Origin: Olivibacter sp. XZL3
Lineage (GTDB): Bacteria > Bacteroidota > Bacteroidia > Sphingobacteriales > Sphingobacteriaceae
Reading direction: 5' to 3'
Assembly: GCF_004368405.1 (NCBI RefSeq)
Contig: NZ_SBJH01000008.1
Location: 1 to 64,000 of the forward strand
DNA length: 64,000 nucleotides
The notes beneath the pieces are model-generated. The model was not told where the DNA came from. It saw only the letters and a program-made list of their open reading frames with translations, and ran no database searches. The translations under genes and the position numbers were made by a program. Positions 1-64,000 of the stretch are shown here, one piece after another. How positions within the stretch are numbered: position 1 is the first letter of the stretch; each line of letters begins with the position of its first letter.

Positions 1-73
1 CAAGAGAAATTAACAAAAATGTAAACGGCTCCGAAAAAATAGTGGCCTAGAAACTTGTAATTTATTAGAGTAT

Positions 74-492
74 ATGAAAAGTATCACTCCTTATTTGTTG
101 AAATTTGCGACAGTCGCACTTATTTTGACCCTCGTATTCAGGTTTTTCCTAAGCTATACGCTAGCAGCCGAACTTTTTACCCTTGTATGGGTCGTTGCCA
201 TGAGCTATGGCCTAGCCAGTTTGCTTCGGGTTGGTTTTTTGGGAGAAAAGATGCCAATTTCCTTCCATTGTACGATATCGGCTTCAGATTCCATTTAGCG
301 ACTTATGTCATATACCATGGGATTTCCTTGTTATGGTTTGCACTCGCTCTAAACGCAAAGCAGGAGACTATCGATTCCCTTTATAGATCCTTATTATTAT
401 GGGGCTTCTTTCTGGCCATTCATTTCATCTTTTATCTCCGCACCCGAAAAGACACGATCAAAAATCTAAGTAAAGATGATCTTTTTGAGTAA
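74..492 (+). pseudogene. small membrane protein gene with an apparent frameshift
   Basis: Two overlapping reading frames make one plausible protein of about 139 residues. The first frame (from the ATG at 74) gives a hydrophobic N-terminus with two membrane segments up to about position 217. The second frame continues to the stop at 490-492 with two more membrane segments and a charged tail. Between about 211 and 240 the good sequence moves from the first to the second frame, a -1 shift equal to one lost base. The junction reads best as ...MSYGLA / FASGWFFGRKD. A run TTTTTTGGG at 235-243 is a possible slip site. It could be a real pseudogene, a sequencing error or, less likely, programmed frameshifting. 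I do not recognise the family. Confidence 0.55.
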
Positions 493-634
493 TGAAAGGT
501 CAATGGATACGGCAATTGGGAATGAGGTATAAGCGGAAAAGGCAAACAATTATAAAAAAAGCGGGTTCTTTCTTTAATTTGTGGGCATGCTTTAAAACTT
601 ATTTACGGGCTACTTATTTTAAAGAATCGAGAAA

Positions 635-1399
635 ATGCTTCTTCCAATTGGGGATGATAATCGGGATCGGAAGACGATTCCTTTTGTGAACTACTTGCTC
701 ATTGCTATCAATATATTTGTATTTGTCTTTTGGCAGCATTTAGGAAACAACATTTACTTTACTTTTGCTTATGCAACAATTCCGGGCGAGATATTGACCG
801 GTAGCGACATAATTACTGAAAGTCAGTTGATTACCGATCCCTATACCGGGGATGTGTTTGAATTGCCCGGCTTGCAACGTACCCCCATACCGGTTTTCTT
901 GACGCTGATAACGTCTATGTTCATGCATGGTGGTTTGGCCCATCTTGGCGGAAATATGCTATATCTCGGTATATTCGGCGACAACCTGGAAGACAGGATG
1001 GGGCACCTCAAATACCTGTTTTTTTATTTGCTCACGGGAACATTGGCCGGTTTAAGCCATGTGTTAAGCACTTTTGTTCTCGGACAAGATCTTTTGATTC
1101 CCAGTCTGGGTGCATCCGGTGCTATTTCTGCGGTATTGGCTGGCTATATGGTCTTGTTTCCGCGAAGGAGCGTTTACATTTGGATACTGTTCGTCGTAAT
1201 TTCAGTACCTGCCTTTTTAGTGTTGGGGCTTTGGTTTTTATTCCAAGTATCCAACGGACTCGGTGCCTTAGGAGGGCAACAGGCCGGTGGGGTTGCCTAT
1301 GCGGCGCATATAGGCGGTTTTATTTTTGGATTGCTGCTGATAAAACGATTTGTAAAGCGCAAGCGGAATACCAGAATAAGACAACCCAGATCTTGGTAA
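635..1399 (+). CDS. rhomboid family intramembrane serine protease
   Basis: A 254-residue polytopic membrane protein that should cleave transmembrane substrates inside the bilayer. The rhomboid hallmarks are present: an HGGLAHLGGNMLYL segment (about 98-111), the nucleophile motif GASGA with Ser161, and the base His225 in AAHIGGF. A long loop between the first and second membrane segments (about 45-88) carries no obvious extra domain. The C-terminus is basic (KRFVKRKRNTRIRQPRSW), as expected for a cytoplasmic tail. It stands alone on the plus strand, 142 bases after the frameshifted gene. The substrate cannot be told from sequence. The family call is firm because both catalytic residues lie in their proper contexts. 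Confidence 0.95.
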   Translation: MLLPIGDDNRDRKTIPFVNYLLIAINIFVFVFWQHLGNNIYFTFAYATIPGEILTGSDIITESQLITDPYTGDVFELPGLQRTPIPVFLTLITSMFMHGGLAHLGGNMLYLGIFGDNLEDRMGHLKYLFFYLLTGTLAGLSHVLSTFVLGQDLLIPSLGASGAISAVLAGYMVLFPRRSVYIWILFVVISVPAFLVLGLWFLFQVSNGLGALGGQQAGGVAYAAHIGGFIFGLLLIKRFVKRKRNTRIRQPRSW

Positions 1400-1488
1400 G
1401 GTGCGCGGGTAGGCTAAGTCGAGACGGCTATAGCAAATGACAATAGAAATAAACAAACACGACAGTTTTTTAGGACAGCCGCAAAATC

Positions 1489-1526
1489 CTGCCAAGAATC
1501 TTTTCGGCGGCCCCGCCTTATGGCAG
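1489..1526. other. GC-rich nested hairpin in a 284-base gap
   Basis: Between the rhomboid gene and the phosphoribosyltransferase gene, CTGCCA (1489-1494) pairs with TGGCAG (1521-1526), with an inner GGC/GCC stem at 1506-1517. There is no T-run after it, so it is not a typical terminator. The rest of the gap is AT-rich and probably carries the promoter of the next gene. Confidence 0.3.
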
Positions 1527-1683
1527 ACAAATGAATGCTGTAAAAATGTTTTAAATAAATAAAAAAAGTCTTATCCGAAAAAAAAGGATTTGTATTTGCA
1601 TTTGTTATGTTGAGGATCGGTTAAAACCGGGTAAATCTGTGAAATGGAGACATGCTCCTGAAGATTGATTAAGGTATAAAACG

Positions 1684-2346
1684 ATGAAGTTTAAGAATGA
1701 GGCCTTTGTCTTTAAAGATCGTATAGACGCCGGCAAGGAACTGGCCAAGCTCCTTGATTCAAACTATAAAAAACTGAATCCCTTAATAATCGGCATCCCT
1801 AGGGGAGGAGTCGAAGTTGCTTACTATGTAGCGGAATCATTGCAGACGGACTTGGACGTGCTGGTGTCTAAAAAGCTTCCGTACCCGGGCAATAAGGAGT
1901 ATGGCTTTGGCGCAGTAGCGGAAGATGGTTCGGTTTATATAGCAGAAGAACGCAGTGAAGGCCTTTCTTCTGAAACCGTCCGGACGATCATTGACAAGCA
2001 GCTGCAGGAAATTCAACTCCGTGTAGAAAAATACCGTCAAGGCAGGCCAGTTCCTGCGATGGAGGGCCGAACGGTTATTTTGGTGGATGATGGGATCGCT
2101 ACCGGTGTAACGCTGGTACCTTTGATACAATTGTGCAAAAAAAAGAAGGCAACAAAGGTCGTGATAGCTGTACCGGTCGCAGGGCGTTCTTTTGACGCGC
2201 GACTGGAAGAAGCGGATGCTATTGAGGTTGTCGTTAAGCCGGAGCCTTTTTTTGCTGTTGGACAGGTATACGAGCGGTTCGGCGATTTTCCGGACGACCA
2301 GCTGCTTAAGCTATTAGACCGCGCGAACGGCCGAAGCGCACATTGA
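1684..2346 (+). CDS. phosphoribosyltransferase-domain protein
   Basis: A 220-residue soluble protein with a type I phosphoribosyltransferase fold. The PRPP-binding motif VILVDDGIATGV lies at 131-142 and an IPRGGVEVA loop at 38-46. The family (COG1926) is usually annotated only as a predicted phosphoribosyltransferase; its acceptor base is unknown. The next gene, 43 bases downstream, is an alpha/beta hydrolase; from memory, actinobacterial homologues such as Rv0571c carry these two domains in one chain. That supports a joint function and co-transcription here. The gene opens a run of stress-type genes. Start chosen at the first ATG of the frame; a promoter probably lies in the AT-rich stretch just upstream. 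Confidence 0.9.
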   Translation: MKFKNEAFVFKDRIDAGKELAKLLDSNYKKLNPLIIGIPRGGVEVAYYVAESLQTDLDVLVSKKLPYPGNKEYGFGAVAEDGSVYIAEERSEGLSSETVRTIIDKQLQEIQLRVEKYRQGRPVPAMEGRTVILVDDGIATGVTLVPLIQLCKKKKATKVVIAVPVAGRSFDARLEEADAIEVVVKPEPFFAVGQVYERFGDFPDDQLLKLLDRANGRSAH

Positions 2347-2389
2347 AAAGAGAAATAGAAATCGAGTTTATTTTAATGAAGGATCGAAG

Positions 2390-3040
2390 ATGGTTAATAT
2401 GAAAGAAGAGACCCAAATTCTGGTTGGAGACACCTTGCTCTCCGGAAGCTTGGTGATACCCGAGACGGCAAAAGGCATCATTGTATTTGCCCATGGTAGC
2501 GGTAGCAGCAGGCATAGTACCCGAAATAAAAAGGTGGCCTCCGCCCTGCAAGAGGCTGGCTTTGCCACCCTGCTTTTTGATCTGCTCACAGAAGGGGAAG
2601 ATCAAGATTTCGATAATCGTTTTGATATTGATTTGTTAGCGGAGAGGCTAATAGGAGTTACCGATTGGCTGAAAACGGAAGAACAGACGGGCGATTTAGC
2701 GATCGGATATTTTGGCGCCAGCACAGGCGCCGCTGCGGCCTTGCGGGCAGCGGCAGAGTTGGGCGATATCGTCCGTGCGGTGGTTTCCAGGGGCGGCAGA
2801 CCGGATTTAGCGGCTCCGATGTTATCTTCCGTTGTTAGTCCGACGATGTTAATTGTGGGAAGTCTCGATGCTGAGGTTCTCGAGCTGAACGAACAAGCTT
2901 TTGCAACGTTAAGAGCAGAAAGAGAAATTCGGATAGTGGAGGGGGCCGATCATCTGTTTGAAGAACCTGGAAAACTGGAAGAAGTTGCCAAGCTTGCCCT
3001 CGCTTGGTTCGATAAATATGTTATAAGCGCTACGCTATAG
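2390..3040 (+). CDS. dienelactone hydrolase-like alpha/beta hydrolase
   Basis: A 216-residue single-domain alpha/beta hydrolase without a signal peptide. An oxyanion-type loop HGSGSSRHS lies at 35-43, the nucleophile elbow FGASTG places Ser111, and Asp160 (GSLDAEV) and His188 (GADHLFEE) complete a plausible triad. It resembles the hydrolase half of phosphoribosyltransferase-hydrolase fusions, and the partner domain is the gene just upstream on the same strand. The substrate is unknown; an ester or lactone linked to the product of the transferase would fit but is inference. An alternative start at the fourth codon (Met4) would shorten it slightly. Confidence 0.9.
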   Translation: MVNMKEETQILVGDTLLSGSLVIPETAKGIIVFAHGSGSSRHSTRNKKVASALQEAGFATLLFDLLTEGEDQDFDNRFDIDLLAERLIGVTDWLKTEEQTGDLAIGYFGASTGAAAALRAAAELGDIVRAVVSRGGRPDLAAPMLSSVVSPTMLIVGSLDAEVLELNEQAFATLRAEREIRIVEGADHLFEEPGKLEEVAKLALAWFDKYVISATL

Positions 3041-3088
3041 GCTTCAAGCCATAGGTTAAGTGCCACGTTTTAAGCTGTAAGCCCTAAG
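3041..3088. repeat. degenerate AGC/TAAG-rich repeat between convergent genes
   Basis: The gap between the hydrolase gene and the converging mscS gene is a string of near-repeats of the type taagctgtaagccctaagct. Similar low-complexity tracts lie at 10560-10666, 24388-24499 and 45810-45959, all in intergenic DNA. It may act as a terminator or be a remnant of a dispersed repeat family. Confidence 0.4.
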
Positions 3089-4843
3089 CTATCCTTTCTT
3101 ATGGCTGCTTGAGCCCTCCGGTGGATACTGAATTGTGTGTTTTATCTTTTTGAGATAAGCCGGATCGAAATTGGGTATTTGCATATCGTTAGTTTCGCGC
3201 CAAGCGTCTACCGTGGCTTTTATGGCGTCGGCCGTTTCCGGCGATGGCGCTTGGTCTTTGCCCAAATAAAGGGTTTGCGAAGGGAGAGCCAAGGCGGTAC
3301 CGCTTGCTTTTATCACATCGAGCATTCTTAGATAAATGTCTTCCTGGATTTCGAGAAAGCGGTCGAAATCAACAGCAATTATATAGGAAAACACTTCTAA
3401 CTTCAGAGCGTCTGTGCCTATTTCAATGAACCGAATACGTGCGGGTTGTGGACTCACCTTTGGGTGTGCATAGAGAATAGCGCGTAACTCAACCAGCAGA
3501 TACCGAATCTGATCGGGCGTGGCATCCAATCTGATCCGAAAAACAGGATGAAAGAAAAACCGGTCGCGGTGCGCGAAGTTCTCGATTTTTAGGGCCGCGA
3601 ATTCGCCATTTGGAATCGTGACAACGGTACGATCGTTTGTGCGGATTTGCGTAGAGCGCATGCCGATTTGCTCCACGGTGCCTACGATATCGCCGACCTT
3701 ACAAAAATCGCCAATACGCACCGGCTGGTCTGCAATTAAGGTAACACTACCGACAAAATTTTCGACGGTCTTCTGCGCACCCAAGGCCAGGGCGATACCG
3801 CCTATACCCAGAGCGGCTAAACCTGTGGTAACATTGAAGCCAAATGTATCGAGTGCCGCGATAACCGCAATAACAACCAGTGTGATTTTTAAGGCACGGC
3901 GAAGGAAAAGCACGGCCGATACACCCGCCTGATTTCCGCGAAGGGAAAAGCGTCGCTGAGTAAAGCCAGTCAGCGTATCGAGTAACTGCCATAAGAGCAG
4001 CATTAAGGCAATGAGGTAGAATACAACGCTTATGCCACTTAGGCGTTGCCGAACTATAATGGAAATGTCTGCTTGCTCGGTAGCATAAACGAAGTACCAA
4101 ACAGAGAGATAGATTTGTACGGGAACTGAAAAAGCTTTAATAACACCAGAGGTGGGTTCTATTCTTGCTTTAGCCCATACTTTAGGTATTAAAAAGAGCA
4201 TAAATTTGGTTATGCACCAAGCTAAAAAGTAAGCAGCTACTACCAAAATCACGCTTATCAGCCAATGGCCAATGGGCACCCCGCCCCATTTCTTTTCAAG
4301 CAGCACCTGTGGGATAATTTTACTTATCAGAGGTGCAACGGGCGCTTCTTCCAACTCATCGGGAATGCGCTCCAAGGTTTGGGTGGAGAAAAGCCATATG
4401 GGTCCGCCCTCTTTATCTTGGATGCTCTCCAGCATGATGTCAAAAGACTCGTTGTTGAACGTAACCGATCCGATCCGGTCGATATTTGGTCCAAGCTTAT
4501 CGTCTTGTTGTCCGTCAGGCTGATTACTGATCAAGGCACTGGGGCTTACGCTACTATATTTGTCCAATAGCTGTTGAAGTGCCTGTGCCAGTTTTTCGCC
4601 GTTTCTTTTTCTTCTTAAACTTCGGTCCATATGCAGATACAGCGCGGCTCGTTGGTAATTTTCATCAGCAACTGCCCGTATAAAACCTTGCACAGTTCCC
4701 CGAGGAGAGCGGCGACCCAAAGAATCGTCCGCCCACTTGGGCGGGACAACCTCTGATCGAGCGGTATCATTCAAGGTAATCTGTCCAAAACCGGGAATAC
4801 TGATGGTAAGAAGAAAAAGGGTTGCTATAAGACTAACTTTCAT
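3089..4843 (-). CDS. MscS-type mechanosensitive ion channel with a periplasmic N-terminal domain
   Basis: A 584-residue protein: signal peptide (about 1-20, ending FGQ), a soluble domain of about 150 residues that is presumably periplasmic, several membrane helices (about 190-340), then the MscS core. The pore helix is clear: glycine/alanine-rich LAALGIGGIALALGAQKT followed by the conserved ENFVGSVTLIADQPVRIGD. The C-terminal part is the cytoplasmic beta and alpha/beta cage. Such channels release solutes on hypo-osmotic shock. It is much longer than E. coli MscS (286 residues) and belongs to the larger MscS-like proteins with extra periplasmic and membrane parts. It ends 48 bases from the converging hydrolase gene. 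Its location next to storage and stress genes fits osmoprotection. Confidence 0.92.
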   Translation of the reverse strand: MKVSLIATLFLLTISIPGFGQITLNDTARSEVVPPKWADDSLGRRSPRGTVQGFIRAVADENYQRAALYLHMDRSLRRKRNGEKLAQALQQLLDKYSSVSPSALISNQPDGQQDDKLGPNIDRIGSVTFNNESFDIMLESIQDKEGGPIWLFSTQTLERIPDELEEAPVAPLISKIIPQVLLEKKWGGVPIGHWLISVILVVAAYFLAWCITKFMLFLIPKVWAKARIEPTSGVIKAFSVPVQIYLSVWYFVYATEQADISIIVRQRLSGISVVFYLIALMLLLWQLLDTLTGFTQRRFSLRGNQAGVSAVLFLRRALKITLVVIAVIAALDTFGFNVTTGLAALGIGGIALALGAQKTVENFVGSVTLIADQPVRIGDFCKVGDIVGTVEQIGMRSTQIRTNDRTVVTIPNGEFAALKIENFAHRDRFFFHPVFRIRLDATPDQIRYLLVELRAILYAHPKVSPQPARIRFIEIGTDALKLEVFSYIIAVDFDRFLEIQEDIYLRMLDVIKASGTALALPSQTLYLGKDQAPSPETADAIKATVDAWRETNDMQIPNFDPAYLKKIKHTIQYPPEGSSSHKKG

Positions 4844-4890
4844 GTTCTGTAAGGCTACTTCAAAAAAGATGATTTCACTGGACGCGTTTA

Positions 4891-5337
4891 TTAATCGGCC
4901 GTATTGTCTAACAATTTAATGGCTGATGCGGCGACTATACCGCCTAAGGTGTACCAAAGTACCGTGAGGAATTTGGTGCTCATGCTTTTATTAATGGGTT
5001 CGTCATCCAGCCCTAATGGTTTCGTGAGTCCGATTACGCCAAGCCCGGCGATTAAGCCATAGCCGGCACCTCGTAGCAGCAGCGTCTGTTTGTCGCCTTT
5101 TCCGATTGCGCTATAATAGATAGCGTTACTTACAAGATCGCCGGCCAAGGTGGCGGTATATAGCTTTTTTCCGGCAGGAGGGGGCATGCCCGCCGCTTTG
5201 CTGACTTTTGTGATGGCTTCTTCTCCGACCTTGTTGATTTCCGGAGCGCTTGGAATGGCTCTTTTGGCACCTTCGTGGATCGCGTTTAGAACGAGCGCGC
5301 CCGCTAGGCCTCCTAAGATGTTGATTGCTAATTTCAT
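4891..5337 (-). CDS. hypothetical membrane protein
   Basis: A 148-residue protein, 47 bases upstream of mscS on the same strand. It starts with a hydrophobic glycine/alanine-rich segment (about 4-20), has an amphipathic middle rich in Lys and Glu (25-50), a weakly hydrophobic glycine-rich stretch (about 65-105) and a C-terminal membrane segment (about 122-142). I do not recognise the family. The glycine-rich N-terminal segment is typical of small inner-membrane proteins. It may be co-transcribed with mscS. The 198-base gap upstream (5338-5535) holds no further gene that I can see. Confidence 0.7.
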   Translation of the reverse strand: MKLAINILGGLAGALVLNAIHEGAKRAIPSAPEINKVGEEAITKVSKAAGMPPPAGKKLYTATLAGDLVSNAIYYSAIGKGDKQTLLLRGAGYGLIAGLGVIGLTKPLGLDDEPINKSMSTKFLTVLWYTLGGIVAASAIKLLDNTAD

Positions 5338-5535
5338 GGTCTTCTTTTTTTACCGACTCTGTTAAGTTGCCGATGGTACTACCGACTTTTTATTCTCCTT
5401 TGTTGCAAAGGCGAGATGATTGTTTAATGAACAAACGATCGGTAGTAATGTTGTAGGCGTTTTTAATTTCGTGGCGATATTGCCGATTTTGTACGGAAGT
5501 GTTGTACCGATAAGAGGTAACGGTTAGGGAGGTGT

Positions 5536-6015
5536 TTAGTACAGGTCTTTCTTTTCCCTTTGATTCCAGGCATGAAAGGGTGCGAGCGCTTCTTCAAGCG
5601 AGTGAAATTCGAACGGGATTTTCCTTTGACTGCCCGCTAGATTTATTTCCTCATAAATAAAGGCATCGTCAAAACCGGCATCCGCTGCTGCGAAGCGGCT
5701 AGCAGCATAGACCACCCGTTTGGGGCGGGCCCAATAGATGGCGCCCAAACACATTGGGCAGGGCTCGCAGGAAGAATATAAGGTACAGTCGTTTAATTGA
5801 TAGTGGCCTAATCGCTTGCACGCATCCCTAATGGCAACGATTTCCGCGTGCGCTGTAGGGTCATTGGCAGATGTGACGGCATTGGAGCCACGGCCAATAA
5901 TCTCGCCGCTTTTTACTATGACGCATCCGAAAGGACCGCCTTTATCTTGGGCAACGCCTTCGGACGCGAGTGCCAATGCTTGTTGAAGAAATAAAATATC
6001 TTCCTTTGTAATCAT
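5536..6015 (-). CDS. guaD: guanine deaminase (CDA-fold nucleoside deaminase)
   Basis: A 159-residue cytidine-deaminase-fold enzyme that should convert guanine to xanthine in purine salvage. Zinc ligands are His56 in the TAHAE motif, with Glu58 as proton shuttle, and Cys86 and Cys89 in CEPCPMC. Length and many segments match Bacillus subtilis GuaD as I remember it: GGPFG, NDPTAHAE, SSCEPCPMCLGAIYWARPK, and the FDD..IY.EI region near 117-127. That similarity makes guanine deaminase a better call than tRNA adenosine deaminase, although no assay backs it. It is followed at 45 bases by the debranching enzyme gene transcribed towards it. Confidence 0.85.
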   Translation of the reverse strand: MITKEDILFLQQALALASEGVAQDKGGPFGCVIVKSGEIIGRGSNAVTSANDPTAHAEIVAIRDACKRLGHYQLNDCTLYSSCEPCPMCLGAIYWARPKRVVYAASRFAAADAGFDDAFIYEEINLAGSQRKIPFEFHSLEEALAPFHAWNQREKKDLY

Positions 6016-6060
6016 AAATACCCGATTATGCCAAGCAATTTATGAACTTTTTTCTGTTCA

Positions 6061-8196
6061 TTAAAATGTGGCGATGACCATTTTCCAGTCTTTCGGTTGA
6101 TTCCGCCAATTGACGCTGATATGTTCGCTGTCTTTATGTCTAAGGATTTCTAAATCGATACGCAGGTCCTGCGCCTGCAGTCCTTTTATTTTTACCCAGT
6201 CGAGGTAACTTGGGAGATAAGAGTTGCGGAAGTAGATCGTCTTCTGTTCAGGAAGAATCTCGATACCCAGCAACGACTGTAACAGCAAGAATACCGACGA
6301 AACAGACCAGGCTTGTGGGGAGCAGGCTACCGGGTAAGCCGTTGGCCCTTCACCTTGGCGCCTGTCAAAACCGCAGAAAAGCTCAGGGAGCCTTTGCAGC
6401 GGGATAAAAAGAGAGGCGTCAAACAAAGCCGTTGCCAGCTGAGCGGCTTCACGGACAAAGCCGTATTGCGCAAATCCGGCGGCAATGAGGGCAACGTCGT
6501 GAGGCCAGATCGATCCGTTGTGATACGACATCGGATTATATTGTACTTCATCGGCGGCCAATGTGCGGATACCCCATCCGGCGAACAGATTGGGATGTAG
6601 TAAGGTTTTAATGAGCTTTGGAACCAAGTGTTCATAGGCGATTCCAGTGAACAGTACATGTCCGGCGTTGGAGCTTTTGACTGCGCAAGGTTTTTTGTCG
6701 CCGTCTAAAGCCAGGGCAAAACACTGTTTTTCTTCGATCCAGAAACGCTCATTGAAATTTGTCCGCAGACTGCTTGCGCTAGCTTGTAGTTTTTTGGACA
6801 GCTCCATATAGCCCAGCTCCCGGGCAATGTTTGAGGCCGACAGCTTGGCTGCGTATACGTAGCCTTGGACTTCGCAAAGCGCAATCGGCCACTTCGCCAA
6901 GGTTCCGTCCACATGCGAAACGGCGTCGAAACTATCTTTCCAACCTTGGTTCGTTAGCCCTTTTTCTGCCTTATGTTCGTATTCTACGAAACCGTCGCCG
7001 TCAAGGTCTCCATATCTGTCCATCCACTCTATGGCCGCATTGATATGCGGCCAAAGGTCTTTGATGGTCTCGCGATCGTTCGTACGCTGAAAATAGGCTC
7101 CTGCCAGCATAATGAAGAGTGGAGTAGCGTCGATGGTGCCGTAGTAGTGTTTAAAAGGTAGCTCGTTTAATGCTACCATTTCGCCGTTTCTGATTTCATG
7201 CAAAATTTTGCCAGGTTCGGCGTCAGACGCATGATCTTCTTGTGTCGCCTGGTGGGCCGCCAGGAATAATAAAACGTCTTTAGCCAGCTGCGGTGCAAGC
7301 CACAAGGTTTGCCATGCGGTTATAATGCCGTCCCGCCCAAAGGCGGTGTTATACCAAGGAACGCCGGCATAGGGGTATTTGCCATAAGGTGTTTCGGCCA
7401 TTAAAGATACTAAATCGGCCTGCGAACGGTTTAACCAATGGGTAAATTGTTCGTTGCTGGTTTCTACGACCGGAAAATAGGCATTCCTATTTTGCAATTG
7501 CGGCGCCAGCTCGTCTTTTGCTGCTATAAAAGCTGTTTTGGGCTGCGTAGCCCGACCGGTCTGTTCAAAATGAATGGCATATTCAAGTTGATACGCACCC
7601 TTCGCTGTCAGTTCGAGCGGGAAGCGAACCTCGTAATTTTTTAAGTCTACCTCAAAGGGCTGCGAAAAATAGATGATTGCTTTCCGTGTGATAAGGTCTA
7701 AACCTTCGTAGCAGATTACGAGCTGCCCGTCTTCTCCTTTTGTTAAAGGCAATAATTTTCCTCTTTGTTTGCGTTTTGCCCCACGAACTTCAAATATGTC
7801 TGCAAAATCGCCTTGGATAAGCAGCGACAGGTTCACCGCACAAGAAAAATTTAAATAACTGCGCAGATCCAATTTTTCGTGGAAAACCTCATCCTTTAAA
7901 AACTGACTGCGGTGGATGTGCAACGACGCCGCAGGAATTTCAGTGCCATTGGACGATTTAAGCACCGGATTGCTAAGGTCCGTAGAAAGGGCTTCGTTTT
8001 CTTCTGTTACGCTCGAACTCAGCAGATCTAGCGGTATACCGTTTAAGCGTAAGGCTAAGTTATTTATAAAGCGTGTATCGCGATTATATATTCCTTGTAC
8101 CTGATTGCCGTTGGGGTCGATGTTACCCCAACGGTTCAGGATGGCAAAAGTGTCGCAGTGATTCAATACCCTAAACTTCTCTTCGTAACTTTCCAT
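6061..8196 (-). CDS. amylo-alpha-1,6-glucosidase / glycogen-debranching-type enzyme
   Basis: A 711-residue cytoplasmic protein with no signal peptide. The N-terminal part (about 10-215) is the beta-rich domain of bacterial debranching-enzyme homologues, and the C-terminal part (about 240-690) is an (alpha/alpha)6 catalytic barrel. Barrel motifs include PWYNTAFGRDGIIT, the acidic stretch YGDLDGDGFVEYE followed by NQGWKDS, and SYHNGSIWPHD. The likely role is trimming of alpha-1,6 branches or related alpha-glucosides in glycogen or compatible-solute metabolism. It starts 10 bases after the GT4 gene ends, so the two are almost surely co-transcribed; this pair recurs in many bacteria. The exact substrate is not established for this subgroup. 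Confidence 0.88.
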   Translation of the reverse strand: MESYEEKFRVLNHCDTFAILNRWGNIDPNGNQVQGIYNRDTRFINNLALRLNGIPLDLLSSSVTEENEALSTDLSNPVLKSSNGTEIPAASLHIHRSQFLKDEVFHEKLDLRSYLNFSCAVNLSLLIQGDFADIFEVRGAKRKQRGKLLPLTKGEDGQLVICYEGLDLITRKAIIYFSQPFEVDLKNYEVRFPLELTAKGAYQLEYAIHFEQTGRATQPKTAFIAAKDELAPQLQNRNAYFPVVETSNEQFTHWLNRSQADLVSLMAETPYGKYPYAGVPWYNTAFGRDGIITAWQTLWLAPQLAKDVLLFLAAHQATQEDHASDAEPGKILHEIRNGEMVALNELPFKHYYGTIDATPLFIMLAGAYFQRTNDRETIKDLWPHINAAIEWMDRYGDLDGDGFVEYEHKAEKGLTNQGWKDSFDAVSHVDGTLAKWPIALCEVQGYVYAAKLSASNIARELGYMELSKKLQASASSLRTNFNERFWIEEKQCFALALDGDKKPCAVKSSNAGHVLFTGIAYEHLVPKLIKTLLHPNLFAGWGIRTLAADEVQYNPMSYHNGSIWPHDVALIAAGFAQYGFVREAAQLATALFDASLFIPLQRLPELFCGFDRRQGEGPTAYPVACSPQAWSVSSVFLLLQSLLGIEILPEQKTIYFRNSYLPSYLDWVKIKGLQAQDLRIDLEILRHKDSEHISVNWRNQPKDWKMVIATF

Positions 8197-8206
8197 GACT
8201 ATTGCA

Positions 8207-9295
8207 TTAAGCTGTTAATTTATTGTTTAAGGATAAAAATTCGCTTGGCTGTTCGCCACTAGGTATCCGATTTCTGTTTTTTAACAATTCGTAGTTCTTT
8301 ATATAGTTTTGAGCCATCGTATCGGCGCTGAAGCGCTCCTCGAACAAGCGTCTTATTGCTTGGGGATCTAAAGCTGCAGCATCTTCGATCGCCTTGGAGG
8401 CCGCCGCTGTTGAAGAGACGATGAATCCATTTTTCCCATGTTGGATAATTTCAGAAACCGATCCGTGTGCGTAAGCGATCACCGGGGTACCACAGGCCAT
8501 TGCTTCGATCATTACCATGCCGAAGGGCTCAGGCCAGTCGATAGGGAATAGGAGTGCCCTAGCTTTTCCAAGAAACTCATTTTTTTCCTGTTCGCCGATT
8601 TCTCCTATGTATTCAACATGCGGCTTTTGGAATAAATGTTTAATATGCTTGTTAAAATATTGTGCGTCTGCTTTGTCAATCTTGGCCGCTATTTTGATTT
8701 TGCATCCGGCTTTTTCGGCTATTTCAATAGCTCTGTCGGGCCTTTTTTCCGGTGAGATTCTTCCTATAAAGGCTACGTAATCCTCTTTCTGCGCTGTTAC
8801 CTTGTATAGATTTTTCGGCAAACCATGATAGACAGTGTCCAGCCATGCCGCATGCGGTAGGGGGCTGCGTTGGCTGTTTGAAATAGATATGACAGGCTGC
8901 GTATTGAATTTTTGATATAAGGGTTTAAGCTCCGGAATGTCCAACCGACCATGCAAGGTGGTTACACATGGCTTTTGTAGTAACTGCGATGCAGGAAAAT
9001 GAAAGTAATCCGTATGGAAGTGTATGATATCAAACTCATGCGCGCGTTCTATTACCTCCTGTAGTTGTAAGGTATGAAAAGCTAAGGGATCTATTACCTG
9101 CGGATTTAAGCGTAGCGCTTCTGATGTGTGACTGATAAGCTTCGCCCGGGTAATGGAATCTCCCGATGCAAATAAAGTGACATCATGGCCTTGGTTCACC
9201 AGAGCCTCGGTAAGATAAGATACAACGCGTTCGGTACCTCCGTACAGTTTGGGAGGCACAGACTCGAATAATGGAGATACTTGTGCAATCTTCAT
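8207..9295 (-). CDS. GT4 family glycosyltransferase
   Basis: A 362-residue GT-B-fold enzyme. The N-terminal half has the glycine-rich PPKLYGGTERVV loop (14-25). The C-terminal half has the GT4 signature region: GRISPEKRPDRAI (about 178-190) and EPFGMVMIEAMACGTPVIA (about 251-269), which contains the E-x7-E nucleotide-sugar binding motif. It probably adds a sugar from an NDP donor to an acceptor in the cytoplasm. Its tight coupling to the debranching-type glucosidase suggests an alpha-glucan or small glucoside product, which is inference. The gene lies downstream of hsp20, but the terminator at 9351-9389 separates the two. Confidence 0.9.
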   Translation of the reverse strand: MKIAQVSPLFESVPPKLYGGTERVVSYLTEALVNQGHDVTLFASGDSITRAKLISHTSEALRLNPQVIDPLAFHTLQLQEVIERAHEFDIIHFHTDYFHFPASQLLQKPCVTTLHGRLDIPELKPLYQKFNTQPVISISNSQRSPLPHAAWLDTVYHGLPKNLYKVTAQKEDYVAFIGRISPEKRPDRAIEIAEKAGCKIKIAAKIDKADAQYFNKHIKHLFQKPHVEYIGEIGEQEKNEFLGKARALLFPIDWPEPFGMVMIEAMACGTPVIAYAHGSVSEIIQHGKNGFIVSSTAAASKAIEDAAALDPQAIRRLFEERFSADTMAQNYIKNYELLKNRNRIPSGEQPSEFLSLNNKLTA

Positions 9296-9350
9296 AACTG
9301 TTAAACGTCGATAAATATTTATTTGGTTTTGTCTGCAGCGTAGAATACAT

Positions 9351-9389
9351 AAAAAAGGCTGTCTGGTCGATTGACCTTAGACAGCCTTT
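9351..9389 (-). terminator. rho-independent terminator of hsp20
   Basis: AAAGGCTGTCT (9354-9364) pairs perfectly with AGACAGCCTTT (9379-9389), with an extra GGTC/GACC inner stem. Read on the minus strand the hairpin is followed by a T-run (complement of the A-run at 9351-9356). It lies 7 bases after the hsp20 stop codon and should end that transcript. Confidence 0.85.
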
Positions 9390-9395
9390 GTATGC

Positions 9396-9845
9396 TTAAG
9401 ATATTTCAATAAGGCGCGGCGCTTTTTTCTTCGCTTCTTCTTTTTTCGGAATCGTTAGACGCAATAAACCGTTCTCATACTGAGCGCCGATCTTGTCTTC
9501 GTCCACCACATCTTTTGGTAAGGTAAAGCTGCGTTGGAAAGACTGATAACTGAATTCCTTCCGGCTATAACCTTCATGTTTGTCTTCATGCTCATGTTGC
9601 TTGGTGGAAGAAATGGTTAGCGTGTTTCCGTCAAGCTCTACCTTAAAGTCGGACTTGTCCATGCCGGGAGCGGCCATTTCAACTTCGAAGTTATCGTGCG
9701 TTTCCCGAATGTTTACCGAAGGAATGGTGGTTTGTGTAGACGAAAAGTCGCTGGTACCCCAATCAAAGAGATTGCTGGCAAAAAGATCATCAAGAAAAGT
9801 TGGAACTGTGGGGAAATTACTTCCGTTTCTTTTAATTAGTGACAT
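9396..9845 (-). CDS. small heat shock protein (Hsp20 / alpha-crystallin family)
   Basis: A 149-residue ATP-independent holdase chaperone. The alpha-crystallin domain spans about 40-140, with the family segments EMAAPGMDKSDFKVELDGNTLTIS near 56-79, FQRSFTLPKDV near 103-113, and the terminal core strand YENGLLRLTIPKKE near 123-136. The short C-terminal IEI resembles the I-x-I tail that binds the groove of neighbouring subunits. The gene is monocistronic between its own terminator (9351-9389) and a promoter region at 9861-10066. A very strong Shine-Dalgarno sequence precedes it, unusual in this genome, so high translation is likely. Confidence 0.96.
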   Translation of the reverse strand: MSLIKRNGSNFPTVPTFLDDLFASNLFDWGTSDFSSTQTTIPSVNIRETHDNFEVEMAAPGMDKSDFKVELDGNTLTISSTKQHEHEDKHEGYSRKEFSYQSFQRSFTLPKDVVDEDKIGAQYENGLLRLTIPKKEEAKKKAPRLIEIS

Positions 9846-9850
9846 AAATA

Positions 9851-9860
9851 ACCTCCTTTT
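9851..9860 (-). promoter_or_regulatory. strong Shine-Dalgarno site of hsp20
   Basis: On the minus strand AAAAGGAGGT lies five bases before the ATG of hsp20. It matches the anti-Shine-Dalgarno sequence nearly perfectly. Other genes in this window lack such sites, as is usual in Bacteroidota, so this one stands out and fixes the start codon. Confidence 0.8.
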
Positions 9861-10066
9861 CTAAAAATTTAATTATTTATCATCAAGAATATGAAAAGCT
9901 TTCGATAGCTTCTATAGCAAGTGCTATACCAAGCTGTTTTAAACGGAATTAAGAGACAATTTGGCAGTTTTTATGACTTTGATTGATGTACTTGTGACGA
10001 TTTGACGTTAATTAAACTGGTTTATAGCGTTGACGTATTGCTTGCAGCTAGCGCTTAAAGCTATCG

Positions 10067-10309
10067 TCACGCACTTTGACGCTTAATTTTCAGGTTCATA
10101 ATCAAGGAAAGAGAGAGGTTTGTCTCTTTTGCAATTTCGACATCTGAAAAACCGTCTTTCTTCATTCCTCTGGCGACTGCCATTAAGGCGTTGATGAAAG
10201 AAGCGCTGTGTTTTATACTGTTTTTTATTGGAACAGATCCTAATGTTGAATTTGTCATAACATAAAATCTATTGGTACCGATCAAAGGTAAGGTTTTCCA
10301 ATGGTGCAC
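10067..10309 (-). CDS. small hypothetical protein
   Basis: An 80-residue reading frame, or 63 residues if translation begins at Met18. The C-terminal half (about 44-77) reads like a short helical unit, ARGMKKDGFSDVEIAKETN followed by LSLSLIMNL. That pattern resembles the C-terminal tail of Rpn/PD-(D/E)XK nuclease-type transposase proteins, but no nuclease domain is present. It could be a remnant of such a gene or an independent small helix-turn-helix-like protein. There is no clear ribosome binding site, and coding confidence is modest. Confidence 0.45.
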   Translation of the reverse strand: MHHWKTLPLIGTNRFYVMTNSTLGSVPIKNSIKHSASFINALMAVARGMKKDGFSDVEIAKETNLSLSLIMNLKIKRQSA

Positions 10310-10666
10310 TTAATAGGTTCGGACTTTTTGTGTTTTTTTTGCGCAAAACTGTGCATCTTTGTGTAGCACAATGCTTTATGTATGTTGCTTAACGCCTACA
10401 GCTCAAAGCATCTACCCTGAGCCATGGCCTCCACTTCGTTTCTCTGTAACTGATTTTCCTAAGCTTCGCTGGAGGATACCTGATGGAGCAGCCCGGCAGC
10501 CGATTGCTGCGTCCGCAAGCCTAGGCCGTTTTTGTTCTTCGGAGCGGCTGTACCATAGGGAGCCCTTGGCCTAACGCTTACTGCTTACTGCATATAGCGT
10601 ACAGCACAAAACCTATTAACTATTCGCTATTAACCTACTCCCTAACTCACTATCTCTATAGTCTAT
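10310..10666. repeat. intergenic tract with parts of dispersed repeats
   Basis: There is no convincing gene in these 357 bases. GTTCTTCGGAGCGGCTGTAC at 10534-10553 recurs with one mismatch at 45749-45768, just after the S41 peptidase gene. ACTGATTTTCCT at 10449-10460 recurs at 13748-13759. The last 100 bases are a degenerate tract (ggcctaacgcttactgctta and similar) like those at 3041-3088 and 45810-45959. The tract looks like decayed copies of a dispersed element. Confidence 0.45.
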
Positions 10667-11869
10667 TTACTGCAAGAGCATGGGGATAATGGCTTCCATG
10701 TATTTGTTTGCCCCGCCGGCGTGATTTACTTCGCCGAGCGAAATGAAGCGTACTGGAGCATTCAACGACTGCATGGTAGCCAGTGCTTTTTGCGAATTTA
10801 ATACAGGAACGATGTCATCCATCTGACCATGGAACAGCGTAACGGGCGCATTGGGTTTCCAATCGTATACGTTGTTTTGCCGAAGCGCGTCCATAAAGGG
10901 AGCGTTTGTGCTGTCCTTAATACTTTCGCTGAAATTGGAACTAAAGATCTCGCTCGGTTTATTGCTTATTTGGGCCGCCATCAGATTTCCCGAGGCGATT
11001 GCTTTGTTTACTTCAGCGGCGGCGGCAGGTTGCAACATAGCCGTTAATGGCATGTTTATCCCGTAAAGTTCGTTATAGGTAAGAAGGCTCCACAGATAAA
11101 ACGCGGTAGCTCCCGGTGGTAAATCGCGCGTTTGGCTTACAACCCATTGTGCGGTGCCAACCATATCGTAAGAGCCGGCGCCGGGATAACTCCTTTCCAC
11201 CGTGAACTGATCGCTGGCCTGCTCTTCAATGCGTTGGTGTAAGGCCATCGTAGCGTATGCCCCTTCCGAATAACCTAATAAACGAATTTCTTTCCTGGTT
11301 TTGATCGCGTTACCGGCTGCAAATTCTTTAGCAGCTTTCAACATATCCAGACAAGCCTGTGCTAGGCTCGACTTGTGTTCATAAGGGTGCCGTATGTTGC
11401 TGCTCGCCCCGTAGCCGACATAATCAGGCATCACTACAATATATCCCTTTGCTAAAGATGCGCTCACTGTACCGCCTACATAGGCCTCCATATTGCCCAC
11501 TGCCTTATATGCCGATGGCGCCTCGTCCTGATTCAGAATGGTACTATGTTGAAAGCTAAGCAAGGTGAGCTTTTCCTTTTTATTGGTCGGAATGAGCAGC
11601 AGGCCAGATGCTTGAATGGTATTGTTTTCAGGGAATTGCGTTCTATAGGTGATTTTATAAACAGACACATCAGTACTGACGATAGCCGATGCAACCCGGT
11701 ATCGCTGCTTTATATCATCCGCTGTTACCTCAGCGATTTTTTCACTATTGATCAAATAGCTAGTGGGGGCGTTCTGTTGTGAGTTAACGTCATTATTGTT
11801 GTCTGAACAAGTATACAATCCGAGTATGATTAAAAAGTAATAGGATAGACAAGTTAAGGATTTTTTCAT
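10667..11869 (-). CDS. secreted lipase-like alpha/beta hydrolase
   Basis: About 400 residues from the ATG at 11869 (MKKSLTCLSYY...), which I prefer to the upstream start at 11923 because it begins a clean signal peptide; a Cys about 21 residues in (GLYTCSDN) may be a lipoprotein site. The hydrolase domain shows QHST near the oxyanion hole, the nucleophile elbow GYSEG followed by AYATMALH, a plausible acid in FHGQMDDIVP and a His in EVNHAGG. The order Ser-Asp-His fits a secretory lipase / prolyl-peptidase-like family. It probably works on esters in the periplasm or at the cell surface. It is not obviously part of an operon. Confidence 0.82.
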   Translation of the reverse strand: MKKSLTCLSYYFLIILGLYTCSDNNNDVNSQQNAPTSYLINSEKIAEVTADDIKQRYRVASAIVSTDVSVYKITYRTQFPENNTIQASGLLLIPTNKKEKLTLLSFQHSTILNQDEAPSAYKAVGNMEAYVGGTVSASLAKGYIVVMPDYVGYGASSNIRHPYEHKSSLAQACLDMLKAAKEFAAGNAIKTRKEIRLLGYSEGAYATMALHQRIEEQASDQFTVERSYPGAGSYDMVGTAQWVVSQTRDLPPGATAFYLWSLLTYNELYGINMPLTAMLQPAAAAEVNKAIASGNLMAAQISNKPSEIFSSNFSESIKDSTNAPFMDALRQNNVYDWKPNAPVTLFHGQMDDIVPVLNSQKALATMQSLNAPVRFISLGEVNHAGGANKYMEAIIPMLLQ

Positions 11870-11970
11870 AAAGAAGTACATAATATCAGGAGAGTTGATA
11901 CAAATAAAATACCATGACGGCAAAAAAGGCTAGCGCGTACTCTTTGAATAGCAAACAAGAGATAATAGAC

Positions 11971-11978
11971 TATCTTTG
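11971..11978 (+). promoter_or_regulatory. candidate -7 promoter element for the metallo-beta-lactamase gene
   Basis: TATCTTTG matches the Bacteroidota -7 consensus TAnnTTTG and lies 49 bases before the start codon. A TTTG at 11943-11946 could be the -33 element, although its 24-base spacing is longer than usual. Confidence 0.5.
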
Positions 11979-12027
11979 CTAATAGCCCGGTCATCAGTAC
12001 TGATTATCGGATAAAAGACTTTCCAAT

Positions 12028-12759
12028 ATGAATAGATATTTTTTTTACGGATTCGCTTTTCTTTTTTTTAGCTGTCAATCGGTAAGCAGTTCCAACAAAC
12101 GTTATGCTTCAGACGACCTCACCATCAAAAAGGTAAAGGATAATGTATACGAGCATGTCAGCTATTTGGTAACACAGGACTTCGGGAAAGTACCGTGTAA
12201 TGGTATGATTGTTTTTGATAACAACGAGGCTATTGTTTTTGATACGCCAGATAACGATTCAACCGCTGCGGTACTGATCGATTGGATCAACGACACCTTG
12301 AACTGTAAGGTTATTGCGGTCGTCCCGACGCATTTTCATGACGACTGCTTGGGTGGATTGAAAGCCTTTCATAGGCGTCAGATCCCTTCGTATGCTGCTA
12401 ACCGCACTATAACATTGGCCAAGGCCAAAAATCTCGAAGTCCCTCAACGCGGGTTTGATGATAAGACTGAGCTAAAGGTGGGTAATAAAGAGGTTGTGGT
12501 TGAGTTTAATGGCGAAGGGCATACGAGAGACAATGTCATTGCTTATTTTCCAAGTCAGCAGGTTATGTTTGGCGGATGTCTGATTAAAGAGGTGGCCGCC
12601 AGCAAAGGGAACTTGGAAGACGCAAACGTCAACGAGTGGTCCAAAACCGTTATGAAGGTTAAACAAAAATATCCAAATGTAGACGTCGTCATACCCGGTC
12701 ATGGAAAGTCGGGAGGCATCGAACTGCTAGACTATACGATTGACCTGTTTAAGAAATAA
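12028..12759 (+). CDS. subclass B1 metallo-beta-lactamase
   Basis: A 243-residue exported protein with a lipoprotein-like N-terminus (Cys16 in FFSCQS). All zinc ligands of subclass B1 are visible: His102, His104 and Asp106 in HFHDDCLGG, His165 in GEGHTRDN, Cys184 in FGGCLIK, and His225 in IPGHGKSGG. The segment GNLEDANVNEW (194-204) is also typical of B1 enzymes such as CcrA and BlaB. It should hydrolyse beta-lactams including carbapenems, in the periplasm or anchored to the outer membrane; this is family knowledge, not measured here. It has its own promoter and terminator and no mobile DNA next to it, so it looks like a resident chromosomal gene. Confidence 0.92.
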   Translation: MNRYFFYGFAFLFFSCQSVSSSNKRYASDDLTIKKVKDNVYEHVSYLVTQDFGKVPCNGMIVFDNNEAIVFDTPDNDSTAAVLIDWINDTLNCKVIAVVPTHFHDDCLGGLKAFHRRQIPSYAANRTITLAKAKNLEVPQRGFDDKTELKVGNKEVVVEFNGEGHTRDNVIAYFPSQQVMFGGCLIKEVAASKGNLEDANVNEWSKTVMKVKQKYPNVDVVIPGHGKSGGIELLDYTIDLFKK

Positions 12760-12778
12760 GGCCTTCATGCTAAAGAAG

Positions 12779-12817
12779 AAAAGTCCGGCTTTTGGGGATG
12801 CCGGACTTTTCATTTTT
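12779..12817 (+). terminator. rho-independent terminator of the beta-lactamase gene
   Basis: An 11-base-pair stem (AAAAGTCCGGC at 12779-12789 with GCCGGACTTTT at 12800-12810), loop TTTTGGGGAT, followed by an interrupted T-run. It starts 19 bases after the stop codon. Confidence 0.88.
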
Positions 12818-12819
12818 TT

Positions 12820-13187
12820 AATCAACCTAAACCTATTCTGTAATATACAAAGGCTATGCCAATAGTTTTATTTCGTCCGCTTATACCGTTCACCCCCTAA
12901 AAAAGCTATAGTCAGTAAGCGAGTTGCGCAGCGCCTCCGTTTTCATCTCCAAAAGTGCTTACAATACTGAACATTCGGTGTTTGTTTTAGGACACGTTCA
13001 ACAGTTTGCCAGTCCCTTGCCCTTGCTTCGCATCGACAAAATAGAGCCCTTTATCAGCGGTAAACTGAGAATATAAGGGGGATAGGACGGAAGGGCAGTA
13101 TTAGGAAACGAATTTGCATGAGTTAGCAAGTAATTGATGAAGGAAAGTACTCGCTTTTCAGGCGGTAACTTATGAAATATAATAATT
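12820..13187. other. intergenic region with no recognisable gene
   Basis: No coding potential that I trust; a 67-codon minus-strand frame here lacks any recognisable pattern. The last 60 bases before the small-protein gene at 13188 are AT-rich and probably contain its promoter. Confidence 0.5.
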
Positions 13188-13427
13188 ATGAAACTGCACA
13201 CTTTTGATAGACATGCTTTAAACGAATGGAAGGATACGGGTTATGATAACGTAAACCTGACGCCTTCCAAGAATATCGGGCTGACTGAAGGGGCGGAGGA
13301 GCCTTTTACCTTACTGGAGCCCTTTTTAGATAACGATAAAGCAAAGAAATATGGAAGTGTCGTATCCATTACATCGCCCGAGATAGAAAAGATTATTCAG
13401 GAAGGGTCGGGAAAATATTATAAATGA
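13188..13427 (+). CDS. uncharacterised ~80-residue protein, paralogue A
   Basis: A 79-residue soluble acidic protein with no signal peptide. It aligns along its whole length with the protein at 16870-17121: both begin M-x-L-x-x-FD, then W-K-x-x-GY-x-NV-x-LT, an NIGL motif, L-x-EP, KYG, and end IIQEG-x-G-x-YY. The conserved parts are well spread, as in a real fold. I do not know the family. The gene sits 23 bases before dodecin, and the paralogue follows a universal stress protein gene, so a stress-related role is plausible. Two copies within 4 kb suggest duplication. Confidence 0.8.
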   Translation: MKLHTFDRHALNEWKDTGYDNVNLTPSKNIGLTEGAEEPFTLLEPFLDNDKAKKYGSVVSITSPEIEKIIQEGSGKYYK

Positions 13428-13450
13428 ATGTTTAACTAAATAAATATATT

Positions 13451-13675
13451 ATGGCTTTAGTAAAAGTAATCGAAGTGATCGCTTCATCAGAAGTGAGCTT
13501 TGATGACGCTATTAAGAACGCGGTAAAAGAGGTCACACAGACCATAAAAAACGTTGATTCAGTTTATGTAAAGGACTTTAAGGTACATGTAAAGGACGAC
13601 CAGATTACGTCCTTCGGCGCAGTTTGTAAGGTTTCTTTTAGAATCGATGAAGAGAAGCGGAATCAACAACATTAG
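13451..13675 (+). CDS. dodecin family flavin-binding protein
   Basis: A 74-residue protein of the dodecin fold (beta-alpha-beta-beta), which forms hollow dodecamers that store flavin or related ligands. The family segments VIEVIASSEVSFDDAIKNAV (6-25), an SVYVKDF strand (37-43) and the final strand CKVSFRIDEE are clear. The Trp that stacks on the flavin in haloarchaeal and mycobacterial dodecins is absent: there is no Trp in the protein at all, so ligand binding may differ. It lies 23 bases after the small-protein gene and is probably co-transcribed with it. Confidence 0.92.
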   Translation: MALVKVIEVIASSEVSFDDAIKNAVKEVTQTIKNVDSVYVKDFKVHVKDDQITSFGAVCKVSFRIDEEKRNQQH

Positions 13676-13680
13676 TCTTT

Positions 13681-13716
13681 AGCTGTCTAAAGCTGCTAGG
13701 TCGGCTTTGGACAGCT
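13681..13716 (+). terminator. hairpin after dodecin
   Basis: AGCTGTCTAAAGC (13681-13693) pairs over 13 positions, with one G-T wobble, to GCTTTGGACAGCT (13704-13716). It starts five bases after the stop codon. There is no T-run behind it, so it may be a processing or stabilising hairpin or a weak terminator. Confidence 0.5.
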
Positions 13717-14195
13717 CCCGATTTCGGCTGAGGAAGTGCATGGCTGTACTGATTTTCCTCTTAGGAGTCTCGCCCATTCAAATTTATGGTTTCGTTCTTC
13801 GACTGCTCTCTCGGGCATAAGCAATATCTGGCTCGGTCTATTGGAGGTGCATGGGGCCTGTTCGCACATGTAAATCGAAATCCATGGCCGCTACATGAAG
13901 CATGAGCAGATTTACACCGGATGTTTTTACGCCATTTTCATAATGCCTTGGCAAGTGTATAAATGAAACTATCCGCTCGTGGATGACTCACAATAAGTAA
14001 TACATATCTTAGGTTTTAATGATCAACATGCGAACCATGCTGATGGTTTGTACCGGTATAGCGAGAACTTAGCCGATATAGGATTGGCGGATGATGTTGC
14101 CATTCTGTTCAATTTTAAGTGCCCGGTACCTTGCCTATTATAAAAAAGAATAAACTGATGGGGTAGGCTTTTGTTATAAACGTAAATATATGATT
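13717..14195. other. non-coding region with possible gene remnants
   Basis: No intact gene. A stretch of 44 open codons at about 14009-14140, ending at a stop, has protein-like composition but no start and no family that I recognise. ACTGATTTTCCT at 13748-13759 is shared with 10449-10460. Together with the truncated reading frame at 14196 it suggests a region of decayed genes. Confidence 0.35.
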
Positions 14196-14267
14196 ATGAG
14201 TATGTATCAGCCGATTGAAAATTGTGCCATCATTGGTCATTTAAATACTACCTTGAGCAGATTATGA
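14196..14267 (+). pseudogene. possible 5' remnant of a GH15 glucoamylase/trehalase-like gene
   Basis: A 23-codon frame starting at ATG 14196 begins [19 protein letters not shown]. This resembles the N-terminal signature of GH15 enzymes (typically Y-x-PIE-x-YG-x-IG-D/N-x-x-T). It stops at 14265-14267, overlapping the ATG of the BCCT gene as ATGA. The rest of a GH15 gene is not downstream. It may be a truncated remnant, possibly now serving as a leader peptide coupled to the transporter start. Confidence 0.35.
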
Positions 14268-15853
14268 TAAAAAGAAGAGCATTGAATTTCAAAATCAATC
14301 CGCCCGTTTTTTACTGTACGATTGGATTCGTTTTCTTGAGCATCCTATTGTGCTTGATTTTTAGGGAATCGGCGGATGAGTGGTTTACCAGAACGCAGTA
14401 CCTGATCACCGATAATCTAGGTTGGTTTTTCATTATTGTGGTCAATGCTATTCTAGCGTTTTGTCTATATTTAGCTTTTGGCAAATTCGGGAATATTAGG
14501 TTGGGGGGAGATCAGGCAGAAACTGAATTTAGCACCGTTTCGTGGTTTGCTATGCTCTTTAGCGCCGGTATGGGCATCGGAATTATGTTTTTTAGTGTTG
14601 CTGAGCCAGTCTCTCACTTTGTAGATCCGCCCAGAGAAGTATTCGGCAATGCCAGGCGGGCTGTTCAAGCCATGGAGTTTACCAGTTTACACTGGGGCCT
14701 ACATGCATGGGCGATTTATTCGGTGGTTGGCTTGGCTTTAGCCTTTTTCTCTTTTAATTACGGGCTGCCTTTGACCTTTCGGTCGCTGTTCTATCCTTTT
14801 CTTGGTAAAAAAATTCATGGGTGGTGGGGACATATAATCGACATCTTTTCCGCCATTGCCACGCTTTTCGGTCTTTCTACGTCTTTGGGCCTTGGTATTC
14901 AGCAAATGAATGCGGGGTTACATTTTTTATTTGATTGGGATATCTCTGTATCCACACAAGCTATACTCATTCTCGTAGTGACTTCAGTGGCTACACTGTC
15001 GGTTGTTGCCGGTTTAGACAAGGGAGTTAAGCTGCTGAGTAATGGAAATATGATCTTAGCTTTTTTATTGATGGTGCTTATTTTTTGTCTGGGGCCGAGT
15101 TTGTCTATTCTAAAAAGCTTTGTACAGAATACCGGAACTTACCTGGCAGACCTGATGGAAATAGGTACCTGGAACGACGCCTATCAGGAAAGTGGTTGGC
15201 AGAATAAGTGGACTGTCTTTTACTGGGCATGGTGGATTGCGTGGTCGCCTTTCGTAGGCAGTTTTATAGCACGTATATCAAGAGGGCGTACTATTAAGGA
15301 GTTTGTGCTGGGGGTGTTATTAATTCCGGCACTAGTGACGCTGTTGTGGATGACTGTCTTCGGCGGTACTGCGCTTCATATGATATTGCATGGCGATTTG
15401 TCAATGGTCAGTGCGGTGAAGGAAGACATCTCTACAGCCCTGTTCGTGTTTTTGCAGAAAATACCCTTAACAGCTGTTTTGTCGATTATCGCCATCTGTC
15501 TGGTAGCGTTTTTCTTTATTACCTCTTCCGATTCGGGCTCATTGGTTGTAGATAATATCACATCCGGAGGGGCGGAACAGACGCCGGCATTGCAGCGGAT
15601 CTTCTGGGCGTTCTTGCAGGGTGGTATCGCGATCGTGCTTTTATGGGGCGGTGGCTTAAATGCCTTGCAGACGGCTGTTATAATCGCTGGGTTACCTTTC
15701 GCATTGGTCATCTCGGTGATGTGTTACAGTTTGATGACCGGACTGAACGAGGCCCATAGGAAGCGAGTGAAAAAGCAACGGTTGCGTGAAGAAAAAAGTT
15801 ATAAAGAAATTGTACAGGGTTTATTGGATAGCGATCAATCGAATTTAAAATAG
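14264..15853 (+). CDS. BCCT family betaine/carnitine/choline transporter
   Basis: About 529 residues from the ATG at 14264; the in-frame TTG at 14222 is rejected because it adds a non-conserved leader. Twelve hydrophobic segments are expected. The BCCT glycine-rich motif [14 protein letters not shown] lies near residue 105, and the Trp-rich segment typical of the substrate path ([16 protein letters not shown]) lies near 325. These are secondary transporters for osmoprotectants such as glycine betaine, often activated by osmotic stress. The universal stress protein gene starts six bases after its stop codon, implying one transcript. Substrate specificity cannot be settled from sequence. Confidence 0.93.
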
Positions 15854-15859
15854 ATAGTA

Positions 15860-16762
15860 ATGATATCAGAAGCTGGTAACCATATATTGATAGCGATGGA
15901 TATGTCGGAGATGGATGAGGTGTTGATAAGGTATCTGCCGAGTATTACCGAACTACTAAATGCAAAGAAAATAACCTTCCTGCATAATATCCGTCTTCGG
16001 GAATTGCCGACCGAGTTAAAAGAGCCGTCTACTTTATCGGAAATTCAAGCACGAGTGAAAGACAGGATAAAACGCCAAGTAGAGCAGGGGCAGCTCGCTT
16101 TAGTTCCTCACGAAGTAGGGGTAACCACCGAGGAGTTTAGCGAAAGTGCTTTTCAGGGCTTGGCGAAACGGGAAGGCGTCGATCTGGTCGTGCTGGGCAA
16201 CAAGCAGCAATTGGAAGGAAGTGGAGAACTTCCACAAAAGCTGGCTCGTTTGCTGCCATGCGATTTCCTCTTAGTTCCGGAAATGGCACAGCCCCATCCA
16301 ACGCGCTTTTTGACAGCTATTGATTTTTCGAAATACAGTAGTAAGGTCCACGCCATCGGAAGGTTTTTTAGTGAAAAGAGCATCGGCGGCGAACTGCATT
16401 GTGTTCACGTAGCAAAAGCGCCCGTTCATTTTTTTCTCGGTTTTAACCAATTTGAAATTAACAAGCTGCTTCGGGCGGAAACGGAGACAAGAAAAGCCAA
16501 ATGGTTAAAGCAGCAGGATATTGCGGGTGATATTGAGGTGATACAAGCCGACGGCGCACATATTGCATCGGCTATTCTCGCTCACGCTCAAATGCGGCAG
16601 GCAGACATGGTACTTATGGGCGTAAAGGGAAGCTCCAGTCTCACAAACCTATTTATAGGCGGGGTGACGAACGAGATTTTTCACTATGAGTCAAATATCC
16701 CCATTCTGATTTTAAAAGCCGATGAAGTGAGAAAAGATGAAAGGCCTAAAAACTTAACATAA
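15860..16762 (+). CDS. two-domain universal stress protein
   Basis: A 300-residue cytoplasmic protein made of two UspA-like domains (about 5-142 and 148-292). The second domain has the nucleotide-binding pattern G-x2-G-x9-G at GVKGSSSLTNLFIGG, so it may bind ATP; the first domain shows a weaker form (LGNKQQLEGSG), so it is perhaps structural. The gene starts six bases after the BCCT transporter gene. A USP tied to an osmolyte transporter fits regulation or sensing during osmotic or energy stress, as with other USP-transporter pairs. Function beyond family level is inference. Confidence 0.9.
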   Translation: MISEAGNHILIAMDMSEMDEVLIRYLPSITELLNAKKITFLHNIRLRELPTELKEPSTLSEIQARVKDRIKRQVEQGQLALVPHEVGVTTEEFSESAFQGLAKREGVDLVVLGNKQQLEGSGELPQKLARLLPCDFLLVPEMAQPHPTRFLTAIDFSKYSSKVHAIGRFFSEKSIGGELHCVHVAKAPVHFFLGFNQFEINKLLRAETETRKAKWLKQQDIAGDIEVIQADGAHIASAILAHAQMRQADMVLMGVKGSSSLTNLFIGGVTNEIFHYESNIPILILKADEVRKDERPKNLT

Positions 16763-16869
16763 GTTAGTGGCTTTTGGACAAATTTTTGTGTAAATCAGAT
16801 AGTTATTACCCGCAGTTAATCGGGTACAGAATAAAGATGTTTCTCGCTAAAAATTAATGGTTTTGTAAC

Positions 16870-17121
16870 ATGGAGCTTAAAGTATTTGATCATGAAGCAT
16901 GGAGATCCTGGAAGGAAAAAGGATACTCAAATGTAAAACTTACAAATTCTGATAACATAGGGTTAGGTGACAAACTTCAACAGGATTTCGTGTTGGTCGA
17001 ACCTTATCAGGACACAACGGAAGCTTATAAATACGGAGTATTGGCAATCAATTCGACTGAATTGGAGAACATTATCCAAGAGGGGCGTGGACGATATTAT
17101 TCAGATAATAGTCCTGATTAG
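16870..17121 (+). CDS. uncharacterised ~80-residue protein, paralogue B
   Basis: An 83-residue soluble protein, clearly homologous to the product of 13188-13427: the FD, SWK-x-KGY-x-NV-x-LT, NIGL, EP, KYG and IIQEGRGRYY positions all coincide. The N-terminal half holds aromatic and basic residues and the middle is acidic. It follows the universal stress protein gene by 107 bases on the same strand. I do not recognise the family or any catalytic motif. Its consistent pairing with stress genes is the only clue to function. Confidence 0.8.
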   Translation: MELKVFDHEAWRSWKEKGYSNVKLTNSDNIGLGDKLQQDFVLVEPYQDTTEAYKYGVLAINSTELENIIQEGRGRYYSDNSPD

Positions 17122-17139
17122 CATAGATCTGGAAGTAGA

Positions 17140-18408
17140 TTAAGACAGCCAATTTGAAATCACTTGCATAATCAGTCCGCAAATATAGGCGCCATAGGTT
17201 CCTACGGCATAACCCAGAACAGCCATCAAGACCCCGACGGGAGTCAGGTAACGGCTAAAAGCGGCCGCCACAATGGGAGCCGATGCAGCGCCGCCAATAT
17301 TGGCCTGGCTGCCTACTGCGACAAAGAAGAACGGCGCACGCGTCAGTCTGGCAACCAATAGCATAATGCTAATATGGCTGAGTATCCAGATCAGGCCAAC
17401 CAAAAAGAACTTTGGGTTATCAAGGAGTGCCTTTAAATCCATGCTCATCCCAATGGTGGCCACTAATATGTAAAGAAACAGAGAAGCCATATCGGAAGCA
17501 CCGTTATATTCCAGTTTGCGGGCTTTTGTAAAAGATAAAGCCATCCCTAAGGTGGTAGCGATAATTACGAGCCAAAAAAAACCGCTGGTGAGCGAGTACT
17601 GGGCGGTCTGTGGATAATGTATTTCGAACCAAGGGGCGATATCATCAGCCAGTAAATGCGAAATGCCGGTTGCACCGAATGCGACACCCAATACGATCAT
17701 CCATTGGGATGTCCCTGTAGAGCTACGTTTTTGGTCGGTATGTATTTGCTCCATTTTCTGTTCCAAATCACGAATGGCAGCGTTGTCGGCGCGTAACCAC
17801 CGGTCAATTTTATCTCTATGCTGTGCACCGTATAACAACAGTCCCATCCAAATATTGGCAACCAACACATCTACAGCAATCATTTGCGCAAACAATGTTT
17901 TACTGGCTCCGAAAACTTCCAGCATAGCGGCTTGGTTGGCTCCTCCTCCGATCCAGCTTCCGGCGATGGTTGCCAAGCCCCGCCAGGTTTCTTCATCGCC
18001 AAACCGCAAGATGTCAGGAAAAATCGAGCCGACAAGGGCGAAGGCGAACGGACCGCCCAACATCACGCCCAACGTGCCGGCAAAAAACATCACCACCGCT
18101 TTAGAGCCGAGGCGTTTTAGGCCCTTGATGTCTATGCCGATGGTGAACAAAACCAAACTGGCAGGCAACAGGTAGCGGGACGCAACACCATATAAAGCTG
18201 AACTTTCTCCGGAGATTAAATTAAAGGTATTGAACAGAGCAGGGATAAAATAGCACAAAAGAACAGTGGGTATAATCCCATAGAAGCGTTTCCAAAATGG
18301 CGTTTGCAGCCTAGATGTGTAGAACACTAAAGCCAATACGGCCATTAATAAACCAAAAACAACGGCATCGTTTGTAATGAAGGGACTTGCGGATTGCGTA
18401 GCTTCCAT
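17140..18408 (-). CDS. DUF819 family integral membrane protein
   Basis: A 422-residue protein with about 11-12 membrane segments, a cytoplasmic insert near 205-240, and the glycine-rich segments typical of DUF819 (YjcL-like) proteins: ATIAGSWIGGGANQAAML near 147-164 and VAVGSQANIGGAASAPIVAAA near 376-396. The two repeated glycine/asparagine motifs suggest an inverted-repeat transporter fold. The family has no settled substrate. It is preceded at 23 bases by the dipeptide epimerase gene on the same strand, so uptake or export of cell-wall-derived dipeptides is a reasonable guess, no more. Confidence 0.85.
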   Translation of the reverse strand: MEATQSASPFITNDAVVFGLLMAVLALVFYTSRLQTPFWKRFYGIIPTVLLCYFIPALFNTFNLISGESSALYGVASRYLLPASLVLFTIGIDIKGLKRLGSKAVVMFFAGTLGVMLGGPFAFALVGSIFPDILRFGDEETWRGLATIAGSWIGGGANQAAMLEVFGASKTLFAQMIAVDVLVANIWMGLLLYGAQHRDKIDRWLRADNAAIRDLEQKMEQIHTDQKRSSTGTSQWMIVLGVAFGATGISHLLADDIAPWFEIHYPQTAQYSLTSGFFWLVIIATTLGMALSFTKARKLEYNGASDMASLFLYILVATIGMSMDLKALLDNPKFFLVGLIWILSHISIMLLVARLTRAPFFFVAVGSQANIGGAASAPIVAAAFSRYLTPVGVLMAVLGYAVGTYGAYICGLIMQVISNWLS

Positions 18409-18431
18409 GAAATAATTTCAGTGTTAAAGTG

Positions 18432-19487
18432 CTATTTATTGTTCGTTTCTATATGCGGTTCTATTTGGTCCCATGCCGGGTTTTTTAGTCCTAAACCCGG
18501 GCTGTCGTCCACATGAATAGCCCCATTGATGCACGGGAAGGCGTGGTAGGGATCATTCACGACGCCCAGATTGCCGTCGAGATCAATGAATTCAGCTAAA
18601 CTTCCTAATTGAGCGCCTGCCGCCGTTGCACAGGAGGTTTCAGACATACAGCCTATCATGGTGCGGAGTCCGCGGTTTTTGGCTGCCATTAACATAGCAT
18701 AAGCTTCTTGGATGCCGGTTGATTTCATGAGCTTCACGTTCACCCCATGATAAAAATTTCCGGCGGTATCCATATCCTTTAAGCGCTGTATGCCTTCATC
18801 GCCGATGAGAGGCAATGCACTGCGACTTTTGAGCCATACCATTCCTTCGAAGTCGCCCTTAGGCATCGGCTGTTCTACAAAAACGCAACCTTGTGTGCTG
18901 AGCCAATCGATTAATTTCGCGGCTTCTTCTCTATCTGTCCATCCTTGATTGGCATCAATGTACAAGGGTTTGTCGGTCACTTTTCGGATCGATCGAATAA
19001 TTGTCCGGTCATCGTCGGTTCCTAATTTAATTTTTAGATAATGAAAATCCTTCGCCTCGGTAACCCGTGCTGCCATGATATCAGGCTGTTCGATACTAAT
19101 CGTTTTGGCCGTGTATAAGTTATGAGCCGGCAAAGCATAAAGCTCGTGGACCGACTTTTGTGCGATTTTGCCCCAGAGGTCATGCAGTGCGATGTCTAAC
19201 GCTGCCTTGACCGCCGGATTGCCAGTTTGGACACCGTCGATATACGATAATATCGGTGCAATGGGTAGGGGTGAATCGAACTGACTCAAATCCACCTGAT
19301 TTAAAAAAGCCGTTGCCGTATCCAGATCCTCTCCGTACCGTGGAGGCATAGACGCCTCGCCAAAGCCGTCCATGCCGTTGTATGAGATTTTTATTAACAT
19401 GACAGGCGTTCCCGTTCGGACATTGTCTGCAATGCGAAAGGGATAGGTCATTTTTAAAAAATAAGGTTTGTAGGCTAGATGCAGCAT
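18432..19487 (-). CDS. dipeptide epimerase (enolase superfamily)
   Basis: A 351-residue member of the muconate lactonizing subgroup of the enolase superfamily. Catalytic lysines are Lys152 and Lys154 (KIKLG) and Lys252 (NVKLMKSTG). Metal ligands are Asp178 (DANQGW), Glu205 (EQPMP) and Asp230 (GDEGI). The C-terminal specificity segment has the family's ...DLDGNLG... and DPY.. pattern of L-Ala-D/L-Glu epimerases. The likely role is epimerising L-Ala-D-Glu from murein peptides so that it can be degraded; other dipeptides are possible in this family. The gene lies directly upstream of the DUF819 gene. This links it functionally to the cell-wall salvage locus further on. Confidence 0.85.
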   Translation of the reverse strand: MLHLAYKPYFLKMTYPFRIADNVRTGTPVMLIKISYNGMDGFGEASMPPRYGEDLDTATAFLNQVDLSQFDSPLPIAPILSYIDGVQTGNPAVKAALDIALHDLWGKIAQKSVHELYALPAHNLYTAKTISIEQPDIMAARVTEAKDFHYLKIKLGTDDDRTIIRSIRKVTDKPLYIDANQGWTDREEAAKLIDWLSTQGCVFVEQPMPKGDFEGMVWLKSRSALPLIGDEGIQRLKDMDTAGNFYHGVNVKLMKSTGIQEAYAMLMAAKNRGLRTMIGCMSETSCATAAGAQLGSLAEFIDLDGNLGVVNDPYHAFPCINGAIHVDDSPGLGLKNPAWDQIEPHIETNNK

Positions 19488-19871
19488 TTATACGATCGAA
19501 TTATAAGAATTAATAAACATGTTGCCGGTTTTTTCTGCGTAGAATCCCTTTTGAATACTGTTTTTTGTTATGGCTGTTGGCAAATATCGAATTTTTTCCG
19601 AGAAAAGAAGGATGGTTTCGCGTGAATTCGGCCGTTTTTTATGATGCTGCCTGAAAATCGTCTTTTTCGTATTAGAATACACCGATACCTCTGGATACCA
19701 GCCAGGTGGCTCACTGCGTTTCGCCGACATGAAGAAAAAAGCTACGCCGCATTGGTGAGGAATTCGCTCTTTTGTCAGTTTAAACCTGTCATACTGACCG
19801 TATACATTAATTGGAACATTGCTTGTTGAGAGCATTGCTTTAAGGCGCAATTATTAACAAAACATTATATT
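19488..19871. other. divergent intergenic region before htpG
   Basis: These 384 bases separate the dipeptide epimerase gene from htpG and should hold both promoters. A 120-codon minus-strand frame spans most of it, but its composition (Lys/Arg/Ser-rich, no hydrophobic pattern) does not look coding. I see no clear TAnnTTTG element. Confidence 0.5.
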
Positions 19872-21758
19872 ATGCAAGAAAAAGGAAACATCTCAATTCA
19901 TACCGAAAATATATTTCCGGTAATTAAGAAGTTTTTGTACTCCGATAACGAAATTTTTTTACGGGAGCTGGTGTCAAATGCAGTTGACGCCACACAGAAA
20001 TTGAAAAGGTTAGCTTCCCTAGGGCAATATGCGGGAGAAGTAGGCGATACGACGATTGAAGTATCGTTCGATGAAACGGCAAAAACCATAACGATCTCTG
20101 ACAAGGGGATCGGGATGACGGCTGAGGAGGTGAAGAAGTATATCAATCAAATCGCTTTCTCGGGTGCGACCGAGTTTATGGAGAAGTTTAAAGAAGCGAA
20201 GGACGCTAATGAAATTATTGGTCGTTTCGGATTAGGATTTTACTCAGCGTTTATGGTAGCCGATAAAGTTGAAATTCAGACCTTATCGTACCAAGACGGG
20301 GCACAAGCTGCTAAATGGGTATGTGACGGCAGTACCTCCTACGAAATCAGCGACGGTGAAAAGCCAAGTCGGGGCACGGACGTAATCTTGTATATTAATA
20401 AGGAGTCTGAGGAATTTCTGAACAAAGCGAAATTAGAGGAAATATTAAACAAGTATTGCAGGTTCTTACCGGTACCGATTAAATTTGGTACCAAAACGAA
20501 TTCTGAACCGGATGGTGAAGACGAGGAAGGTAAGCCTAAGTATAAATCTGTTGAAGTTGATAATATCATCAATAACACCAACCCGGCTTGGACGAAATCT
20601 CCATCTGAACTGAAAGATGAAGATTATCTGAACTTTTATAGGGAGTTGTACCCTTTTTCTGACGAGCCCTTGTTTTGGATTCACCTCAATGTAGATTATC
20701 CCTTTAATTTAACCGGCGTTTTATATTTTCCGAAGATCAAAAACGATTTTGACTTACAACGTAACAAAATCAAATTGTTTTCGAGACAAGTCTTCATAAC
20801 CGATGAGGTGAAAGATATTGTTCCGGAATTCTTGATGCTTTTGCACGGTGTTATCGACTCGCCTGATATTCCTTTGAACGTATCACGCAGCTTCTTGCAG
20901 GCAGACAGCAACGTAAAACGTATAAGCAATTACATCACTAAAAAGGTTGCCGATAAGTTGAGCGAGCTGTTTAAAACCGATCGCAAAGGCTTTGAAGAGA
21001 AATGGAAAGACATTGGTCTTTTTGTAAAGTACGGCATGGTAAGCGAAGATAAATTTGCGGAGAAAGCGAACGACTTTGCCTTGGTGCAAAATGTTGACAA
21101 GGAATTCTATACCTTAAAAGAGTATGCGGAAAAGGTAAAAGACCTTCAAAAAGATAAAAACGATCAAGTAATTTATCTTTATACAAATGATGCGTCCAAG
21201 CAAGACAGCTTTATTGCGGGGGCGAAATCAAAGGGATACGATGTGTTACTCTTCGATTCTCCGATCGATGGGCACTTTGTAAGTTACCTGGAACAGAAAG
21301 CTGAAAAAACGCAGTTAAAACGGGTTGACTCCGATGTGGTGGACAAATTGATTCAGAAGGACGAAGCGGTAGAATTGACTTTAACCGAGGATGAAAGTAC
21401 CGCGGTGAAAGGGCTTTTCGAAAAAGCGATCCAAAAGGATAATATGAAGGTGGAGATTGCGGCGCTGGGCGCGGATGAAATGCCCGTGACTATCACCATG
21501 GACGAGTTTATGCGTAGGATGAAAGATATGGCGCAAAACGGTGGTGGAATGGGCTTCTACGGAAATCTGCCGGATAATTATAAGGTTTCCGTAAACGGTA
21601 ACCACCCCTTAATCAAACGTATTTTAGCATCTGGCAACGAAGAGGAGAAAGAGAACTTGGCGAAGCAGGCTTTTGATTTGGCATTATTGTCAAATGGTTT
21701 GCTGACCGGACCCGAGCTGACAAATTTCGTAAAGCGGAGTGTGAGCTTAATCGACTAA
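19872..21758 (+). CDS. htpG: molecular chaperone HtpG (Hsp90)
   Basis: A 628-residue cytoplasmic Hsp90. The GHKL ATPase motifs are in place: EIFLRELVSNAVDA (about 26-39, with the Mg-binding Asn), DKGIGMT (near 77-83) and GRFGLGFYSAFMVAD (near 117-131). The middle domain carries the catalytic-Arg region SRSFLQADSNVKRIS, near 336-350, and the C-terminal dimerisation domain is complete. It helps folding and activation of client proteins during stress. It is transcribed alone and ends at the bidirectional terminator shared with rpoD. Confidence 0.98.
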   Translation: MQEKGNISIHTENIFPVIKKFLYSDNEIFLRELVSNAVDATQKLKRLASLGQYAGEVGDTTIEVSFDETAKTITISDKGIGMTAEEVKKYINQIAFSGATEFMEKFKEAKDANEIIGRFGLGFYSAFMVADKVEIQTLSYQDGAQAAKWVCDGSTSYEISDGEKPSRGTDVILYINKESEEFLNKAKLEEILNKYCRFLPVPIKFGTKTNSEPDGEDEEGKPKYKSVEVDNIINNTNPAWTKSPSELKDEDYLNFYRELYPFSDEPLFWIHLNVDYPFNLTGVLYFPKIKNDFDLQRNKIKLFSRQVFITDEVKDIVPEFLMLLHGVIDSPDIPLNVSRSFLQADSNVKRISNYITKKVADKLSELFKTDRKGFEEKWKDIGLFVKYGMVSEDKFAEKANDFALVQNVDKEFYTLKEYAEKVKDLQKDKNDQVIYLYTNDASKQDSFIAGAKSKGYDVLLFDSPIDGHFVSYLEQKAEKTQLKRVDSDVVDKLIQKDEAVELTLTEDESTAVKGLFEKAIQKDNMKVEIAALGADEMPVTITMDEFMRRMKDMAQNGGGMGFYGNLPDNYKVSVNGNHPLIKRILASGNEEEKENLAKQAFDLALLSNGLLTGPELTNFVKRSVSLID

Positions 21759-21777
21759 TTGCGAGGGAGCGTTGAAC

Positions 21778-21812
21778 AAAAAAAGCAGTCTGAAAAACAG
21801 ACTGCTTTTTTT
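21778..21812. terminator. bidirectional terminator between htpG and rpoD
   Basis: AGCAGTCTG (21784-21792) pairs with CAGACTGCT (21798-21806), loop AAAAA, flanked by an A-run on the left and a T-run on the right. This gives a T-tract in both directions, fitting the convergent genes on either side. Confidence 0.92.
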
Positions 21813-21834
21813 GTTTATGAAAAATTGAAATTTT

Positions 21835-22695
21835 CTATCCTAGATAGGATTTCAATATTTTACTCCGTGAAGTGTGGCGTAAACGTTGCAAGGCTTTATC
21901 CTTGATTTGTCTAACGCGCTCCCTGGTAAGATTAAAAGTTTCTCCTATCTCTTCAAGGGAGAGTGGGTGGTTAGATCCCAGACCGAAGAACAACACGATG
22001 ATTTCGCGCTCACGCTCAGTAAGCGTAGCCAGCGAACGTTTGATTTCTTCTGAGAGTGACTCGTCAATCAAATTGCTATCGGTATTCGGATCATGATTTT
22101 CCAATACATCCAGCAATGTGTTTTCTTCTCCCTGAACAAAAGGCGCATCCATAGAAACATGGCGTCCTGAATTACTTAGTGTGTCAGAGATCTTGTCTAC
22201 CGTAGTTTCCAGAATATCAGCTAATTCTTCAGGAGAGGGCTCACGTTCGTATTCTTGTTCAAGGCGCGAAAAAGCCTTGCTGATTTTGCTTAGTGAACCT
22301 ACCTGATTTAACGGTAAGCGAACAATACGTGATTGTTCAGCGATTGCTTGCAAGATAGATTGACGGATCCACCAAACAGCGTAAGAAATAAATTTGAAAC
22401 CCTTGGTTTCGTCAAAGCGCTTCGCTGCTTTAATCAATCCTAAGTTTCCTTCGTTGATAAGATCTCCAAGTGTTAGTCCCTGATTTTGGTATTGCTTCGC
22501 TACCGAAACCACGAAACGTAAATTGGTTTTTGTTAAACGCTCCAAAGCAGCTTGATCGCCTTCCCTGATTTTCTGGGCAAGTATTACTTCTTCTTCTGCT
22601 GTAATAAGGTCAACCTTACCAATTTCATGCAAATATTTATCTAACGATTGCGATTCACGGTTAGTAATCGACTGGGTTATTTTGAGCTGTCTCAT
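21835..22695 (-). CDS. rpoD: primary RNA polymerase sigma factor
   Basis: A 286-residue sigma-70 factor of the Bacteroidota type, without region 1.1. Region 1.2 begins near 17 ([11 protein letters not shown]), region 2 includes [13 protein letters not shown] (near 102-114) that reads and melts the -7 element, region 3 lies near 122-200, and region 4 has the [17 protein letters not shown] and [19 protein letters not shown] helix-turn-helix near 231-270. It directs transcription of most housekeeping genes and recognises TTTG / TAnnTTTG promoters, such as those noted in this window. It has a well-placed candidate promoter of its own. Confidence 0.96.
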
Positions 22696-22731
22696 TAATT
22701 ATTTATATGCCCCTTTCTTTAATAAAGTGTG

Positions 22732-22739
22732 CAAAAGTA
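22732..22739 (-). promoter_or_regulatory. candidate -7 promoter element for rpoD
   Basis: On the minus strand the bases read TACTTTTG, a match to TAnnTTTG, 37 bases before the rpoD start codon. I see no good TTTG at the usual distance upstream. Confidence 0.5.
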
Positions 22740-23196
22740 CAAAAATTATTTTTCTTATTAACGCTTGAAAAGCAAAAAAGTTGTCTGATTTTTAAGGTTT
22801 TACACAGTTTTTTTTGCAGTATTTCTACTGCAAAAAACGAGCCAAATACCGTTAGCGATGGGTTATGTCAGTTCGCCTGCCGCCATGGCGAATATATTAT
22901 GAAGTAGTCGTGACAAAACTAGCCCAATTAACTAAGTCGTTACAATTATAGTGTCAGATGGATAAATAAAGGTAATATAATTTATAGCACGGGGAGCAGC
23001 GAAGTGAGCAAGGTGTAGAAGGCACCTGCGCGCTCGAAAGGTACTAGCAGGAGAAAAATTTCAGGGCACCTCAAGAGCCTAAAGCGTAGGGCTTACCGCC
23101 CACAAACTGCAGTTTGCATATTTTATTATTAATCCGTAGTTTTATAAGGAAACGCTTTTCTGGAAGACGTTTAACAAAAAATGAACCGTTACAATA
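22740..23196. other. intergenic region with a GC-rich, structured segment and a 14-base palindrome
   Basis: No gene is evident. Bases 22985-23100 are richer in G and C than the surroundings and contain short stems (AGGTG/CACCT near 23011-23027, AGCC/GGGCT near 23077-23094). A perfect palindrome, CAAACTGCAGTTTG, lies at 23103-23116, followed by TTTGCATATTTT. The segment could be a non-coding RNA or an operator region of the nagX-like gene downstream. No known RNA family was recognised. Confidence 0.4.
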
Positions 23197-24387
23197 ATGA
23201 ATCAACGCTATTATTCGCTGGATGTTTTCAGAGGAGCGACTGTTGCTCTTATGATTCTCGTCAACAATCCGGGCAGCTGGAGCTATGCCTTTTCCCCATT
23301 AAAGCATGCGCCGTGGCACGGTTGCACGCCGACTGACCTTGTATTTCCTTTTTTTCTGTTTGCCGTAGGCAATGCAATGGCTTTCGTGATGCCAAAGTTG
23401 CAGGTGCAGGGGCCAAATCTATTCTGGAAGAAAGTGTTGAAACGAACCGCCCTTATTTTTCTGATTGGCCTCTTGCTCAATTGGTATCCTTTTGTACAGT
23501 GGAGCAATGAAGCACTTTCGCTTAAATATTGGGTAAACCCAACGAATCCAGCCAGCGGTATCCGAATCTTGGGTGTTTTGCAACGAATTGCGCTCTGTTA
23601 CCTTTTTGCTTCCATCTTAGTTTACTTTTTCAAGACAAAGACGATAATCTATTTAAGCGCTTCCGTATTAGTTCTTTATTGGCTCGCATGCGTCATTTTC
23701 GGTAGTCACGATCCCTATAGTCTGCAAGGTTGGTTCGGTACGAAGGTCGATATGGCGGTATTGCACACACCGCACATGTACAAAGGCGAGGGCGTGCCAT
23801 TTGATCCCGAAGGCCTCGCTAGTACCTTTACAGCCGTTATACAGGTGGTTGTAGGTTTTCTAGTGGGAAAATACATCCGGCAAGGAGGGGAGACGGGGGA
23901 GGATCAACGTCCAGTATACAGAACGATTAGTGCCTTGATGGTTGTAGCGGCGATATTGACGCTCGCAGGTTTGACCTGGGGACTGGCTTTTCCTATCAAT
24001 AAAAAGATCTGGACGAGTTCCTTTGTTCTTTATACCAGCGGATTGGCTATCACCACGCTCAGCGTGCTGATTTGGTTTTTAGAGGTCAAAGGGGTAAAGA
24101 ATAGTGTCACTAAGTTCTTTGATGTTTTTGGTAAAAATCCCTTATTCATATTCGTGATGAGTGCCTTGATACCCAAAACGCTATCGCTTATCAGAATTGA
24201 ACATGGATTCGATGAAGCTGGGAAACCGTCCTATACTTCACCATTGGGCTGGTTTTATTCAGCGATCTGCGCTAAATTTCCGGGCCCGCCGGAGGTGGGC
24301 TCGTTCATATACGCCATCTGTTTTCTGTCGTTACTCTGGATTATTTGTTATGTGATGGATCGTAAAAAGATCTATGTGAAGGTGTAA
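23197..24387 (+). CDS. NagX/YeiB-like multi-pass membrane protein (DUF5009)
   Basis: A 396-residue inner-membrane protein of the group related to heparan-alpha-glucosaminide N-acetyltransferase (COG4299). The N-terminal signature SLDVFRGATVALMILVNNPG (7-26) and the following WHGCTPTDLVFPFFLF (40-55), with the conserved His, are clear. About ten membrane segments follow. In amino-sugar catabolic regulons this family is called NagX; transport or transacetylation of amino sugars has been proposed. It converges on the SSS symporter and murQ genes, which supports a role in handling N-acetylated amino sugars. The direct reaction is not known. Confidence 0.88.
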   Translation: MNQRYYSLDVFRGATVALMILVNNPGSWSYAFSPLKHAPWHGCTPTDLVFPFFLFAVGNAMAFVMPKLQVQGPNLFWKKVLKRTALIFLIGLLLNWYPFVQWSNEALSLKYWVNPTNPASGIRILGVLQRIALCYLFASILVYFFKTKTIIYLSASVLVLYWLACVIFGSHDPYSLQGWFGTKVDMAVLHTPHMYKGEGVPFDPEGLASTFTAVIQVVVGFLVGKYIRQGGETGEDQRPVYRTISALMVVAAILTLAGLTWGLAFPINKKIWTSSFVLYTSGLAITTLSVLIWFLEVKGVKNSVTKFFDVFGKNPLFIFVMSALIPKTLSLIRIEHGFDEAGKPSYTSPLGWFYSAICAKFPGPPEVGSFIYAICFLSLLWIICYVMDRKKIYVKV

Positions 24388-24499
24388 GCTGTAGATGGCG
24401 AGCTTTAAGGTGTGGGCCATCTGCTATAGGCTATATGAGCTAGTGGGCATCCCGATACTTAGCTGCCGTAGACAGGTCTGGCAACTGGCAACCGAGAAC
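24388..24499. repeat. degenerate repeat tract between convergent genes
   Basis: The gap between the NagX-like and symporter genes is made of imperfect repeats such as gctataggctatatgagct and ggcaactggcaaccgag, similar in style to those at 3041-3088 and 45810-45959. No clean hairpin-plus-T-run terminator is present, so these tracts may serve that purpose. Confidence 0.4.
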
Positions 24500-25975
24500 T
24501 TATACCTTATAAATCACAGCCTTCTTGCTGGAAACCAACAACATGAGTGCGGTTAAGGATCCATTCAGTAAAATTAGTTCAAATCCTACGACATAACCGA
24601 CGGACGCTTTGAGCCAAGCATCAATAAAATAAGCGAGTACAGGGGATATCAGACAGATATAAGGAACCAGTTTGTCTTGTACAGACCGTTTCGAAAGCAT
24701 GCCGAACGCAAAAAGCCCTAAAAGTGGCCCATAGGTATAGCCGGCCGCCACGAAAATGGCAATAACGACGGAATCATCATTGATGAGTCGAAAGACGAGA
24801 ATAACAAGGAGCATGAGAAAAGAGAATACGAAGTGTACCGTGTTTCTCGTTTTGACGAGCCTGTTGTCGTTCGGATTTTCCTTTTTGTTGAAGTTTAAGA
24901 AGTCAACACAAAAGGATGTCGTCAGCGCAGTCAGTGCCGAATCGGTTGTCGCAAAGGTGGCGGCTGTTAGGCCTAACATAAAGATAATGCCTGGCACGAT
25001 AGCCAAGTGATTGAGTGCTATCTCGGGATATAGATGGTCGGGTGTTCTCAGCTGCGTAATATCGATGTTGTTTTTTGCCGCGTAGACATACAAAAGGGCG
25101 CCGACGGAGAGGAAGAACAGATTGATGAAAATGAAAATACTGGTAAAGGTGAGCATGTTTTTCTGTGCTTCGCCGATTGTTTTCATGCTCAGGTTCTTTT
25201 GCATCAAATCTTGGTCTAAGCCCGTCATAGCGATAGTCACGAAGATTCCTCCCAGAAACTGCTTCCAAAAGTTGGCTTTGCTGCCCATAAAATCCTCCCA
25301 AAAGAACATCTTCGAATAGCTGCTGTTTTTGACCGTTTCAATCGTTTCAAAGAAGTTAAGATCCAAACTTTGCGCGATAAAGTAAATAGATAGGACGACT
25401 GAAAGCAAGAGGAAAAAGGTTTGTAGCAAATCGGTAATAATGATGGTCTTCAAGCCGCCCTTATGTGTATACAGCCAAATGAGCGTTAGGCATATAACGA
25501 TGGTGAGGGCAAAAGGTACATGCCAGGCATCAAAAATGAACCGTTGTAAGACAATGGCTACCAAGTAAAGTCTAAAGGCGGAGCTGATGGTTCTTGAAAT
25601 CAAAAAAATCATTGCGCCTGTTTTATAACTGTAAAACCCCAGGCGATGTTCCAGATAGGAATAGATGGATACGAGGCGCATCCGATAATATAGCGGTAGC
25701 AGCACCAAAGCGATAATGACGAATCCGACCGCGTTGCCCAGTACGAATTGAAAATACCCGAAGCTACCGTTGCCAACGGCCCCGGGAACGGATATGAAGG
25801 TGACACCGGATAAGGCAGTGCCTATCATCCCAAAGGCTACGACATACCATTTAGAGCTTTTATTTGCAATAAAAAAGGTAGCGTTATCTGCTGATTTACG
25901 CGAGGTCAAATAGGCTATTAAAACCAAAACCACAAAATAAATCAAGAGAAAACTAAGCAAAATGATGGGTGACAT
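24500..25975 (-). CDS. SSS family sodium:solute symporter
   Basis: A 491-residue transporter of the sodium/solute symporter family with about 13 membrane segments. The N-terminal signature YLTSRKSADNATFFIANKSS (23-42) and FGMIGTALSGVTFISVPG (53-70) are typical, as is the core G-x-x-AA-x-FATTDSALTALT near 342-357 at the sodium site. It lies 59 bases downstream of murQ on the same strand, so it is most likely an inner-membrane importer of the MurQ pathway substrate, that is MurNAc or a related amino sugar. Many SSS genes in Bacteroidota sugar loci have this role; the assignment here is from context. Confidence 0.9.
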   Translation of the reverse strand: MSPIILLSFLLIYFVVLVLIAYLTSRKSADNATFFIANKSSKWYVVAFGMIGTALSGVTFISVPGAVGNGSFGYFQFVLGNAVGFVIIALVLLPLYYRMRLVSIYSYLEHRLGFYSYKTGAMIFLISRTISSAFRLYLVAIVLQRFIFDAWHVPFALTIVICLTLIWLYTHKGGLKTIIITDLLQTFFLLLSVVLSIYFIAQSLDLNFFETIETVKNSSYSKMFFWEDFMGSKANFWKQFLGGIFVTIAMTGLDQDLMQKNLSMKTIGEAQKNMLTFTSIFIFINLFFLSVGALLYVYAAKNNIDITQLRTPDHLYPEIALNHLAIVPGIIFMLGLTAATFATTDSALTALTTSFCVDFLNFNKKENPNDNRLVKTRNTVHFVFSFLMLLVILVFRLINDDSVVIAIFVAAGYTYGPLLGLFAFGMLSKRSVQDKLVPYICLISPVLAYFIDAWLKASVGYVVGFELILLNGSLTALMLLVSSKKAVIYKV

Positions 25976-26034
25976 GACTTGAGAGACGATTTACAATTCG
26001 ATGATATAATATTTAAATAGGACGTATTGCGGAA

Positions 26035-26844
26035 TTAGGCGTGCTGTATATATTCGATGGCCTTTCTGACACTGCCGTATTTTTCAAGTAACTCATTCGC
26101 CTTTTCCTGACTAACACCGGTTTCTTCCATAATGATACGGGTCCCTCTGTTAAATAGTTTTGTGTTGGTCAATTGCATATCCACCATTTTGTTCCCTTTA
26201 ACTCTGCCGAGTTTGACCATAACGGAGGTGCTTAACATGTTCAGTACCAATTTTTGGGCAGTGCCGGCTTTCATGCGCGTTGATCCGGTGACAAACTCAG
26301 GGCCGGTGATTACCTCAATAGGATATTGAGCGATCTCTGCCATTGGCGTATTCGCGTTACAAACGAGGCAGCCGGTGGCAATTCCCGCTTCGTTCGCTGC
26401 TTTGAGGCCACCGATTACATATGGGGTGGAACCTGAAGCTGCAATGCCGAGCACCACGTCTTTGTTATTGATACTATGTTCCTTCAGATCTTTCCAAGCT
26501 TGCTGTTTATCGTCTTCAGCAAATTCTACGGCTTTTCGAATGGCGGTATCTCCTCCGGCGATTAAGCCTACAATCCAATCAAACGGTACCCCGAAGGTAG
26601 GCGGGCATTCCGATGCATCTAATATGCCCAAGCGCCCACTGGTGCCGGCTCCAATGTAGAAAAGGCGACCGCCTTCTTCCATTTTTTCAACTGTGATTTT
26701 TACCAAGGCTTCAATCTGCGGAATTGATTTTTTTACTGCTTCCGGTACGCTTTGGTCTTCTTTATTGATGTTGGTCAGCAATTCATTCACCGACATCTTT
26801 TCGAGGTCATTGTAGTAAGATTCTTTTTCAGTCGTATTCTCCAT
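26035..26844 (-). CDS. murQ: N-acetylmuramic acid 6-phosphate etherase
   Basis: A 269-residue SIS-domain enzyme that cleaves the lactyl ether of MurNAc-6-P, giving GlcNAc-6-P and D-lactate. The N-terminal segment (about 14-30, ending LLTNINKED) is typical. The sugar-phosphate site IGAGTSGRLG lies at 64-73. Glu79 in DASECPPTFG and Glu110 in FAEDD correspond to the catalytic glutamates of E. coli MurQ. The GSTRMKAGTAQKLVLN segment near 187-202 is a family hallmark. It heads an operon with the SSS symporter; the 282-base region upstream should hold its promoter and operator. This gene is the anchor for calling the locus a muramic-acid salvage cluster. Confidence 0.97.
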   Translation of the reverse strand: MENTTEKESYYNDLEKMSVNELLTNINKEDQSVPEAVKKSIPQIEALVKITVEKMEEGGRLFYIGAGTSGRLGILDASECPPTFGVPFDWIVGLIAGGDTAIRKAVEFAEDDKQQAWKDLKEHSINNKDVVLGIAASGSTPYVIGGLKAANEAGIATGCLVCNANTPMAEIAQYPIEVITGPEFVTGSTRMKAGTAQKLVLNMLSTSVMVKLGRVKGNKMVDMQLTNTKLFNRGTRIIMEETGVSQEKANELLEKYGSVRKAIEYIQHA

Positions 26845-27126
26845 TGTTATATTAACTATACAGTCAAATTAGCCTTCTAAGATATGCATTTTTGTGCGTT
26901 TTTATGGTGTAATGCTTAAAAACACGCATACTTTTGTTCAACGACGGGTCGTTATCTTTGAATCGGGATCCTTTGTCTGGTAAAAATTTATTAAACTATG
27001 TAATCTATTATTAACATGTTGTCTTGTCAATCATTTTTCCTTTTCCGGACTTCGTCTGATCAGCTTGATCAATTGTTCTCGCTGTAAAGTTAATTAATTG
27101 TCGTCCATGATTGTAGTTCATTCCCC
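26845..27126. promoter_or_regulatory. promoter region of murQ with candidate operator motif
   Basis: The 282-base gap holds TTTGTGCG at 26891-26898, next to TATGCAT (26883-26889), and the reverse-oriented CGCATA at 26925-26930. TTTGTGCG recurs upstream of the distal susC (42560-42567), and its variant TTTGTGCA on the minus strand upstream of the proximal susC (37407-37414). The sites may bind the DeoR-type regulator encoded at 42772. Confidence 0.4.
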
Positions 27127-28929
27127 TTATTTCTTTGTTGTGCTTGTTTGTTCAGATTCTTTGGCTGCTAATAGATAAATCAGTGATGCGCTTCCATCCA
27201 TAGTCGGCTCGTTGGTACTGTAATCTCCATAGTCATCATGGTAAACAGCCAGATCGGATTGGAAGGCGGTGTATTCATCCGGGTTTACCAGTTCAATACC
27301 GATAAGACTATTGAAAATGCTGCTGTAAACCGGGCCGTCAACCAAAGCCCCGTCGACAGGGAAGTTTTTCAAGTGCGTAAAGGCAGAGTGAGGGTCAGTC
27401 GGCGTATCGCCTTTACTTGGCAAGCCATATACCATACTCGTTCCCCAGGGGTTGCAGCCGAAAAGCCAGTCGACATTCGCCTGCTCCAGTTCTTTATAAG
27501 AGCGATCAGCCGTCAATTTCTGGTACCATAGGCATTGGATGGCAAAGGAGACGGTCAGGTTATTGCTACACCAAATGAACGGAACCCCTCTAAAAAAGGC
27601 ATTTTGCTTCGCCCTGGCCCATACTTTTTCGATTCCCTCACGGTAATAAGAAATAATTTCACGTCGATGTTGCCCGTCTAACTGCTTTGCGAGTTCAAAA
27701 TGACCTAGATTGATGAAGGGGTACCACTGATAGTGGGCTGCGGTATCGGTTTCTAGCCAAGGTGTTATTTTCTCTTCCCTTGCATATCGCAGTGCTTCTT
27801 CCTTAAACCTTGATTCACCTGATACTAAAAAGTTGCTTGCGGCGGCTAGCTCCATATCGTCCACCCAATTGTCCTCGGCATAGATATATGGCGATTTCAC
27901 AGAAACAGTTTGCGTAACTCCCGGTTTTATTTTAGCGAAATCGTATGCGCTCTGCGCTTTAGCCCGTACGGTCTCTATGTAGGAGCTGTCAATAGATGGG
28001 AAAACTATACTTGCCAGATTGAAGGCGCTGCTAAATTTAGCGGCGGTTGAGCTAGTACCAGTTGTATTGTTCAGCAATTTGCCTCTTTGCTGCACTTGGC
28101 CATCAATAAAATATACAGGTCGTTCATAGCCTCTTCCGTAAAAAGCGTCTTCGGCGGGCATGCGCATGCGGGCATGGTCGCGGTCGTCAGCTATCTGGTT
28201 GAACATCAGGTTTGGTGCCGGGTGCATCTTCAGTAGCCAATCCAAGCCCCACTTAGCTTCGTCCAGTACATCGGGAAGGCCATTGCTACCGTCGAGCCCG
28301 TTGGCTTGCTTCTGATCGCAAAACACGCTTGGGAAATCCCGATATGCCGCGAGTAAGTGATAGGTTGCATTTGCCGAGGTGGTTGCGTATTGCAGGTAGT
28401 CGGAAGCGTCATGCCATCCTCCGCCCACGTTTATTTTGGTGCTATCCGGTAAACCCGCTTTTGACGCATATAAGGTAAAACCGTCGTGTGTATGGCAACT
28501 GTCGTTCAAAAATGGGTTGAACAAACTGCGTTGTTGGCGCATATAGCGAAGCACAAAGTCGGCAGTTCCTTTGTACACATCTTCCGCAATGCGAAATATG
28601 GGCGATTGTGCATGGCCTGCTACGAGGTAAAAACTGCCTGTATCGATAAAGCCCGTGAAGTCTAAGCGATAACTTTGCTGAAAAGGGCCGTATGCGCCAT
28701 AGGACCGTCCTGCTTCTTTGGTAAAAACTTTTCGGTTGCTGCGGGCATCTACGAGACTAAAGGAGCTGATCTCTTTTGGACTTAACGCGCCCCAAACCGC
28801 CACCTTTATACCCGCCGGATCATAACCGAGCTGATTAATACGAATCACCGCGTTTTGCCCTTGTGGAATCTTCTTAGACGCGCACGCACAGCATATGCTT
28901 AAGCCGAGGTAAAAAAGAATACGTTTCAT
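27127..28929 (-). CDS. glycoside hydrolase family 9 enzyme with N-terminal Ig-like domain
   Basis: A 600-residue exported protein; the N-terminus (KRILFYLGLSICCACAS) looks like a lipoprotein signal. An Ig-like CelD_N-type domain spans about 25-115, and the (alpha/alpha)6 GH9 barrel about 120-590. The catalytic Asp pair lies in GGWHDASDY (170-178, Asp174 and Asp177), the acid Glu in TNEPTMDGSA near 575, and FGCNPWGTSMVYGLP and PHSAFTH are also GH9 motifs. GH9 contains cellulases but also exo-beta-glucosaminidases. Here it is coupled by a TAATG overlap to the phosphoesterase gene in a muramic-acid locus, so activity on an amino-sugar polymer is more likely than on cellulose. Confidence 0.9.
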   Translation of the reverse strand: MKRILFYLGLSICCACASKKIPQGQNAVIRINQLGYDPAGIKVAVWGALSPKEISSFSLVDARSNRKVFTKEAGRSYGAYGPFQQSYRLDFTGFIDTGSFYLVAGHAQSPIFRIAEDVYKGTADFVLRYMRQQRSLFNPFLNDSCHTHDGFTLYASKAGLPDSTKINVGGGWHDASDYLQYATTSANATYHLLAAYRDFPSVFCDQKQANGLDGSNGLPDVLDEAKWGLDWLLKMHPAPNLMFNQIADDRDHARMRMPAEDAFYGRGYERPVYFIDGQVQQRGKLLNNTTGTSSTAAKFSSAFNLASIVFPSIDSSYIETVRAKAQSAYDFAKIKPGVTQTVSVKSPYIYAEDNWVDDMELAAASNFLVSGESRFKEEALRYAREEKITPWLETDTAAHYQWYPFINLGHFELAKQLDGQHRREIISYYREGIEKVWARAKQNAFFRGVPFIWCSNNLTVSFAIQCLWYQKLTADRSYKELEQANVDWLFGCNPWGTSMVYGLPSKGDTPTDPHSAFTHLKNFPVDGALVDGPVYSSIFNSLIGIELVNPDEYTAFQSDLAVYHDDYGDYSTNEPTMDGSASLIYLLAAKESEQTSTTKK

Positions 28930-30770
28930 TATTTGCGAAATTTCAATTGAACGATTTTACCGTCCATGGTGCTAACGGCCAATTTCTTTTTGTCTAGCGG
29001 CAAGATTGGATTTACTAAACAGTTGGATATTTTGTATTGCCAGACTACCTGTCCGTTGCTCCGTTCGATGGCCGACAGTAGTCCGGAATTACTTGGTACG
29101 AAGATGAGGTTATTTGACTCTACGATGGCGGTAGGTGCTAGCTCATAAGGCAGTTGAAGAGCCGATTTCCATATGACCTCCATGTCATCTGCCACGGTAG
29201 AGATGCCGATCAGCTGTCCGTCCATCGTTTTGGCATATACGAGCGATTGATCGGCCGAGAGCCCGATGCTTTCCCGAACGCGATAGTTATCCATTTTTTT
29301 TCGCCAGATCACCTTTCCATTGTCGGCATCCAAAGCAGTCATATAACGGTCTGGAGCTACAATAAAAACGCGGTTGTTGGCACCGACTGGATAACAGGCG
29401 GCTGGAGAAAACATTCTATTGGAGGCTCCGTTGGCCCAATGCCAAACCTTTCTTCCTGTATTGACATCCAGTGCATAGAACTCATTTCCCCAAGTGCCGA
29501 AATAGACCTTATTTTTATAGATAAGCGGTTTAGTAGATACATAGCCTTTCAATTCCCCGAACGACCACTTGATTTTTCCGGTATGGATGTCAATAGCCCG
29601 AAAAATACCGTCTGAACCGCCAATATAAGCGACGCCTCTGTGTATGGCGGGCGATCCGAGTACAGCCTTGTGAGTTTTGATTTTCCATTTTTGATGGCCG
29701 TCTTTCAGATCAATGCCATAGATATAGCTGTCGGAAGAGGCCGCCACCACCGTGTTTTTCCAGACGGCCGGTGTAGAATAGATTTTTCCTTGCGTTTGAT
29801 AAGACCAAGTTTTATTTCCGGTTGCAATGTCGAGCGCATAGAGTTCGCCCGCAGTATTCGCTGCTACCAACTTGTTTTTAGCAACAGCCAAGCCCGCGCC
29901 TATGTCGCTCCGATCTTGGAAGTTCCATCGCTTTCTAACTTGTTTAAATTTTTCGTTTACAGCATAGGACGGCCTGGGATACACGTTGTTTTCATTTTCA
30001 AAGTGGTGATTTTTTAAGACGATAGTTAACCAGGGCGATTGCGTAAGGCTATCTGGATTTCTCTCCTGATAGACCGCTTGATCCGGGGAAATCAGCACGA
30101 TATTATAACCACCGGTATTTTTTTTGGCTCGTAAGTTTGATCGTCCCATGACGCCAGAAATGCCCTCGAAATCATAGCTCCTATTTACGTGACCATGTCC
30201 GCAAAGAAAAAGTCGCACGTCGTGTTTTTTTATTCGGTCAATTGCCTCATACCAGTTGTTTAACGACGAATCTTGGGGATAATGGTTAACGTAGATTAGC
30301 GGTAGATTGTCGTCGAGCCTTAGGATTGAATCCAACCAAACCAAGTTTTCCCTTGGTATTTGTCCGGGGCTCATGCGCATATTAGGGCCCGAATTGGTGC
30401 CGGCAAAACGATAACCACCGTAGGTGAAATAAAAGGTTTCCGATCCAAAAACCTGCCGGAAGCTATTTCCGCCACTTTCCGACCAGTTTGCGTCATGGTT
30501 GCCGGGAACAGCGTAGTATGGAATTTGCAGGCTGTCGAGTATTTGCTTGGCCAGCTTTAGTTCATCGTCTGCACCGAATTCGGTTATATCACCCGAAACG
30601 ATTACAAACTTCAGCTCTTTGTTTCTATTGATATCTGCCACGGTTCTTCGCAGGTCTTCTGCGCCTGTCTCGCTTCCCACATGCGTATCGGTCACGTGTG
30701 CAAACTGGAAACGCTGTGCATTGGCTTTTCCAAGAAAAAGAATAAGAAAAAGGACGACTAGTTTCTTCAT
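28929..30770 (-). CDS. metallophosphoesterase fused to a PQQ-like beta-propeller
   Basis: A 613-residue exported protein: signal peptide 1-18, a calcineurin-like phosphoesterase domain (about 20-270) and a beta-propeller of PQQ-type repeats (about 290-610). The dimetal site residues are seen in DTH (28-30), GDITEFG (60-66, Asp61), GNHD (90-93), NHYPQD and GHGHVN. Propeller blades repeat the pattern LYALD..TG...W. It shares a TAATG overlap with the GH9 gene downstream and follows the NamZ gene by 68 bases. It may remove phosphate or cleave a phosphodiester (for example from wall-linked glycopolymers) in the periplasm; this is inference. Confidence 0.9.
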   Translation of the reverse strand: MKKLVVLFLILFLGKANAQRFQFAHVTDTHVGSETGAEDLRRTVADINRNKELKFVIVSGDITEFGADDELKLAKQILDSLQIPYYAVPGNHDANWSESGGNSFRQVFGSETFYFTYGGYRFAGTNSGPNMRMSPGQIPRENLVWLDSILRLDDNLPLIYVNHYPQDSSLNNWYEAIDRIKKHDVRLFLCGHGHVNRSYDFEGISGVMGRSNLRAKKNTGGYNIVLISPDQAVYQERNPDSLTQSPWLTIVLKNHHFENENNVYPRPSYAVNEKFKQVRKRWNFQDRSDIGAGLAVAKNKLVAANTAGELYALDIATGNKTWSYQTQGKIYSTPAVWKNTVVAASSDSYIYGIDLKDGHQKWKIKTHKAVLGSPAIHRGVAYIGGSDGIFRAIDIHTGKIKWSFGELKGYVSTKPLIYKNKVYFGTWGNEFYALDVNTGRKVWHWANGASNRMFSPAACYPVGANNRVFIVAPDRYMTALDADNGKVIWRKKMDNYRVRESIGLSADQSLVYAKTMDGQLIGISTVADDMEVIWKSALQLPYELAPTAIVESNNLIFVPSNSGLLSAIERSNGQVVWQYKISNCLVNPILPLDKKKLAVSTMDGKIVQLKFRK

Positions 30771-30838
30771 CTATGATGATCAGTTTATGTGGCTCAAACA
30801 AGGTTTATGCCTGTTTTTTATTGCTAATGTTGATTAAA

Positions 30839-32083
30839 CTATTCAAAATCAGGGTATAGGAGGTAGTTCTTTCTCATTTTTTTATAAGCTTCCAACTCCG
30901 GTTTCCAACTGTTTTTAATTTGCTCTTCAGTCATGCCTGCTTTAATCTGCTCGATCAGTTGGTTGTTGCCCGCCAGTTTGTTAAAGAAATCAGGACGGGC
31001 GAAAAACTTATCGGCTATACCGGCTTTTTTGAACAATTGATAGAAATCCAGCAAGTATTTAAGCGTAAAAGTAGCGCTTTCGGGGTCTTCATCACGTAGA
31101 TCAAGCCCATAACAAGTTTTGCCTTGTTGTTCAACATGGGCACTCATTCCTGGTTTTGTGCCGGGTGTGAAGGAGAATTTTCCAAAAGAAGGATTCGGAT
31201 AGCCCAATACCTGAAAAGGCCAGTCGGTGCCCCTTCCTACACTGACATCGGTAGCTTCGAAGAGACAAAGCGACATGTAGAGGCGGACGGAAATGTAATT
31301 TGGAAGGCTTGGGGAAGGGACGATCGGTAATTGATAGGCGGTTTGGTGATCCCAGTTTTTTACAGGTATAACGGTAAGGTCGCACTTCTTGCCTTTATCT
31401 AGCCATTCCTCGCCATTTATCATGTGGGCCAATTCGCCGACTGTCAGGCCGTGTATCATGGCGATTTTGTGATAGCTGATGTTAGATTTAAATTGATCGT
31501 CTTTTCTGACGGGCCCGTCTACTTGATCGCCATTTGGATTAGGACGGTCTAATACGATTATTTTTTTTCCATGGTTGGCACAAAGTTGCATAACCCGGTG
31601 CATAGACGTAATATACGTGTAAAAGCGAGCGCCTACGTCCTGTAAGTCAAACAGCATGACGTCGACCGTGTTGACAATGGAATCGGCTTTTTCATTCTTT
31701 CCATAAAGACTGTATAAGGGTAGGCCTGTTTTTTCGTCTACATCATTGGCCACTTTTTCGCCCCGCTCGATACTACCTCGGAAGCCGTGCTCAGGTGCAA
31801 AGGCAAATTGGAGATCGATATCGTTTGCTAACAGCACATCTACTAAGTGTTTATTGTCGGGGCCTACGACAGATGTCTGGTTACCCATAAGTCCGACCTT
31901 CTTGCCTTTTAACAGCGGGAGGTAAGCTTCTAGTTGATCCGCACCGGTTAGGATTTGATTCACCATTGCGCTGGGATTTTCTTTTTGTTCGGTGTTCTGC
32001 TTCCTTGAAGAGCCCTGCGAGCAAGACACCTGAAAAAAAGCCAGGACGGACATCAAAATAGAGAGAACTTCTAAGCGTTTCAT
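30839..32083 (-). CDS. exo-beta-N-acetylmuramidase NamZ-like (DUF1343, GH171)
   Basis: A 414-residue lipoprotein with a signal ending FFQVSCSQG (Cys21). The DUF1343 motifs are all visible: GLMGNQTSVVG (64-74), FAPEHGFRG with the putative catalytic Glu98, FDLQDVGARFYTY, LDRPNPNGD and the VGRGTDWPF region. Characterised relatives (Bacillus subtilis NamZ) release MurNAc from the non-reducing end of peptidoglycan fragments. With murQ in the same cluster, this gives a direct supply of MurNAc. It lies between susD and the phosphoesterase gene on one strand and is probably in the same operon. Confidence 0.92.
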   Translation of the reverse strand: MKRLEVLSILMSVLAFFQVSCSQGSSRKQNTEQKENPSAMVNQILTGADQLEAYLPLLKGKKVGLMGNQTSVVGPDNKHLVDVLLANDIDLQFAFAPEHGFRGSIERGEKVANDVDEKTGLPLYSLYGKNEKADSIVNTVDVMLFDLQDVGARFYTYITSMHRVMQLCANHGKKIIVLDRPNPNGDQVDGPVRKDDQFKSNISYHKIAMIHGLTVGELAHMINGEEWLDKGKKCDLTVIPVKNWDHQTAYQLPIVPSPSLPNYISVRLYMSLCLFEATDVSVGRGTDWPFQVLGYPNPSFGKFSFTPGTKPGMSAHVEQQGKTCYGLDLRDEDPESATFTLKYLLDFYQLFKKAGIADKFFARPDFFNKLAGNNQLIEQIKAGMTEEQIKNSWKPELEAYKKMRKNYLLYPDFE

Positions 32084-32184
32084 ATATTATATATCTAGTA
32101 AGGGTACTTCATTGAAACTCATTTCGGCAAAAGATAGGAATATTCTATGTTTTACCGAAATGGGTTTATTAGAGAAAGCGCGAG

Positions 32185-33903
32185 CTACCAACCTGGGTTT
32201 TGTTTTAATTCGAAGCCTTGATCGGCATAGAGTTTAATCTGATCCAGCGGAATAGGATCAAGATAAACGCGGTCGTTATTAAAGGCGCGGTACGCCTGCC
32301 GGGCTGCAGGTACGATATAGCCTTCTTCAGCTTCATTTTCGATGATTACATTCGACAAACTCGCGTAGTCCGCTCTACGGATCCAAGCACCTCTGTTAAT
32401 GTCGGGCCGGTTGAAGTTATCGGTGTATTCCAGTTTTTTCCAGCGTTTTAAGTCGTTTAACCTAAAGCCTTCTAAGGCCAACTCGACGCGTCGTTCCCTT
32501 CTAATTTCCCATAAGATCCCGGGAATTTCTGCGTCTCTTTTGGGGTCATCATAAACTCTTCCGTTTACGGCGGCTGAACTCCCTACAAGTTGTAGCTGAG
32601 GTAGATTAACGCCCGGCCGATCCCGCAGAACGTTAATTGAGAGGTCTAAATCGGCTTGTGTGAGGGTGCCCAATTCTGCAGCGGCTTCTGCGTAATTCAT
32701 CAAGACTTCTCCATAACGGATTACCGGTGCATCGGTAATATTTAAGTTAGATAATCCTTCATTCGCATCCTTGAGCGATTCATTTAAAAATTTGTGAACC
32801 ACATAGCCGGAAGTGGAGTAATTTGCATATTGTAAAGCGGGGTCACCATTTAGTCGGATCTGAGTCGCAAAGGTTTCATTTATCCGCGGATCGCGGTCGG
32901 CCATCACATTTTGAATGGTTTTGTCGCCTCTATAATTCGGAGATTCGGTGATAGGAAGTCCGTCATTCATCAGGTAGCTTTCTATTAGATCTTTAGATAC
33001 GCCGGTTTGAGCCTCTCTGTTTACATAGCTCATCAAGCTGTGCGTTATCTGCGCGCGGTCATATTGCCGATATAGGATAACCTCTGGGTTTCCCGCTAAA
33101 CTAACCGAGCTAAACAGTCCGCGATAATCCGTATTAACGGAATATCTACCGCTTAAAATCAACTCATTAGCGGCCCATTTAGCGGCTTCCAAGTAGGCGG
33201 TAGCTTTCGCCTGATCGATATTGTGGTACTTTAAAAAGGTTCCTTCAAATAGAAATACGCGTGACATATAGGCAAGAACGACATCCTTATTGACTACCAA
33301 TCCTTGTTGGCCGGTGTTAGCGTCTTCCAGTCGAACATGCTCGGCCGCAAATCTGAAGTCTTCCAGTACATGATCCATTACTACCGTACGCGCATCCCGC
33401 GGTTTGTAGAGTTCAGATGAATTTTCATCCAGAAGTCCATCGTACCAGGGTACATCGCCGAAAGCCTTTACTAAATTGGCATATTCGAGTCCGCGGAAAA
33501 ACCTTCCAATGCCGGTCCAATGGTTGATCGCTTCCTCATCCATCGGCACTTGTTGGACGCGGTTTATCATGAGATTTGCTTTCCTTACGTTTTCAAAATC
33601 CCATCCTCCGTCGTTGGGGGGCACCACCGTGGTAAAGGTAGTGGGATTGGACGGCGCAAAGTCGTCGTTTAAAGACTGGCCGGAAAAGTAACCGCCCCAG
33701 CTCAAATCAAAGCCACTGGCATATCCTTTAAAGTAGAGGGGATAAAAATCCCAGGTATACAATCGGACATTACTTTCGCTTGTCCAAAACGTTTCATCTG
33801 TAGGTGTATCCAGCGGTAGCTTCTCTAAGAAGTCCTTTTTACAAGCTCCCAGGCCGAGGATAAATAGAAAGAGATATAATTGCTTTTTCATGTTTCTTTT
33901 CAT
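32185..33903 (-). CDS. SusD/RagB family outer-membrane nutrient-binding lipoprotein (proximal pair)
   Basis: A 572-residue surface lipoprotein with a signal ending LGLGACKKD. It has the SusD-type helical repeat body and the characteristic C-terminus GFELKQNPGW. Its ATG shares a base with the stop of the upstream susC (TAATG), so translation is coupled; a second start four codons later is possible. SusD proteins form the lid over a TonB-dependent SusC barrel and bind glycans. Its neighbours suggest that peptidoglycan-derived oligosaccharides are the ligand, but the binding site cannot be read from sequence. Confidence 0.95.
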   Translation of the reverse strand: MKRNMKKQLYLFLFILGLGACKKDFLEKLPLDTPTDETFWTSESNVRLYTWDFYPLYFKGYASGFDLSWGGYFSGQSLNDDFAPSNPTTFTTVVPPNDGGWDFENVRKANLMINRVQQVPMDEEAINHWTGIGRFFRGLEYANLVKAFGDVPWYDGLLDENSSELYKPRDARTVVMDHVLEDFRFAAEHVRLEDANTGQQGLVVNKDVVLAYMSRVFLFEGTFLKYHNIDQAKATAYLEAAKWAANELILSGRYSVNTDYRGLFSSVSLAGNPEVILYRQYDRAQITHSLMSYVNREAQTGVSKDLIESYLMNDGLPITESPNYRGDKTIQNVMADRDPRINETFATQIRLNGDPALQYANYSTSGYVVHKFLNESLKDANEGLSNLNITDAPVIRYGEVLMNYAEAAAELGTLTQADLDLSINVLRDRPGVNLPQLQLVGSSAAVNGRVYDDPKRDAEIPGILWEIRRERRVELALEGFRLNDLKRWKKLEYTDNFNRPDINRGAWIRRADYASLSNVIIENEAEEGYIVPAARQAYRAFNNDRVYLDPIPLDQIKLYADQGFELKQNPGW

Positions 33904-36900
33904 TATAAACTAACTTGTAAACCAAATGAGATCGTCCTGCGATAAGGGTATACGCGGCCGAAGGATGTTTGGTCGCTCTGCTCGTCCGTGTAATCAACTT
34001 CCGGGTCGATAGGCATACCTACGTTAGCAAACTCAAATAGGTTTTCTCCGCTAAAGTACACTCTCACGTTTTGCAATTTAGCTTTTTGAACCAGGCTTGT
34101 GGGGAGGGTGTATCCGAAGGTTATATTCTTCATCCGTAGGTAAGAGAGATCCAATAAATATTTTGATTGTGTACGAAAGTTGAAAGCGTTGTTACTTTGT
34201 TGAGTGTTGACAATGCGTGGGTAAAAAGCATCGGTGTTTTCAGGCGTCCAATAGTCTGTTTGATGGCCGTAAAACGCCTCTGTGCGGTAACCTGGTATAA
34301 AGATTGGACCGGAGGCCCAGAAATCGCGTTTACCTACACCTTGGAAGAAGGCGTCAAAATCAAATCCCTTCCAATTAGCCCCTAATCTAAAGCCGTATTG
34401 ATAACGTGGGGTAGTGTTTCCGATAACTTTCAAATCTCCATGATCATCAAGCGTCGATGATCCGTAGTCGATTTTGCCGTCGCCGTTGAGGTCTTTGTAC
34501 TTAATATCTCCAGGACCATACTGAAACCAAGAGCTGGCGTTGTCTTCAATGGTATTTAATGGTCCCTGCACCGGAATACCATCTTTTAGAATCCATCGGC
34601 CATTTTCATCTTGGCCATTGAAGTCATCTTCGGTGAAGAAGCGGTCAGTCTCTAATCCCCAGATTTCGCCGATAATCTGTCCTTGATAATTGTTATCGAT
34701 AATCCGATTGGTTGTATTTGCAAACTTGGTGATTTTTTCCTTAAAGTCGGACAAGTTACCGCTCAAATTCAGTTGAAAGCCGTTATCGAAAGTATGGCTC
34801 CAATCGATTGCCAGCTCCCATCCATTGGTTTGCAGTTCGCCATAGTTCCGTCGTGGGGCACTAGTTCCCAACGTGTTGGGTACGGTAAGTCCGGCGCTGA
34901 GCATATCGTTGGTTGTTCTTCTGTACCAATCAAAAGAGAAGCCCAAGCTGCTCTCGAAGAAGCGTGCATCCATACCGAAATCCAAGGTCGTTACTGTTTC
35001 CCATGTTAAAGACTGCGATACGAGCGGCGGCGTATTTACCGTCAGCATGTTTTGATCGCCCATCCACCAGTTGGAAGTCGACGGTGTCATTAAGGGTAAG
35101 AAGGGGTAAAAAGAACTAGGGTCGCTACTTCGTACAACGGCTTGGTTACCGATTGAACCGTAAGACCCGCGCACTTTCAAAAATGAAAAATACGGTTGTA
35201 GTGGTTTAAAAAATTCTTCTTCCGATACGACGTAACCCGCCGAAAAGGAAGGAAAGAAACCGTATTGATCACTTAATGGAAAACGCGAAGAACCGTCATA
35301 TCTTCCATTTACTTCTACAAGATATTTGTTTTTGTATGCGTAATTGATCCGCCCGAATACACCGAGGGTCGACCAATGGCGATTAGCACCGTCCACAAAT
35401 TGGTCGCCGGTTGCATAACCCAGTTCCGGCAGATTAGGATCTACAATGCCCATTCTTTTTGACATCTGTTCCTGCTCTTTAAAGGATTCAAGATCACCAC
35501 CTACGATGAATTTCAGGTTATGATCGCCTATTTGTTTATTGTAAGTGGCAAAAAGCTTTCCCGTATTCATGTTTTTCCAATTCGAGTTATATTGGACATA
35601 ATCGTAAGACGGGGACTGATAGTTCTCTAAATAATTGAGCGTTCCGGACCAGAAGTCGATGGCTGATGTAGTTCCTCCAATGTACTTAAGGTGTTGGTTG
35701 GTGGCAGAGTAGGTATAGTCGAAGTCGATAGTGAATCCTTCGAAAGGACGCAGCGTTACACCGGCTGACACCCGAGCAAATTGTTCTTTGTCCTGATTCA
35801 TACTGCCCTGTTGAGTTTCCGTCAGGGCACTTCTGAAGGGCTGTCCTTCATAGGTGCCATAAGGATATGTGGCAGGCCACCGGTATAAATAATACCAAGG
35901 GCCGTAGGTCGCTGCAGAGAAGCTGAAAGGCGTTTCTATATCAGTGGTGGTAAACAAAACTTTTCCTCTGGCATCGATCCAGTCGTTAATTTTAGAATTG
36001 ACGCCTAGCGACAAGTTGTAACGATCAAATTTATCTGGCTTTACTTTTAAAACACCATCTTGATTTTGGTAGCCTAGATTCAGGTTGTAACTCGTATTTT
36101 CACCCCCTCCGGTGAATCCCAGGTTATGTCGTTGTTGTGGCGTCCAAGTTTTCATGTAGCGTTCGTTTACGTCCCACGGCCGGTAGAAGAAAAGCTTATT
36201 GTCACGTATTTCAAAATCTCTTCCCATGACCATTTCGTCTCCCAAGCCCTTTCCATCGCCATAAGTGTTTATCCAGTCGCGCGTTTTTTGTATACCAATT
36301 TCGTCGTATGACATTCCCAATACGGTAAATTGATCAATATCCGGGTTGTTAGCTTGCCTGCGCATGGCCTCCAGCACCATTTCGGCACCTTCAACGGCAC
36401 CGGCGATTTCAGGCGTTTGCGTAGGCGTTTGCCAACCGAAATTATTGGTGTAGGTAATACGGTTTGGCGTGTTCTTTTTTCCAGACTTGGTGGTAATTAA
36501 AATGACGCCCCACGCGCCCCGGGCACCGTAAATAGATGCAGAGGCGGCATCTTTTAGTACCGATATGTTTTCTATATCTTCTGGATTGACCATTTGGAGA
36601 TTTTGGACTTCCACATTATCCACCAAGATTAAAGGCTGTGCGCCTTCTCCATTTAGGGAGCCTGAAAGGCCTCTTAGCCTGATTGTCGGGTTACGGCCAA
36701 GATCACCACTGGCGGTACTTACCGTTAGTCCGGGGGCAGCCCCTTGGAGAGCGCGGCCCACATCCGGCACGGGGCGTTGTCCGATGGTTTTTTCTACGTC
36801 GATCGTTGATACCGCCCCCGTGAGATTCGCTCTTTTTTGTGTGCCATATCCCACGACAACGACCTCATCCAGCGAAGTTTCTCCGGATTGGAAGCTTACG

Positions 36901-37175
36901 TCGATGGTATTTCCATCGCCGACGGTAATTTCTTGGGTATTGAAGCCGATGTATGAAAACACTAAAGTCTGGCCTTTTGAAACGACAATGGAGTAGGTTC
37001 CATTTTCATTTGTCTTGGTTCCCTGATTGGTCTCCTTTACAAGAACAGATACCCCGGGCAATGTCGACTGGTCTGTTGCCGAAGTTACCCTTCCTGTAAC
37101 CGTTTTTTCCTGCGCCAAGACGGAGGTCGACGCAAAGAGCAATCCTATGAAAAATAGGAGCAATTCTTTCTTCAT
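33903..37175 (-). CDS. SusC/RagA family TonB-dependent outer-membrane transporter (proximal pair)
   Basis: A 1090-residue protein: signal peptide (1-21, ending VLAQ), a carboxypeptidase-regulatory-like domain (about 23-108, KTVTGRVTSATDQSTLPGVSV...), a plug domain (about 115-230, containing the SusC signature VVVGYGTQKRANLTGAVS), and a 22-strand barrel ending in a terminal aromatic strand (ISFGLQVSL). It imports large oligosaccharides with SusD and TonB energy. It starts after a 477-base regulatory region and leads the run susC-susD-namZ-phosphoesterase-GH9. Confidence 0.97.
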   Translation of the reverse strand: MKKELLLFFIGLLFASTSVLAQEKTVTGRVTSATDQSTLPGVSVLVKETNQGTKTNENGTYSIVVSKGQTLVFSYIGFNTQEITVGDGNTIDVSFQSGETSLDEVVVVGYGTQKRANLTGAVSTIDVEKTIGQRPVPDVGRALQGAAPGLTVSTASGDLGRNPTIRLRGLSGSLNGEGAQPLILVDNVEVQNLQMVNPEDIENISVLKDAASASIYGARGAWGVILITTKSGKKNTPNRITYTNNFGWQTPTQTPEIAGAVEGAEMVLEAMRRQANNPDIDQFTVLGMSYDEIGIQKTRDWINTYGDGKGLGDEMVMGRDFEIRDNKLFFYRPWDVNERYMKTWTPQQRHNLGFTGGGENTSYNLNLGYQNQDGVLKVKPDKFDRYNLSLGVNSKINDWIDARGKVLFTTTDIETPFSFSAATYGPWYYLYRWPATYPYGTYEGQPFRSALTETQQGSMNQDKEQFARVSAGVTLRPFEGFTIDFDYTYSATNQHLKYIGGTTSAIDFWSGTLNYLENYQSPSYDYVQYNSNWKNMNTGKLFATYNKQIGDHNLKFIVGGDLESFKEQEQMSKRMGIVDPNLPELGYATGDQFVDGANRHWSTLGVFGRINYAYKNKYLVEVNGRYDGSSRFPLSDQYGFFPSFSAGYVVSEEEFFKPLQPYFSFLKVRGSYGSIGNQAVVRSSDPSSFYPFLPLMTPSTSNWWMGDQNMLTVNTPPLVSQSLTWETVTTLDFGMDARFFESSLGFSFDWYRRTTNDMLSAGLTVPNTLGTSAPRRNYGELQTNGWELAIDWSHTFDNGFQLNLSGNLSDFKEKITKFANTTNRIIDNNYQGQIIGEIWGLETDRFFTEDDFNGQDENGRWILKDGIPVQGPLNTIEDNASSWFQYGPGDIKYKDLNGDGKIDYGSSTLDDHGDLKVIGNTTPRYQYGFRLGANWKGFDFDAFFQGVGKRDFWASGPIFIPGYRTEAFYGHQTDYWTPENTDAFYPRIVNTQQSNNAFNFRTQSKYLLDLSYLRMKNITFGYTLPTSLVQKAKLQNVRVYFSGENLFEFANVGMPIDPEVDYTDEQSDQTSFGRVYPYRRTISFGLQVSL

Positions 37176-37603
37176 TTCTGGTTGATTTTTAGGGTTAATA
37201 AATGATACTCGTTTAATTGCATATTATGTTGATACAGTGTTTGCGTCTTATAATCCAGTAAGGCGCCCAAGTGCCTTACTATTAGTCCCGCATCTGCTTA
37301 AATAGGTAGTTATACTGCAATTGTGCAGTTTGTAATTGGTTCTTATGACAATAATACATAAACGTCTATTAACATGCAAGTTTATGCATATTTATTTTGT
37401 CTTGTATGCACAAATATGTATTAATTAGCTTTTAATATGCAATAGTATGCGTTATTTGTATCGTTTATGTTAAGTGTCTGCTATTATATTATGAATATGT
37501 TGGCGGCTGCATAGCGACGCTGTTCAGCGATCAAAGGGAAGAGAGAGAAGGAGAAATTTGCAAAAGGTAATTAGCGTTCTGAATATCTGTTTTGGATGAA
37601 AAT
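37176..37603. promoter_or_regulatory. promoter and candidate operator region of the proximal susCD operon
   Basis: An AT-rich region with a cluster of TATGCA/TATGCG words at 37373-37455 (for example ATGCATATTT at 37384, TGTATGCACAAA at 37403-37414, TATGCG at 37446). On the minus strand the second gives TTTGTGCA, close to TTTGTGCG before murQ and the distal susC. No clear TAnnTTTG element in the minus direction was found. Confidence 0.4.
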
Positions 37604-37638
37604 AAAAAGAGCATGTATGAATCATACACGCTCTTTTT
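37604..37638 (-). terminator. long hairpin terminator after the distal susD
   Basis: AAAAAGAGCATGTATGA pairs with the following TCATACACGCTCTTTTT around a single base, giving a 17-pair stem with one mismatch (13/29 of the hairpin positions, A37613-C37629). T-runs occur in both directions. It lies 15 bases after the distal susD and separates the two susCD operons. Confidence 0.85.
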
Positions 37639-37652
37639 GGTCGGTGTTCGTG

Positions 37653-39275
37653 CTATGGCTGATCCCACCAAACCGGTTCATTCAGGTAAGTGGGGGCTGC
37701 CGCATTGGGATTGGCCGTCAAGACCTGTTCAATATTATAGTTGATCTCATAGCTCGGCACGGCGAACCTTCTGGGCCAGTCGTTTGGACTAGGGTATGCT
37801 TCGACGTAAGTATGAGCGGGTCTTTTAAAGCCTTTATAAATGCCTACGGTTTCATTATAGGAGCCTGATGCATCGGTGCAATAGTTCATCCTTCTTAAGT
37901 CGCACCACACCTCAGGAGAATAGGACAAGGCAATGTACTTTTGAATCATGACATGGCTCATTGTTAAATCGCCCGGGTTCTGTATGACAGAGGAGCTATT
38001 TAAGAACTGCTCAATTAAAGCGCCTTCGATACCGATAATCGACATGTGCGATCTTATGCCGGCTTTATAAGCTGCTAAAGCTTCTGCGGATTGACCGAGG
38101 CGGAGTTCAACCTCTGCTTCAATAAACCGCATTTCTGCGTTGGTTAATAACAGTCCTTTTCCACCTCGCTGGGTATACCAGGAACCGGTAGACAAAATAC
38201 GGCCACCTTCTTCAGCGGCGCGCATTTGCACATATACAGAGTCTTTGCTCGAAAAGCTGTTTGATGCAGGACGGTAGCTATAGGATGCCGGACCCGTAAG
38301 CGGTAATGTCGATGCCATGTCGACGAATTGCGTCTGGACCAATTCTCCGGATGCGTTTTCCATATGAGGTATAAGCAGGTTTATACGCGGATCGGCCATG
38401 TTGCCTGTACCGCTGGGGGCTCCTGTATAGTCATTGCTCAAGTAATCATAATAAAGCTTTGTAACCCGGCCGGTCAAGCCAATGTTAACATACTGAAGGG
38501 CCGCTTTACTGTTGTCCGCAACTCCTTCTTCATCGACATATTGGATGATAGCACTTTGATCATCCGTTTGCGGAGCAGCAGCTAGTGCATCGAGAACGGC
38601 TTGTGGATTGTATTCTGGCCTTTTTACTAGATGGTTCAGGAAGCGGGCTTTTAATCCATTTGCCAAACGAATCCAATTGTCGACGTTCCCTTGGTTTAAA
38701 ATATCGCCTTGTGCCAGGCTAGGCGCCGTAACTTCTTGTGTTTTCTGCAAATCCGCAATAGCTTCGTCTAATAGTGCTAACACCTTTTCCTGTACATAAG
38801 CGCCGTCATCAAATTTGGGCGTTAAGTTTCCAGCTACGTCAAACTCATCATAAGGCAGCATACCATAAAAATCGGCTAAATAGCCGAAGCCCCAGGCTTT
38901 AATGATCTTGGCAACACCGATATAGTGATAGGCGCCTACTTTCTCGGATGCCTCTATGAGCGGTTGCAGGTTCACCGCGGTATTTACATACCATGACTGC
39001 CACGGCCAGTTTGCGCTCGATGAATTGGAGTACCAGCGAGTAAGATTCCAGTTGTTACTGTTAGCATAAGTAACCGCAAGCTGTTGTGCTAAAAAGGCCA
39101 CGCGCGTCCCTGCACTTTCATAACCATCGGCAAATTGGGCGATAATAGGCGGTAAGCGTTGTTCTGGAGCCGGAACAGAAGAGTTCGGGCTACTTGGATT
39201 ATCGTTGATATCCAGCCATTTTTTACACGAAGTAAAAGCAACCGATAACAGGAGTAGATATATTGTCTTTTTCAT
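37653..39275 (-). CDS. SusD-like outer-membrane lipoprotein (distal pair)
   Basis: About 540 residues from the ATG at 39275 (MKKTIYLLLLSVAFTSCKKW), which begins a proper lipoprotein signal with Cys17; the longer frame from 39305 would overlap susC and adds a poor leader. The sequence fits the SusD-like type 2 group (short N-terminal DINDNPSSPN, and GFGYLADFYGMLPYDEF near 140). It starts 16 bases after the distal susC stop. It should bind a glycan or glycopeptide for import through that SusC. Being a different SusD subgroup from the proximal one suggests a different ligand. Confidence 0.93.
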   Translation of the reverse strand: MKKTIYLLLLSVAFTSCKKWLDINDNPSSPNSSVPAPEQRLPPIIAQFADGYESAGTRVAFLAQQLAVTYANSNNWNLTRWYSNSSSANWPWQSWYVNTAVNLQPLIEASEKVGAYHYIGVAKIIKAWGFGYLADFYGMLPYDEFDVAGNLTPKFDDGAYVQEKVLALLDEAIADLQKTQEVTAPSLAQGDILNQGNVDNWIRLANGLKARFLNHLVKRPEYNPQAVLDALAAAPQTDDQSAIIQYVDEEGVADNSKAALQYVNIGLTGRVTKLYYDYLSNDYTGAPSGTGNMADPRINLLIPHMENASGELVQTQFVDMASTLPLTGPASYSYRPASNSFSSKDSVYVQMRAAEEGGRILSTGSWYTQRGGKGLLLTNAEMRFIEAEVELRLGQSAEALAAYKAGIRSHMSIIGIEGALIEQFLNSSSVIQNPGDLTMSHVMIQKYIALSYSPEVWCDLRRMNYCTDASGSYNETVGIYKGFKRPAHTYVEAYPSPNDWPRRFAVPSYEINYNIEQVLTANPNAAAPTYLNEPVWWDQP

Positions 39276-39291
39276 TGTCTTCGTTTTGGAG

Positions 39292-42200
39292 TTAAAATCT
39301 AACATTTAAACCGAGTGCAAACCCGGCAGTAGCAGGTACACCTGCATAATCGATACCGACGGAACCGGAGCCCACAACGCCTGCGCCGGCAGCGCTCGTT
39401 TCCGGATCCATGCCTGAATAGTTGGTGAATAACAGCAGATTGGTTCCGGTTGCCGTGATCGTCGCGCCCTTTATCCATGGCGCCCTTTTAAAAACTTGAT
39501 CAGGCAGCGAATATGCAAGTGAAACGGAACGCAGTCGCAACCAGTTTACGTTTTCAACAAAAAACGGCACGTTGTTAGCGTAAATATCTCTATAGTAACG
39601 CTCATCAGCAACTACTTCCCGGGTGACGGCTTCGTAGCTTTGCGTTTCGGGATTTAGTGACATACCGCTAAAGCTTACTGTGGTTCCTCTATTTTCGGTT
39701 AGTTTACTTATACCGTTAACGGTCATTAGGTATTCAGTGGCGTTGTAGATATCGCCACCTTTACGAAAATCGAGCAAAAAGGAGAGATTCCAATTTTTAT
39801 AGGTAAAGCTGTTGTTAAATCCGCCAATAAAATCAGGCTCGCGATTGCCAATATACGTAGTAGTTAACGTACTCGTCAAAGGATAACCGGTGTTCCAATC
39901 CAATAAAAGGTTTCCGTTGTCGTCAGTTTGCCATTTTGAACCGCTGATGCCCATAAAATCACCATTTCCAAACGATGCTGCTTTGCCATTACCTACCTGT
40001 ACGTCCGTAACGTATAAAATCGGTAAAGAACCGGGCAGCTCTTTTACTATTCCATTGTTATGTGAGAAATTGAGGGTAGCATCCCATTGGAAATTGTCGC
40101 GTTTTATAGGCGTGGCGTTCAGGGTTATTTCGATACCTTTATTTTCGAGAACACCGGTATTGACCGAGCTCAAAATATAACCCGTTGCATTACTAACACG
40201 TGGCGTCAAAATTTGGTCGACACTTTTGTTGTGGTAATATGTAAAATCTAAGCCCAGTCGTCCTCCTAAAAATCTGAGGTCTGTTCCGAACTCATAGGAG
40301 CTTGTGGTCTCTGGTTTTAGTAAGTCATTCCCGCGCGACCAATAGTTTCGGTAACCGCCACCGATTGTTAGTTCAGGCCCGAAGAGGTAGGTGTCGGTTT
40401 GATAGGCAGCGGCGTCTTTTCCTACCTGGGCATAAGAGGCCCTTAATTTTCCGAAGGACAGGATGTCGCTTTTGGGAAGAAGCTCGGTGAACACAAAGCT
40501 TCCGCTTACAGCAGGATAGAAAAACGACTGGTTTTGTTCTGGAAGGGTAGAAGACCAGTCATTTCGGCCCGTAAATCCTAAATAAACGATGTTTTTGTAG
40601 GACAATCTAAAGTCGCCGTAAACGCCGACTAGTCGCTTCCGATTGATTGTTTGCGTATAGTATTGATTGTCATTGGAAGCGTTATTAATGTCCACGACAG
40701 ACGGGATTTCAAACTGTTCCGCTCTGCGTGAATTGGAAGTCAATTTAGTATCTTCAGTAGTCGTTCCCAAGACGAGGCTGGCATCCCAGTCGTTAAAGGT
40801 TTTGTGGAAATTTAACATCAAATTTGAGTTGATGTAGTTATAAGCTCGATCTGTTTGTGAGAGCATACCTCTTTGCCAAGCGAGTTTGACACTGGAACCA
40901 GGCGAAATCAAACTGCTGAAATTCGTTGTATAGTTGTCGATTCCGAGGCGGTAAGTTGCATCAAACCAATCCGTAATTTTAACGTTTGTATAGGCAGTGG
41001 CAATGAGCCTGTTGTTGCGATCGTTCTGTGGGTTTTTGTTAATAATCCAATAAGGGTTGTCGGTGTTGTCTTCTAAGGCCACATCGGGGAGTAATAGCTT
41101 GTTGCTGCCATCTGGGTTTAACCAATCTTTCATGTTGTTATTCCGTGGCCACGACAAGATACTTTCCATGTATCCGCTACCGCTAGATCCCCATAAGCCG
41201 GTGCCCGTCAATGTTTTTTGTGACTTGCTTACCGCATACGAGGCATTAATGCCGAAGGTGAAAATGCCCATTTTCTGTTCGCCGTTGAAGCGTACGGTAG
41301 ACCGTTCAAAATTTGTTGTAGGGACTACACCCGATTGGTTTAAATTGGAGCCGGATAAATAAAAGTTTCCGTTCGCACTACCGCCCGAAACGCTGAAGCT
41401 ATTATCGTAGGCATGAGCAGTTTCGAAAAAATCACCCATATTGTCGTAAATAGCTTCACCGGCCTCGAATCTATCTCCCCATGAAAGTGAGGTTTGATCC
41501 GTAAATTCTGTGCCATAGTAAGAGCCTTGCTTATAAAGACCTTGTTGTTCCGGTAAGCGATTGACCCAGTTGGTCATGAACCGCGAGGTAATAGAAGCTG
41601 TGGTAGTCCCTTCTTTCCCTTTTTTTGTGGTAATGATGATGGCACCGGCGGCAGCCCGTAATCCGTACAAGGCAGCAGCAGCAGGCCCCTTTAACACTGA
41701 AATCGATTCGATATCTTCCGGGTTAATATCCATTGCCCGGTTGCTATTGGTAGTCGATATATTGACAGAGCCATCGAAAGCACTGTTGTCTCCCTGTCCC
41801 GTAGAATTATCCATGGGCATTCCATCAATAACAAAGAGAGGCTGGTTGTCCCGTTCCAATGATGTGCCGCCGCGCAGTACGATTGAAGCTGAAGCTCCGG
41901 GTGCGCCGCCGGAGTTCGTGACATTGACGCCAGCTATCTTGCCATTTAGGGAATTGACGAGATTAGCGTCTTTGTTTTTTAAAAGCTCGTCAGACTTTAT
42001 GTCTTGCGCGGCATAGCCTAGACTTCGGGTTTCGCGCCTAATACCCATGGCAGTTACTACTACTTCGTTGAGGTCGGCACTTGCCGATTGAAGCGACACG
42101 TTGATTACATTGTTCGTGCCAACCGTGACTTCTTGTGTTTCTGAGCCGATATAGCTAAAGGATAAGACCTGTCCGGTGTCAGCCTGGATGCTGTATGAAC

Positions 42201-42372
42201 CTTCGCTGTTGGTTTGCGTTCTTGTACTCGAACCTTTCACCGAAACGGTCACTCCGGGAAGGGGCTGTCCTGCTGGATCACTTACCTTTCCGGTAATTGC
42301 TTTTTGCTGCGCCAGTACCTGGGCAAAAACAAAGAACAGTCCTAGCATAGAGAGGAGTAGTTTTCTTTTCAT
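39292..42372 (-). CDS. SusC/RagA family TonB-dependent outer-membrane transporter (distal pair)
   Basis: A 1026-residue protein: signal peptide ending VLAQ (about 21), carboxypeptidase-regulatory-like domain (about 24-105), plug with the SusC-type segment EVVVTAMGIRRETRSLGYA near 104-122, and a C-terminal barrel ending in the aromatic GLNVRF. It is the first gene of a two-gene operon with the distal susD, ended by the strong hairpin at 37604-37638. A DeoR-family regulator gene diverges from it across 399 bases. The imported substrate is probably a second cell-wall or amino-sugar oligosaccharide; this is inference. Confidence 0.96.
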   Translation of the reverse strand: MKRKLLLSMLGLFFVFAQVLAQQKAITGKVSDPAGQPLPGVTVSVKGSSTRTQTNSEGSYSIQADTGQVLSFSYIGSETQEVTVGTNNVINVSLQSASADLNEVVVTAMGIRRETRSLGYAAQDIKSDELLKNKDANLVNSLNGKIAGVNVTNSGGAPGASASIVLRGGTSLERDNQPLFVIDGMPMDNSTGQGDNSAFDGSVNISTTNSNRAMDINPEDIESISVLKGPAAAALYGLRAAAGAIIITTKKGKEGTTTASITSRFMTNWVNRLPEQQGLYKQGSYYGTEFTDQTSLSWGDRFEAGEAIYDNMGDFFETAHAYDNSFSVSGGSANGNFYLSGSNLNQSGVVPTTNFERSTVRFNGEQKMGIFTFGINASYAVSKSQKTLTGTGLWGSSGSGYMESILSWPRNNNMKDWLNPDGSNKLLLPDVALEDNTDNPYWIINKNPQNDRNNRLIATAYTNVKITDWFDATYRLGIDNYTTNFSSLISPGSSVKLAWQRGMLSQTDRAYNYINSNLMLNFHKTFNDWDASLVLGTTTEDTKLTSNSRRAEQFEIPSVVDINNASNDNQYYTQTINRKRLVGVYGDFRLSYKNIVYLGFTGRNDWSSTLPEQNQSFFYPAVSGSFVFTELLPKSDILSFGKLRASYAQVGKDAAAYQTDTYLFGPELTIGGGYRNYWSRGNDLLKPETTSSYEFGTDLRFLGGRLGLDFTYYHNKSVDQILTPRVSNATGYILSSVNTGVLENKGIEITLNATPIKRDNFQWDATLNFSHNNGIVKELPGSLPILYVTDVQVGNGKAASFGNGDFMGISGSKWQTDDNGNLLLDWNTGYPLTSTLTTTYIGNREPDFIGGFNNSFTYKNWNLSFLLDFRKGGDIYNATEYLMTVNGISKLTENRGTTVSFSGMSLNPETQSYEAVTREVVADERYYRDIYANNVPFFVENVNWLRLRSVSLAYSLPDQVFKRAPWIKGATITATGTNLLLFTNYSGMDPETSAAGAGVVGSGSVGIDYAGVPATAGFALGLNVRF

Positions 42373-42503
42373 GTTTTTGATTTTAGTGGTTGATATGTAT
42401 GGATTAATTAAAATAAACTAACAGCAAATAGCACCTAAAGAGCAAGTCCCATCTTACACTTTATATTTATCCCTGACAGTTTACCGGTTTTATAATTTTA
42501 AGC

Positions 42504-42519
42504 AGGGTCAAAGCCCTGT
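42504..42519. other. small hairpin in the susC-deoR intergenic region
   Basis: CAGGGT and GCCCTG flank a four-base CAAA loop at 42503-42518, giving a six-pair stem with one wobble. It lies in the leader of the distal susC and could be part of an attenuator or simply an operator. Confidence 0.25.
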
Positions 42520-42559
42520 TTCTATTACAAGAATATCGAGATTTTTTATTTATTGCAAA

Positions 42560-42567
42560 TTTGTGCG
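42560..42567. promoter_or_regulatory. candidate operator TTTGTGCG between susC and deoR
   Basis: Identical to the octamer at 26891-26898 before murQ, and both are followed by a T-run within a few bases. A minus-strand TTTGTGCA lies before the proximal susC. Shared occurrence in three control regions of one locus suggests a regulator site. Confidence 0.35.
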
Positions 42568-42698
42568 GTATTTTTTTACTTACATATACGAAAATGCAGT
42601 TTTTAGCAAAGAAAGATGCGTCTATTTACCGTATTGATCGGTTTGTTGGCCTGTTTTTTTCACGTTTAAAAGTTGCAGGTAGCATACTTCTGCTTTAT

Positions 42699-42771
42699 AT
42701 TGACCAACCTTCGGTTTATTATCTTCCCAAAACTTTTATATTTACACTTCTTAAGTGTTAAATTGACCAAC
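42699..42771 (+). repeat. direct repeat ATTGACCAAC before the DeoR-family gene
   Basis: The ten-base sequence ATTGACCAAC occurs at 42699-42708 and at 42762-42771, the second copy touching the ATG of the regulator gene. The start-to-start distance is 63 bases, six helical turns. It could be an autoregulatory operator. Confidence 0.45.
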
Positions 42772-43515
42772 ATGCTAAAAGAAGAAAGACAAGCCTTTAT
42801 AATGCACGAAGTAAACCTACACAACAAGGTTTTATCATCTGACTTGAGTATACAACTTAATGTATCGGAGGACACGATAAGAAGGGATCTGAACGAATTG
42901 GCAGAAAGTGGAAAAGTACTAAAAGTGTACGGTGGAGCTTTATCCAAATCGTTTCAATACCCTTTCCAGGACAACGAAGTTTATGCGCGGGAGTCAAAAA
43001 AGACAATCGCACAAAAGGCGATTACGCTTATTCAAGATGGGATGGCTGTATTGCTGGGTGGCGGTACTACCATGTTGGAACTAGCGAGAACCTTGCCGGA
43101 AAAGATGCAGTGTACTTTCTTTACGATCAGTCCACTTGTTGCATTGGAACTGGCAGAGCGCTCCAGCGATGACGTGATATTGATAGGAGGGAAGCTGGCC
43201 AGGAACACCAACGTCACTATCGGTTCGCAGGTTATCAATCAGCTTTCGGAAATTCGGGTTGATCTTTGTTTGTTGGGCACCAACAGTTTGTCGGTGGAAG
43301 ACGGCGTAACCGATTCCGATTGGGAGGTGGTGCAAATAAAGAAAGCGATGTTGCGTTGTTCACAGAAAACCGGCATCTTAAGCATAGCAGAAAAGTTAAA
43401 TTCCGTACAAAAGATGAAAGTCTGTAATGTAAATGCGATCGATTACCTTGTTACGGATTTAGATGCAAAGCACGATAGTTTAAGTAGGTTTTCTCAGGTT
43501 GTTAAGGTGATTTAA
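42772..43515 (+). CDS. DeoR family transcriptional regulator
   Basis: A 247-residue sugar-responsive repressor. The start at 42772 (MLKEERQAFIMHEVN) is preferred over a TTG 33 codons upstream because the family begins at this motif. The winged helix-turn-helix covers about 6-57 (SIQLNVSEDTIRRDLNEL), and the DeoR sugar-phosphate effector domain follows, with IQDGMAVLLGGGTTMLELAR and a DLCLLGTNSL segment. It diverges from the distal susCD operon and probably controls the muramic-acid locus in response to a sugar phosphate such as MurNAc-6-P or GlcNAc-6-P. Two direct repeats just before the gene may be its own operator. Confidence 0.92.
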   Translation: MLKEERQAFIMHEVNLHNKVLSSDLSIQLNVSEDTIRRDLNELAESGKVLKVYGGALSKSFQYPFQDNEVYARESKKTIAQKAITLIQDGMAVLLGGGTTMLELARTLPEKMQCTFFTISPLVALELAERSSDDVILIGGKLARNTNVTIGSQVINQLSEIRVDLCLLGTNSLSVEDGVTDSDWEVVQIKKAMLRCSQKTGILSIAEKLNSVQKMKVCNVNAIDYLVTDLDAKHDSLSRFSQVVKVI

Positions 43516-43684
43516 CAGGCGTTGTTTCGGCATAACTGGCTTGGCCCTCATGCTGCCGAAGCTCATTTAATGGCTTTTTTGTAACAAAAGTCAATGTAAC
43601 GTCTTTATTTCGCGGTTTTTTTGAAGTTGTGCAGTCAAATAAGTAATATTGTTTAACTGAACCAAACTAAAACGACGAATTACT

Positions 43685-43960
43685 ATGAATACCGTTATCG
43701 CAGAGCTAATCAATAAAGAAGATATCCGCAATTACAAAGTAATTGATGCACCAGAAAGTCATGTAAGTGAATTGCGCTATAAGTTGCAAAGTGCAGTGCG
43801 GCTGGGCAACGAGTTCAAATCGAAGTCGGTCATCACTTTTAATACGACTAGCGGGCCGAAGCGGGTGGAGACGACCGTTTGGATGCTTACCGACAACTAT
43901 TTGCAACTAAAAAACGGGATTATGCTGCCATTGAGCAGCTTACTGGACCTAGATTATTAA
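43685..43960 (+). CDS. hypothetical conserved small protein
   Basis: A 91-residue soluble protein with no signal peptide or membrane segment. The pattern of alternating strands (KSVITFNTTSGPKRVETTVWMLTDNYLQLKNGIMLPLSSLLDLDY) suggests a small beta-rich fold preceded by a helical N-terminus. I have no family name for it. Length and composition look coding, and it stands alone between a regulator and a peptidase gene on the same strand. There is no clue to function. Confidence 0.7.
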   Translation: MNTVIAELINKEDIRNYKVIDAPESHVSELRYKLQSAVRLGNEFKSKSVITFNTTSGPKRVETTVWMLTDNYLQLKNGIMLPLSSLLDLDY

Positions 43961-44108
43961 AGGCGCTTTTTTATATAAAGTCGATCCTTTAACCTTCTGT
44001 ATCACGCTATTTCCCGGCGGGATTGTCAATTAGTGTTAAAATTTTCTTCTTCTCAGAAAATGAGCTAGACTTGTTGTATATTGCAACAAAAATATCGGTG
44101 GTAAGAAG

Positions 44109-45749
44109 ATGAACACACAAGTATTTAGCAAGTTTTTAAGGTTCTTTATTGTCTTGTCCTTATTTATAAGTGCGTGTAAGAAAGATAATCCGGGTATAGA
44201 TAATGGTGGTAATCCAGACGACGGCAGTAACACAAAACAGACGCCGACGACGGATAGAATGGCACTTACGAATGATTCTATCTTTTTATATGCCAAACAA
44301 ATTTATTACTGGAATGAGGAGTTGCCTTCATACGATGTTTTTGAACCTCGTCAATACACTTCCAATAGTGATAAATTGAGAAATTATGAGACTAATTTGT
44401 TGGCGATTGCACAATATTCAACCGCTAGATACGACATCATTACTCATGAGGGAGTTGATTACACGAAGTTCTCTTATATAGAAGATGTGTCCGGGACCGG
44501 CGGCTTTACCGCCGGTGTTAGAAATTTAACGAATAGTGTCAATTTAATAGGTGAAGGCAATGATATAGGGATCTACGACATAGCGGCGTACGGAAGTGAT
44601 ACGGACTATAAGGTTTTTATTAAAGCAGTTTATCCGGGATCACCGGCTGCTGAAAATGGCTTAACGAGGGGTGCGACTATTACGAAGATCGACGGTGAAA
44701 CGATAGGGGATAACTGGGATAGTGATTATAGTTATATCTCAAAATTATTAGAGGATCCATTTACTATTCGACTCGAAGGAAGGAAGGCTAACGGTACTGC
44801 TTATGCGGTTTCTTTAAGTAAGCAGCGTTATAATAGCAGTCCGATTTATAAAGACACGGTGCTTTCAGCGAACAATAAAAATATCGGTTACCTTGCCTAT
44901 GCCCGCTTCTCAGATGAAGATAATTCCTTTGCGGCGCTTTCGGATGTTTTCTCGAAGTTTGCCGCGCAAAATGTGGAAGATTTGATCATTGACTTGCGAT
45001 ATAATGGAGGAGGTTACGTTACCACTGCAGAACGGATGGCCAATCTGATCGCTCCTAACGGTACTACAGAAACGATGTTTGTAGAGTATTACAATCAGTT
45101 GATGCAAGACGGTAAAGCGACTATTCTTAAAAATCAGCCGGTACGTGACGCCAATGGAAATATAGTGGGTACCGGTACCTATGCTGATCACAGTTACAAA
45201 CCCGAGGCAAGCGGAAATACGGTCAATTTCAAAAAGGAAGGTAACCTCGGTGGTGTAAAGAACATCGTTTTTCTTGTGACAAATAATACAGCTTCCGCAA
45301 GCGAGCTCGTAATCAACTCCTTACGTGGGCTAAACACGGTGAATATAAAGCTGGTGGGTACAACGACGTACGGAAAACCCGTTGGCTTCTTTCCGGTACG
45401 TTTAGAAGGCATCTACGATCTGTATTTACCTAGCTTTTCTTCAAAAAATGCAAAGGGCGAAGGCGATTATTATGACGGGTTCAGGCCTGGAACTGATATA
45501 CCGGGAAAAGAGATGGTAGATAATTTAGGGCAAGATTTGGACGCTTTCAGTGAATATGATTTCGGCGATCCGCGTGAGCTATATTTAGCAGAAGCTCTTA
45601 GTCAGTTAGGTGTTACAATAAGTACAACAAGCAGTGGGCCGCTTATGAACGTGCGAAGGAGACAATCGACACAGCCTTCCCAAAATATGCTGAAGAACAG
45701 GCGGGTCAATAAAGAGTTTAAGGGCATGATTGAAACGCGCGTGAGATAG
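44109..45749 (+). CDS. S41 family C-terminal processing peptidase, lipoprotein
   Basis: A 546-residue lipoprotein with a signal ending LFISACKKD (Cys23). It has a PDZ-like domain (about 155-230, GSPAAENGLTRGATITKIDGE) and an S41 catalytic domain. The Ser-Lys dyad is Ser398 in NTASASELVINSL and Lys423 in TTYGKPVGF, 25 residues apart as in Prc and D1P. It should degrade or trim proteins at the outer membrane or in the periplasm. The C-terminal tail after about 500 is basic and of low complexity. It is monocistronic and is followed by a long repeat-like intergenic tract. Confidence 0.93.
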   Translation: MNTQVFSKFLRFFIVLSLFISACKKDNPGIDNGGNPDDGSNTKQTPTTDRMALTNDSIFLYAKQIYYWNEELPSYDVFEPRQYTSNSDKLRNYETNLLAIAQYSTARYDIITHEGVDYTKFSYIEDVSGTGGFTAGVRNLTNSVNLIGEGNDIGIYDIAAYGSDTDYKVFIKAVYPGSPAAENGLTRGATITKIDGETIGDNWDSDYSYISKLLEDPFTIRLEGRKANGTAYAVSLSKQRYNSSPIYKDTVLSANNKNIGYLAYARFSDEDNSFAALSDVFSKFAAQNVEDLIIDLRYNGGGYVTTAERMANLIAPNGTTETMFVEYYNQLMQDGKATILKNQPVRDANGNIVGTGTYADHSYKPEASGNTVNFKKEGNLGGVKNIVFLVTNNTASASELVINSLRGLNTVNIKLVGTTTYGKPVGFFPVRLEGIYDLYLPSFSSKNAKGEGDYYDGFRPGTDIPGKEMVDNLGQDLDAFSEYDFGDPRELYLAEALSQLGVTISTTSSGPLMNVRRRQSTQPSQNMLKNRRVNKEFKGMIETRVR

Positions 45750-45959
45750 TTCTTCGGAACGGCTGTACTTCAAGGAAAGCAAAAGCTCATTGCTATTGCT
45801 TTCCACTTAGCTTAGTGCTGACGTCTTAAACGCTATACACGCTACGGCTGCTTGCTATGGTTTATCACCTAAAGCCTGGGGTTTATGCACTTTTACAGCT
45901 TAAACCTTATAGCCCGCTGCTTAAAAGCCCATACTGTAGTGTATAGCTAAAACTTACAA
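45750..45959. repeat. dispersed repeat tract between convergent genes
   Basis: The tract opens with a 20-base sequence (45749-45768) that also occurs at 10534-10553 with one mismatch. Its last 150 bases are imperfect AGC/TAAGC-type repeats (gcttagtgctgacgtcttaa, cagcttaaaccttatagccc and similar). No other feature is seen. Confidence 0.45.
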
Positions 45960-46910
45960 CTACATAATTTTGTTCTTGTCGATTTGGATGTGGCTAGACA
46001 GTTTATTGTCTATATTTAATAGTACGTTCAGAATAGCATCTACTGCGCCTACATAAAACGTGGGATTGGTATTCTCGTATGTATCACTCGGCTGATGATA
46101 ATCCCGGTGATCTTCCACCCCGAAATATAAAAATGGAATGCCTTTGGCATGAAATGCGCCTTGATCACTTTGATTGGTCCAATCGTCATGCCCGGCTTTG
46201 GGATCGTCGTGACCTAAAAGCAGCTTGATTTTGGTGCTATCCGCTTTTTGCTCGATATAGTTTTTCATTTGCGGATAAAGGTTGGCTCCGCAAACATACA
46301 GTTCGTTCTTGTCATTGTGAGCAATCATATCCATATTGATATTAAGCTTTATGCGCTCCAGAGGAACGGGAGGATTTGCGACAAAAGCCTTGGCTCCTTG
46401 GAGCCCCATTTCTTCTGCGTCAAAAGCGGCAAATATCAAGGTGAAGTTCGGTTTGTTTTTGCTAAAATAAGCTGCGAAGTGTAACAAAGCAGCCACACCT
46501 GATGCGTTGTCGTCCGCTCCGTTATAAATTGAGTCCTTGATTCTGCCTAAGTGATCATAGTGCGCCGATATAACCAAGGTTTCTTTTAGTTTACCGGGAA
46601 TGTAGCCCAACACGTTTATTCCTTCGCGGACAGCCTCCTTTTTGTCGTTAAACTGAAAGGATTGTAGGTAACCGGATTGGTCGGGTAGAGTCTGTATACC
46701 CAAACTTTTAAACCGTTCTGTGATAAAGGCCCGTGCCCTTTCTGCCCCCGTAGTTCCGGTTTTTCTGCCCTCAAAGTCGTCTGATGATAGGGTTTGCAGA
46801 TCTTTTAATATCGTTGCATCTTCCTGCTCTGCCCGTTCTTTTACACTGGCACAACAGCTGAAGCAGAAAAATAGCGCAAGGACTGAAAAACGATAAACTA
46901 CAGTAAGCAT
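45960..46910 (-). CDS. M28 family zinc aminopeptidase, lipoprotein
   Basis: A 316-residue exported peptidase with a signal ending CFSCCASVK. Two-zinc M28 motifs: SAHYDHLG (His at 120-ish), GADDNASGV (bridging Asp), DAEEMGLQG (catalytic Glu and ligand Glu), NMDMIAH (ligand Asp), and a final His in HRDYHQPSDT. It probably releases amino acids from peptides in the periplasm or on the surface. It converges on the S41 peptidase gene. Low sequence detail at the C-terminus (NKLSSHIQIDKNKIM) shows no additional domain. Confidence 0.92.
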   Translation of the reverse strand: MLTVVYRFSVLALFFCFSCCASVKERAEQEDATILKDLQTLSSDDFEGRKTGTTGAERARAFITERFKSLGIQTLPDQSGYLQSFQFNDKKEAVREGINVLGYIPGKLKETLVISAHYDHLGRIKDSIYNGADDNASGVAALLHFAAYFSKNKPNFTLIFAAFDAEEMGLQGAKAFVANPPVPLERIKLNINMDMIAHNDKNELYVCGANLYPQMKNYIEQKADSTKIKLLLGHDDPKAGHDDWTNQSDQGAFHAKGIPFLYFGVEDHRDYHQPSDTYENTNPTFYVGAVDAILNVLLNIDNKLSSHIQIDKNKIM

Positions 46911-47008
46911 ATTTCAACGGTTTAAGTTACAAACATACGAAATAGTTAACAAGACAGCACAAGTAGAACGTGAAAAGCACGTATATTCAATCTTTTAAAC
47001 CTTATGGG

Positions 47009-50000
47009 TTAAACCTCCCGCATATCAACCGCTACCACACGCGATACACCTTGCTCAACCATGGTTACACCATAAATGATATCGGTACTGGCAATTGTCC
47101 GCTTATTATGAGAGACGACGATAAATTGCGATTGGGAAGAGAATTTCCGAATAATATTATTGAATTTGTCAATATTGGTGTCGTCTAAAGGCGCGTCGAC
47201 TTCATCAAAAATACAGAAAGGAGCAGGTTTTAGCAGATATAAAGAAAATAAAAGCGCGGTCGACGTTAAGGTCTTCTCTCCGCCGGAAAGCTGGTTAATG
47301 GATAGCGGACGTTTTCCTTTCGGTCGGGCCATAATTTCAATATCCGATTCGAGCGGTAGATCGGGATTACTGAGTACTAAGTCACAAGAATCTTCTTCGT
47401 TGAACAGCGACCGGAAAACGGTGATAAAATGCGCACGTACCTGCATAAAAGATTCCATGAACTTATCCTTGGCGGTATCGTCAATTTCCTTGATCGTATC
47501 TAAGAGCGAGGTTTTAGCGTCAAACAGGTCTTTACGTTCTTTTTGGATGAATGTATATCGTTCATTCATTTCCTGATAAGCTTCCATGGCCATAGAATTA
47601 ATCGCTCCAAACTCTTCCAACTGCCGTTTGAGCTTTTCTGTACGGATTTTTAGTTCCTCTTCGCTTTCAATTGTTTCTGGCTGCTCTAAGTCCAACAAAT
47701 CGTTTATATCAATTTCGAATTCTACCGCTAGGCGTTCTTTGAGCGCATTCAGCTCGAGCTTAAGACCGGTTTTCTTGTCTTTTATTTCGCTCGTTAAGAC
47801 GTCTATCTGATCCTTTCGCTTGCGGAAAGCAGCTATTTCCTCCTCCTTTTTATTAATATTGCTACGCATCGAGTAATATTGCTGCTCAGCTTCCTGTAGG
47901 CCTTTTTCCAAGGATTCCTTTTGCGAATACATGGCTATGAGATCCTCGTCTGAATGATCTACATGTTGTAACGTGTCTTTGATCGCTTCTTTAACGGCTT
48001 CGTATTCAGCGCTATATTGTGCAATGCGCTTTTCCAGATTTTCGTGTTGGCTTTCTCGGTATTCTAAGTCTTTGTTAATTCCCGCTACTTTATTCTGTTG
48101 CTGATGGAACCGTATGTTTTCTTGATTATAGGCGGAAGACACCGTGGTAAGTCGTTCTGAAATTTCGTTGAAATTCTCTTGAAATGCGATCAATTCATTT
48201 GCCTTGTTCGCTTTGTCGGCCATCAGCAAGGCAAGCTTAGGTTCCGCTTGTGTCAGTTCCGCTTGGATCGCTTTGATTTTTTCTTCAATATCCTGTTTTC
48301 TATTCTGGCTATTTTGAATAAAGGACAAATACTGTTCTTGCTTCGTTTTTACTGAGATCAACTCATTGTTCAGTCGATTCAATTGCAATCTTACTTCTTC
48401 TAGCTGGTTTTTTTTGGTGTTAATCTTTAAATCGTTCAATAAGGCCGTCTCGTTAACGATCTCGGATTGTATTTTTTCGAGATGTGCGGTTAGTTGTTTA
48501 ATTTCCTTGCTTAAATTTTCGAGATTCTTAGCCCTGCCAATGCGTTTCCCTTCAAACAAGCCGACGGATCCGCCGCTTATTCCAGAATTAAACTTGGCGA
48601 ACTTGCCCGTTTTATGTAAAATAATCTGTTGTGTACGGGGCAAAGGGGTTTCTAAGTCGCGCTCGTCATCGGCCTTCAAAATATAGACATTTTGCAGCAA
48701 CAACTGTATTAAGGGAAGGTAACGCGGTTCCGTATCGACGACCGACAAGGCCGGGATAAGGGCGTCTCCGGTAGGCATATCCTTGTCGTTGCTCGCTGAT
48801 GGGTCGACCGCTTCCAATACAAAAAAGCCTGCGCGTCCACGTGAAGCACTTCCCAAGAGATTGATTGCCTTAATCGCTTCTTCGCGTTTATTAACCACAT
48901 AATGATTCATGACCGGCTCCAGAAAGTTCTCAATGGCCACTCTATATTCTTCCTTACAAAAGAGCACATCGGAAAGTAGCGGATAGGGCTTCGTCCATCC
49001 GGCATTCTTTCGTAAGAATCGAATTGACTCTGGAAAGCCTTCCAGATTATCCACCAAGGATTTGGTGAGGTTGTATTCATTTTGCTTCGCGTCTAAAATC
49101 CGATTGTCCTTTATCACCGCCTCTTTATACGATTGGATAAGTGCGTCTTTATTTGCGATCTGCTGCTGTAGCTCTTCCTCGTAGGCTAGGGTGTTATCGT
49201 GTTCCTCCTGTAGCGAGTCGACCCGGTCTTCCAGCGCCGTAACCACCTTAGAAAACTCGTTGAGTTCAATTTCCTTGGCTTCGGTATCAACAATATTCCG
49301 TTCGCTTTCCTGCCCGAGCGCATCTTTCTGAATATGAAGGACGGCTATTTCTTTTTCAAGCTTATAGATGCTTCCCTGAAGTTGGTTGTTTTCGTGTACG
49401 AAAGCATCTAGCTTGGCTTTGGCCGTCTGCTGCTGTCCTCTCAGTTCATCAACTTCCTGCTTCTGTTCGTCCAAGGAGATTTTTATTTCATCGAGCTTTT
49501 GCTGTTCCAGTAGTTGCTCTTCGTTTAGGCGCTTAATATTATAAAGCACATGGTTGATCTGCTGCTTGTCGCTGCTCAGTTCTTTACTTAAACGCTGTTC
49601 TTTATCGTTTAGGTTTCTTAACTGCTCATTTTTGACCTTCTTTTCGCTCTCATAAGCCCTGATTTTGGACGTGTATTCATTGGCCGCTTTTTGCTGGATC
49701 GACAGATTTTTCTCTTCTACTAAACTTTCCTGTTTAAGCTTTTGTAATTCGGCCTCTAAGGTGTCCAATTGCGTAATGATCAGGTTCCGTTCGTCATCTT
49801 GGGCCAATTGCTGCGTATCCAAGCGCTCTAAAGCACCGCGAAAATTACTGATCCGAAATGAGGCGAGGGAAATGCTGAGTTCCTTATATTGCGCTTTCAA
49901 CTTATAATAACGCTCTGCTTTTTTTGCCTGATTTTCCAGCGTTTTTAAGTTTTTCTCAATTTCAAAAAGCAGGTCTTCCACGCGGCTTAGATCCGCTTCT

Positions 50001-50551
50001 GTGTCTTTCAGTTTGCCGAGTGTTTGTTTTTTTCTGATTTTATATTTAGATATACCCGAAGCCTCTTCAAAGAGTGCTCTTCTTGAATGCTCTTTATTAT
50101 TAATGATTTCATCAATCATTTTCAATTCAATGATCGAGTAAGAGTCATTACCGATTCCGGTATCCAGAAAGAGGTCGGTAATATCTTTCAATCGACATTG
50201 AACGTCATTTAAACGATATTCACTTTCGCCGCTTCGGTATAGTTTACGGGTAATGGTTACCTGCGAAAATTCGGTAGGCAGAATATTTCTCGTGTTGTCA
50301 AAAGATAATGAAACTTCCGCGAGATTAGCTGCCTTCCGTGTTTTTGTACCGTTAAAGATAATGTTTTCCATTTTCTCAGAACGAAGGTTCTTGGTTCGCT
50401 GTTCGCCAAGTACCCATCGAATAGCATCTACCACATTCGATTTTCCGCAGCCATTGGGGCCAACGATAGCTGTCACCCCCTCATTGAAATTGATGGTAAT
50501 TTTATCGCCAAAGCTTTTAAATCCTTTAATCTCTAAGCGCGTAAGTTGCAT
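47009..50551 (-). CDS. smc: chromosome segregation protein SMC
   Basis: A 1180-residue ABC-type condensin ATPase. The N-terminal head has Walker A GPNGCGKSN (31-39). Coiled coils cover about 170-500 and 660-1000, with the hinge about 510-650 (GSASRGRAGFFVLEA). The C-terminal head has the signature LSGGEKTLTSTALLFSLY and the Walker B segment PFCIFDEVDAPLDD. It organises and segregates the chromosome together with ScpA and ScpB, which are not in the window. The start codon MQLTRLEIKGFKSF is the standard one. A divergent small-protein gene lies upstream. Confidence 0.97.
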   Translation of the reverse strand: MQLTRLEIKGFKSFGDKITINFNEGVTAIVGPNGCGKSNVVDAIRWVLGEQRTKNLRSEKMENIIFNGTKTRKAANLAEVSLSFDNTRNILPTEFSQVTITRKLYRSGESEYRLNDVQCRLKDITDLFLDTGIGNDSYSIIELKMIDEIINNKEHSRRALFEEASGISKYKIRKKQTLGKLKDTEADLSRVEDLLFEIEKNLKTLENQAKKAERYYKLKAQYKELSISLASFRISNFRGALERLDTQQLAQDDERNLIITQLDTLEAELQKLKQESLVEEKNLSIQQKAANEYTSKIRAYESEKKVKNEQLRNLNDKEQRLSKELSSDKQQINHVLYNIKRLNEEQLLEQQKLDEIKISLDEQKQEVDELRGQQQTAKAKLDAFVHENNQLQGSIYKLEKEIAVLHIQKDALGQESERNIVDTEAKEIELNEFSKVVTALEDRVDSLQEEHDNTLAYEEELQQQIANKDALIQSYKEAVIKDNRILDAKQNEYNLTKSLVDNLEGFPESIRFLRKNAGWTKPYPLLSDVLFCKEEYRVAIENFLEPVMNHYVVNKREEAIKAINLLGSASRGRAGFFVLEAVDPSASNDKDMPTGDALIPALSVVDTEPRYLPLIQLLLQNVYILKADDERDLETPLPRTQQIILHKTGKFAKFNSGISGGSVGLFEGKRIGRAKNLENLSKEIKQLTAHLEKIQSEIVNETALLNDLKINTKKNQLEEVRLQLNRLNNELISVKTKQEQYLSFIQNSQNRKQDIEEKIKAIQAELTQAEPKLALLMADKANKANELIAFQENFNEISERLTTVSSAYNQENIRFHQQQNKVAGINKDLEYRESQHENLEKRIAQYSAEYEAVKEAIKDTLQHVDHSDEDLIAMYSQKESLEKGLQEAEQQYYSMRSNINKKEEEIAAFRKRKDQIDVLTSEIKDKKTGLKLELNALKERLAVEFEIDINDLLDLEQPETIESEEELKIRTEKLKRQLEEFGAINSMAMEAYQEMNERYTFIQKERKDLFDAKTSLLDTIKEIDDTAKDKFMESFMQVRAHFITVFRSLFNEEDSCDLVLSNPDLPLESDIEIMARPKGKRPLSINQLSGGEKTLTSTALLFSLYLLKPAPFCIFDEVDAPLDDTNIDKFNNIIRKFSSQSQFIVVSHNKRTIASTDIIYGVTMVEQGVSRVVAVDMREV

Positions 50552-50706
50552 GTATCCTAAACAAATTTTGAGGGGGCGAATTTAATGAATTGCGCGAATT
50601 AATCGGTCTTTTTGGTGTTTTTTCTAATATGGGGCAACCAGGTACCGAAGCGTTGGTACATTGTTAAATTCATAGCGGGATTTGATTACTTTTTCGGATA
50701 ATTCCC

Positions 50707-50714
50707 TATCTTTA
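50707..50714 (+). promoter_or_regulatory. candidate -7 promoter element for the small membrane protein gene
   Basis: TATCTTTA is one base off TAnnTTTG and lies only four bases before the ATG at 50719, so the mRNA could be leaderless or nearly so. Confidence 0.4.
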
Positions 50715-50718
50715 GTTT

Positions 50719-51135
50719 ATGGAAACTATTTTACCGTTTATTATTGCAGCATTTGTATTCGGGTATCAGATCTATGCTAACTTCAAAAAAGAGCAGGAGA
50801 AGGCGAGAAAACGCAATCCTTCGCAAGGAAGTAAGCAGGGCAGGCCCGACTCCAAACCTTTGAAGCGTGAAGTGCTTCAAAAAAGGCCCCTTCAAAAATC
50901 GGAGCCGGTTTACCAGCTGCCAAAGCGACCAGCACTTCACGAGGAATATGCGGGTGTTCAGGAGGTAGATGAGTTGAGAAGGGCGAAAGAGATGCGCAAG
51001 CAGCGTCCAAACGCTGTTAACCGTTTGGAACCTCAAACGTCTGCACCCGATCATCGTGAAAGTCATCCATACGCCGATTTTGACTTGCGTGATGCTGTCA
51101 TCAAGTCAGCGATTTTAAACAGACCGTCCTATTAG
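50719..51135 (+). CDS. small membrane-anchored hypothetical protein
   Basis: A 138-residue protein with one N-terminal membrane segment (about 3-19) followed by a long basic, proline- and lysine-rich cytoplasmic region with little predicted structure. It is divergent from smc. I do not recognise the family. The composition of the tail (many Lys, Arg, Gln and Pro) might interact with nucleic acid or another protein, which is speculation. The frame is well supported by length and by a candidate promoter. Confidence 0.65.
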   Translation: METILPFIIAAFVFGYQIYANFKKEQEKARKRNPSQGSKQGRPDSKPLKREVLQKRPLQKSEPVYQLPKRPALHEEYAGVQEVDELRRAKEMRKQRPNAVNRLEPQTSAPDHRESHPYADFDLRDAVIKSAILNRPSY

Positions 51136-51191
51136 TGCGGATGCTTTCCCGTTCTGCGTTTTTTTCGGTTGCTCCTTTTGGCAGTTTAACG

Positions 51192-51974
51192 TTAGCGGTC
51201 AACAATCATAAATTGATCTGCATCTTGCAGGAATGGCAGCTTTTCGCGTATTCTTTTAAGGTCATCTGGATAGAGGGTGAAGGTATATAGGTCCTCGTCT
51301 TCTGGTTTATAATACACAACCCCACCGTCTGGAGCGACGCAAGTCGAAGCGCCTGAATGATAGACCTGATTACCATCATAGCCCACGCGGTTCACGCCAA
51401 TCACATAACTTTGGTTTTCAATGGCACGTGCTGGAATAAGGGCTCTCCAATGCGCGATTCGCATGTCGGGCCAGCTAGCGATATAAAGTAAGATGTCGTA
51501 AACATTGTTGAGGTTCCTGCTAAAGGCAGGAAAACGCAAGTCGTAACAGGTTTGTAAACAAACACGCCAACCGTTGATTTCGACAATGACTCTTTTTTTG
51601 CCGGGCGTAAATATCTTTTCTTCTCCTGCCATCGAAAATAAATGCCTTTTATCATATTTATGAAAGGAACCGTCTGGTTTCATCCAGATGAAACGGTTGT
51701 AATATTTACCGTCGTCTTCGATGATGAGGCTGCCTGCTACAACACAATTGTATTTTTTAGCCTGTTCCAGCATCCAATAAATGGTTTGTCCATCCATTTT
51801 TTCAGCACATTTCTCTACATTCATGGTAAAACCGGTATTGAACATTTCCGGTAAAATAATTAAATCGGTTTTTTCCTTCAATGAGGAAAGTCGTAATGCG
51901 AGGTTCGATAGATTTTTTTCTGTATTCTCCCAAAAAAGATAGGCTTGAAATATCGTTATTTTTAATGGTTTCAT
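51192..51974 (-). CDS. omega-amidase-like nitrilase superfamily hydrolase
   Basis: A 260-residue nitrilase-fold enzyme with the catalytic triad Glu43 (LPEMFNTGF), Lys109 (YDKRHLFS) and Cys143 (QTCYDLRFP). The YDLRFP segment and 260-residue length match the YafV-type omega-amidases, which hydrolyse alpha-ketoglutaramate or alpha-ketosuccinamate. The next gene upstream on the same strand is an aminotransferase whose family uses glutamine to re-aminate 2-keto-4-methylthiobutyrate. The amidase clears the ketoglutaramate by-product, so the pair forms a methionine-salvage step. Confidence 0.9.
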   Translation of the reverse strand: MKPLKITIFQAYLFWENTEKNLSNLALRLSSLKEKTDLIILPEMFNTGFTMNVEKCAEKMDGQTIYWMLEQAKKYNCVVAGSLIIEDDGKYYNRFIWMKPDGSFHKYDKRHLFSMAGEEKIFTPGKKRVIVEINGWRVCLQTCYDLRFPAFSRNLNNVYDILLYIASWPDMRIAHWRALIPARAIENQSYVIGVNRVGYDGNQVYHSGASTCVAPDGGVVYYKPEDEDLYTFTLYPDDLKRIREKLPFLQDADQFMIVDR

Positions 51975-52210
51975 TGAAAGCGTTTAATCGTTTACGTTAA
52001 CGGTAGTCTTTTTTATTAAAAGGTCGGGATGAAGCAATTTTGGATATAGAGCCGGCAGCAATAAAACGATGGTTCCTTACGGCGTTCTATAACATCGCCC
52101 CAAAACACTAAATTAACGAAAGTTTATAAATTTGTTAATTTTCACTTAACCTTTTTGTGTTTTCTAATAAAATTCTAGTTTATGAGGCGCTAAAAAGCAG
52201 CTTAGCAATC

Positions 52211-53365
52211 TCAAACCTGTTTAATATGTACTAATTTTTCAACGGCTTTTTCCAGCGTTTCGTGTTTTTTTGCAAAACAAAATCGAATGTAGTGCTTGTC
52301 TAACCGCGTTTTGTAAAACACCGAAAGCGGAATGGTCGCGACACCATGTCTGATCGTCAGTTCTTTAGTGAAATCGAGATCGCTTTTTTCACTTATTTTT
52401 TCATAATTGGCCAATAAGAAATAAGATCCGGATGCAGGAAGTACTTCGAACGGCGTTGTACGCAATGCATTCGAAAAGAAATCCCGTTTTTCCTGAAAGA
52501 ATTTATTCAACGAGAGGTATTCGTCTTCATCGGCTAAAAAGTCTGCCAAGGCGTACTGTACAGGCGTATTGACGCTAAAAACTAAATACTGATGCACCTT
52601 TCTGAATTCCGCCGTCAGTTTTTCTGGCGCCAGGCAATACCCTACTTTCCAACCCGTTATGTGGAACATTTTGCCAAAAGAGGAAATGACAAAACTCCGC
52701 TCTCTGAGATCAGGATAGCTGGCCACGCTGATGTGCTTTTTTCCGTCGAATACCACTTTATCATACACTTCGTCGCTAATAATAAATATATCCGTTCCCT
52801 GTGTCAGCTTAATTAGCTGATTCATATCAAAATCGGTCAAGGTAGCGGAAGTTGGATTATGTGGCGTGTTGACGATAATGAGTTTCGTTTTGTGAGAAAA
52901 CAGCTTTTTTACATCATCCCAGTTAATGCTAAAGTCGTTTGGCAAAAGGGAAACCGTTTTCACCATTCCTCCACATAAATCAATTGCGGGTGCATAGCTA
53001 TCATAACAGGGATCAAAACAGATGACCTCATCGTCTGGGCGGATGATGCTGGCAATAGCCGTAAAAATGGCTTGCGTGGCGCCGGCCGTTATGGTGATCT
53101 CCCGCTCTGGATGATAAACTGCACCTTGTTGCTTTTCGACCATCTCCACTATCTTTTCGCGGAGTTGCAATACCCCCGGCATCGGAGCGTATTGGTTATG
53201 CCCCTTCTTCATGTGGAATTGCGCCAAATCAATAAGCCTAGGCGAACAGTCAAAATCAGGAAAACCTTGTGAGAGATTGACGGCACCACATTCGTTTGCT
53301 AAAGCAGTCATGGTGCTGAAGATCGAGTTGCTTAAGTTTGGAAGTTTGGATAGGACGTTGATCAT
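52211..53365 (-). CDS. methionine/glutamine aminotransferase (PLP, class I/II)
   Basis: About 384 residues from the ATG at 53365; the TTG at 53380 is rejected. A fold-type I aminotransferase: LSQGFPDFDC near 31-40, ITAGATQAIF, NTPHNPTSAT, SDEVYDKVVF, and the PLP Schiff-base lysine Lys232 in SSFGKMFHITGWKVG. It belongs to the YbdL-like group (methionine and kynurenine aminotransferases). With the omega-amidase gene 236 bases downstream it should convert the keto-acid of methionine to methionine with glutamine as donor. Confidence 0.9.
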   Translation of the reverse strand: MINVLSKLPNLSNSIFSTMTALANECGAVNLSQGFPDFDCSPRLIDLAQFHMKKGHNQYAPMPGVLQLREKIVEMVEKQQGAVYHPEREITITAGATQAIFTAIASIIRPDDEVICFDPCYDSYAPAIDLCGGMVKTVSLLPNDFSINWDDVKKLFSHKTKLIIVNTPHNPTSATLTDFDMNQLIKLTQGTDIFIISDEVYDKVVFDGKKHISVASYPDLRERSFVISSFGKMFHITGWKVGYCLAPEKLTAEFRKVHQYLVFSVNTPVQYALADFLADEDEYLSLNKFFQEKRDFFSNALRTTPFEVLPASGSYFLLANYEKISEKSDLDFTKELTIRHGVATIPLSVFYKTRLDKHYIRFCFAKKHETLEKAVEKLVHIKQV

Positions 53366-53594
53366 AAGGATGGATTTCAAGGGTGTTTGTTTTGCTTAAC
53401 TTTTTCTTAAATTCGTTGTTACTGGTTAAAGACGACTTTGTTTTACGATATAAGCGACGCGCGCTCTTTTTATCGGTAAACACATCAAGTGTACAGTATA
53501 TTCTTGTAAATTGCAACCTCCTACGTATTGTTGTGTAATCTTATAAAGGCCGTTGAGATATAAGATAGGGCATGATGCGATAGAATAAATATAA

Positions 53595-54575
53595 ATGCTA
53601 ATGAAATATAACAGATTTTTGATCTTATTATTGTTTACCATTGGACTCATTTCTTGTAATAATGCCAAAAGGCAGCATAATGTTCCTCGGGTGGGATTCA
53701 TAGAAGCTTTTGAAGACGCTACGATAGCAGAAGCGCGTAAAGGTTTTGTAGAGGCCCTGGCGGCAAATGGCTACAGCGAACAGGATAAAACGGTGAAAAT
53801 TATTTCAAAGAATGCACAGAGCGATATGGGAGCGATGAGTCAAATTGTGAGTTATATGCAAGCTGAAGACGTCGACTGCATCGGCACAAGCACGACGATG
53901 TCAACCTTGGCAACGGTACAGCGAATCAAGGATATTCCCATATTCATGTGCGTTACGGCCATGCCCCATTTGTTAGGCTTAGCGGATAAAGATAAAAAAG
54001 GGCCGCAAAATTTATTTGGTGTGGGCGAAGAGCTCAACTATATCGATACTTCCTTTGCAATTATTCAACAGGTTGTGAAGCCCAAGAAAAAAAATCAATT
54101 GCGCATCGGGATGATTTATAACCAGGCCGAGCAGCAGTCGGTCGACGCTTTCAACCGACTCGACAAATTGGCGAAGGAAAAGCAAGTCGAACTGATCGCC
54201 TTGCCGCTTAATACCTCGGCGGACGCGCAACTCGTGGCGCGGGCGCTGTTGAGAAGAAAGATTGATGCTTTTTTCGCGAATCCCGACAATACGGTGTTTG
54301 CCGCTTTTGAGACTATTCTCAATAGTTGCGATGAAAATAACATTCCGGTTTTCACCAGCGAAGTGGGTTTGGTAAAAAGGGGAGCTGTAGCAGCATATGG
54401 AGCAGATATTTACCAATGGGGATACCAAGCAGGGGAAGAAGCCGCTAAGTTTTTGAAGTCGAAGACGACCGATGGCCTTCGTGTAGAAAAAGTCAAGGTG
54501 AGGAGGAGGGTGTTCAATGAGGCTGCTGCCGCTAAGTTTAGACTTACTTTTCCCGGAAACTTCGAAAAGCTATAA
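53595..54575 (+). CDS. ABC transporter substrate-binding lipoprotein (TrpX-like)
   Basis: A 326-residue lipoprotein with a signal ending IGLISCNNAK; Met3 is an equally good start. It has the two-lobed fold of the PF04392-type substrate-binding proteins: PRVGFIEAFEDATIAEARKG... at the start of the first lobe, then TSTTMSTLATVQRIKDIPI, and the CDENNIPVFTSEVGLVKRGAVAAYG segment in the second lobe. Related proteins bind tryptophan, tyrosine or other small ligands. It is the first gene of a plus-strand run with permease and ATPase genes. The ligand is not evident from sequence. Confidence 0.9.
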   Translation: MLMKYNRFLILLLFTIGLISCNNAKRQHNVPRVGFIEAFEDATIAEARKGFVEALAANGYSEQDKTVKIISKNAQSDMGAMSQIVSYMQAEDVDCIGTSTTMSTLATVQRIKDIPIFMCVTAMPHLLGLADKDKKGPQNLFGVGEELNYIDTSFAIIQQVVKPKKKNQLRIGMIYNQAEQQSVDAFNRLDKLAKEKQVELIALPLNTSADAQLVARALLRRKIDAFFANPDNTVFAAFETILNSCDENNIPVFTSEVGLVKRGAVAAYGADIYQWGYQAGEEAAKFLKSKTTDGLRVEKVKVRRRVFNEAAAAKFRLTFPGNFEKL

Positions 54576-54587
54576 ATCCTTCATAGC

Positions 54588-55457
54588 ATGGACTTTTACT
54601 TCGCCGCTATATTACAAGGTTTGTGTTTCGCACCTATGGGTTTAGGTATTTACCTAACCATGAAAATTTTCAATTTCCCTGATATCACAACGGATGGGAG
54701 TTACACATTAGGAGCGGTAATTTGCGCACTGGGCTTAAGCCATCAGTTACCTTTTATCGTCTTATTGCCGTTGGTGCTACTCGGAGGCGCTGTAGCAGGG
54801 AGTTGTACAGCTTTTATTCATACCAAGCTGAAAATTAATGCGTTACTGGCTGGAATCTTAGTGATGACGGCACTTTATTCTGTAAACCTCACCCTACTGG
54901 GGCGTTCCAACATTCCGCTTTTAGGCTACACGAACCTTTTTTCTTTTGTACGAAATCCGGCCGTTAATATGTTTTTGATTGTTGCTGCGATCGTTATGCT
55001 GTTAATATTTACGCTCCATTATTTGTTGCGCACCGATTTTGGTATAGCCATGCGAGCTACGGGTAACAATGAGATTATGGTAAGATCTATGGGAGTAAAT
55101 ACCACTAAAATAAAGTGGATCGGTTTGGCCATCACGAATGCCTTGGTGGCTTTTAGTGGTTGTTTAATAGCACAGTTTCAGGGTTTTACGGATATTAATA
55201 TGGGGATAGGTATTGTTATTAGTGGCTTAGGTTCGGTAATGATTGCAGAGGCCATTATCAAGCTGTTGCAAACGGATAAAGTATGGATGAACCTTCTTAT
55301 GGTAGTTGTAGGCGTAACTGTCTTTCAACTGGTATTGGCCGTTACCTTGAGTATAGGCATAGACTCCTCTCTCCTAAAGTTGTTCACCGCTTGTTTTGTT
55401 TTACTAATTGTCGCTTTCGCCCAACGGGATTTCCTTGGAAGTGCAATAAAACGTTAA
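54588..55457 (+). CDS. ABC transporter permease (TrpY-like, BPD_transp_2)
   Basis: A 289-residue inner-membrane protein with about 8-9 hydrophobic segments. The family motif GLGIYLTMKIFNFPDITTDGS lies near residues 19-39, and the coupling-helix segment RATGNNEIMVRSMGVNTTK near 150-170. It is homologous to the permease subunits of TrpXYZ-type importers. It starts 12 bases after the binding-protein gene and ends two bases before the ATPase gene, so all three are in one operon. Confidence 0.93.
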   Translation: MDFYFAAILQGLCFAPMGLGIYLTMKIFNFPDITTDGSYTLGAVICALGLSHQLPFIVLLPLVLLGGAVAGSCTAFIHTKLKINALLAGILVMTALYSVNLTLLGRSNIPLLGYTNLFSFVRNPAVNMFLIVAAIVMLLIFTLHYLLRTDFGIAMRATGNNEIMVRSMGVNTTKIKWIGLAITNALVAFSGCLIAQFQGFTDINMGIGIVISGLGSVMIAEAIIKLLQTDKVWMNLLMVVVGVTVFQLVLAVTLSIGIDSSLLKLFTACFVLLIVAFAQRDFLGSAIKR

Positions 55458-55459
55458 AG

Positions 55460-56215
55460 ATGCTTGTTTTCAACGATGTAAGTAAGAGCTTTTTTTCTAA
55501 TAAACCGAACGAAGTAAAGGCTTTGGATCGGCTTTCGTTAACCGTATCATCAGGCGAATTTGTCTCTGTAGTCGGCGCTAATGGCTCGGGTAAAAGCACC
55601 CTGCAGAACTTGGTGGCCGGTACCATTATGGCCGATAGAGGTAATATCCGACTGAATGGTGAATTGATTACTGGTATGGCTGATTACAAGCGAAGCCGTT
55701 GGATTGCCCGTGTGTTTCAGGATCCCTTGCAAGGTACAGCTCCCGAATTGAGTATCTTAGACAATTTTAGGTTAGCGGCCCTTCGGGGAAAAGCAAAGAA
55801 ACTGAAAATTGGCATAGACAAGGCCTTTAAAGAAAGGGTTAAACAGCAAGTACAGTTATTGAACATGGGGCTGGAAGATAAGATCCACCAACCTATGGGT
55901 TTGTTAAGCGGCGGGCAACGACAGGCACTGACCTTGTTGATGACGGTGATGAATGACGTCAAATTACTTTTATTGGATGAACCGACGGCTGCGCTAGATC
56001 CGCGCTCTGCTTCTCGCGTTATGGAACTGGCTAACCGCTTGGTGGCAGATTACCAGCTTACGGTGCTCTTTATTACGCACAATATGAAAGAGGCGCTTCG
56101 CTATGGTGACCGATTGATTCAGTTATCGCATGGCCGGATAAAGAGGGACGTAGGGGCCGAAGATAAAGGCATGCTAAAACCGCAAGATTTATATGAATGG
56201 TTTAATGAGGATTGA
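55460..56215 (+). CDS. ABC transporter ATP-binding protein (TrpZ-like)
   Basis: A 251-residue ATPase from the ATG at 55460; the longer frame starting at 55283 overlaps the permease gene and is not conserved. Walker A is VVGANGSGKST near 39-49, the signature LLSGGQRQALTLL near 150, and Walker B LLLLDEPTAALD near 170, followed by the H-loop FITHN. It energises the permease encoded just upstream. Confidence 0.93.
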   Translation: MLVFNDVSKSFFSNKPNEVKALDRLSLTVSSGEFVSVVGANGSGKSTLQNLVAGTIMADRGNIRLNGELITGMADYKRSRWIARVFQDPLQGTAPELSILDNFRLAALRGKAKKLKIGIDKAFKERVKQQVQLLNMGLEDKIHQPMGLLSGGQRQALTLLMTVMNDVKLLLLDEPTAALDPRSASRVMELANRLVADYQLTVLFITHNMKEALRYGDRLIQLSHGRIKRDVGAEDKGMLKPQDLYEWFNED

Positions 56216-56237
56216 ATAAAACTTGTATATTCGCCCT

Positions 56238-56888
56238 ATGTTGAGCGCTCGAGGCATAAAGAAATCGTATGGCAATCTCCAAATTTTAAAAGGTGTTGAT
56301 TTGGAGATAAAGAAAGGTGAAATTGTTAGCATCGTCGGGGCTTCCGGAGCAGGAAAAAGTACGCTTCTTCATATTTTGGGTTCTTTGGATACACCTGATA
56401 AAGGACAGGTCGTTCTAAACGATACGGAATTGTCAAAATTATCTCCCAATAAATTGAGTGCCTTTAGAAACAAGCACATTGGGTTTATTTTCCAATTTCA
56501 TCATCTGCTTCCGGAATTTACAGCACTGGAGAATATTTGCATCCCGGCTTTTATTGCCGGAAAAGGGAAGGTCGAAAGTGAAGAGCGGGCGCGTCAATTA
56601 TTGGATAGGCTGCAAGTAGGCGATCGTGCCGACCATAAACCCAATGCGCTATCGGGTGGTGAGCAGCAGCGCGTGTCGGTTGCGAGAGCGCTGATGAACA
56701 ATCCGTCCATTATTCTAGCAGATGAGCCCTCGGGCAATTTGGATTCGGAAAATGCGGAAGCCTTGCATCATCTCTTTGTGCAACTGAGAAGTGAATTACA
56801 GCAAACCTTTGTTATTGTGACACATAATGAGCATTTGGCAGATATATCGGACCGGACGGTTCATATGAAGGACGGCTTGATTGTTTAA
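56238..56888 (+). CDS. LolD-like ABC ATP-binding protein
   Basis: A 216-residue ATPase from the ATG at 56238 (a TTG five codons upstream is rejected). Walker [10 protein letters not shown] (about 34-42), signature [16 protein letters not shown] and Walker [14 protein letters not shown] are intact, and the [16 protein letters not shown]-loop region is typical of LolD/MacB-type ATPases. Its partner permease (LolC/E type) is not in the window, so it must work with one encoded elsewhere. It follows the TrpZ-like gene by 22 bases; that may be coincidence of operon placement. Confidence 0.9.
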
Positions 56889-56933
56889 TGAAACCGTCTG
56901 GATTCAAAGGCTCCTAGATTAATTAGCACTTTA

Positions 56934-57413
56934 ATGAATATATTAATTACCGCGGGCATGAGTACACTGTCGCAGAGACTTATGCGTATTTTTTCTAAAG
57001 AAGATCAGGTGTTACTCGGCGACAATGTGGCCATTCCTGATTTGCTAATCCGAAGCGGAAAATATATGATAACGCCGTCAACCAAGAACGCCGCATTCAA
57101 TCACGAAATGTTGAAAATTGGCATCAGTCGCGAATTGGACCTCATCGTACCTTTGCGAATGGCTGAAATCGTTCAATTGACTGAATGCAAGGAGCTGTTT
57201 GTGGAATATGGGATACAGCTGGCGGTGCCGTCCCAACAGATTTTAGACGCCGTCGAATTTATTATTAATCCTGGTAAGGAACTCCATCCGGACATTTTGC
57301 TCAATGGTGAAACGTTTAGAGGCGGAATTAAAATTGAGGGATTGGAGAAGGAATCCGGCGTATGTGTGGTTTCAGACAGCGGAGAAGAAGCATTTTTTTG
57401 CTGTCTGGAATAG
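56934..57413 (+). CDS. stand-alone pre-ATP-grasp domain protein
   Basis: A 159-residue protein resembling only the N-terminal Rossmann-like pre-ATP-grasp domain of carbamoyl-phosphate-synthase-type ligases: NILITAGMSTLSQRLMRIF at the start, LGDNVAIPDLLIRSGKYMITPS (28-49), LDLIVPLRMAEIV near 73-85, and EYGIQLAVPSQQILDA. The ATP-binding grasp domain that should follow is missing; the rest is a short C-terminal tail. Without it the protein cannot be a ligase. It is followed 49 bases later by a HAD-family gene, and that gene pair with a full ATP-grasp enzyme is common in related bacteria as far as I know. It may be a degenerate paralogue with a regulatory or binding role. Confidence 0.65.
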   Translation: MNILITAGMSTLSQRLMRIFSKEDQVLLGDNVAIPDLLIRSGKYMITPSTKNAAFNHEMLKIGISRELDLIVPLRMAEIVQLTECKELFVEYGIQLAVPSQQILDAVEFIINPGKELHPDILLNGETFRGGIKIEGLEKESGVCVVSDSGEEAFFCCLE

Positions 57414-57462
57414 ATCTAAGACGATTGCTGATCGCGGAAGGCTTCGTTACAGCAGAAGAGAC

Positions 57463-58083
57463 ATGATTACATATAAAGATTTAGTTAAGAACAAGAAAGC
57501 TTTCGTTTTTGAAGTTGATGATGTATTGTATCCGGAGAAGGATTATCTGTTACAGGTGTATTATCTGTTCGCGCATCTACTCGAATACACCGAAACCGTG
57601 CCACCTGCGGCCGATTTAACTGCCTTCTTAAAAAAAGCATACGAACATCACGGCAGCGAGAGCATCTTTGAGCGAGCGGCCGCCGTTTTTGGGATCGACG
57701 GTAAGTATCTGGAGAATTTCAAAAGAATGCACGTGAATGCTCAGCTACCATTAAAATTGTTGCTGTTCGAAGAAATAAAGGAAATGCTGCAGGATATCGT
57801 TGCCGACGGAAAGCAAATTTTAGTGCTTACGAAGGGGAATCCCTTAATGCAGTTGAATAAATTGAAGCAGATTGAGTGGGGTGCTTTACGCGAACACGTG
57901 AAAATGTATTTTTATGATGAACTCGTATTGCAAGGGGAAGTCAATCCGCTTGGCTATCTGTTAGCAGACAATCAACTCAGCCAAGGGGAGGTGCTTCTCG
58001 TCGGTCGACAGACGGTATGGAGCGAAGGGACGTTAGAAAACGATGTCGATTACCTTCCGGTCGAATTGCTGTTGAAAGGGTGA
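57463..58083 (+). CDS. HAD-family protein with a lost catalytic Asp
   Basis: A 206-residue protein from the ATG at 57463 (the frame continues to 57304 but that part overlaps the upstream gene). It has the HAD-IA layout with a helical cap (about 28-105). Motif I reads FEVDDVLYPEKD (16-27): Glu17 stands where the nucleophilic Asp should be, although Asp19 is kept. Motif II is VLTKGN (121-126). Motif IV reads VGRQTVWS near 180-187 in place of a G-D/N-S-x-x-D pattern, so the Mg-binding Asp is absent. It is probably inactive as a phosphatase. Together with the truncated pre-ATP-grasp gene it looks like a non-catalytic pair. Confidence 0.75.
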   Translation: MITYKDLVKNKKAFVFEVDDVLYPEKDYLLQVYYLFAHLLEYTETVPPAADLTAFLKKAYEHHGSESIFERAAAVFGIDGKYLENFKRMHVNAQLPLKLLLFEEIKEMLQDIVADGKQILVLTKGNPLMQLNKLKQIEWGALREHVKMYFYDELVLQGEVNPLGYLLADNQLSQGEVLLVGRQTVWSEGTLENDVDYLPVELLLKG

Positions 58084-58175
58084 AGAATATGAATCATCAA
58101 AACATTTTGTATCTTGCAACTAGTTACTTCTCATTATTAATCTGCCTGCAAGAAAGGCTTTAATTCTAGCGTTTT

Positions 58176-59213
58176 ATGAATAAAAGCAAACAACCAACGA
58201 TTAAAGAAATCGCTAAGCGGCTAAAGATATCTACGTCAACCGTTTCCCGTGCGCTTAACGATCATCCGAGTATTGGTTTAGTGACGACGATGCGGGTTAA
58301 GAAACTGGCGGACGAATTAAACTATGAACCAAACCGGACTGCCATTTTTTTTAAACAGAGGAAAACATTTACCATAGGTGTCATCTTGCCTAGTTTGTCG
58401 GAAGCCTTCTTTTCTGCGGCGATAAGTGAAATTGAGAATTTTGCAAACAGTAAGAACTATACAGTTATTCTCGGCCAGTCCTTAGATGATCCGGAACGTG
58501 AATTGCGGATCATCAATACCATGAAAGGGCATCGGGTAGACGGAATTATCCTTTCTTCTGCGAAAAACACTCGCGAATTTGAGTATATCGAAATACTGAG
58601 GAAGGCCGGCATTCCGATTGTTTTCTTCGATTGTGTACCTGACCTTCCCGAGATTAATGCCATTGTGAGTAATCTAAAGACCGGAATGAAAGAGGCTATT
58701 GATACATTTGTTTCCTGCGGTCACCGGAACATAGCTTTTATTAACGGCCCGGCGCACCTGCCCGCAAGTAAGGAAAGAGAGGAAGCTTTTACAGAAGCAT
58801 TAGTAAGCAACAAGGTTCCTTTGAATCGTGATTTCGTCGTATATACCGACTTATCTGAAAAAGGAAACGCCGATGCTATTTTACAGCTGATTAATTTAAG
58901 TCAAAGACCATCTGCCGTTGTTTCATTCAACGACTATGTTACCTTAGACGCCATGAATGCCGTCCGTAGCAAAGGGTTAACGGTGAACCAGGATATTTTT
59001 TTTATCAGTTATGCGAATTATCCGATATGGAAATATATGGAGAATCCACCCATGGCTTCCATTGAACAATTGCCCGGAAAACAGGGCGCCCTAGCTGCCG
59101 AAATGTTATTTGATCTGATCGATCGGAATGTGGATTTGAATACGGACGATCCCATTGCTACAGAGGGGCAAAAAATCGTTTTGGAATCCAAATTGGTCAA
59201 TCAACACGTATAG
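58176..59213 (+). CDS. LacI family transcriptional regulator
   Basis: A 345-residue repressor: helix-turn-helix and hinge in the first 60 residues (TIKEIAKRLKISTSTVSRAL, 8-27) and a periplasmic-binding-protein-like effector domain (about 62-335). Its target is not next to it in the usual way, but two CG-centred palindromic sites of LacI type lie at 62277-62318, between the NahK-like and GH109 genes 3 kb downstream. It could therefore control that amino-sugar module; this is inference from motif and distance. It is followed by trxB after 126 bases. Confidence 0.92.
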   Translation: MNKSKQPTIKEIAKRLKISTSTVSRALNDHPSIGLVTTMRVKKLADELNYEPNRTAIFFKQRKTFTIGVILPSLSEAFFSAAISEIENFANSKNYTVILGQSLDDPERELRIINTMKGHRVDGIILSSAKNTREFEYIEILRKAGIPIVFFDCVPDLPEINAIVSNLKTGMKEAIDTFVSCGHRNIAFINGPAHLPASKEREEAFTEALVSNKVPLNRDFVVYTDLSEKGNADAILQLINLSQRPSAVVSFNDYVTLDAMNAVRSKGLTVNQDIFFISYANYPIWKYMENPPMASIEQLPGKQGALAAEMLFDLIDRNVDLNTDDPIATEGQKIVLESKLVNQHV

Positions 59214-59311
59214 CAGGAGCGAAGGCGGCATAAGGTCGCACGAACCGGTCCAGCGGGCGATTGCCCTTAAGAAATTTACAAAACGTAAACGTAATGCTTT
59301 ACAGGAATCAG

Positions 59312-59319
59312 TATCTTTG
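59312..59319 (+). promoter_or_regulatory. candidate -7 promoter element for trxB
   Basis: TATCTTTG matches TAnnTTTG and lies 20 bases before the trxB start codon. Confidence 0.55.
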
Positions 59320-59339
59320 TTTTTAAAAATAGAATTTAC

Positions 59340-60305
59340 ATGACTGAAGAAATAGAACACGTTAAGTGCTTAATAATAGGTTCCGGACCGGCAGGATATA
59401 CCGCTGCTATTTATGCGGCGCGTGCCGATTTGAAACCTGTTATGTATACAGGTATTGTACCTGGTGGACAATTAACACAGACAACCGATGTCGAAAACTT
59501 TCCGGGTTATCCAACGGGCGTCATGGGGCCTGAGATGATGGAGGATTTCCGGAAGCAGGCGGAGCGATTCGGTACTGATATCCGTTTCGGATATGCCACA
59601 GGAGTTGACTTTTCCGGTCCCGTCCATAAGGTCATTATTGATGAAGTCAAAACCATAACGGCTGATACAGTGATTATCGCGACCGGCGCTACGGCGAAGT
59701 GGTTGGGATTGGATAGCGAGCAAAAGTATAACGGGTTTGGCGTCTCAGCCTGCGCAGTATGTGACGGATTTTTCTTTAAGGGGCAGGACGTGGCTATTGT
59801 TGGAGCGGGGGATACCGCGGCAGAAGAGGCAACTTATCTGGCTAAATTGTGTAACAAGGTGCATATGTTGGTGAGGAGAGAAGAGTTCAGAGCCTCTAAA
59901 GCCATGCAACATCGGGTATTTAATACGCCGAATATTGAAATACATTATAATACGGAAGCCGAAGAAATCTTAGGCGACGGCAAAACGGTCAACGGTTTGC
60001 GGGTGGTAAATAATCAAACTAAAGAACACCAGGTATTGGATATTACCGGCTTTTTTGTCGCTATAGGTCATAAACCAAACACCGATATTTTTAAAGGATG
60101 GCTGGATATGGACGCGTCAGGGTACTTGCTGACCAAAGCCGACAGTACGCAAACGAATGTTGAAGGAGTTTTTGCTGCCGGTGATGTACAAGACCATATT
60201 TATAGGCAAGCGGTAACGGCTGCGGGTAGCGGCTGTATGGCTGCACTAGAGGCCGAGCGGTATTTGGCTGCAAAGGAACACACCGTTATTGAGACTGCGA
60301 ATTAA
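59340..60305 (+). CDS. trxB: thioredoxin-disulfide reductase
   Basis: A 321-residue flavoprotein that uses NADPH to reduce thioredoxin. The FAD-binding motif GSGPAGYTAAIYAARA lies at 14-29, the redox CxxC is Cys138-Cys141 in SACAVCDGFF, the NADPH motif GAGDTAAEEATYLAKL follows near 155-170, and the final FAD segment GVFAAGDVQD is near 285. It is monocistronic with its own promoter and terminator. It is a housekeeping gene of cytoplasmic redox balance. Confidence 0.97.
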   Translation: MTEEIEHVKCLIIGSGPAGYTAAIYAARADLKPVMYTGIVPGGQLTQTTDVENFPGYPTGVMGPEMMEDFRKQAERFGTDIRFGYATGVDFSGPVHKVIIDEVKTITADTVIIATGATAKWLGLDSEQKYNGFGVSACAVCDGFFFKGQDVAIVGAGDTAAEEATYLAKLCNKVHMLVRREEFRASKAMQHRVFNTPNIEIHYNTEAEEILGDGKTVNGLRVVNNQTKEHQVLDITGFFVAIGHKPNTDIFKGWLDMDASGYLLTKADSTQTNVEGVFAAGDVQDHIYRQAVTAAGSGCMAALEAERYLAAKEHTVIETAN

Positions 60306-60322
60306 AAATTTGCTTAGATACT

Positions 60323-60356
60323 AACAACAGAAGGCGCCTTAGCGCCTTTTGTTGTT
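60323..60356. terminator. terminator between trxB and the converging CBM9-like gene
   Basis: A 15-pair stem (AACAACAGAAGGCGC with GCGCCTTTTGTTGTT, one G-T wobble) around the loop CTTA. The flanking T/A content lets it work in both directions, and it lies 17 bases after trxB. Confidence 0.85.
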
Positions 60357-60410
60357 TAAAATATCTTCCGCTTAAGTATGTCCAGACAGGGCAGCGTTTC
60401 GTTTCCAAAA

Positions 60411-61043
60411 TTATAGAAAGCGAAGCGTGCCAAAAAAAGCAGGCAAATGGAAATTTGGCTTCGGGTGGTTAATGGCGGTCCACGATAAAAAGTGCGGGAT
60501 GGGCAGGTCATCTCCACATTTATAGAAGTTTGCGCTGCATTCCTTTCCTTTAAGTGATTGGACATCATCCTCTTTAAAGATTTTGAAAGGAATGTTTGCC
60601 GTTAAGTTCCATGTCACCCCATCAGGTGCCGAACAAATGTTCGTGTCTCTATAAATATTGCTTATTTCGTCGGGAGATGCGAGTTTTCTTTGGTCGACCT
60701 GCTCATTTCCGTATGCCAACAACATCGTTCCTATGCAATTGAACTCAAAGTTATAATAGTTGCTGCCATCAAAAGAGATAAAAAATTCGACACAGCTGTC
60801 CCGGTACACCGGCTCATTGCTATGAAGATAGGCAGCACGTATATGCTTTTCAGACACTTCATAGTATAGCAAAATGCTCTCGTCGGTATAAGCGATTTTA
60901 AAGCCCACCTTAGGTACATAATAATACTCCTTCCAATTAACCATTGCAAGCGGTTGCAAGGATATGGTCGAAAGGGCGGAGCGTATTTCACTTCCGGTAC
61001 TCGCACTAGTCAGCGATGGCAAATAAGGAACTTTTAAACCCAT
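60411..61043 (-). CDS. CBM9-like carbohydrate-binding domain protein
   Basis: A 210-residue protein with no obvious signal peptide. The body is one beta-sandwich of the CBM9-like type found in Bacteroidota carbohydrate loci: ILLYYEVSEKHIRA (near 76-89), then VYRDSCVEFFISFDG and YYNFEFNCIGTML, then the C-terminal LSWTAINHPKPNFHLP segment. It lies 14 bases downstream of the NahK-like kinase gene on the same strand. It probably binds a sugar or glycoconjugate, but the ligand is unknown and an intracellular role would be unusual for a binding module. Confidence 0.8.
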   Translation of the reverse strand: MGLKVPYLPSLTSASTGSEIRSALSTISLQPLAMVNWKEYYYVPKVGFKIAYTDESILLYYEVSEKHIRAAYLHSNEPVYRDSCVEFFISFDGSNYYNFEFNCIGTMLLAYGNEQVDQRKLASPDEISNIYRDTNICSAPDGVTWNLTANIPFKIFKEDDVQSLKGKECSANFYKCGDDLPIPHFLSWTAINHPKPNFHLPAFFGTLRFL

Positions 61044-61057
61044 TTTTAAATAGAAAA

Positions 61058-62188
61058 CTAGCTAAGGTACAGGTTCGCGGCCTTCTTTACAATATCGCGA
61101 AGCAATTGTTCATGTTTTTCTATCTCGATAACCAACCTCATTTGGGCCTTGGTACGTTGCAAATTATGTGTTGGATGACTTACCTTATAATAGGTATCCC
61201 CGTTTAGATAATCCGTTAGAAAGCGGATCATTTGCATGTATGGAAGTAGCAATACGCCGTCTACAAGCGAATTAATCTCCATCGGATACAAAAATTGGTG
61301 CGCTGTCTCCAAATAGCCAACGGTATAAGCTTCAAACAAAGGGATGTTCAGTTTGATTTTATCTAAATCTGCCTCGTCTTCAGCGGCCGAATTAATGATC
61401 GTCCGGATTGCGTCGCCAAAATCGTAGGCAACGTAACCCGGCATCACCGTATCCAGGTCCACTACACATTGCGCTCTGTCTTCTTTATTCAAAAGCACAT
61501 TATTGAATTTCGTATCGTTATGAGTGATGCGAAGTGGGATCTGAGATTTTGAGGCCATATTCAAAATCGTGTTCATCTTATTCTCCCGATGCTGTATGAA
61601 ATCGATCTCGTGCACAACTTCAGCCATTCTTTTCGCCGCATTTTTATTGGCTGCATCTTTAAAATCTCTCAGCCTGCTGGCTATGTTCAGAAAATTTGGT
61701 ATGACCTCGTATACGTCATGAGGATTCAGATCCGCGAGCATAGCCTGAAACTTACCGAATGCCCTTCCACCTTCTCCAGCCTGTTGTGCTGTTTCCACAA
61801 TATCATAGGTCTTCGTATTTTCTATGAGAATAAAAATACGCCAGTAATTATTCTTTGCATCGTTAAAAAAGAGTTTTCCTTCTTTGGTTGGGATCGGGGT
61901 AAGCGTTTTTTCCTGGATATTTGTTTCGCCTGAAACAATCAACTTCTTTTTGATATGATTGCATACCAGTTCAATATTATGCATCAAGTGTTCGACATTT
62001 TTAAACACATGATTGTTGATGCGCTGCAACATATAATTAGGGCCGCCTTTCGATTCCGTGCGGACCTTATAAGTGTCATTGATATGGCCCGAGCCGAAGG
62101 GCGCTATATCGACGGCTTTACCCTTAATCGCGAAAAAATCTACAATGGACAAGAGCTCCGTCGCCTTACTATTAGGTGTCTCAATCAT
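61058..62188 (-). CDS. N-acetylhexosamine 1-kinase-like phosphotransferase
   Basis: A 376-residue enzyme of the APH-type fold, strongly similar to Bifidobacterium NahK as I recall it: PFGSGHINDTY (30-40), ITHNDTKFNN with His223-Asn224-Asp225 as the catalytic loop, and VVDLDTVMPG (242-251) with the metal-binding Asp residues. NahK phosphorylates GlcNAc and GalNAc at C1. The divergent neighbour is a GH109-type enzyme (a family with alpha-N-acetylgalactosaminidase), which would release GalNAc. It is in an operon with the CBM9-like gene. It is unlikely to supply the MurNAc-6-phosphate that MurQ needs. Confidence 0.9.
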   Translation of the reverse strand: MIETPNSKATELLSIVDFFAIKGKAVDIAPFGSGHINDTYKVRTESKGGPNYMLQRINNHVFKNVEHLMHNIELVCNHIKKKLIVSGETNIQEKTLTPIPTKEGKLFFNDAKNNYWRIFILIENTKTYDIVETAQQAGEGGRAFGKFQAMLADLNPHDVYEVIPNFLNIASRLRDFKDAANKNAAKRMAEVVHEIDFIQHRENKMNTILNMASKSQIPLRITHNDTKFNNVLLNKEDRAQCVVDLDTVMPGYVAYDFGDAIRTIINSAAEDEADLDKIKLNIPLFEAYTVGYLETAHQFLYPMEINSLVDGVLLLPYMQMIRFLTDYLNGDTYYKVSHPTHNLQRTKAQMRLVIEIEKHEQLLRDIVKKAANLYLS

Positions 62189-62276
62189 TAAATGTACTTA
62201 ATTAGTATCGCCTTGAAAGCGACAATTTGCCGCAATATGCGAAAATGAAAAATAATTTCACACATAATTAAAAACA

Positions 62277-62286
62277 CAACCGATTG
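62277..62286. promoter_or_regulatory. LacI-type operator half 1
   Basis: CAACCGATTG is the reverse complement of the second site (62309-62318). With its flanking bases it reads ACAACCGATTGC, a CG-centred near-palindrome of the LacI family. It lies 88 bases before the kinase start. Confidence 0.6.
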
Positions 62287-62308
62287 CACAACATTTTTGA
62301 AAATAGAG

Positions 62309-62318
62309 CAATCGGTTG
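62309..62318. promoter_or_regulatory. LacI-type operator half 2
   Basis: CAATCGGTTG within GCAATCGGTTGC (62308-62319), a near-palindrome with a central CG. Its centre is 32 bases from the first site, about three helical turns, suited to cooperative binding by one tetramer or two dimers. It lies 97 bases before the GH109 start. Confidence 0.65.
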
Positions 62319-62415
62319 CATACGATTTTATTAGAATTGTTTTTTTATGTTTGTTAACAAACGTGTTCTATAAGATGAACATTTGCATAGTATCCTAACA
62401 CTCAAAAAACACCTA

Positions 62416-63765
62416 ATGGATAGAAGAAATTTCATAAAATCGGGTTCCATCGCTGCGGCTGCAACAAGCATACTGCCTAACACCAAGAGTTTTGCTCAAG
62501 ATAAGAAAAAAATACGGCTGGCGTTTATAGGTGTAGGATTGCGTGGCAGAAACCACGTTGCATTGGCCCTAAGAAGAGACGATATCGATGTTACGGCCAT
62601 ATGCGATATCCAGGAAGATTCTTTAGCAAACTGTCGGAAACAATTCCAAAAAGCAAATAAAAAATTACCGAAGGAATACACCGGAGGCTTAGATGCTTAT
62701 AAAAAGCTATTAGAGAAAGAAAAGCTAGATGCCGTTGTCATCGCGACACCTTGGCAATTCCATAAAGAGCAGGCCGTGGACGCTATGAAGGCGGGTTTAT
62801 ATGTGGGGTGTGAGGTAATTGCAGGTCTAACGGTTGATGATCATTGGGAGATCGTTAAAACGTCTGAACAAACGGGAAAACCGTACATGACGCTGGAAAA
62901 TGTCTGCTACCGTCGGGATGTTATGGCCGTATTGAATATGGTCAGGAAAAATCTTTTTGGTGAATTGATCCATTTAGAAGGCGGTTATCAGCACGATCTG
63001 CGGGAGGTGCTCTTTAACAATGGCAAACAACCCTACGGGGGCGGTGTCGAGTACGGTCCAGAAGCAATGAGTGAAGCCCAATGGCGTACACAGTTCAACA
63101 TCGACCAAGATGGCGATCTGTATCCTACGCATGGCTTAGGTCCATTGATGCATTACGCTAATATCAACCATGGTAACCGGATGACGAATATGGTGTCTTT
63201 TTCCAGTAAGGCAAGAGGGTTGGCAGACTATGTCCAGCAGACCGCACCTGGGCATCCCAACGCAAAAATCGATTACAAAAATGGGGATGTTACAACCACA
63301 TTGATTAACTGTGCCAACGGCGAAACCCTGTTGTTATCGCATGATGTGCATTTACCAAGGCCGTATTCAATAGGCTTTCGGGTGCAAGGCACCGAAGGTC
63401 TGTGGATGGATTTAAACAACGGTATTTACATAGAAGGAAAATCGGCAAAAGGCCACGCTTGGGATGTTGCTGATGAGTGGTTGAAAAAATACGATCATCC
63501 ATTATGGGCAAAGTATGCAAATGATGCCGCCGGTGCCGGCCACGGTGGAATGGACTGGTTTGTTTTCAATGCCTTCATTGAATCGGTAAAACAAAATAGG
63601 CAAACGCCAATCGACGTTTACGATTCTGTGAGTATGAGCGTAATCACGCCTTTATCCACGCTTTCCTTGGCTGAAGGTAATAAGTCTGTTGAGATCCCGG
63701 ATTTTACGAATGGAAAATGGAAAGAACGCAAAGCTGTGTTCGCCCTCGATGATAGTGGCTTTTAG
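62416..63765 (+). CDS. GH109-type Gfo/Idh/MocA oxidoreductase, exported
   Basis: About 449 residues from the ATG at 62416. The N-terminus has a Tat-like signal with RRNFIK and a hydrophobic stretch ending SFA. The Rossmann domain begins with IRLAFIGVGLRGRNH, and EVIAG and the GGMDWFVFNAF segment are also GH109-like. GH109 enzymes use a tightly bound NAD to cleave alpha-GalNAc linkages. It diverges from the NahK-like kinase gene, and two LacI-type operators lie between them. This suggests a GalNAc/GlcNAc-releasing and kinase module. An alternative reading is a plain oxidoreductase. Confidence 0.85.
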   Translation: MDRRNFIKSGSIAAAATSILPNTKSFAQDKKKIRLAFIGVGLRGRNHVALALRRDDIDVTAICDIQEDSLANCRKQFQKANKKLPKEYTGGLDAYKKLLEKEKLDAVVIATPWQFHKEQAVDAMKAGLYVGCEVIAGLTVDDHWEIVKTSEQTGKPYMTLENVCYRRDVMAVLNMVRKNLFGELIHLEGGYQHDLREVLFNNGKQPYGGGVEYGPEAMSEAQWRTQFNIDQDGDLYPTHGLGPLMHYANINHGNRMTNMVSFSSKARGLADYVQQTAPGHPNAKIDYKNGDVTTTLINCANGETLLLSHDVHLPRPYSIGFRVQGTEGLWMDLNNGIYIEGKSAKGHAWDVADEWLKKYDHPLWAKYANDAAGAGHGGMDWFVFNAFIESVKQNRQTPIDVYDSVSMSVITPLSTLSLAEGNKSVEIPDFTNGKWKERKAVFALDDSGF

Positions 63766-63786
63766 CCCGTGTTTGGATAATTGCTT

Positions 63787-63816
63787 GGCCGTAGGGAAAA
63801 CTCTACGGCCTTTTTT
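63787..63816 (+). terminator. terminator after the GH109-type gene
   Basis: GGCCGTAG (63787-63794) pairs with CTACGGCC (63803-63810), loop GGAAAACT, followed by six T residues. It starts 21 bases after the stop codon. Confidence 0.92.
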
Positions 63817-63875
63817 ATGGAAATCCATGTCTATATAGATTACTGACGACTGACAAGCAGAAATGAAAAAATAAC

Positions 63876-63883
63876 TACCTTTG
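63876..63883 (+). promoter_or_regulatory. candidate -7 promoter element for queE
   Basis: TACCTTTG matches TAnnTTTG and ends seven bases before the ATG at 63891, so the transcript is probably leaderless or nearly so. Confidence 0.55.
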
Positions 63884-63890
63884 CAGCATT

Positions 63891-64000
63891 ATGTCAAAAA
63901 GGGTTCCAGAAGACGGTACGCTTCTTCCTCTTATGGAAGAATTCTATACTATTCAAGGCGAAGGGTATCATACCGGAAAGGCCGCCTATTTTATACGATT
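63891..64000 (+). CDS. queE: 7-carboxy-7-deazaguanine synthase, partial at the window edge
   Basis: Only the first 36 complete codons are present; the gene runs off the window. The sequence [19 protein letters not shown] followed by [17 protein letters not shown] is the standard opening of QueE, a radical-SAM enzyme of queuosine biosynthesis; the Cys cluster that binds the iron-sulfur centre should follow just outside. Only the N-terminal glycine-rich GEG motif can be judged here. Confidence 0.88.

Follow-up and report, generated by a model that had tools for sequence, protein, structure and literature searches.

A conserved pair of pre-ATP-grasp and HAD proteins beside a lolD-like gene in Sphingobacteriaceae is probably noncatalytic

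Two adjacent genes in a 64,000-nucleotide stretch of DNA from Olivibacter sp. XZL3 (the window, part of genome G000) raise the question of why two proteins that resemble enzymes and lack key catalytic parts have been kept side by side. The first gene (positions 56934 to 57413, forward strand) is an open frame for a pre-ATP-grasp domain protein of 159 residues without an ATP-grasp domain, here called PRE. The second (57463 to 58083, forward strand) encodes a degenerate HAD protein of 206 residues; its start was placed at the ATG at 57463, which is common to relatives, and not at the beginning of a longer frame from 57304. An initial annotation of this DNA proposed that both members of what looked like a two-enzyme pair had lost catalysis while both frames stayed intact, and that they had been retained for a noncatalytic function, for example as a decoy of an intact paralogous pair. 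Both frames are indeed open, and the remaining proposals are considered below.

Domain searches and searches for sequence relatives gave no match to an ATP-grasp nucleotide-binding domain in PRE. The N-terminal part weakly matched PylC-like_N (PF21360; E 0.0011, under the curated cutoff), and carbamoyl-phosphate-synthase-like ATP-grasp proteins matched weakly over residues 1 to 107 at most. Ligases of the ATPgrasp_Ter (PF15632)/PylC-like_N (PF21360) type have an N-terminal domain homologous to PRE; however, they comprise about 350 residues and include an ATP-grasp domain, whereas PRE comprises 159 residues and has none. The N-terminal homology is shown by the degenerate PRE of G034, which matched the intact ATP-grasp protein of G036 with an E value of 2e-7. 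Alignment to full-length relatives demonstrated that the ATP-grasp middle of PRE is gone and that a short C-terminal tail is kept. Thus, the first protein does end up without its ATP-grasp domain, as had been annotated, but because the middle is missing and the tail remains, a plain early stop is not the explanation. PRE is probably a Rossmann-like domain; its structure model (pLDDT 41) was too poor for use.

The second protein matched PF00702 and PF13419, in both cases under the cutoff. An AF2 model made from a three-row alignment (pLDDT 73, pTM 0.69) was used for a Foldseek search, which gave a best E value of 2.2e-6 and 112 PDB matches at E <= 0.001. The 50 of these 112 matches that were listed all had HAD or compatible names, with modest TM-scores (0.4 to 0.54) and rmsd values of 6 to 12. 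The model thus indicates that the protein has the HAD fold; a search of the PDB with the HAD alignment found no sequence relatives at E <= 0.01. Positions (numbered as in the window HAD protein) were assigned to HAD motifs from the alignment with intact relatives and from the usual form of these motifs. As in HAD_2 (PF13419) proteins, the second Asp of motif I (D19) and the Thr of motif II (T123) are present; in contrast to them, the nucleophilic Asp of motif I is replaced by Glu (E17), the Lys of motif III by Gln (Q157), and both Asp residues of motif IV by Arg (R182) and Trp (W186). Position 21, also one of the catalytic positions, is Val. The Glu17 substitution and the absence of the motif IV Asp had been recognized in the initial annotation, and with both motif IV Asp residues and the motif III Lys gone, more has been lost than it had noted. 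Inactive HAD domains, which keep the fold without the catalytic Asp, are present in eukaryotic sugar-phosphate synthases. There, however, the domain is part of an active enzyme, whereas the window HAD protein is encoded separately, next to a partner that is also degenerate. Four other genomes of the genus (G001 to G004) show the same degenerate state as the window pair, which makes a sequencing error unlikely; as a cause of the truncation and the residue changes, such an error was also judged unlikely from conservation in relatives and from the dN/dS values given below.

Intact counterparts of the pair exist in other lineages. An alignment of 99 HAD rows from 98 genomes, drawn from the 385 genomes with a match, contained 89 degenerate and 10 intact-type rows, fractions that are not family-wide estimates, as the rows are mostly best matches to the window and the intact ones were sought deliberately. 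The intact-type rows are those of G026, G027, G036, G068, G074, G014, G084, G093, G102, and G008b, the last being the second copy of G008. The HAD proteins of G014 and G074 are partial and without motif I. All eight intact-type copies with a readable motif I have Asp17 and an ATP-grasp partner of 344 to 352 residues, and six of the eight have every motif residue; of the other two, G068 is interrupted where its contig stops, and in G027 a short stretch is deleted at motif IV. In G093, the genes form a triad with matches to PIG-L (3.4e-16), ATPgrasp_Ter (3e-35), and HAD_2 (4.5e-16), and its intact ATP-grasp relative matches both PF15632 (3e-35) and PF21360 (5.6e-12). A PIG-L-like gene was read upstream in G093, G102, and G530, and the PIG-L-like counterparts in G026, G027, G036, and G008b belong to one protein cluster. 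G530, which is from another family, has a PIG-L/ATP-grasp/HAD triad with Asp in motif I; this triad adjoins proteins that by eye are glycosyltransferase-like and asparagine-synthetase-like. In all seven triads (G026, G027, G036, G093, G102, G530, and G008b), homologous ATP-grasp and HAD genes stand in the same order as PRE and HAD.

Next, the distribution of the pair was examined. In a first search, the window HAD protein matched in 32 of 60 genomes, which were 32 of the 37 family members and none of the 23 genomes from outside the family. With intact-type copies counted in, a HAD relative was found in 385 of 399 Sphingobacteriaceae genomes and in 372 of the 380 of good quality. A scan of named organisms with the same query returned two loci only, a record of Olivibacter domesticus DSM 18733 among them. 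The later addition of 22 loci (G241 was dropped because its frame was not recognized) brought the degenerate copies to 111. Of these, 105 carry Glu at position 17, three have Gly there, and Ala, Ser, and Asp occur once each; the other motif residues are kept as follows: D19 in 110, T123 in 106, K157 in 71, D182 in 3 (1 of the 89 aligned copies, that of G203), and D186 in 75. Thus, Glu17 is conserved in relatives; the first motif IV Asp is lost in nearly all copies, and the second is often kept. The G082 protein has Asp17, has lost motif IV, and has a partner of 290 residues.

A PRE of 84 to 290 residues lies upstream within about 0.2 kb in 85 of the 89 aligned degenerate loci, with 10 of these proteins having 233 to 290 residues, and 19 of the 22 added loci likewise showed a PRE (the others being G123, G274, and G138). 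The initial annotation would have failed had the pair not been conserved; these counts show that it is. The four aligned loci without an adjoining PRE are those of G016, G018, G025, and G028. A profile search, seeded with degenerate and intact sequences together, located PRE elsewhere in G018 and G028 and found none in G016 and G025, where HAD is present. Conversely, among the 14 genomes in which the family search found no HAD, 4 have PRE (G022, G389, G092, and G009), and for the other 10 these searches found no PRE either. Since some family genomes have one gene only or neither, neither PRE nor HAD is indispensable, and because single species have lost one partner, a strict PRE-HAD complex is disfavored. 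In G383 (L136), PRE is divided between two neighboring frames (84 and 73 residues), and in G172 (C44:26374-26897, L155), the HAD copy lies in two frames separated by one shift, through either decay or an assembly error.

Selection on the pair was assessed by Nei-Gojobori dN/dS for 24 pairs of sequences with greater than 80% identity, all from outside the genus of the window and not independent of each other. The 14 degenerate pairs with usable dS gave values of 0.060 to 0.114 for HAD and 0.028 to 0.264 for PRE, and 6 intact HAD pairs gave 0.074 to 0.170. Three pairs were dS saturated, and one (G021-G119; dS 0.02, dN/dS 0.54) was unused. The comparison proposed in the initial annotation therefore indicates, at the sequence level, that purifying selection acts on both proteins in relatives. 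In the degenerate HAD proteins, 16 of 176 positions reach 98% conservation or more, including D27, Q31, Y34, P96, K133, and W139. By conservation, Glu17 ranks 26th among the 176 positions, and position 182 would rank 159th. The core of the degenerate HAD protein, Glu17, and Asp19 are thus constrained; motif IV is not.

To place the losses in time, HAD and rpoB trees were compared. In the HAD tree, from which the partial rows of G014 and G074 were omitted and for which the bootstrap had not settled, the 89 degenerate rows form one clade (100/99). An rpoB tree of 27 genomes with a midpoint root has three genomes from other families outside; within the family, the intact genomes G027 and G036 branch apart from a clade (97/90) made up of the 22 other members. 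Because the degenerate HAD proteins form one clade, the joint loss of their motifs and of the ATP-grasp domain is essentially one old event followed by later erosion; the correspondence between HAD motifs and partner length reflects this one event and not many independent ones. About four changes away from Glu17 can be counted in the HAD tree, at least three of them on well-supported branches. G082 is either an intermediate or a reversion, with Asp17 retained or regained. The intact state was probably ancestral, given the outgroup G530, the copy G008b, and the improbability that two active sites were regained.

What nearly all degenerate loci share, apart from the pair itself, is a neighbor. 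Directly upstream of PRE and in the same direction lies a lolD-like gene for an ABC transporter ATPase (56238 to 56888, forward strand); the best NCBIfam model for its product, scanned from 56235, is TIGR02211 (LolD), with an E value of 2.4e-83 and 279 bits, under the cutoff of 307.75. Scoring covered 98 loci, with G102 left out, and a same-strand lolD homologue was found within 400 nucleotides upstream in 87 of them, all degenerate, that is, in 87 of the 89 degenerate loci. The other two are G018 and G028, in which PRE lies beside lolD and HAD lies about 10 and about 31 kb away. PRE also lies beside lolD in the four genomes in which it occurs and no HAD was found (G022, G389, G092, and G009; loci L251, L253, L254, and L255), so that it adjoins lolD in six of six genomes with HAD elsewhere or not found. 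Triads of G026, G027, G036, and G093 also have lolD nearby; however, in G026, G036, and G093 its direction is opposite, and in G027 the distance is 2.2 kb. No lolD was seen near G008b, and the remaining intact-type loci are short. Degenerate loci thus differ from the triads in that no PIG-L gene separates lolD from PRE, active-site residues have been lost, and lolD is codirectional and directly upstream.

These results suggest the following history. By sequence, PRE and HAD are homologues of a catalytic-type pair, an ATPgrasp_Ter/PylC-type ligase and a HAD protein encoded behind a PIG-L deacetylase gene, and several genomes show synteny between the two kinds as well. Across most of the family, the ATP-grasp domain, the HAD nucleophile, and the first motif IV Asp are gone, and what is left of the pair lies directly behind the lolD-like gene, with both members held by purifying selection. 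Neither protein would then catalyze the old reaction. PRE and HAD, the latter with its Asp19, Thr123, and conserved cap region, would instead act as binding or scaffold proteins, most likely in an envelope process served by the LolD ATPase, with PRE tied more closely to lolD. We regard this reading of a conserved pseudoenzyme pair as a whole as somewhat probable. Its central part, retention for a noncatalytic role, is very likely, because catalytic parts have been lost, the pair is conserved, purifying selection acts on it in relatives, and other lineages have an intact version; on this point the initial annotation holds up. A functional link to LolD is put forward tentatively and as the less likely case, being based on gene order and on a lolD name that stands below the model cutoff. 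A more specific version, in which a two-enzyme and probably glycan-modifying module became noncatalytic accessory subunits of LolCDE near the origin of most Sphingobacteriaceae, is speculative and rather improbable; if true, it would amount to a lineage-specific control layer on outer membrane lipoprotein traffic.

Other explanations differ mainly in what they make of the same residues and neighbors. A noncatalytic pair with a job unrelated to LolD, such as the sensing of a sugar or nucleotide metabolite, with the lolD neighborhood giving shared expression only, has an appreciable chance of being right, although we would not bet on it: the old pocket residues Asp19 and Thr123 persist, and G018 and G028 show that HAD can stand apart from lolD, but the 87-of-89 adjacency and the six-of-six association of PRE with lolD run against it. 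The degenerate HAD protein could still be an enzyme with changed chemistry, in which Glu17, Asp19, and Thr123 form a new active site and PRE serves as a substrate-binding helper. The conservation of Glu17 (105/111; rank 26 of 176) and Asp19 (110/111), along with that of Thr123 (106/111), allows for this; however, 5 of the 111 copies have Gly, Ala, or Ser in place of Glu17, through three to four separate changes, which disfavors a catalytic Glu17; the first motif IV Asp and the motif III Lys are found in only 3 and 71 of 111 copies, and the window copy itself has neither the nucleophilic Asp, the motif III Lys, nor the motif IV Asp. We consider this explanation unlikely. Slow decay of a useless remnant that hitchhikes in an essential lolD operon is less likely still. 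PRE lengths vary, some genomes are without PRE, HAD, or both, the G172 HAD copy is broken, and the G383 PRE is split, all as decay would have it; nevertheless, dN/dS is well below 1 for both proteins, a HAD match was found in 372 of 380 good-quality genomes, 16 of 176 positions in the degenerate HAD proteins are at least 98% conserved, and HAD has been kept away from lolD in G018 and G028. From conservation and dN/dS, mere decay was judged unlikely.

That the two proteins act as a decoy for, or a regulator of, an intact paralogous pair encoded in their own genome is highly improbable; this part of the initial annotation was not supported for the genome of the window. At the sensitivity used, no intact ATP-grasp and HAD pair was detected in G000: the degenerate copy itself was the only HAD match with degenerate and intact queries, the intact ATP-grasp query had no match, and the one ATPgrasp_Ter match lies inside a 941-residue frame, presumably CarB by its length. 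The decoy idea thus finds no support there. G001 to G004 each had one HAD match and no separate intact ATP-grasp protein, the match of the intact ATP-grasp query in G002 being its own PRE. In favor of a decoy, G008 carries both kinds, a degenerate pair and an intact PIG-L/ATP-grasp/HAD triad (C31:339202-339738 and C1:376545-377015; L038 and L039). This is, however, the one family genome with a clear second, intact copy; second matches elsewhere, e.g., in G017, G018, and G024, are weak. With the window HAD query, two matches were obtained among the 399 family genomes only in G008 and in G172, where they are pieces of one broken copy.

Pseudoenzymes as such are a known kind of protein. What appears new is a pair lacking both active sites that accompanies lolD across a family: no description of one was found in the literature titles and abstract openings searched, although this tests novelty only weakly. 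A large part of the family shares the loss of catalysis in both members; set beside partners of intermediate length and sister lineages that are intact, it provides a natural series from a pathway to a noncatalytic module. If the association with lolD is functional, the conserved pseudoenzyme pair would be a sign that lipoprotein export in Bacteroidota has a part not yet known.

The surroundings of the lolD-PRE-HAD genes show several further features. A scan of positions 53400 to 58400 for promoters and terminators showed no excess over shuffled sequence (11 promoter-like sites against a mean of 9.0, and 3 terminator-like sites against 5.3). Three genes at 53595 to 56215, which by eye encode the substrate-binding protein, permease, and ATPase of an uptake ABC transporter, point in the same direction as lolD, PRE, and HAD, and homologues of them precede lolD in G001 to G004. 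In many of the loci, degenerate and intact, a gene that by eye is sucC-like lies on the far side of lolD; in G093, an extra gene for an 811-residue protein lies between the two. With lolD and the sucC-like gene as common neighbors, the degenerate and the intact pairs occupy a shared site, in favor of the history given above. Downstream of the pair, at 58176 to 59213, the window has a gene for a regulator of the LacI type (by eye), whose protein cluster has eight members among the compared loci. An S41-peptidase-like gene (by eye) follows HAD in at least 27 of 98 loci, many of which are short.
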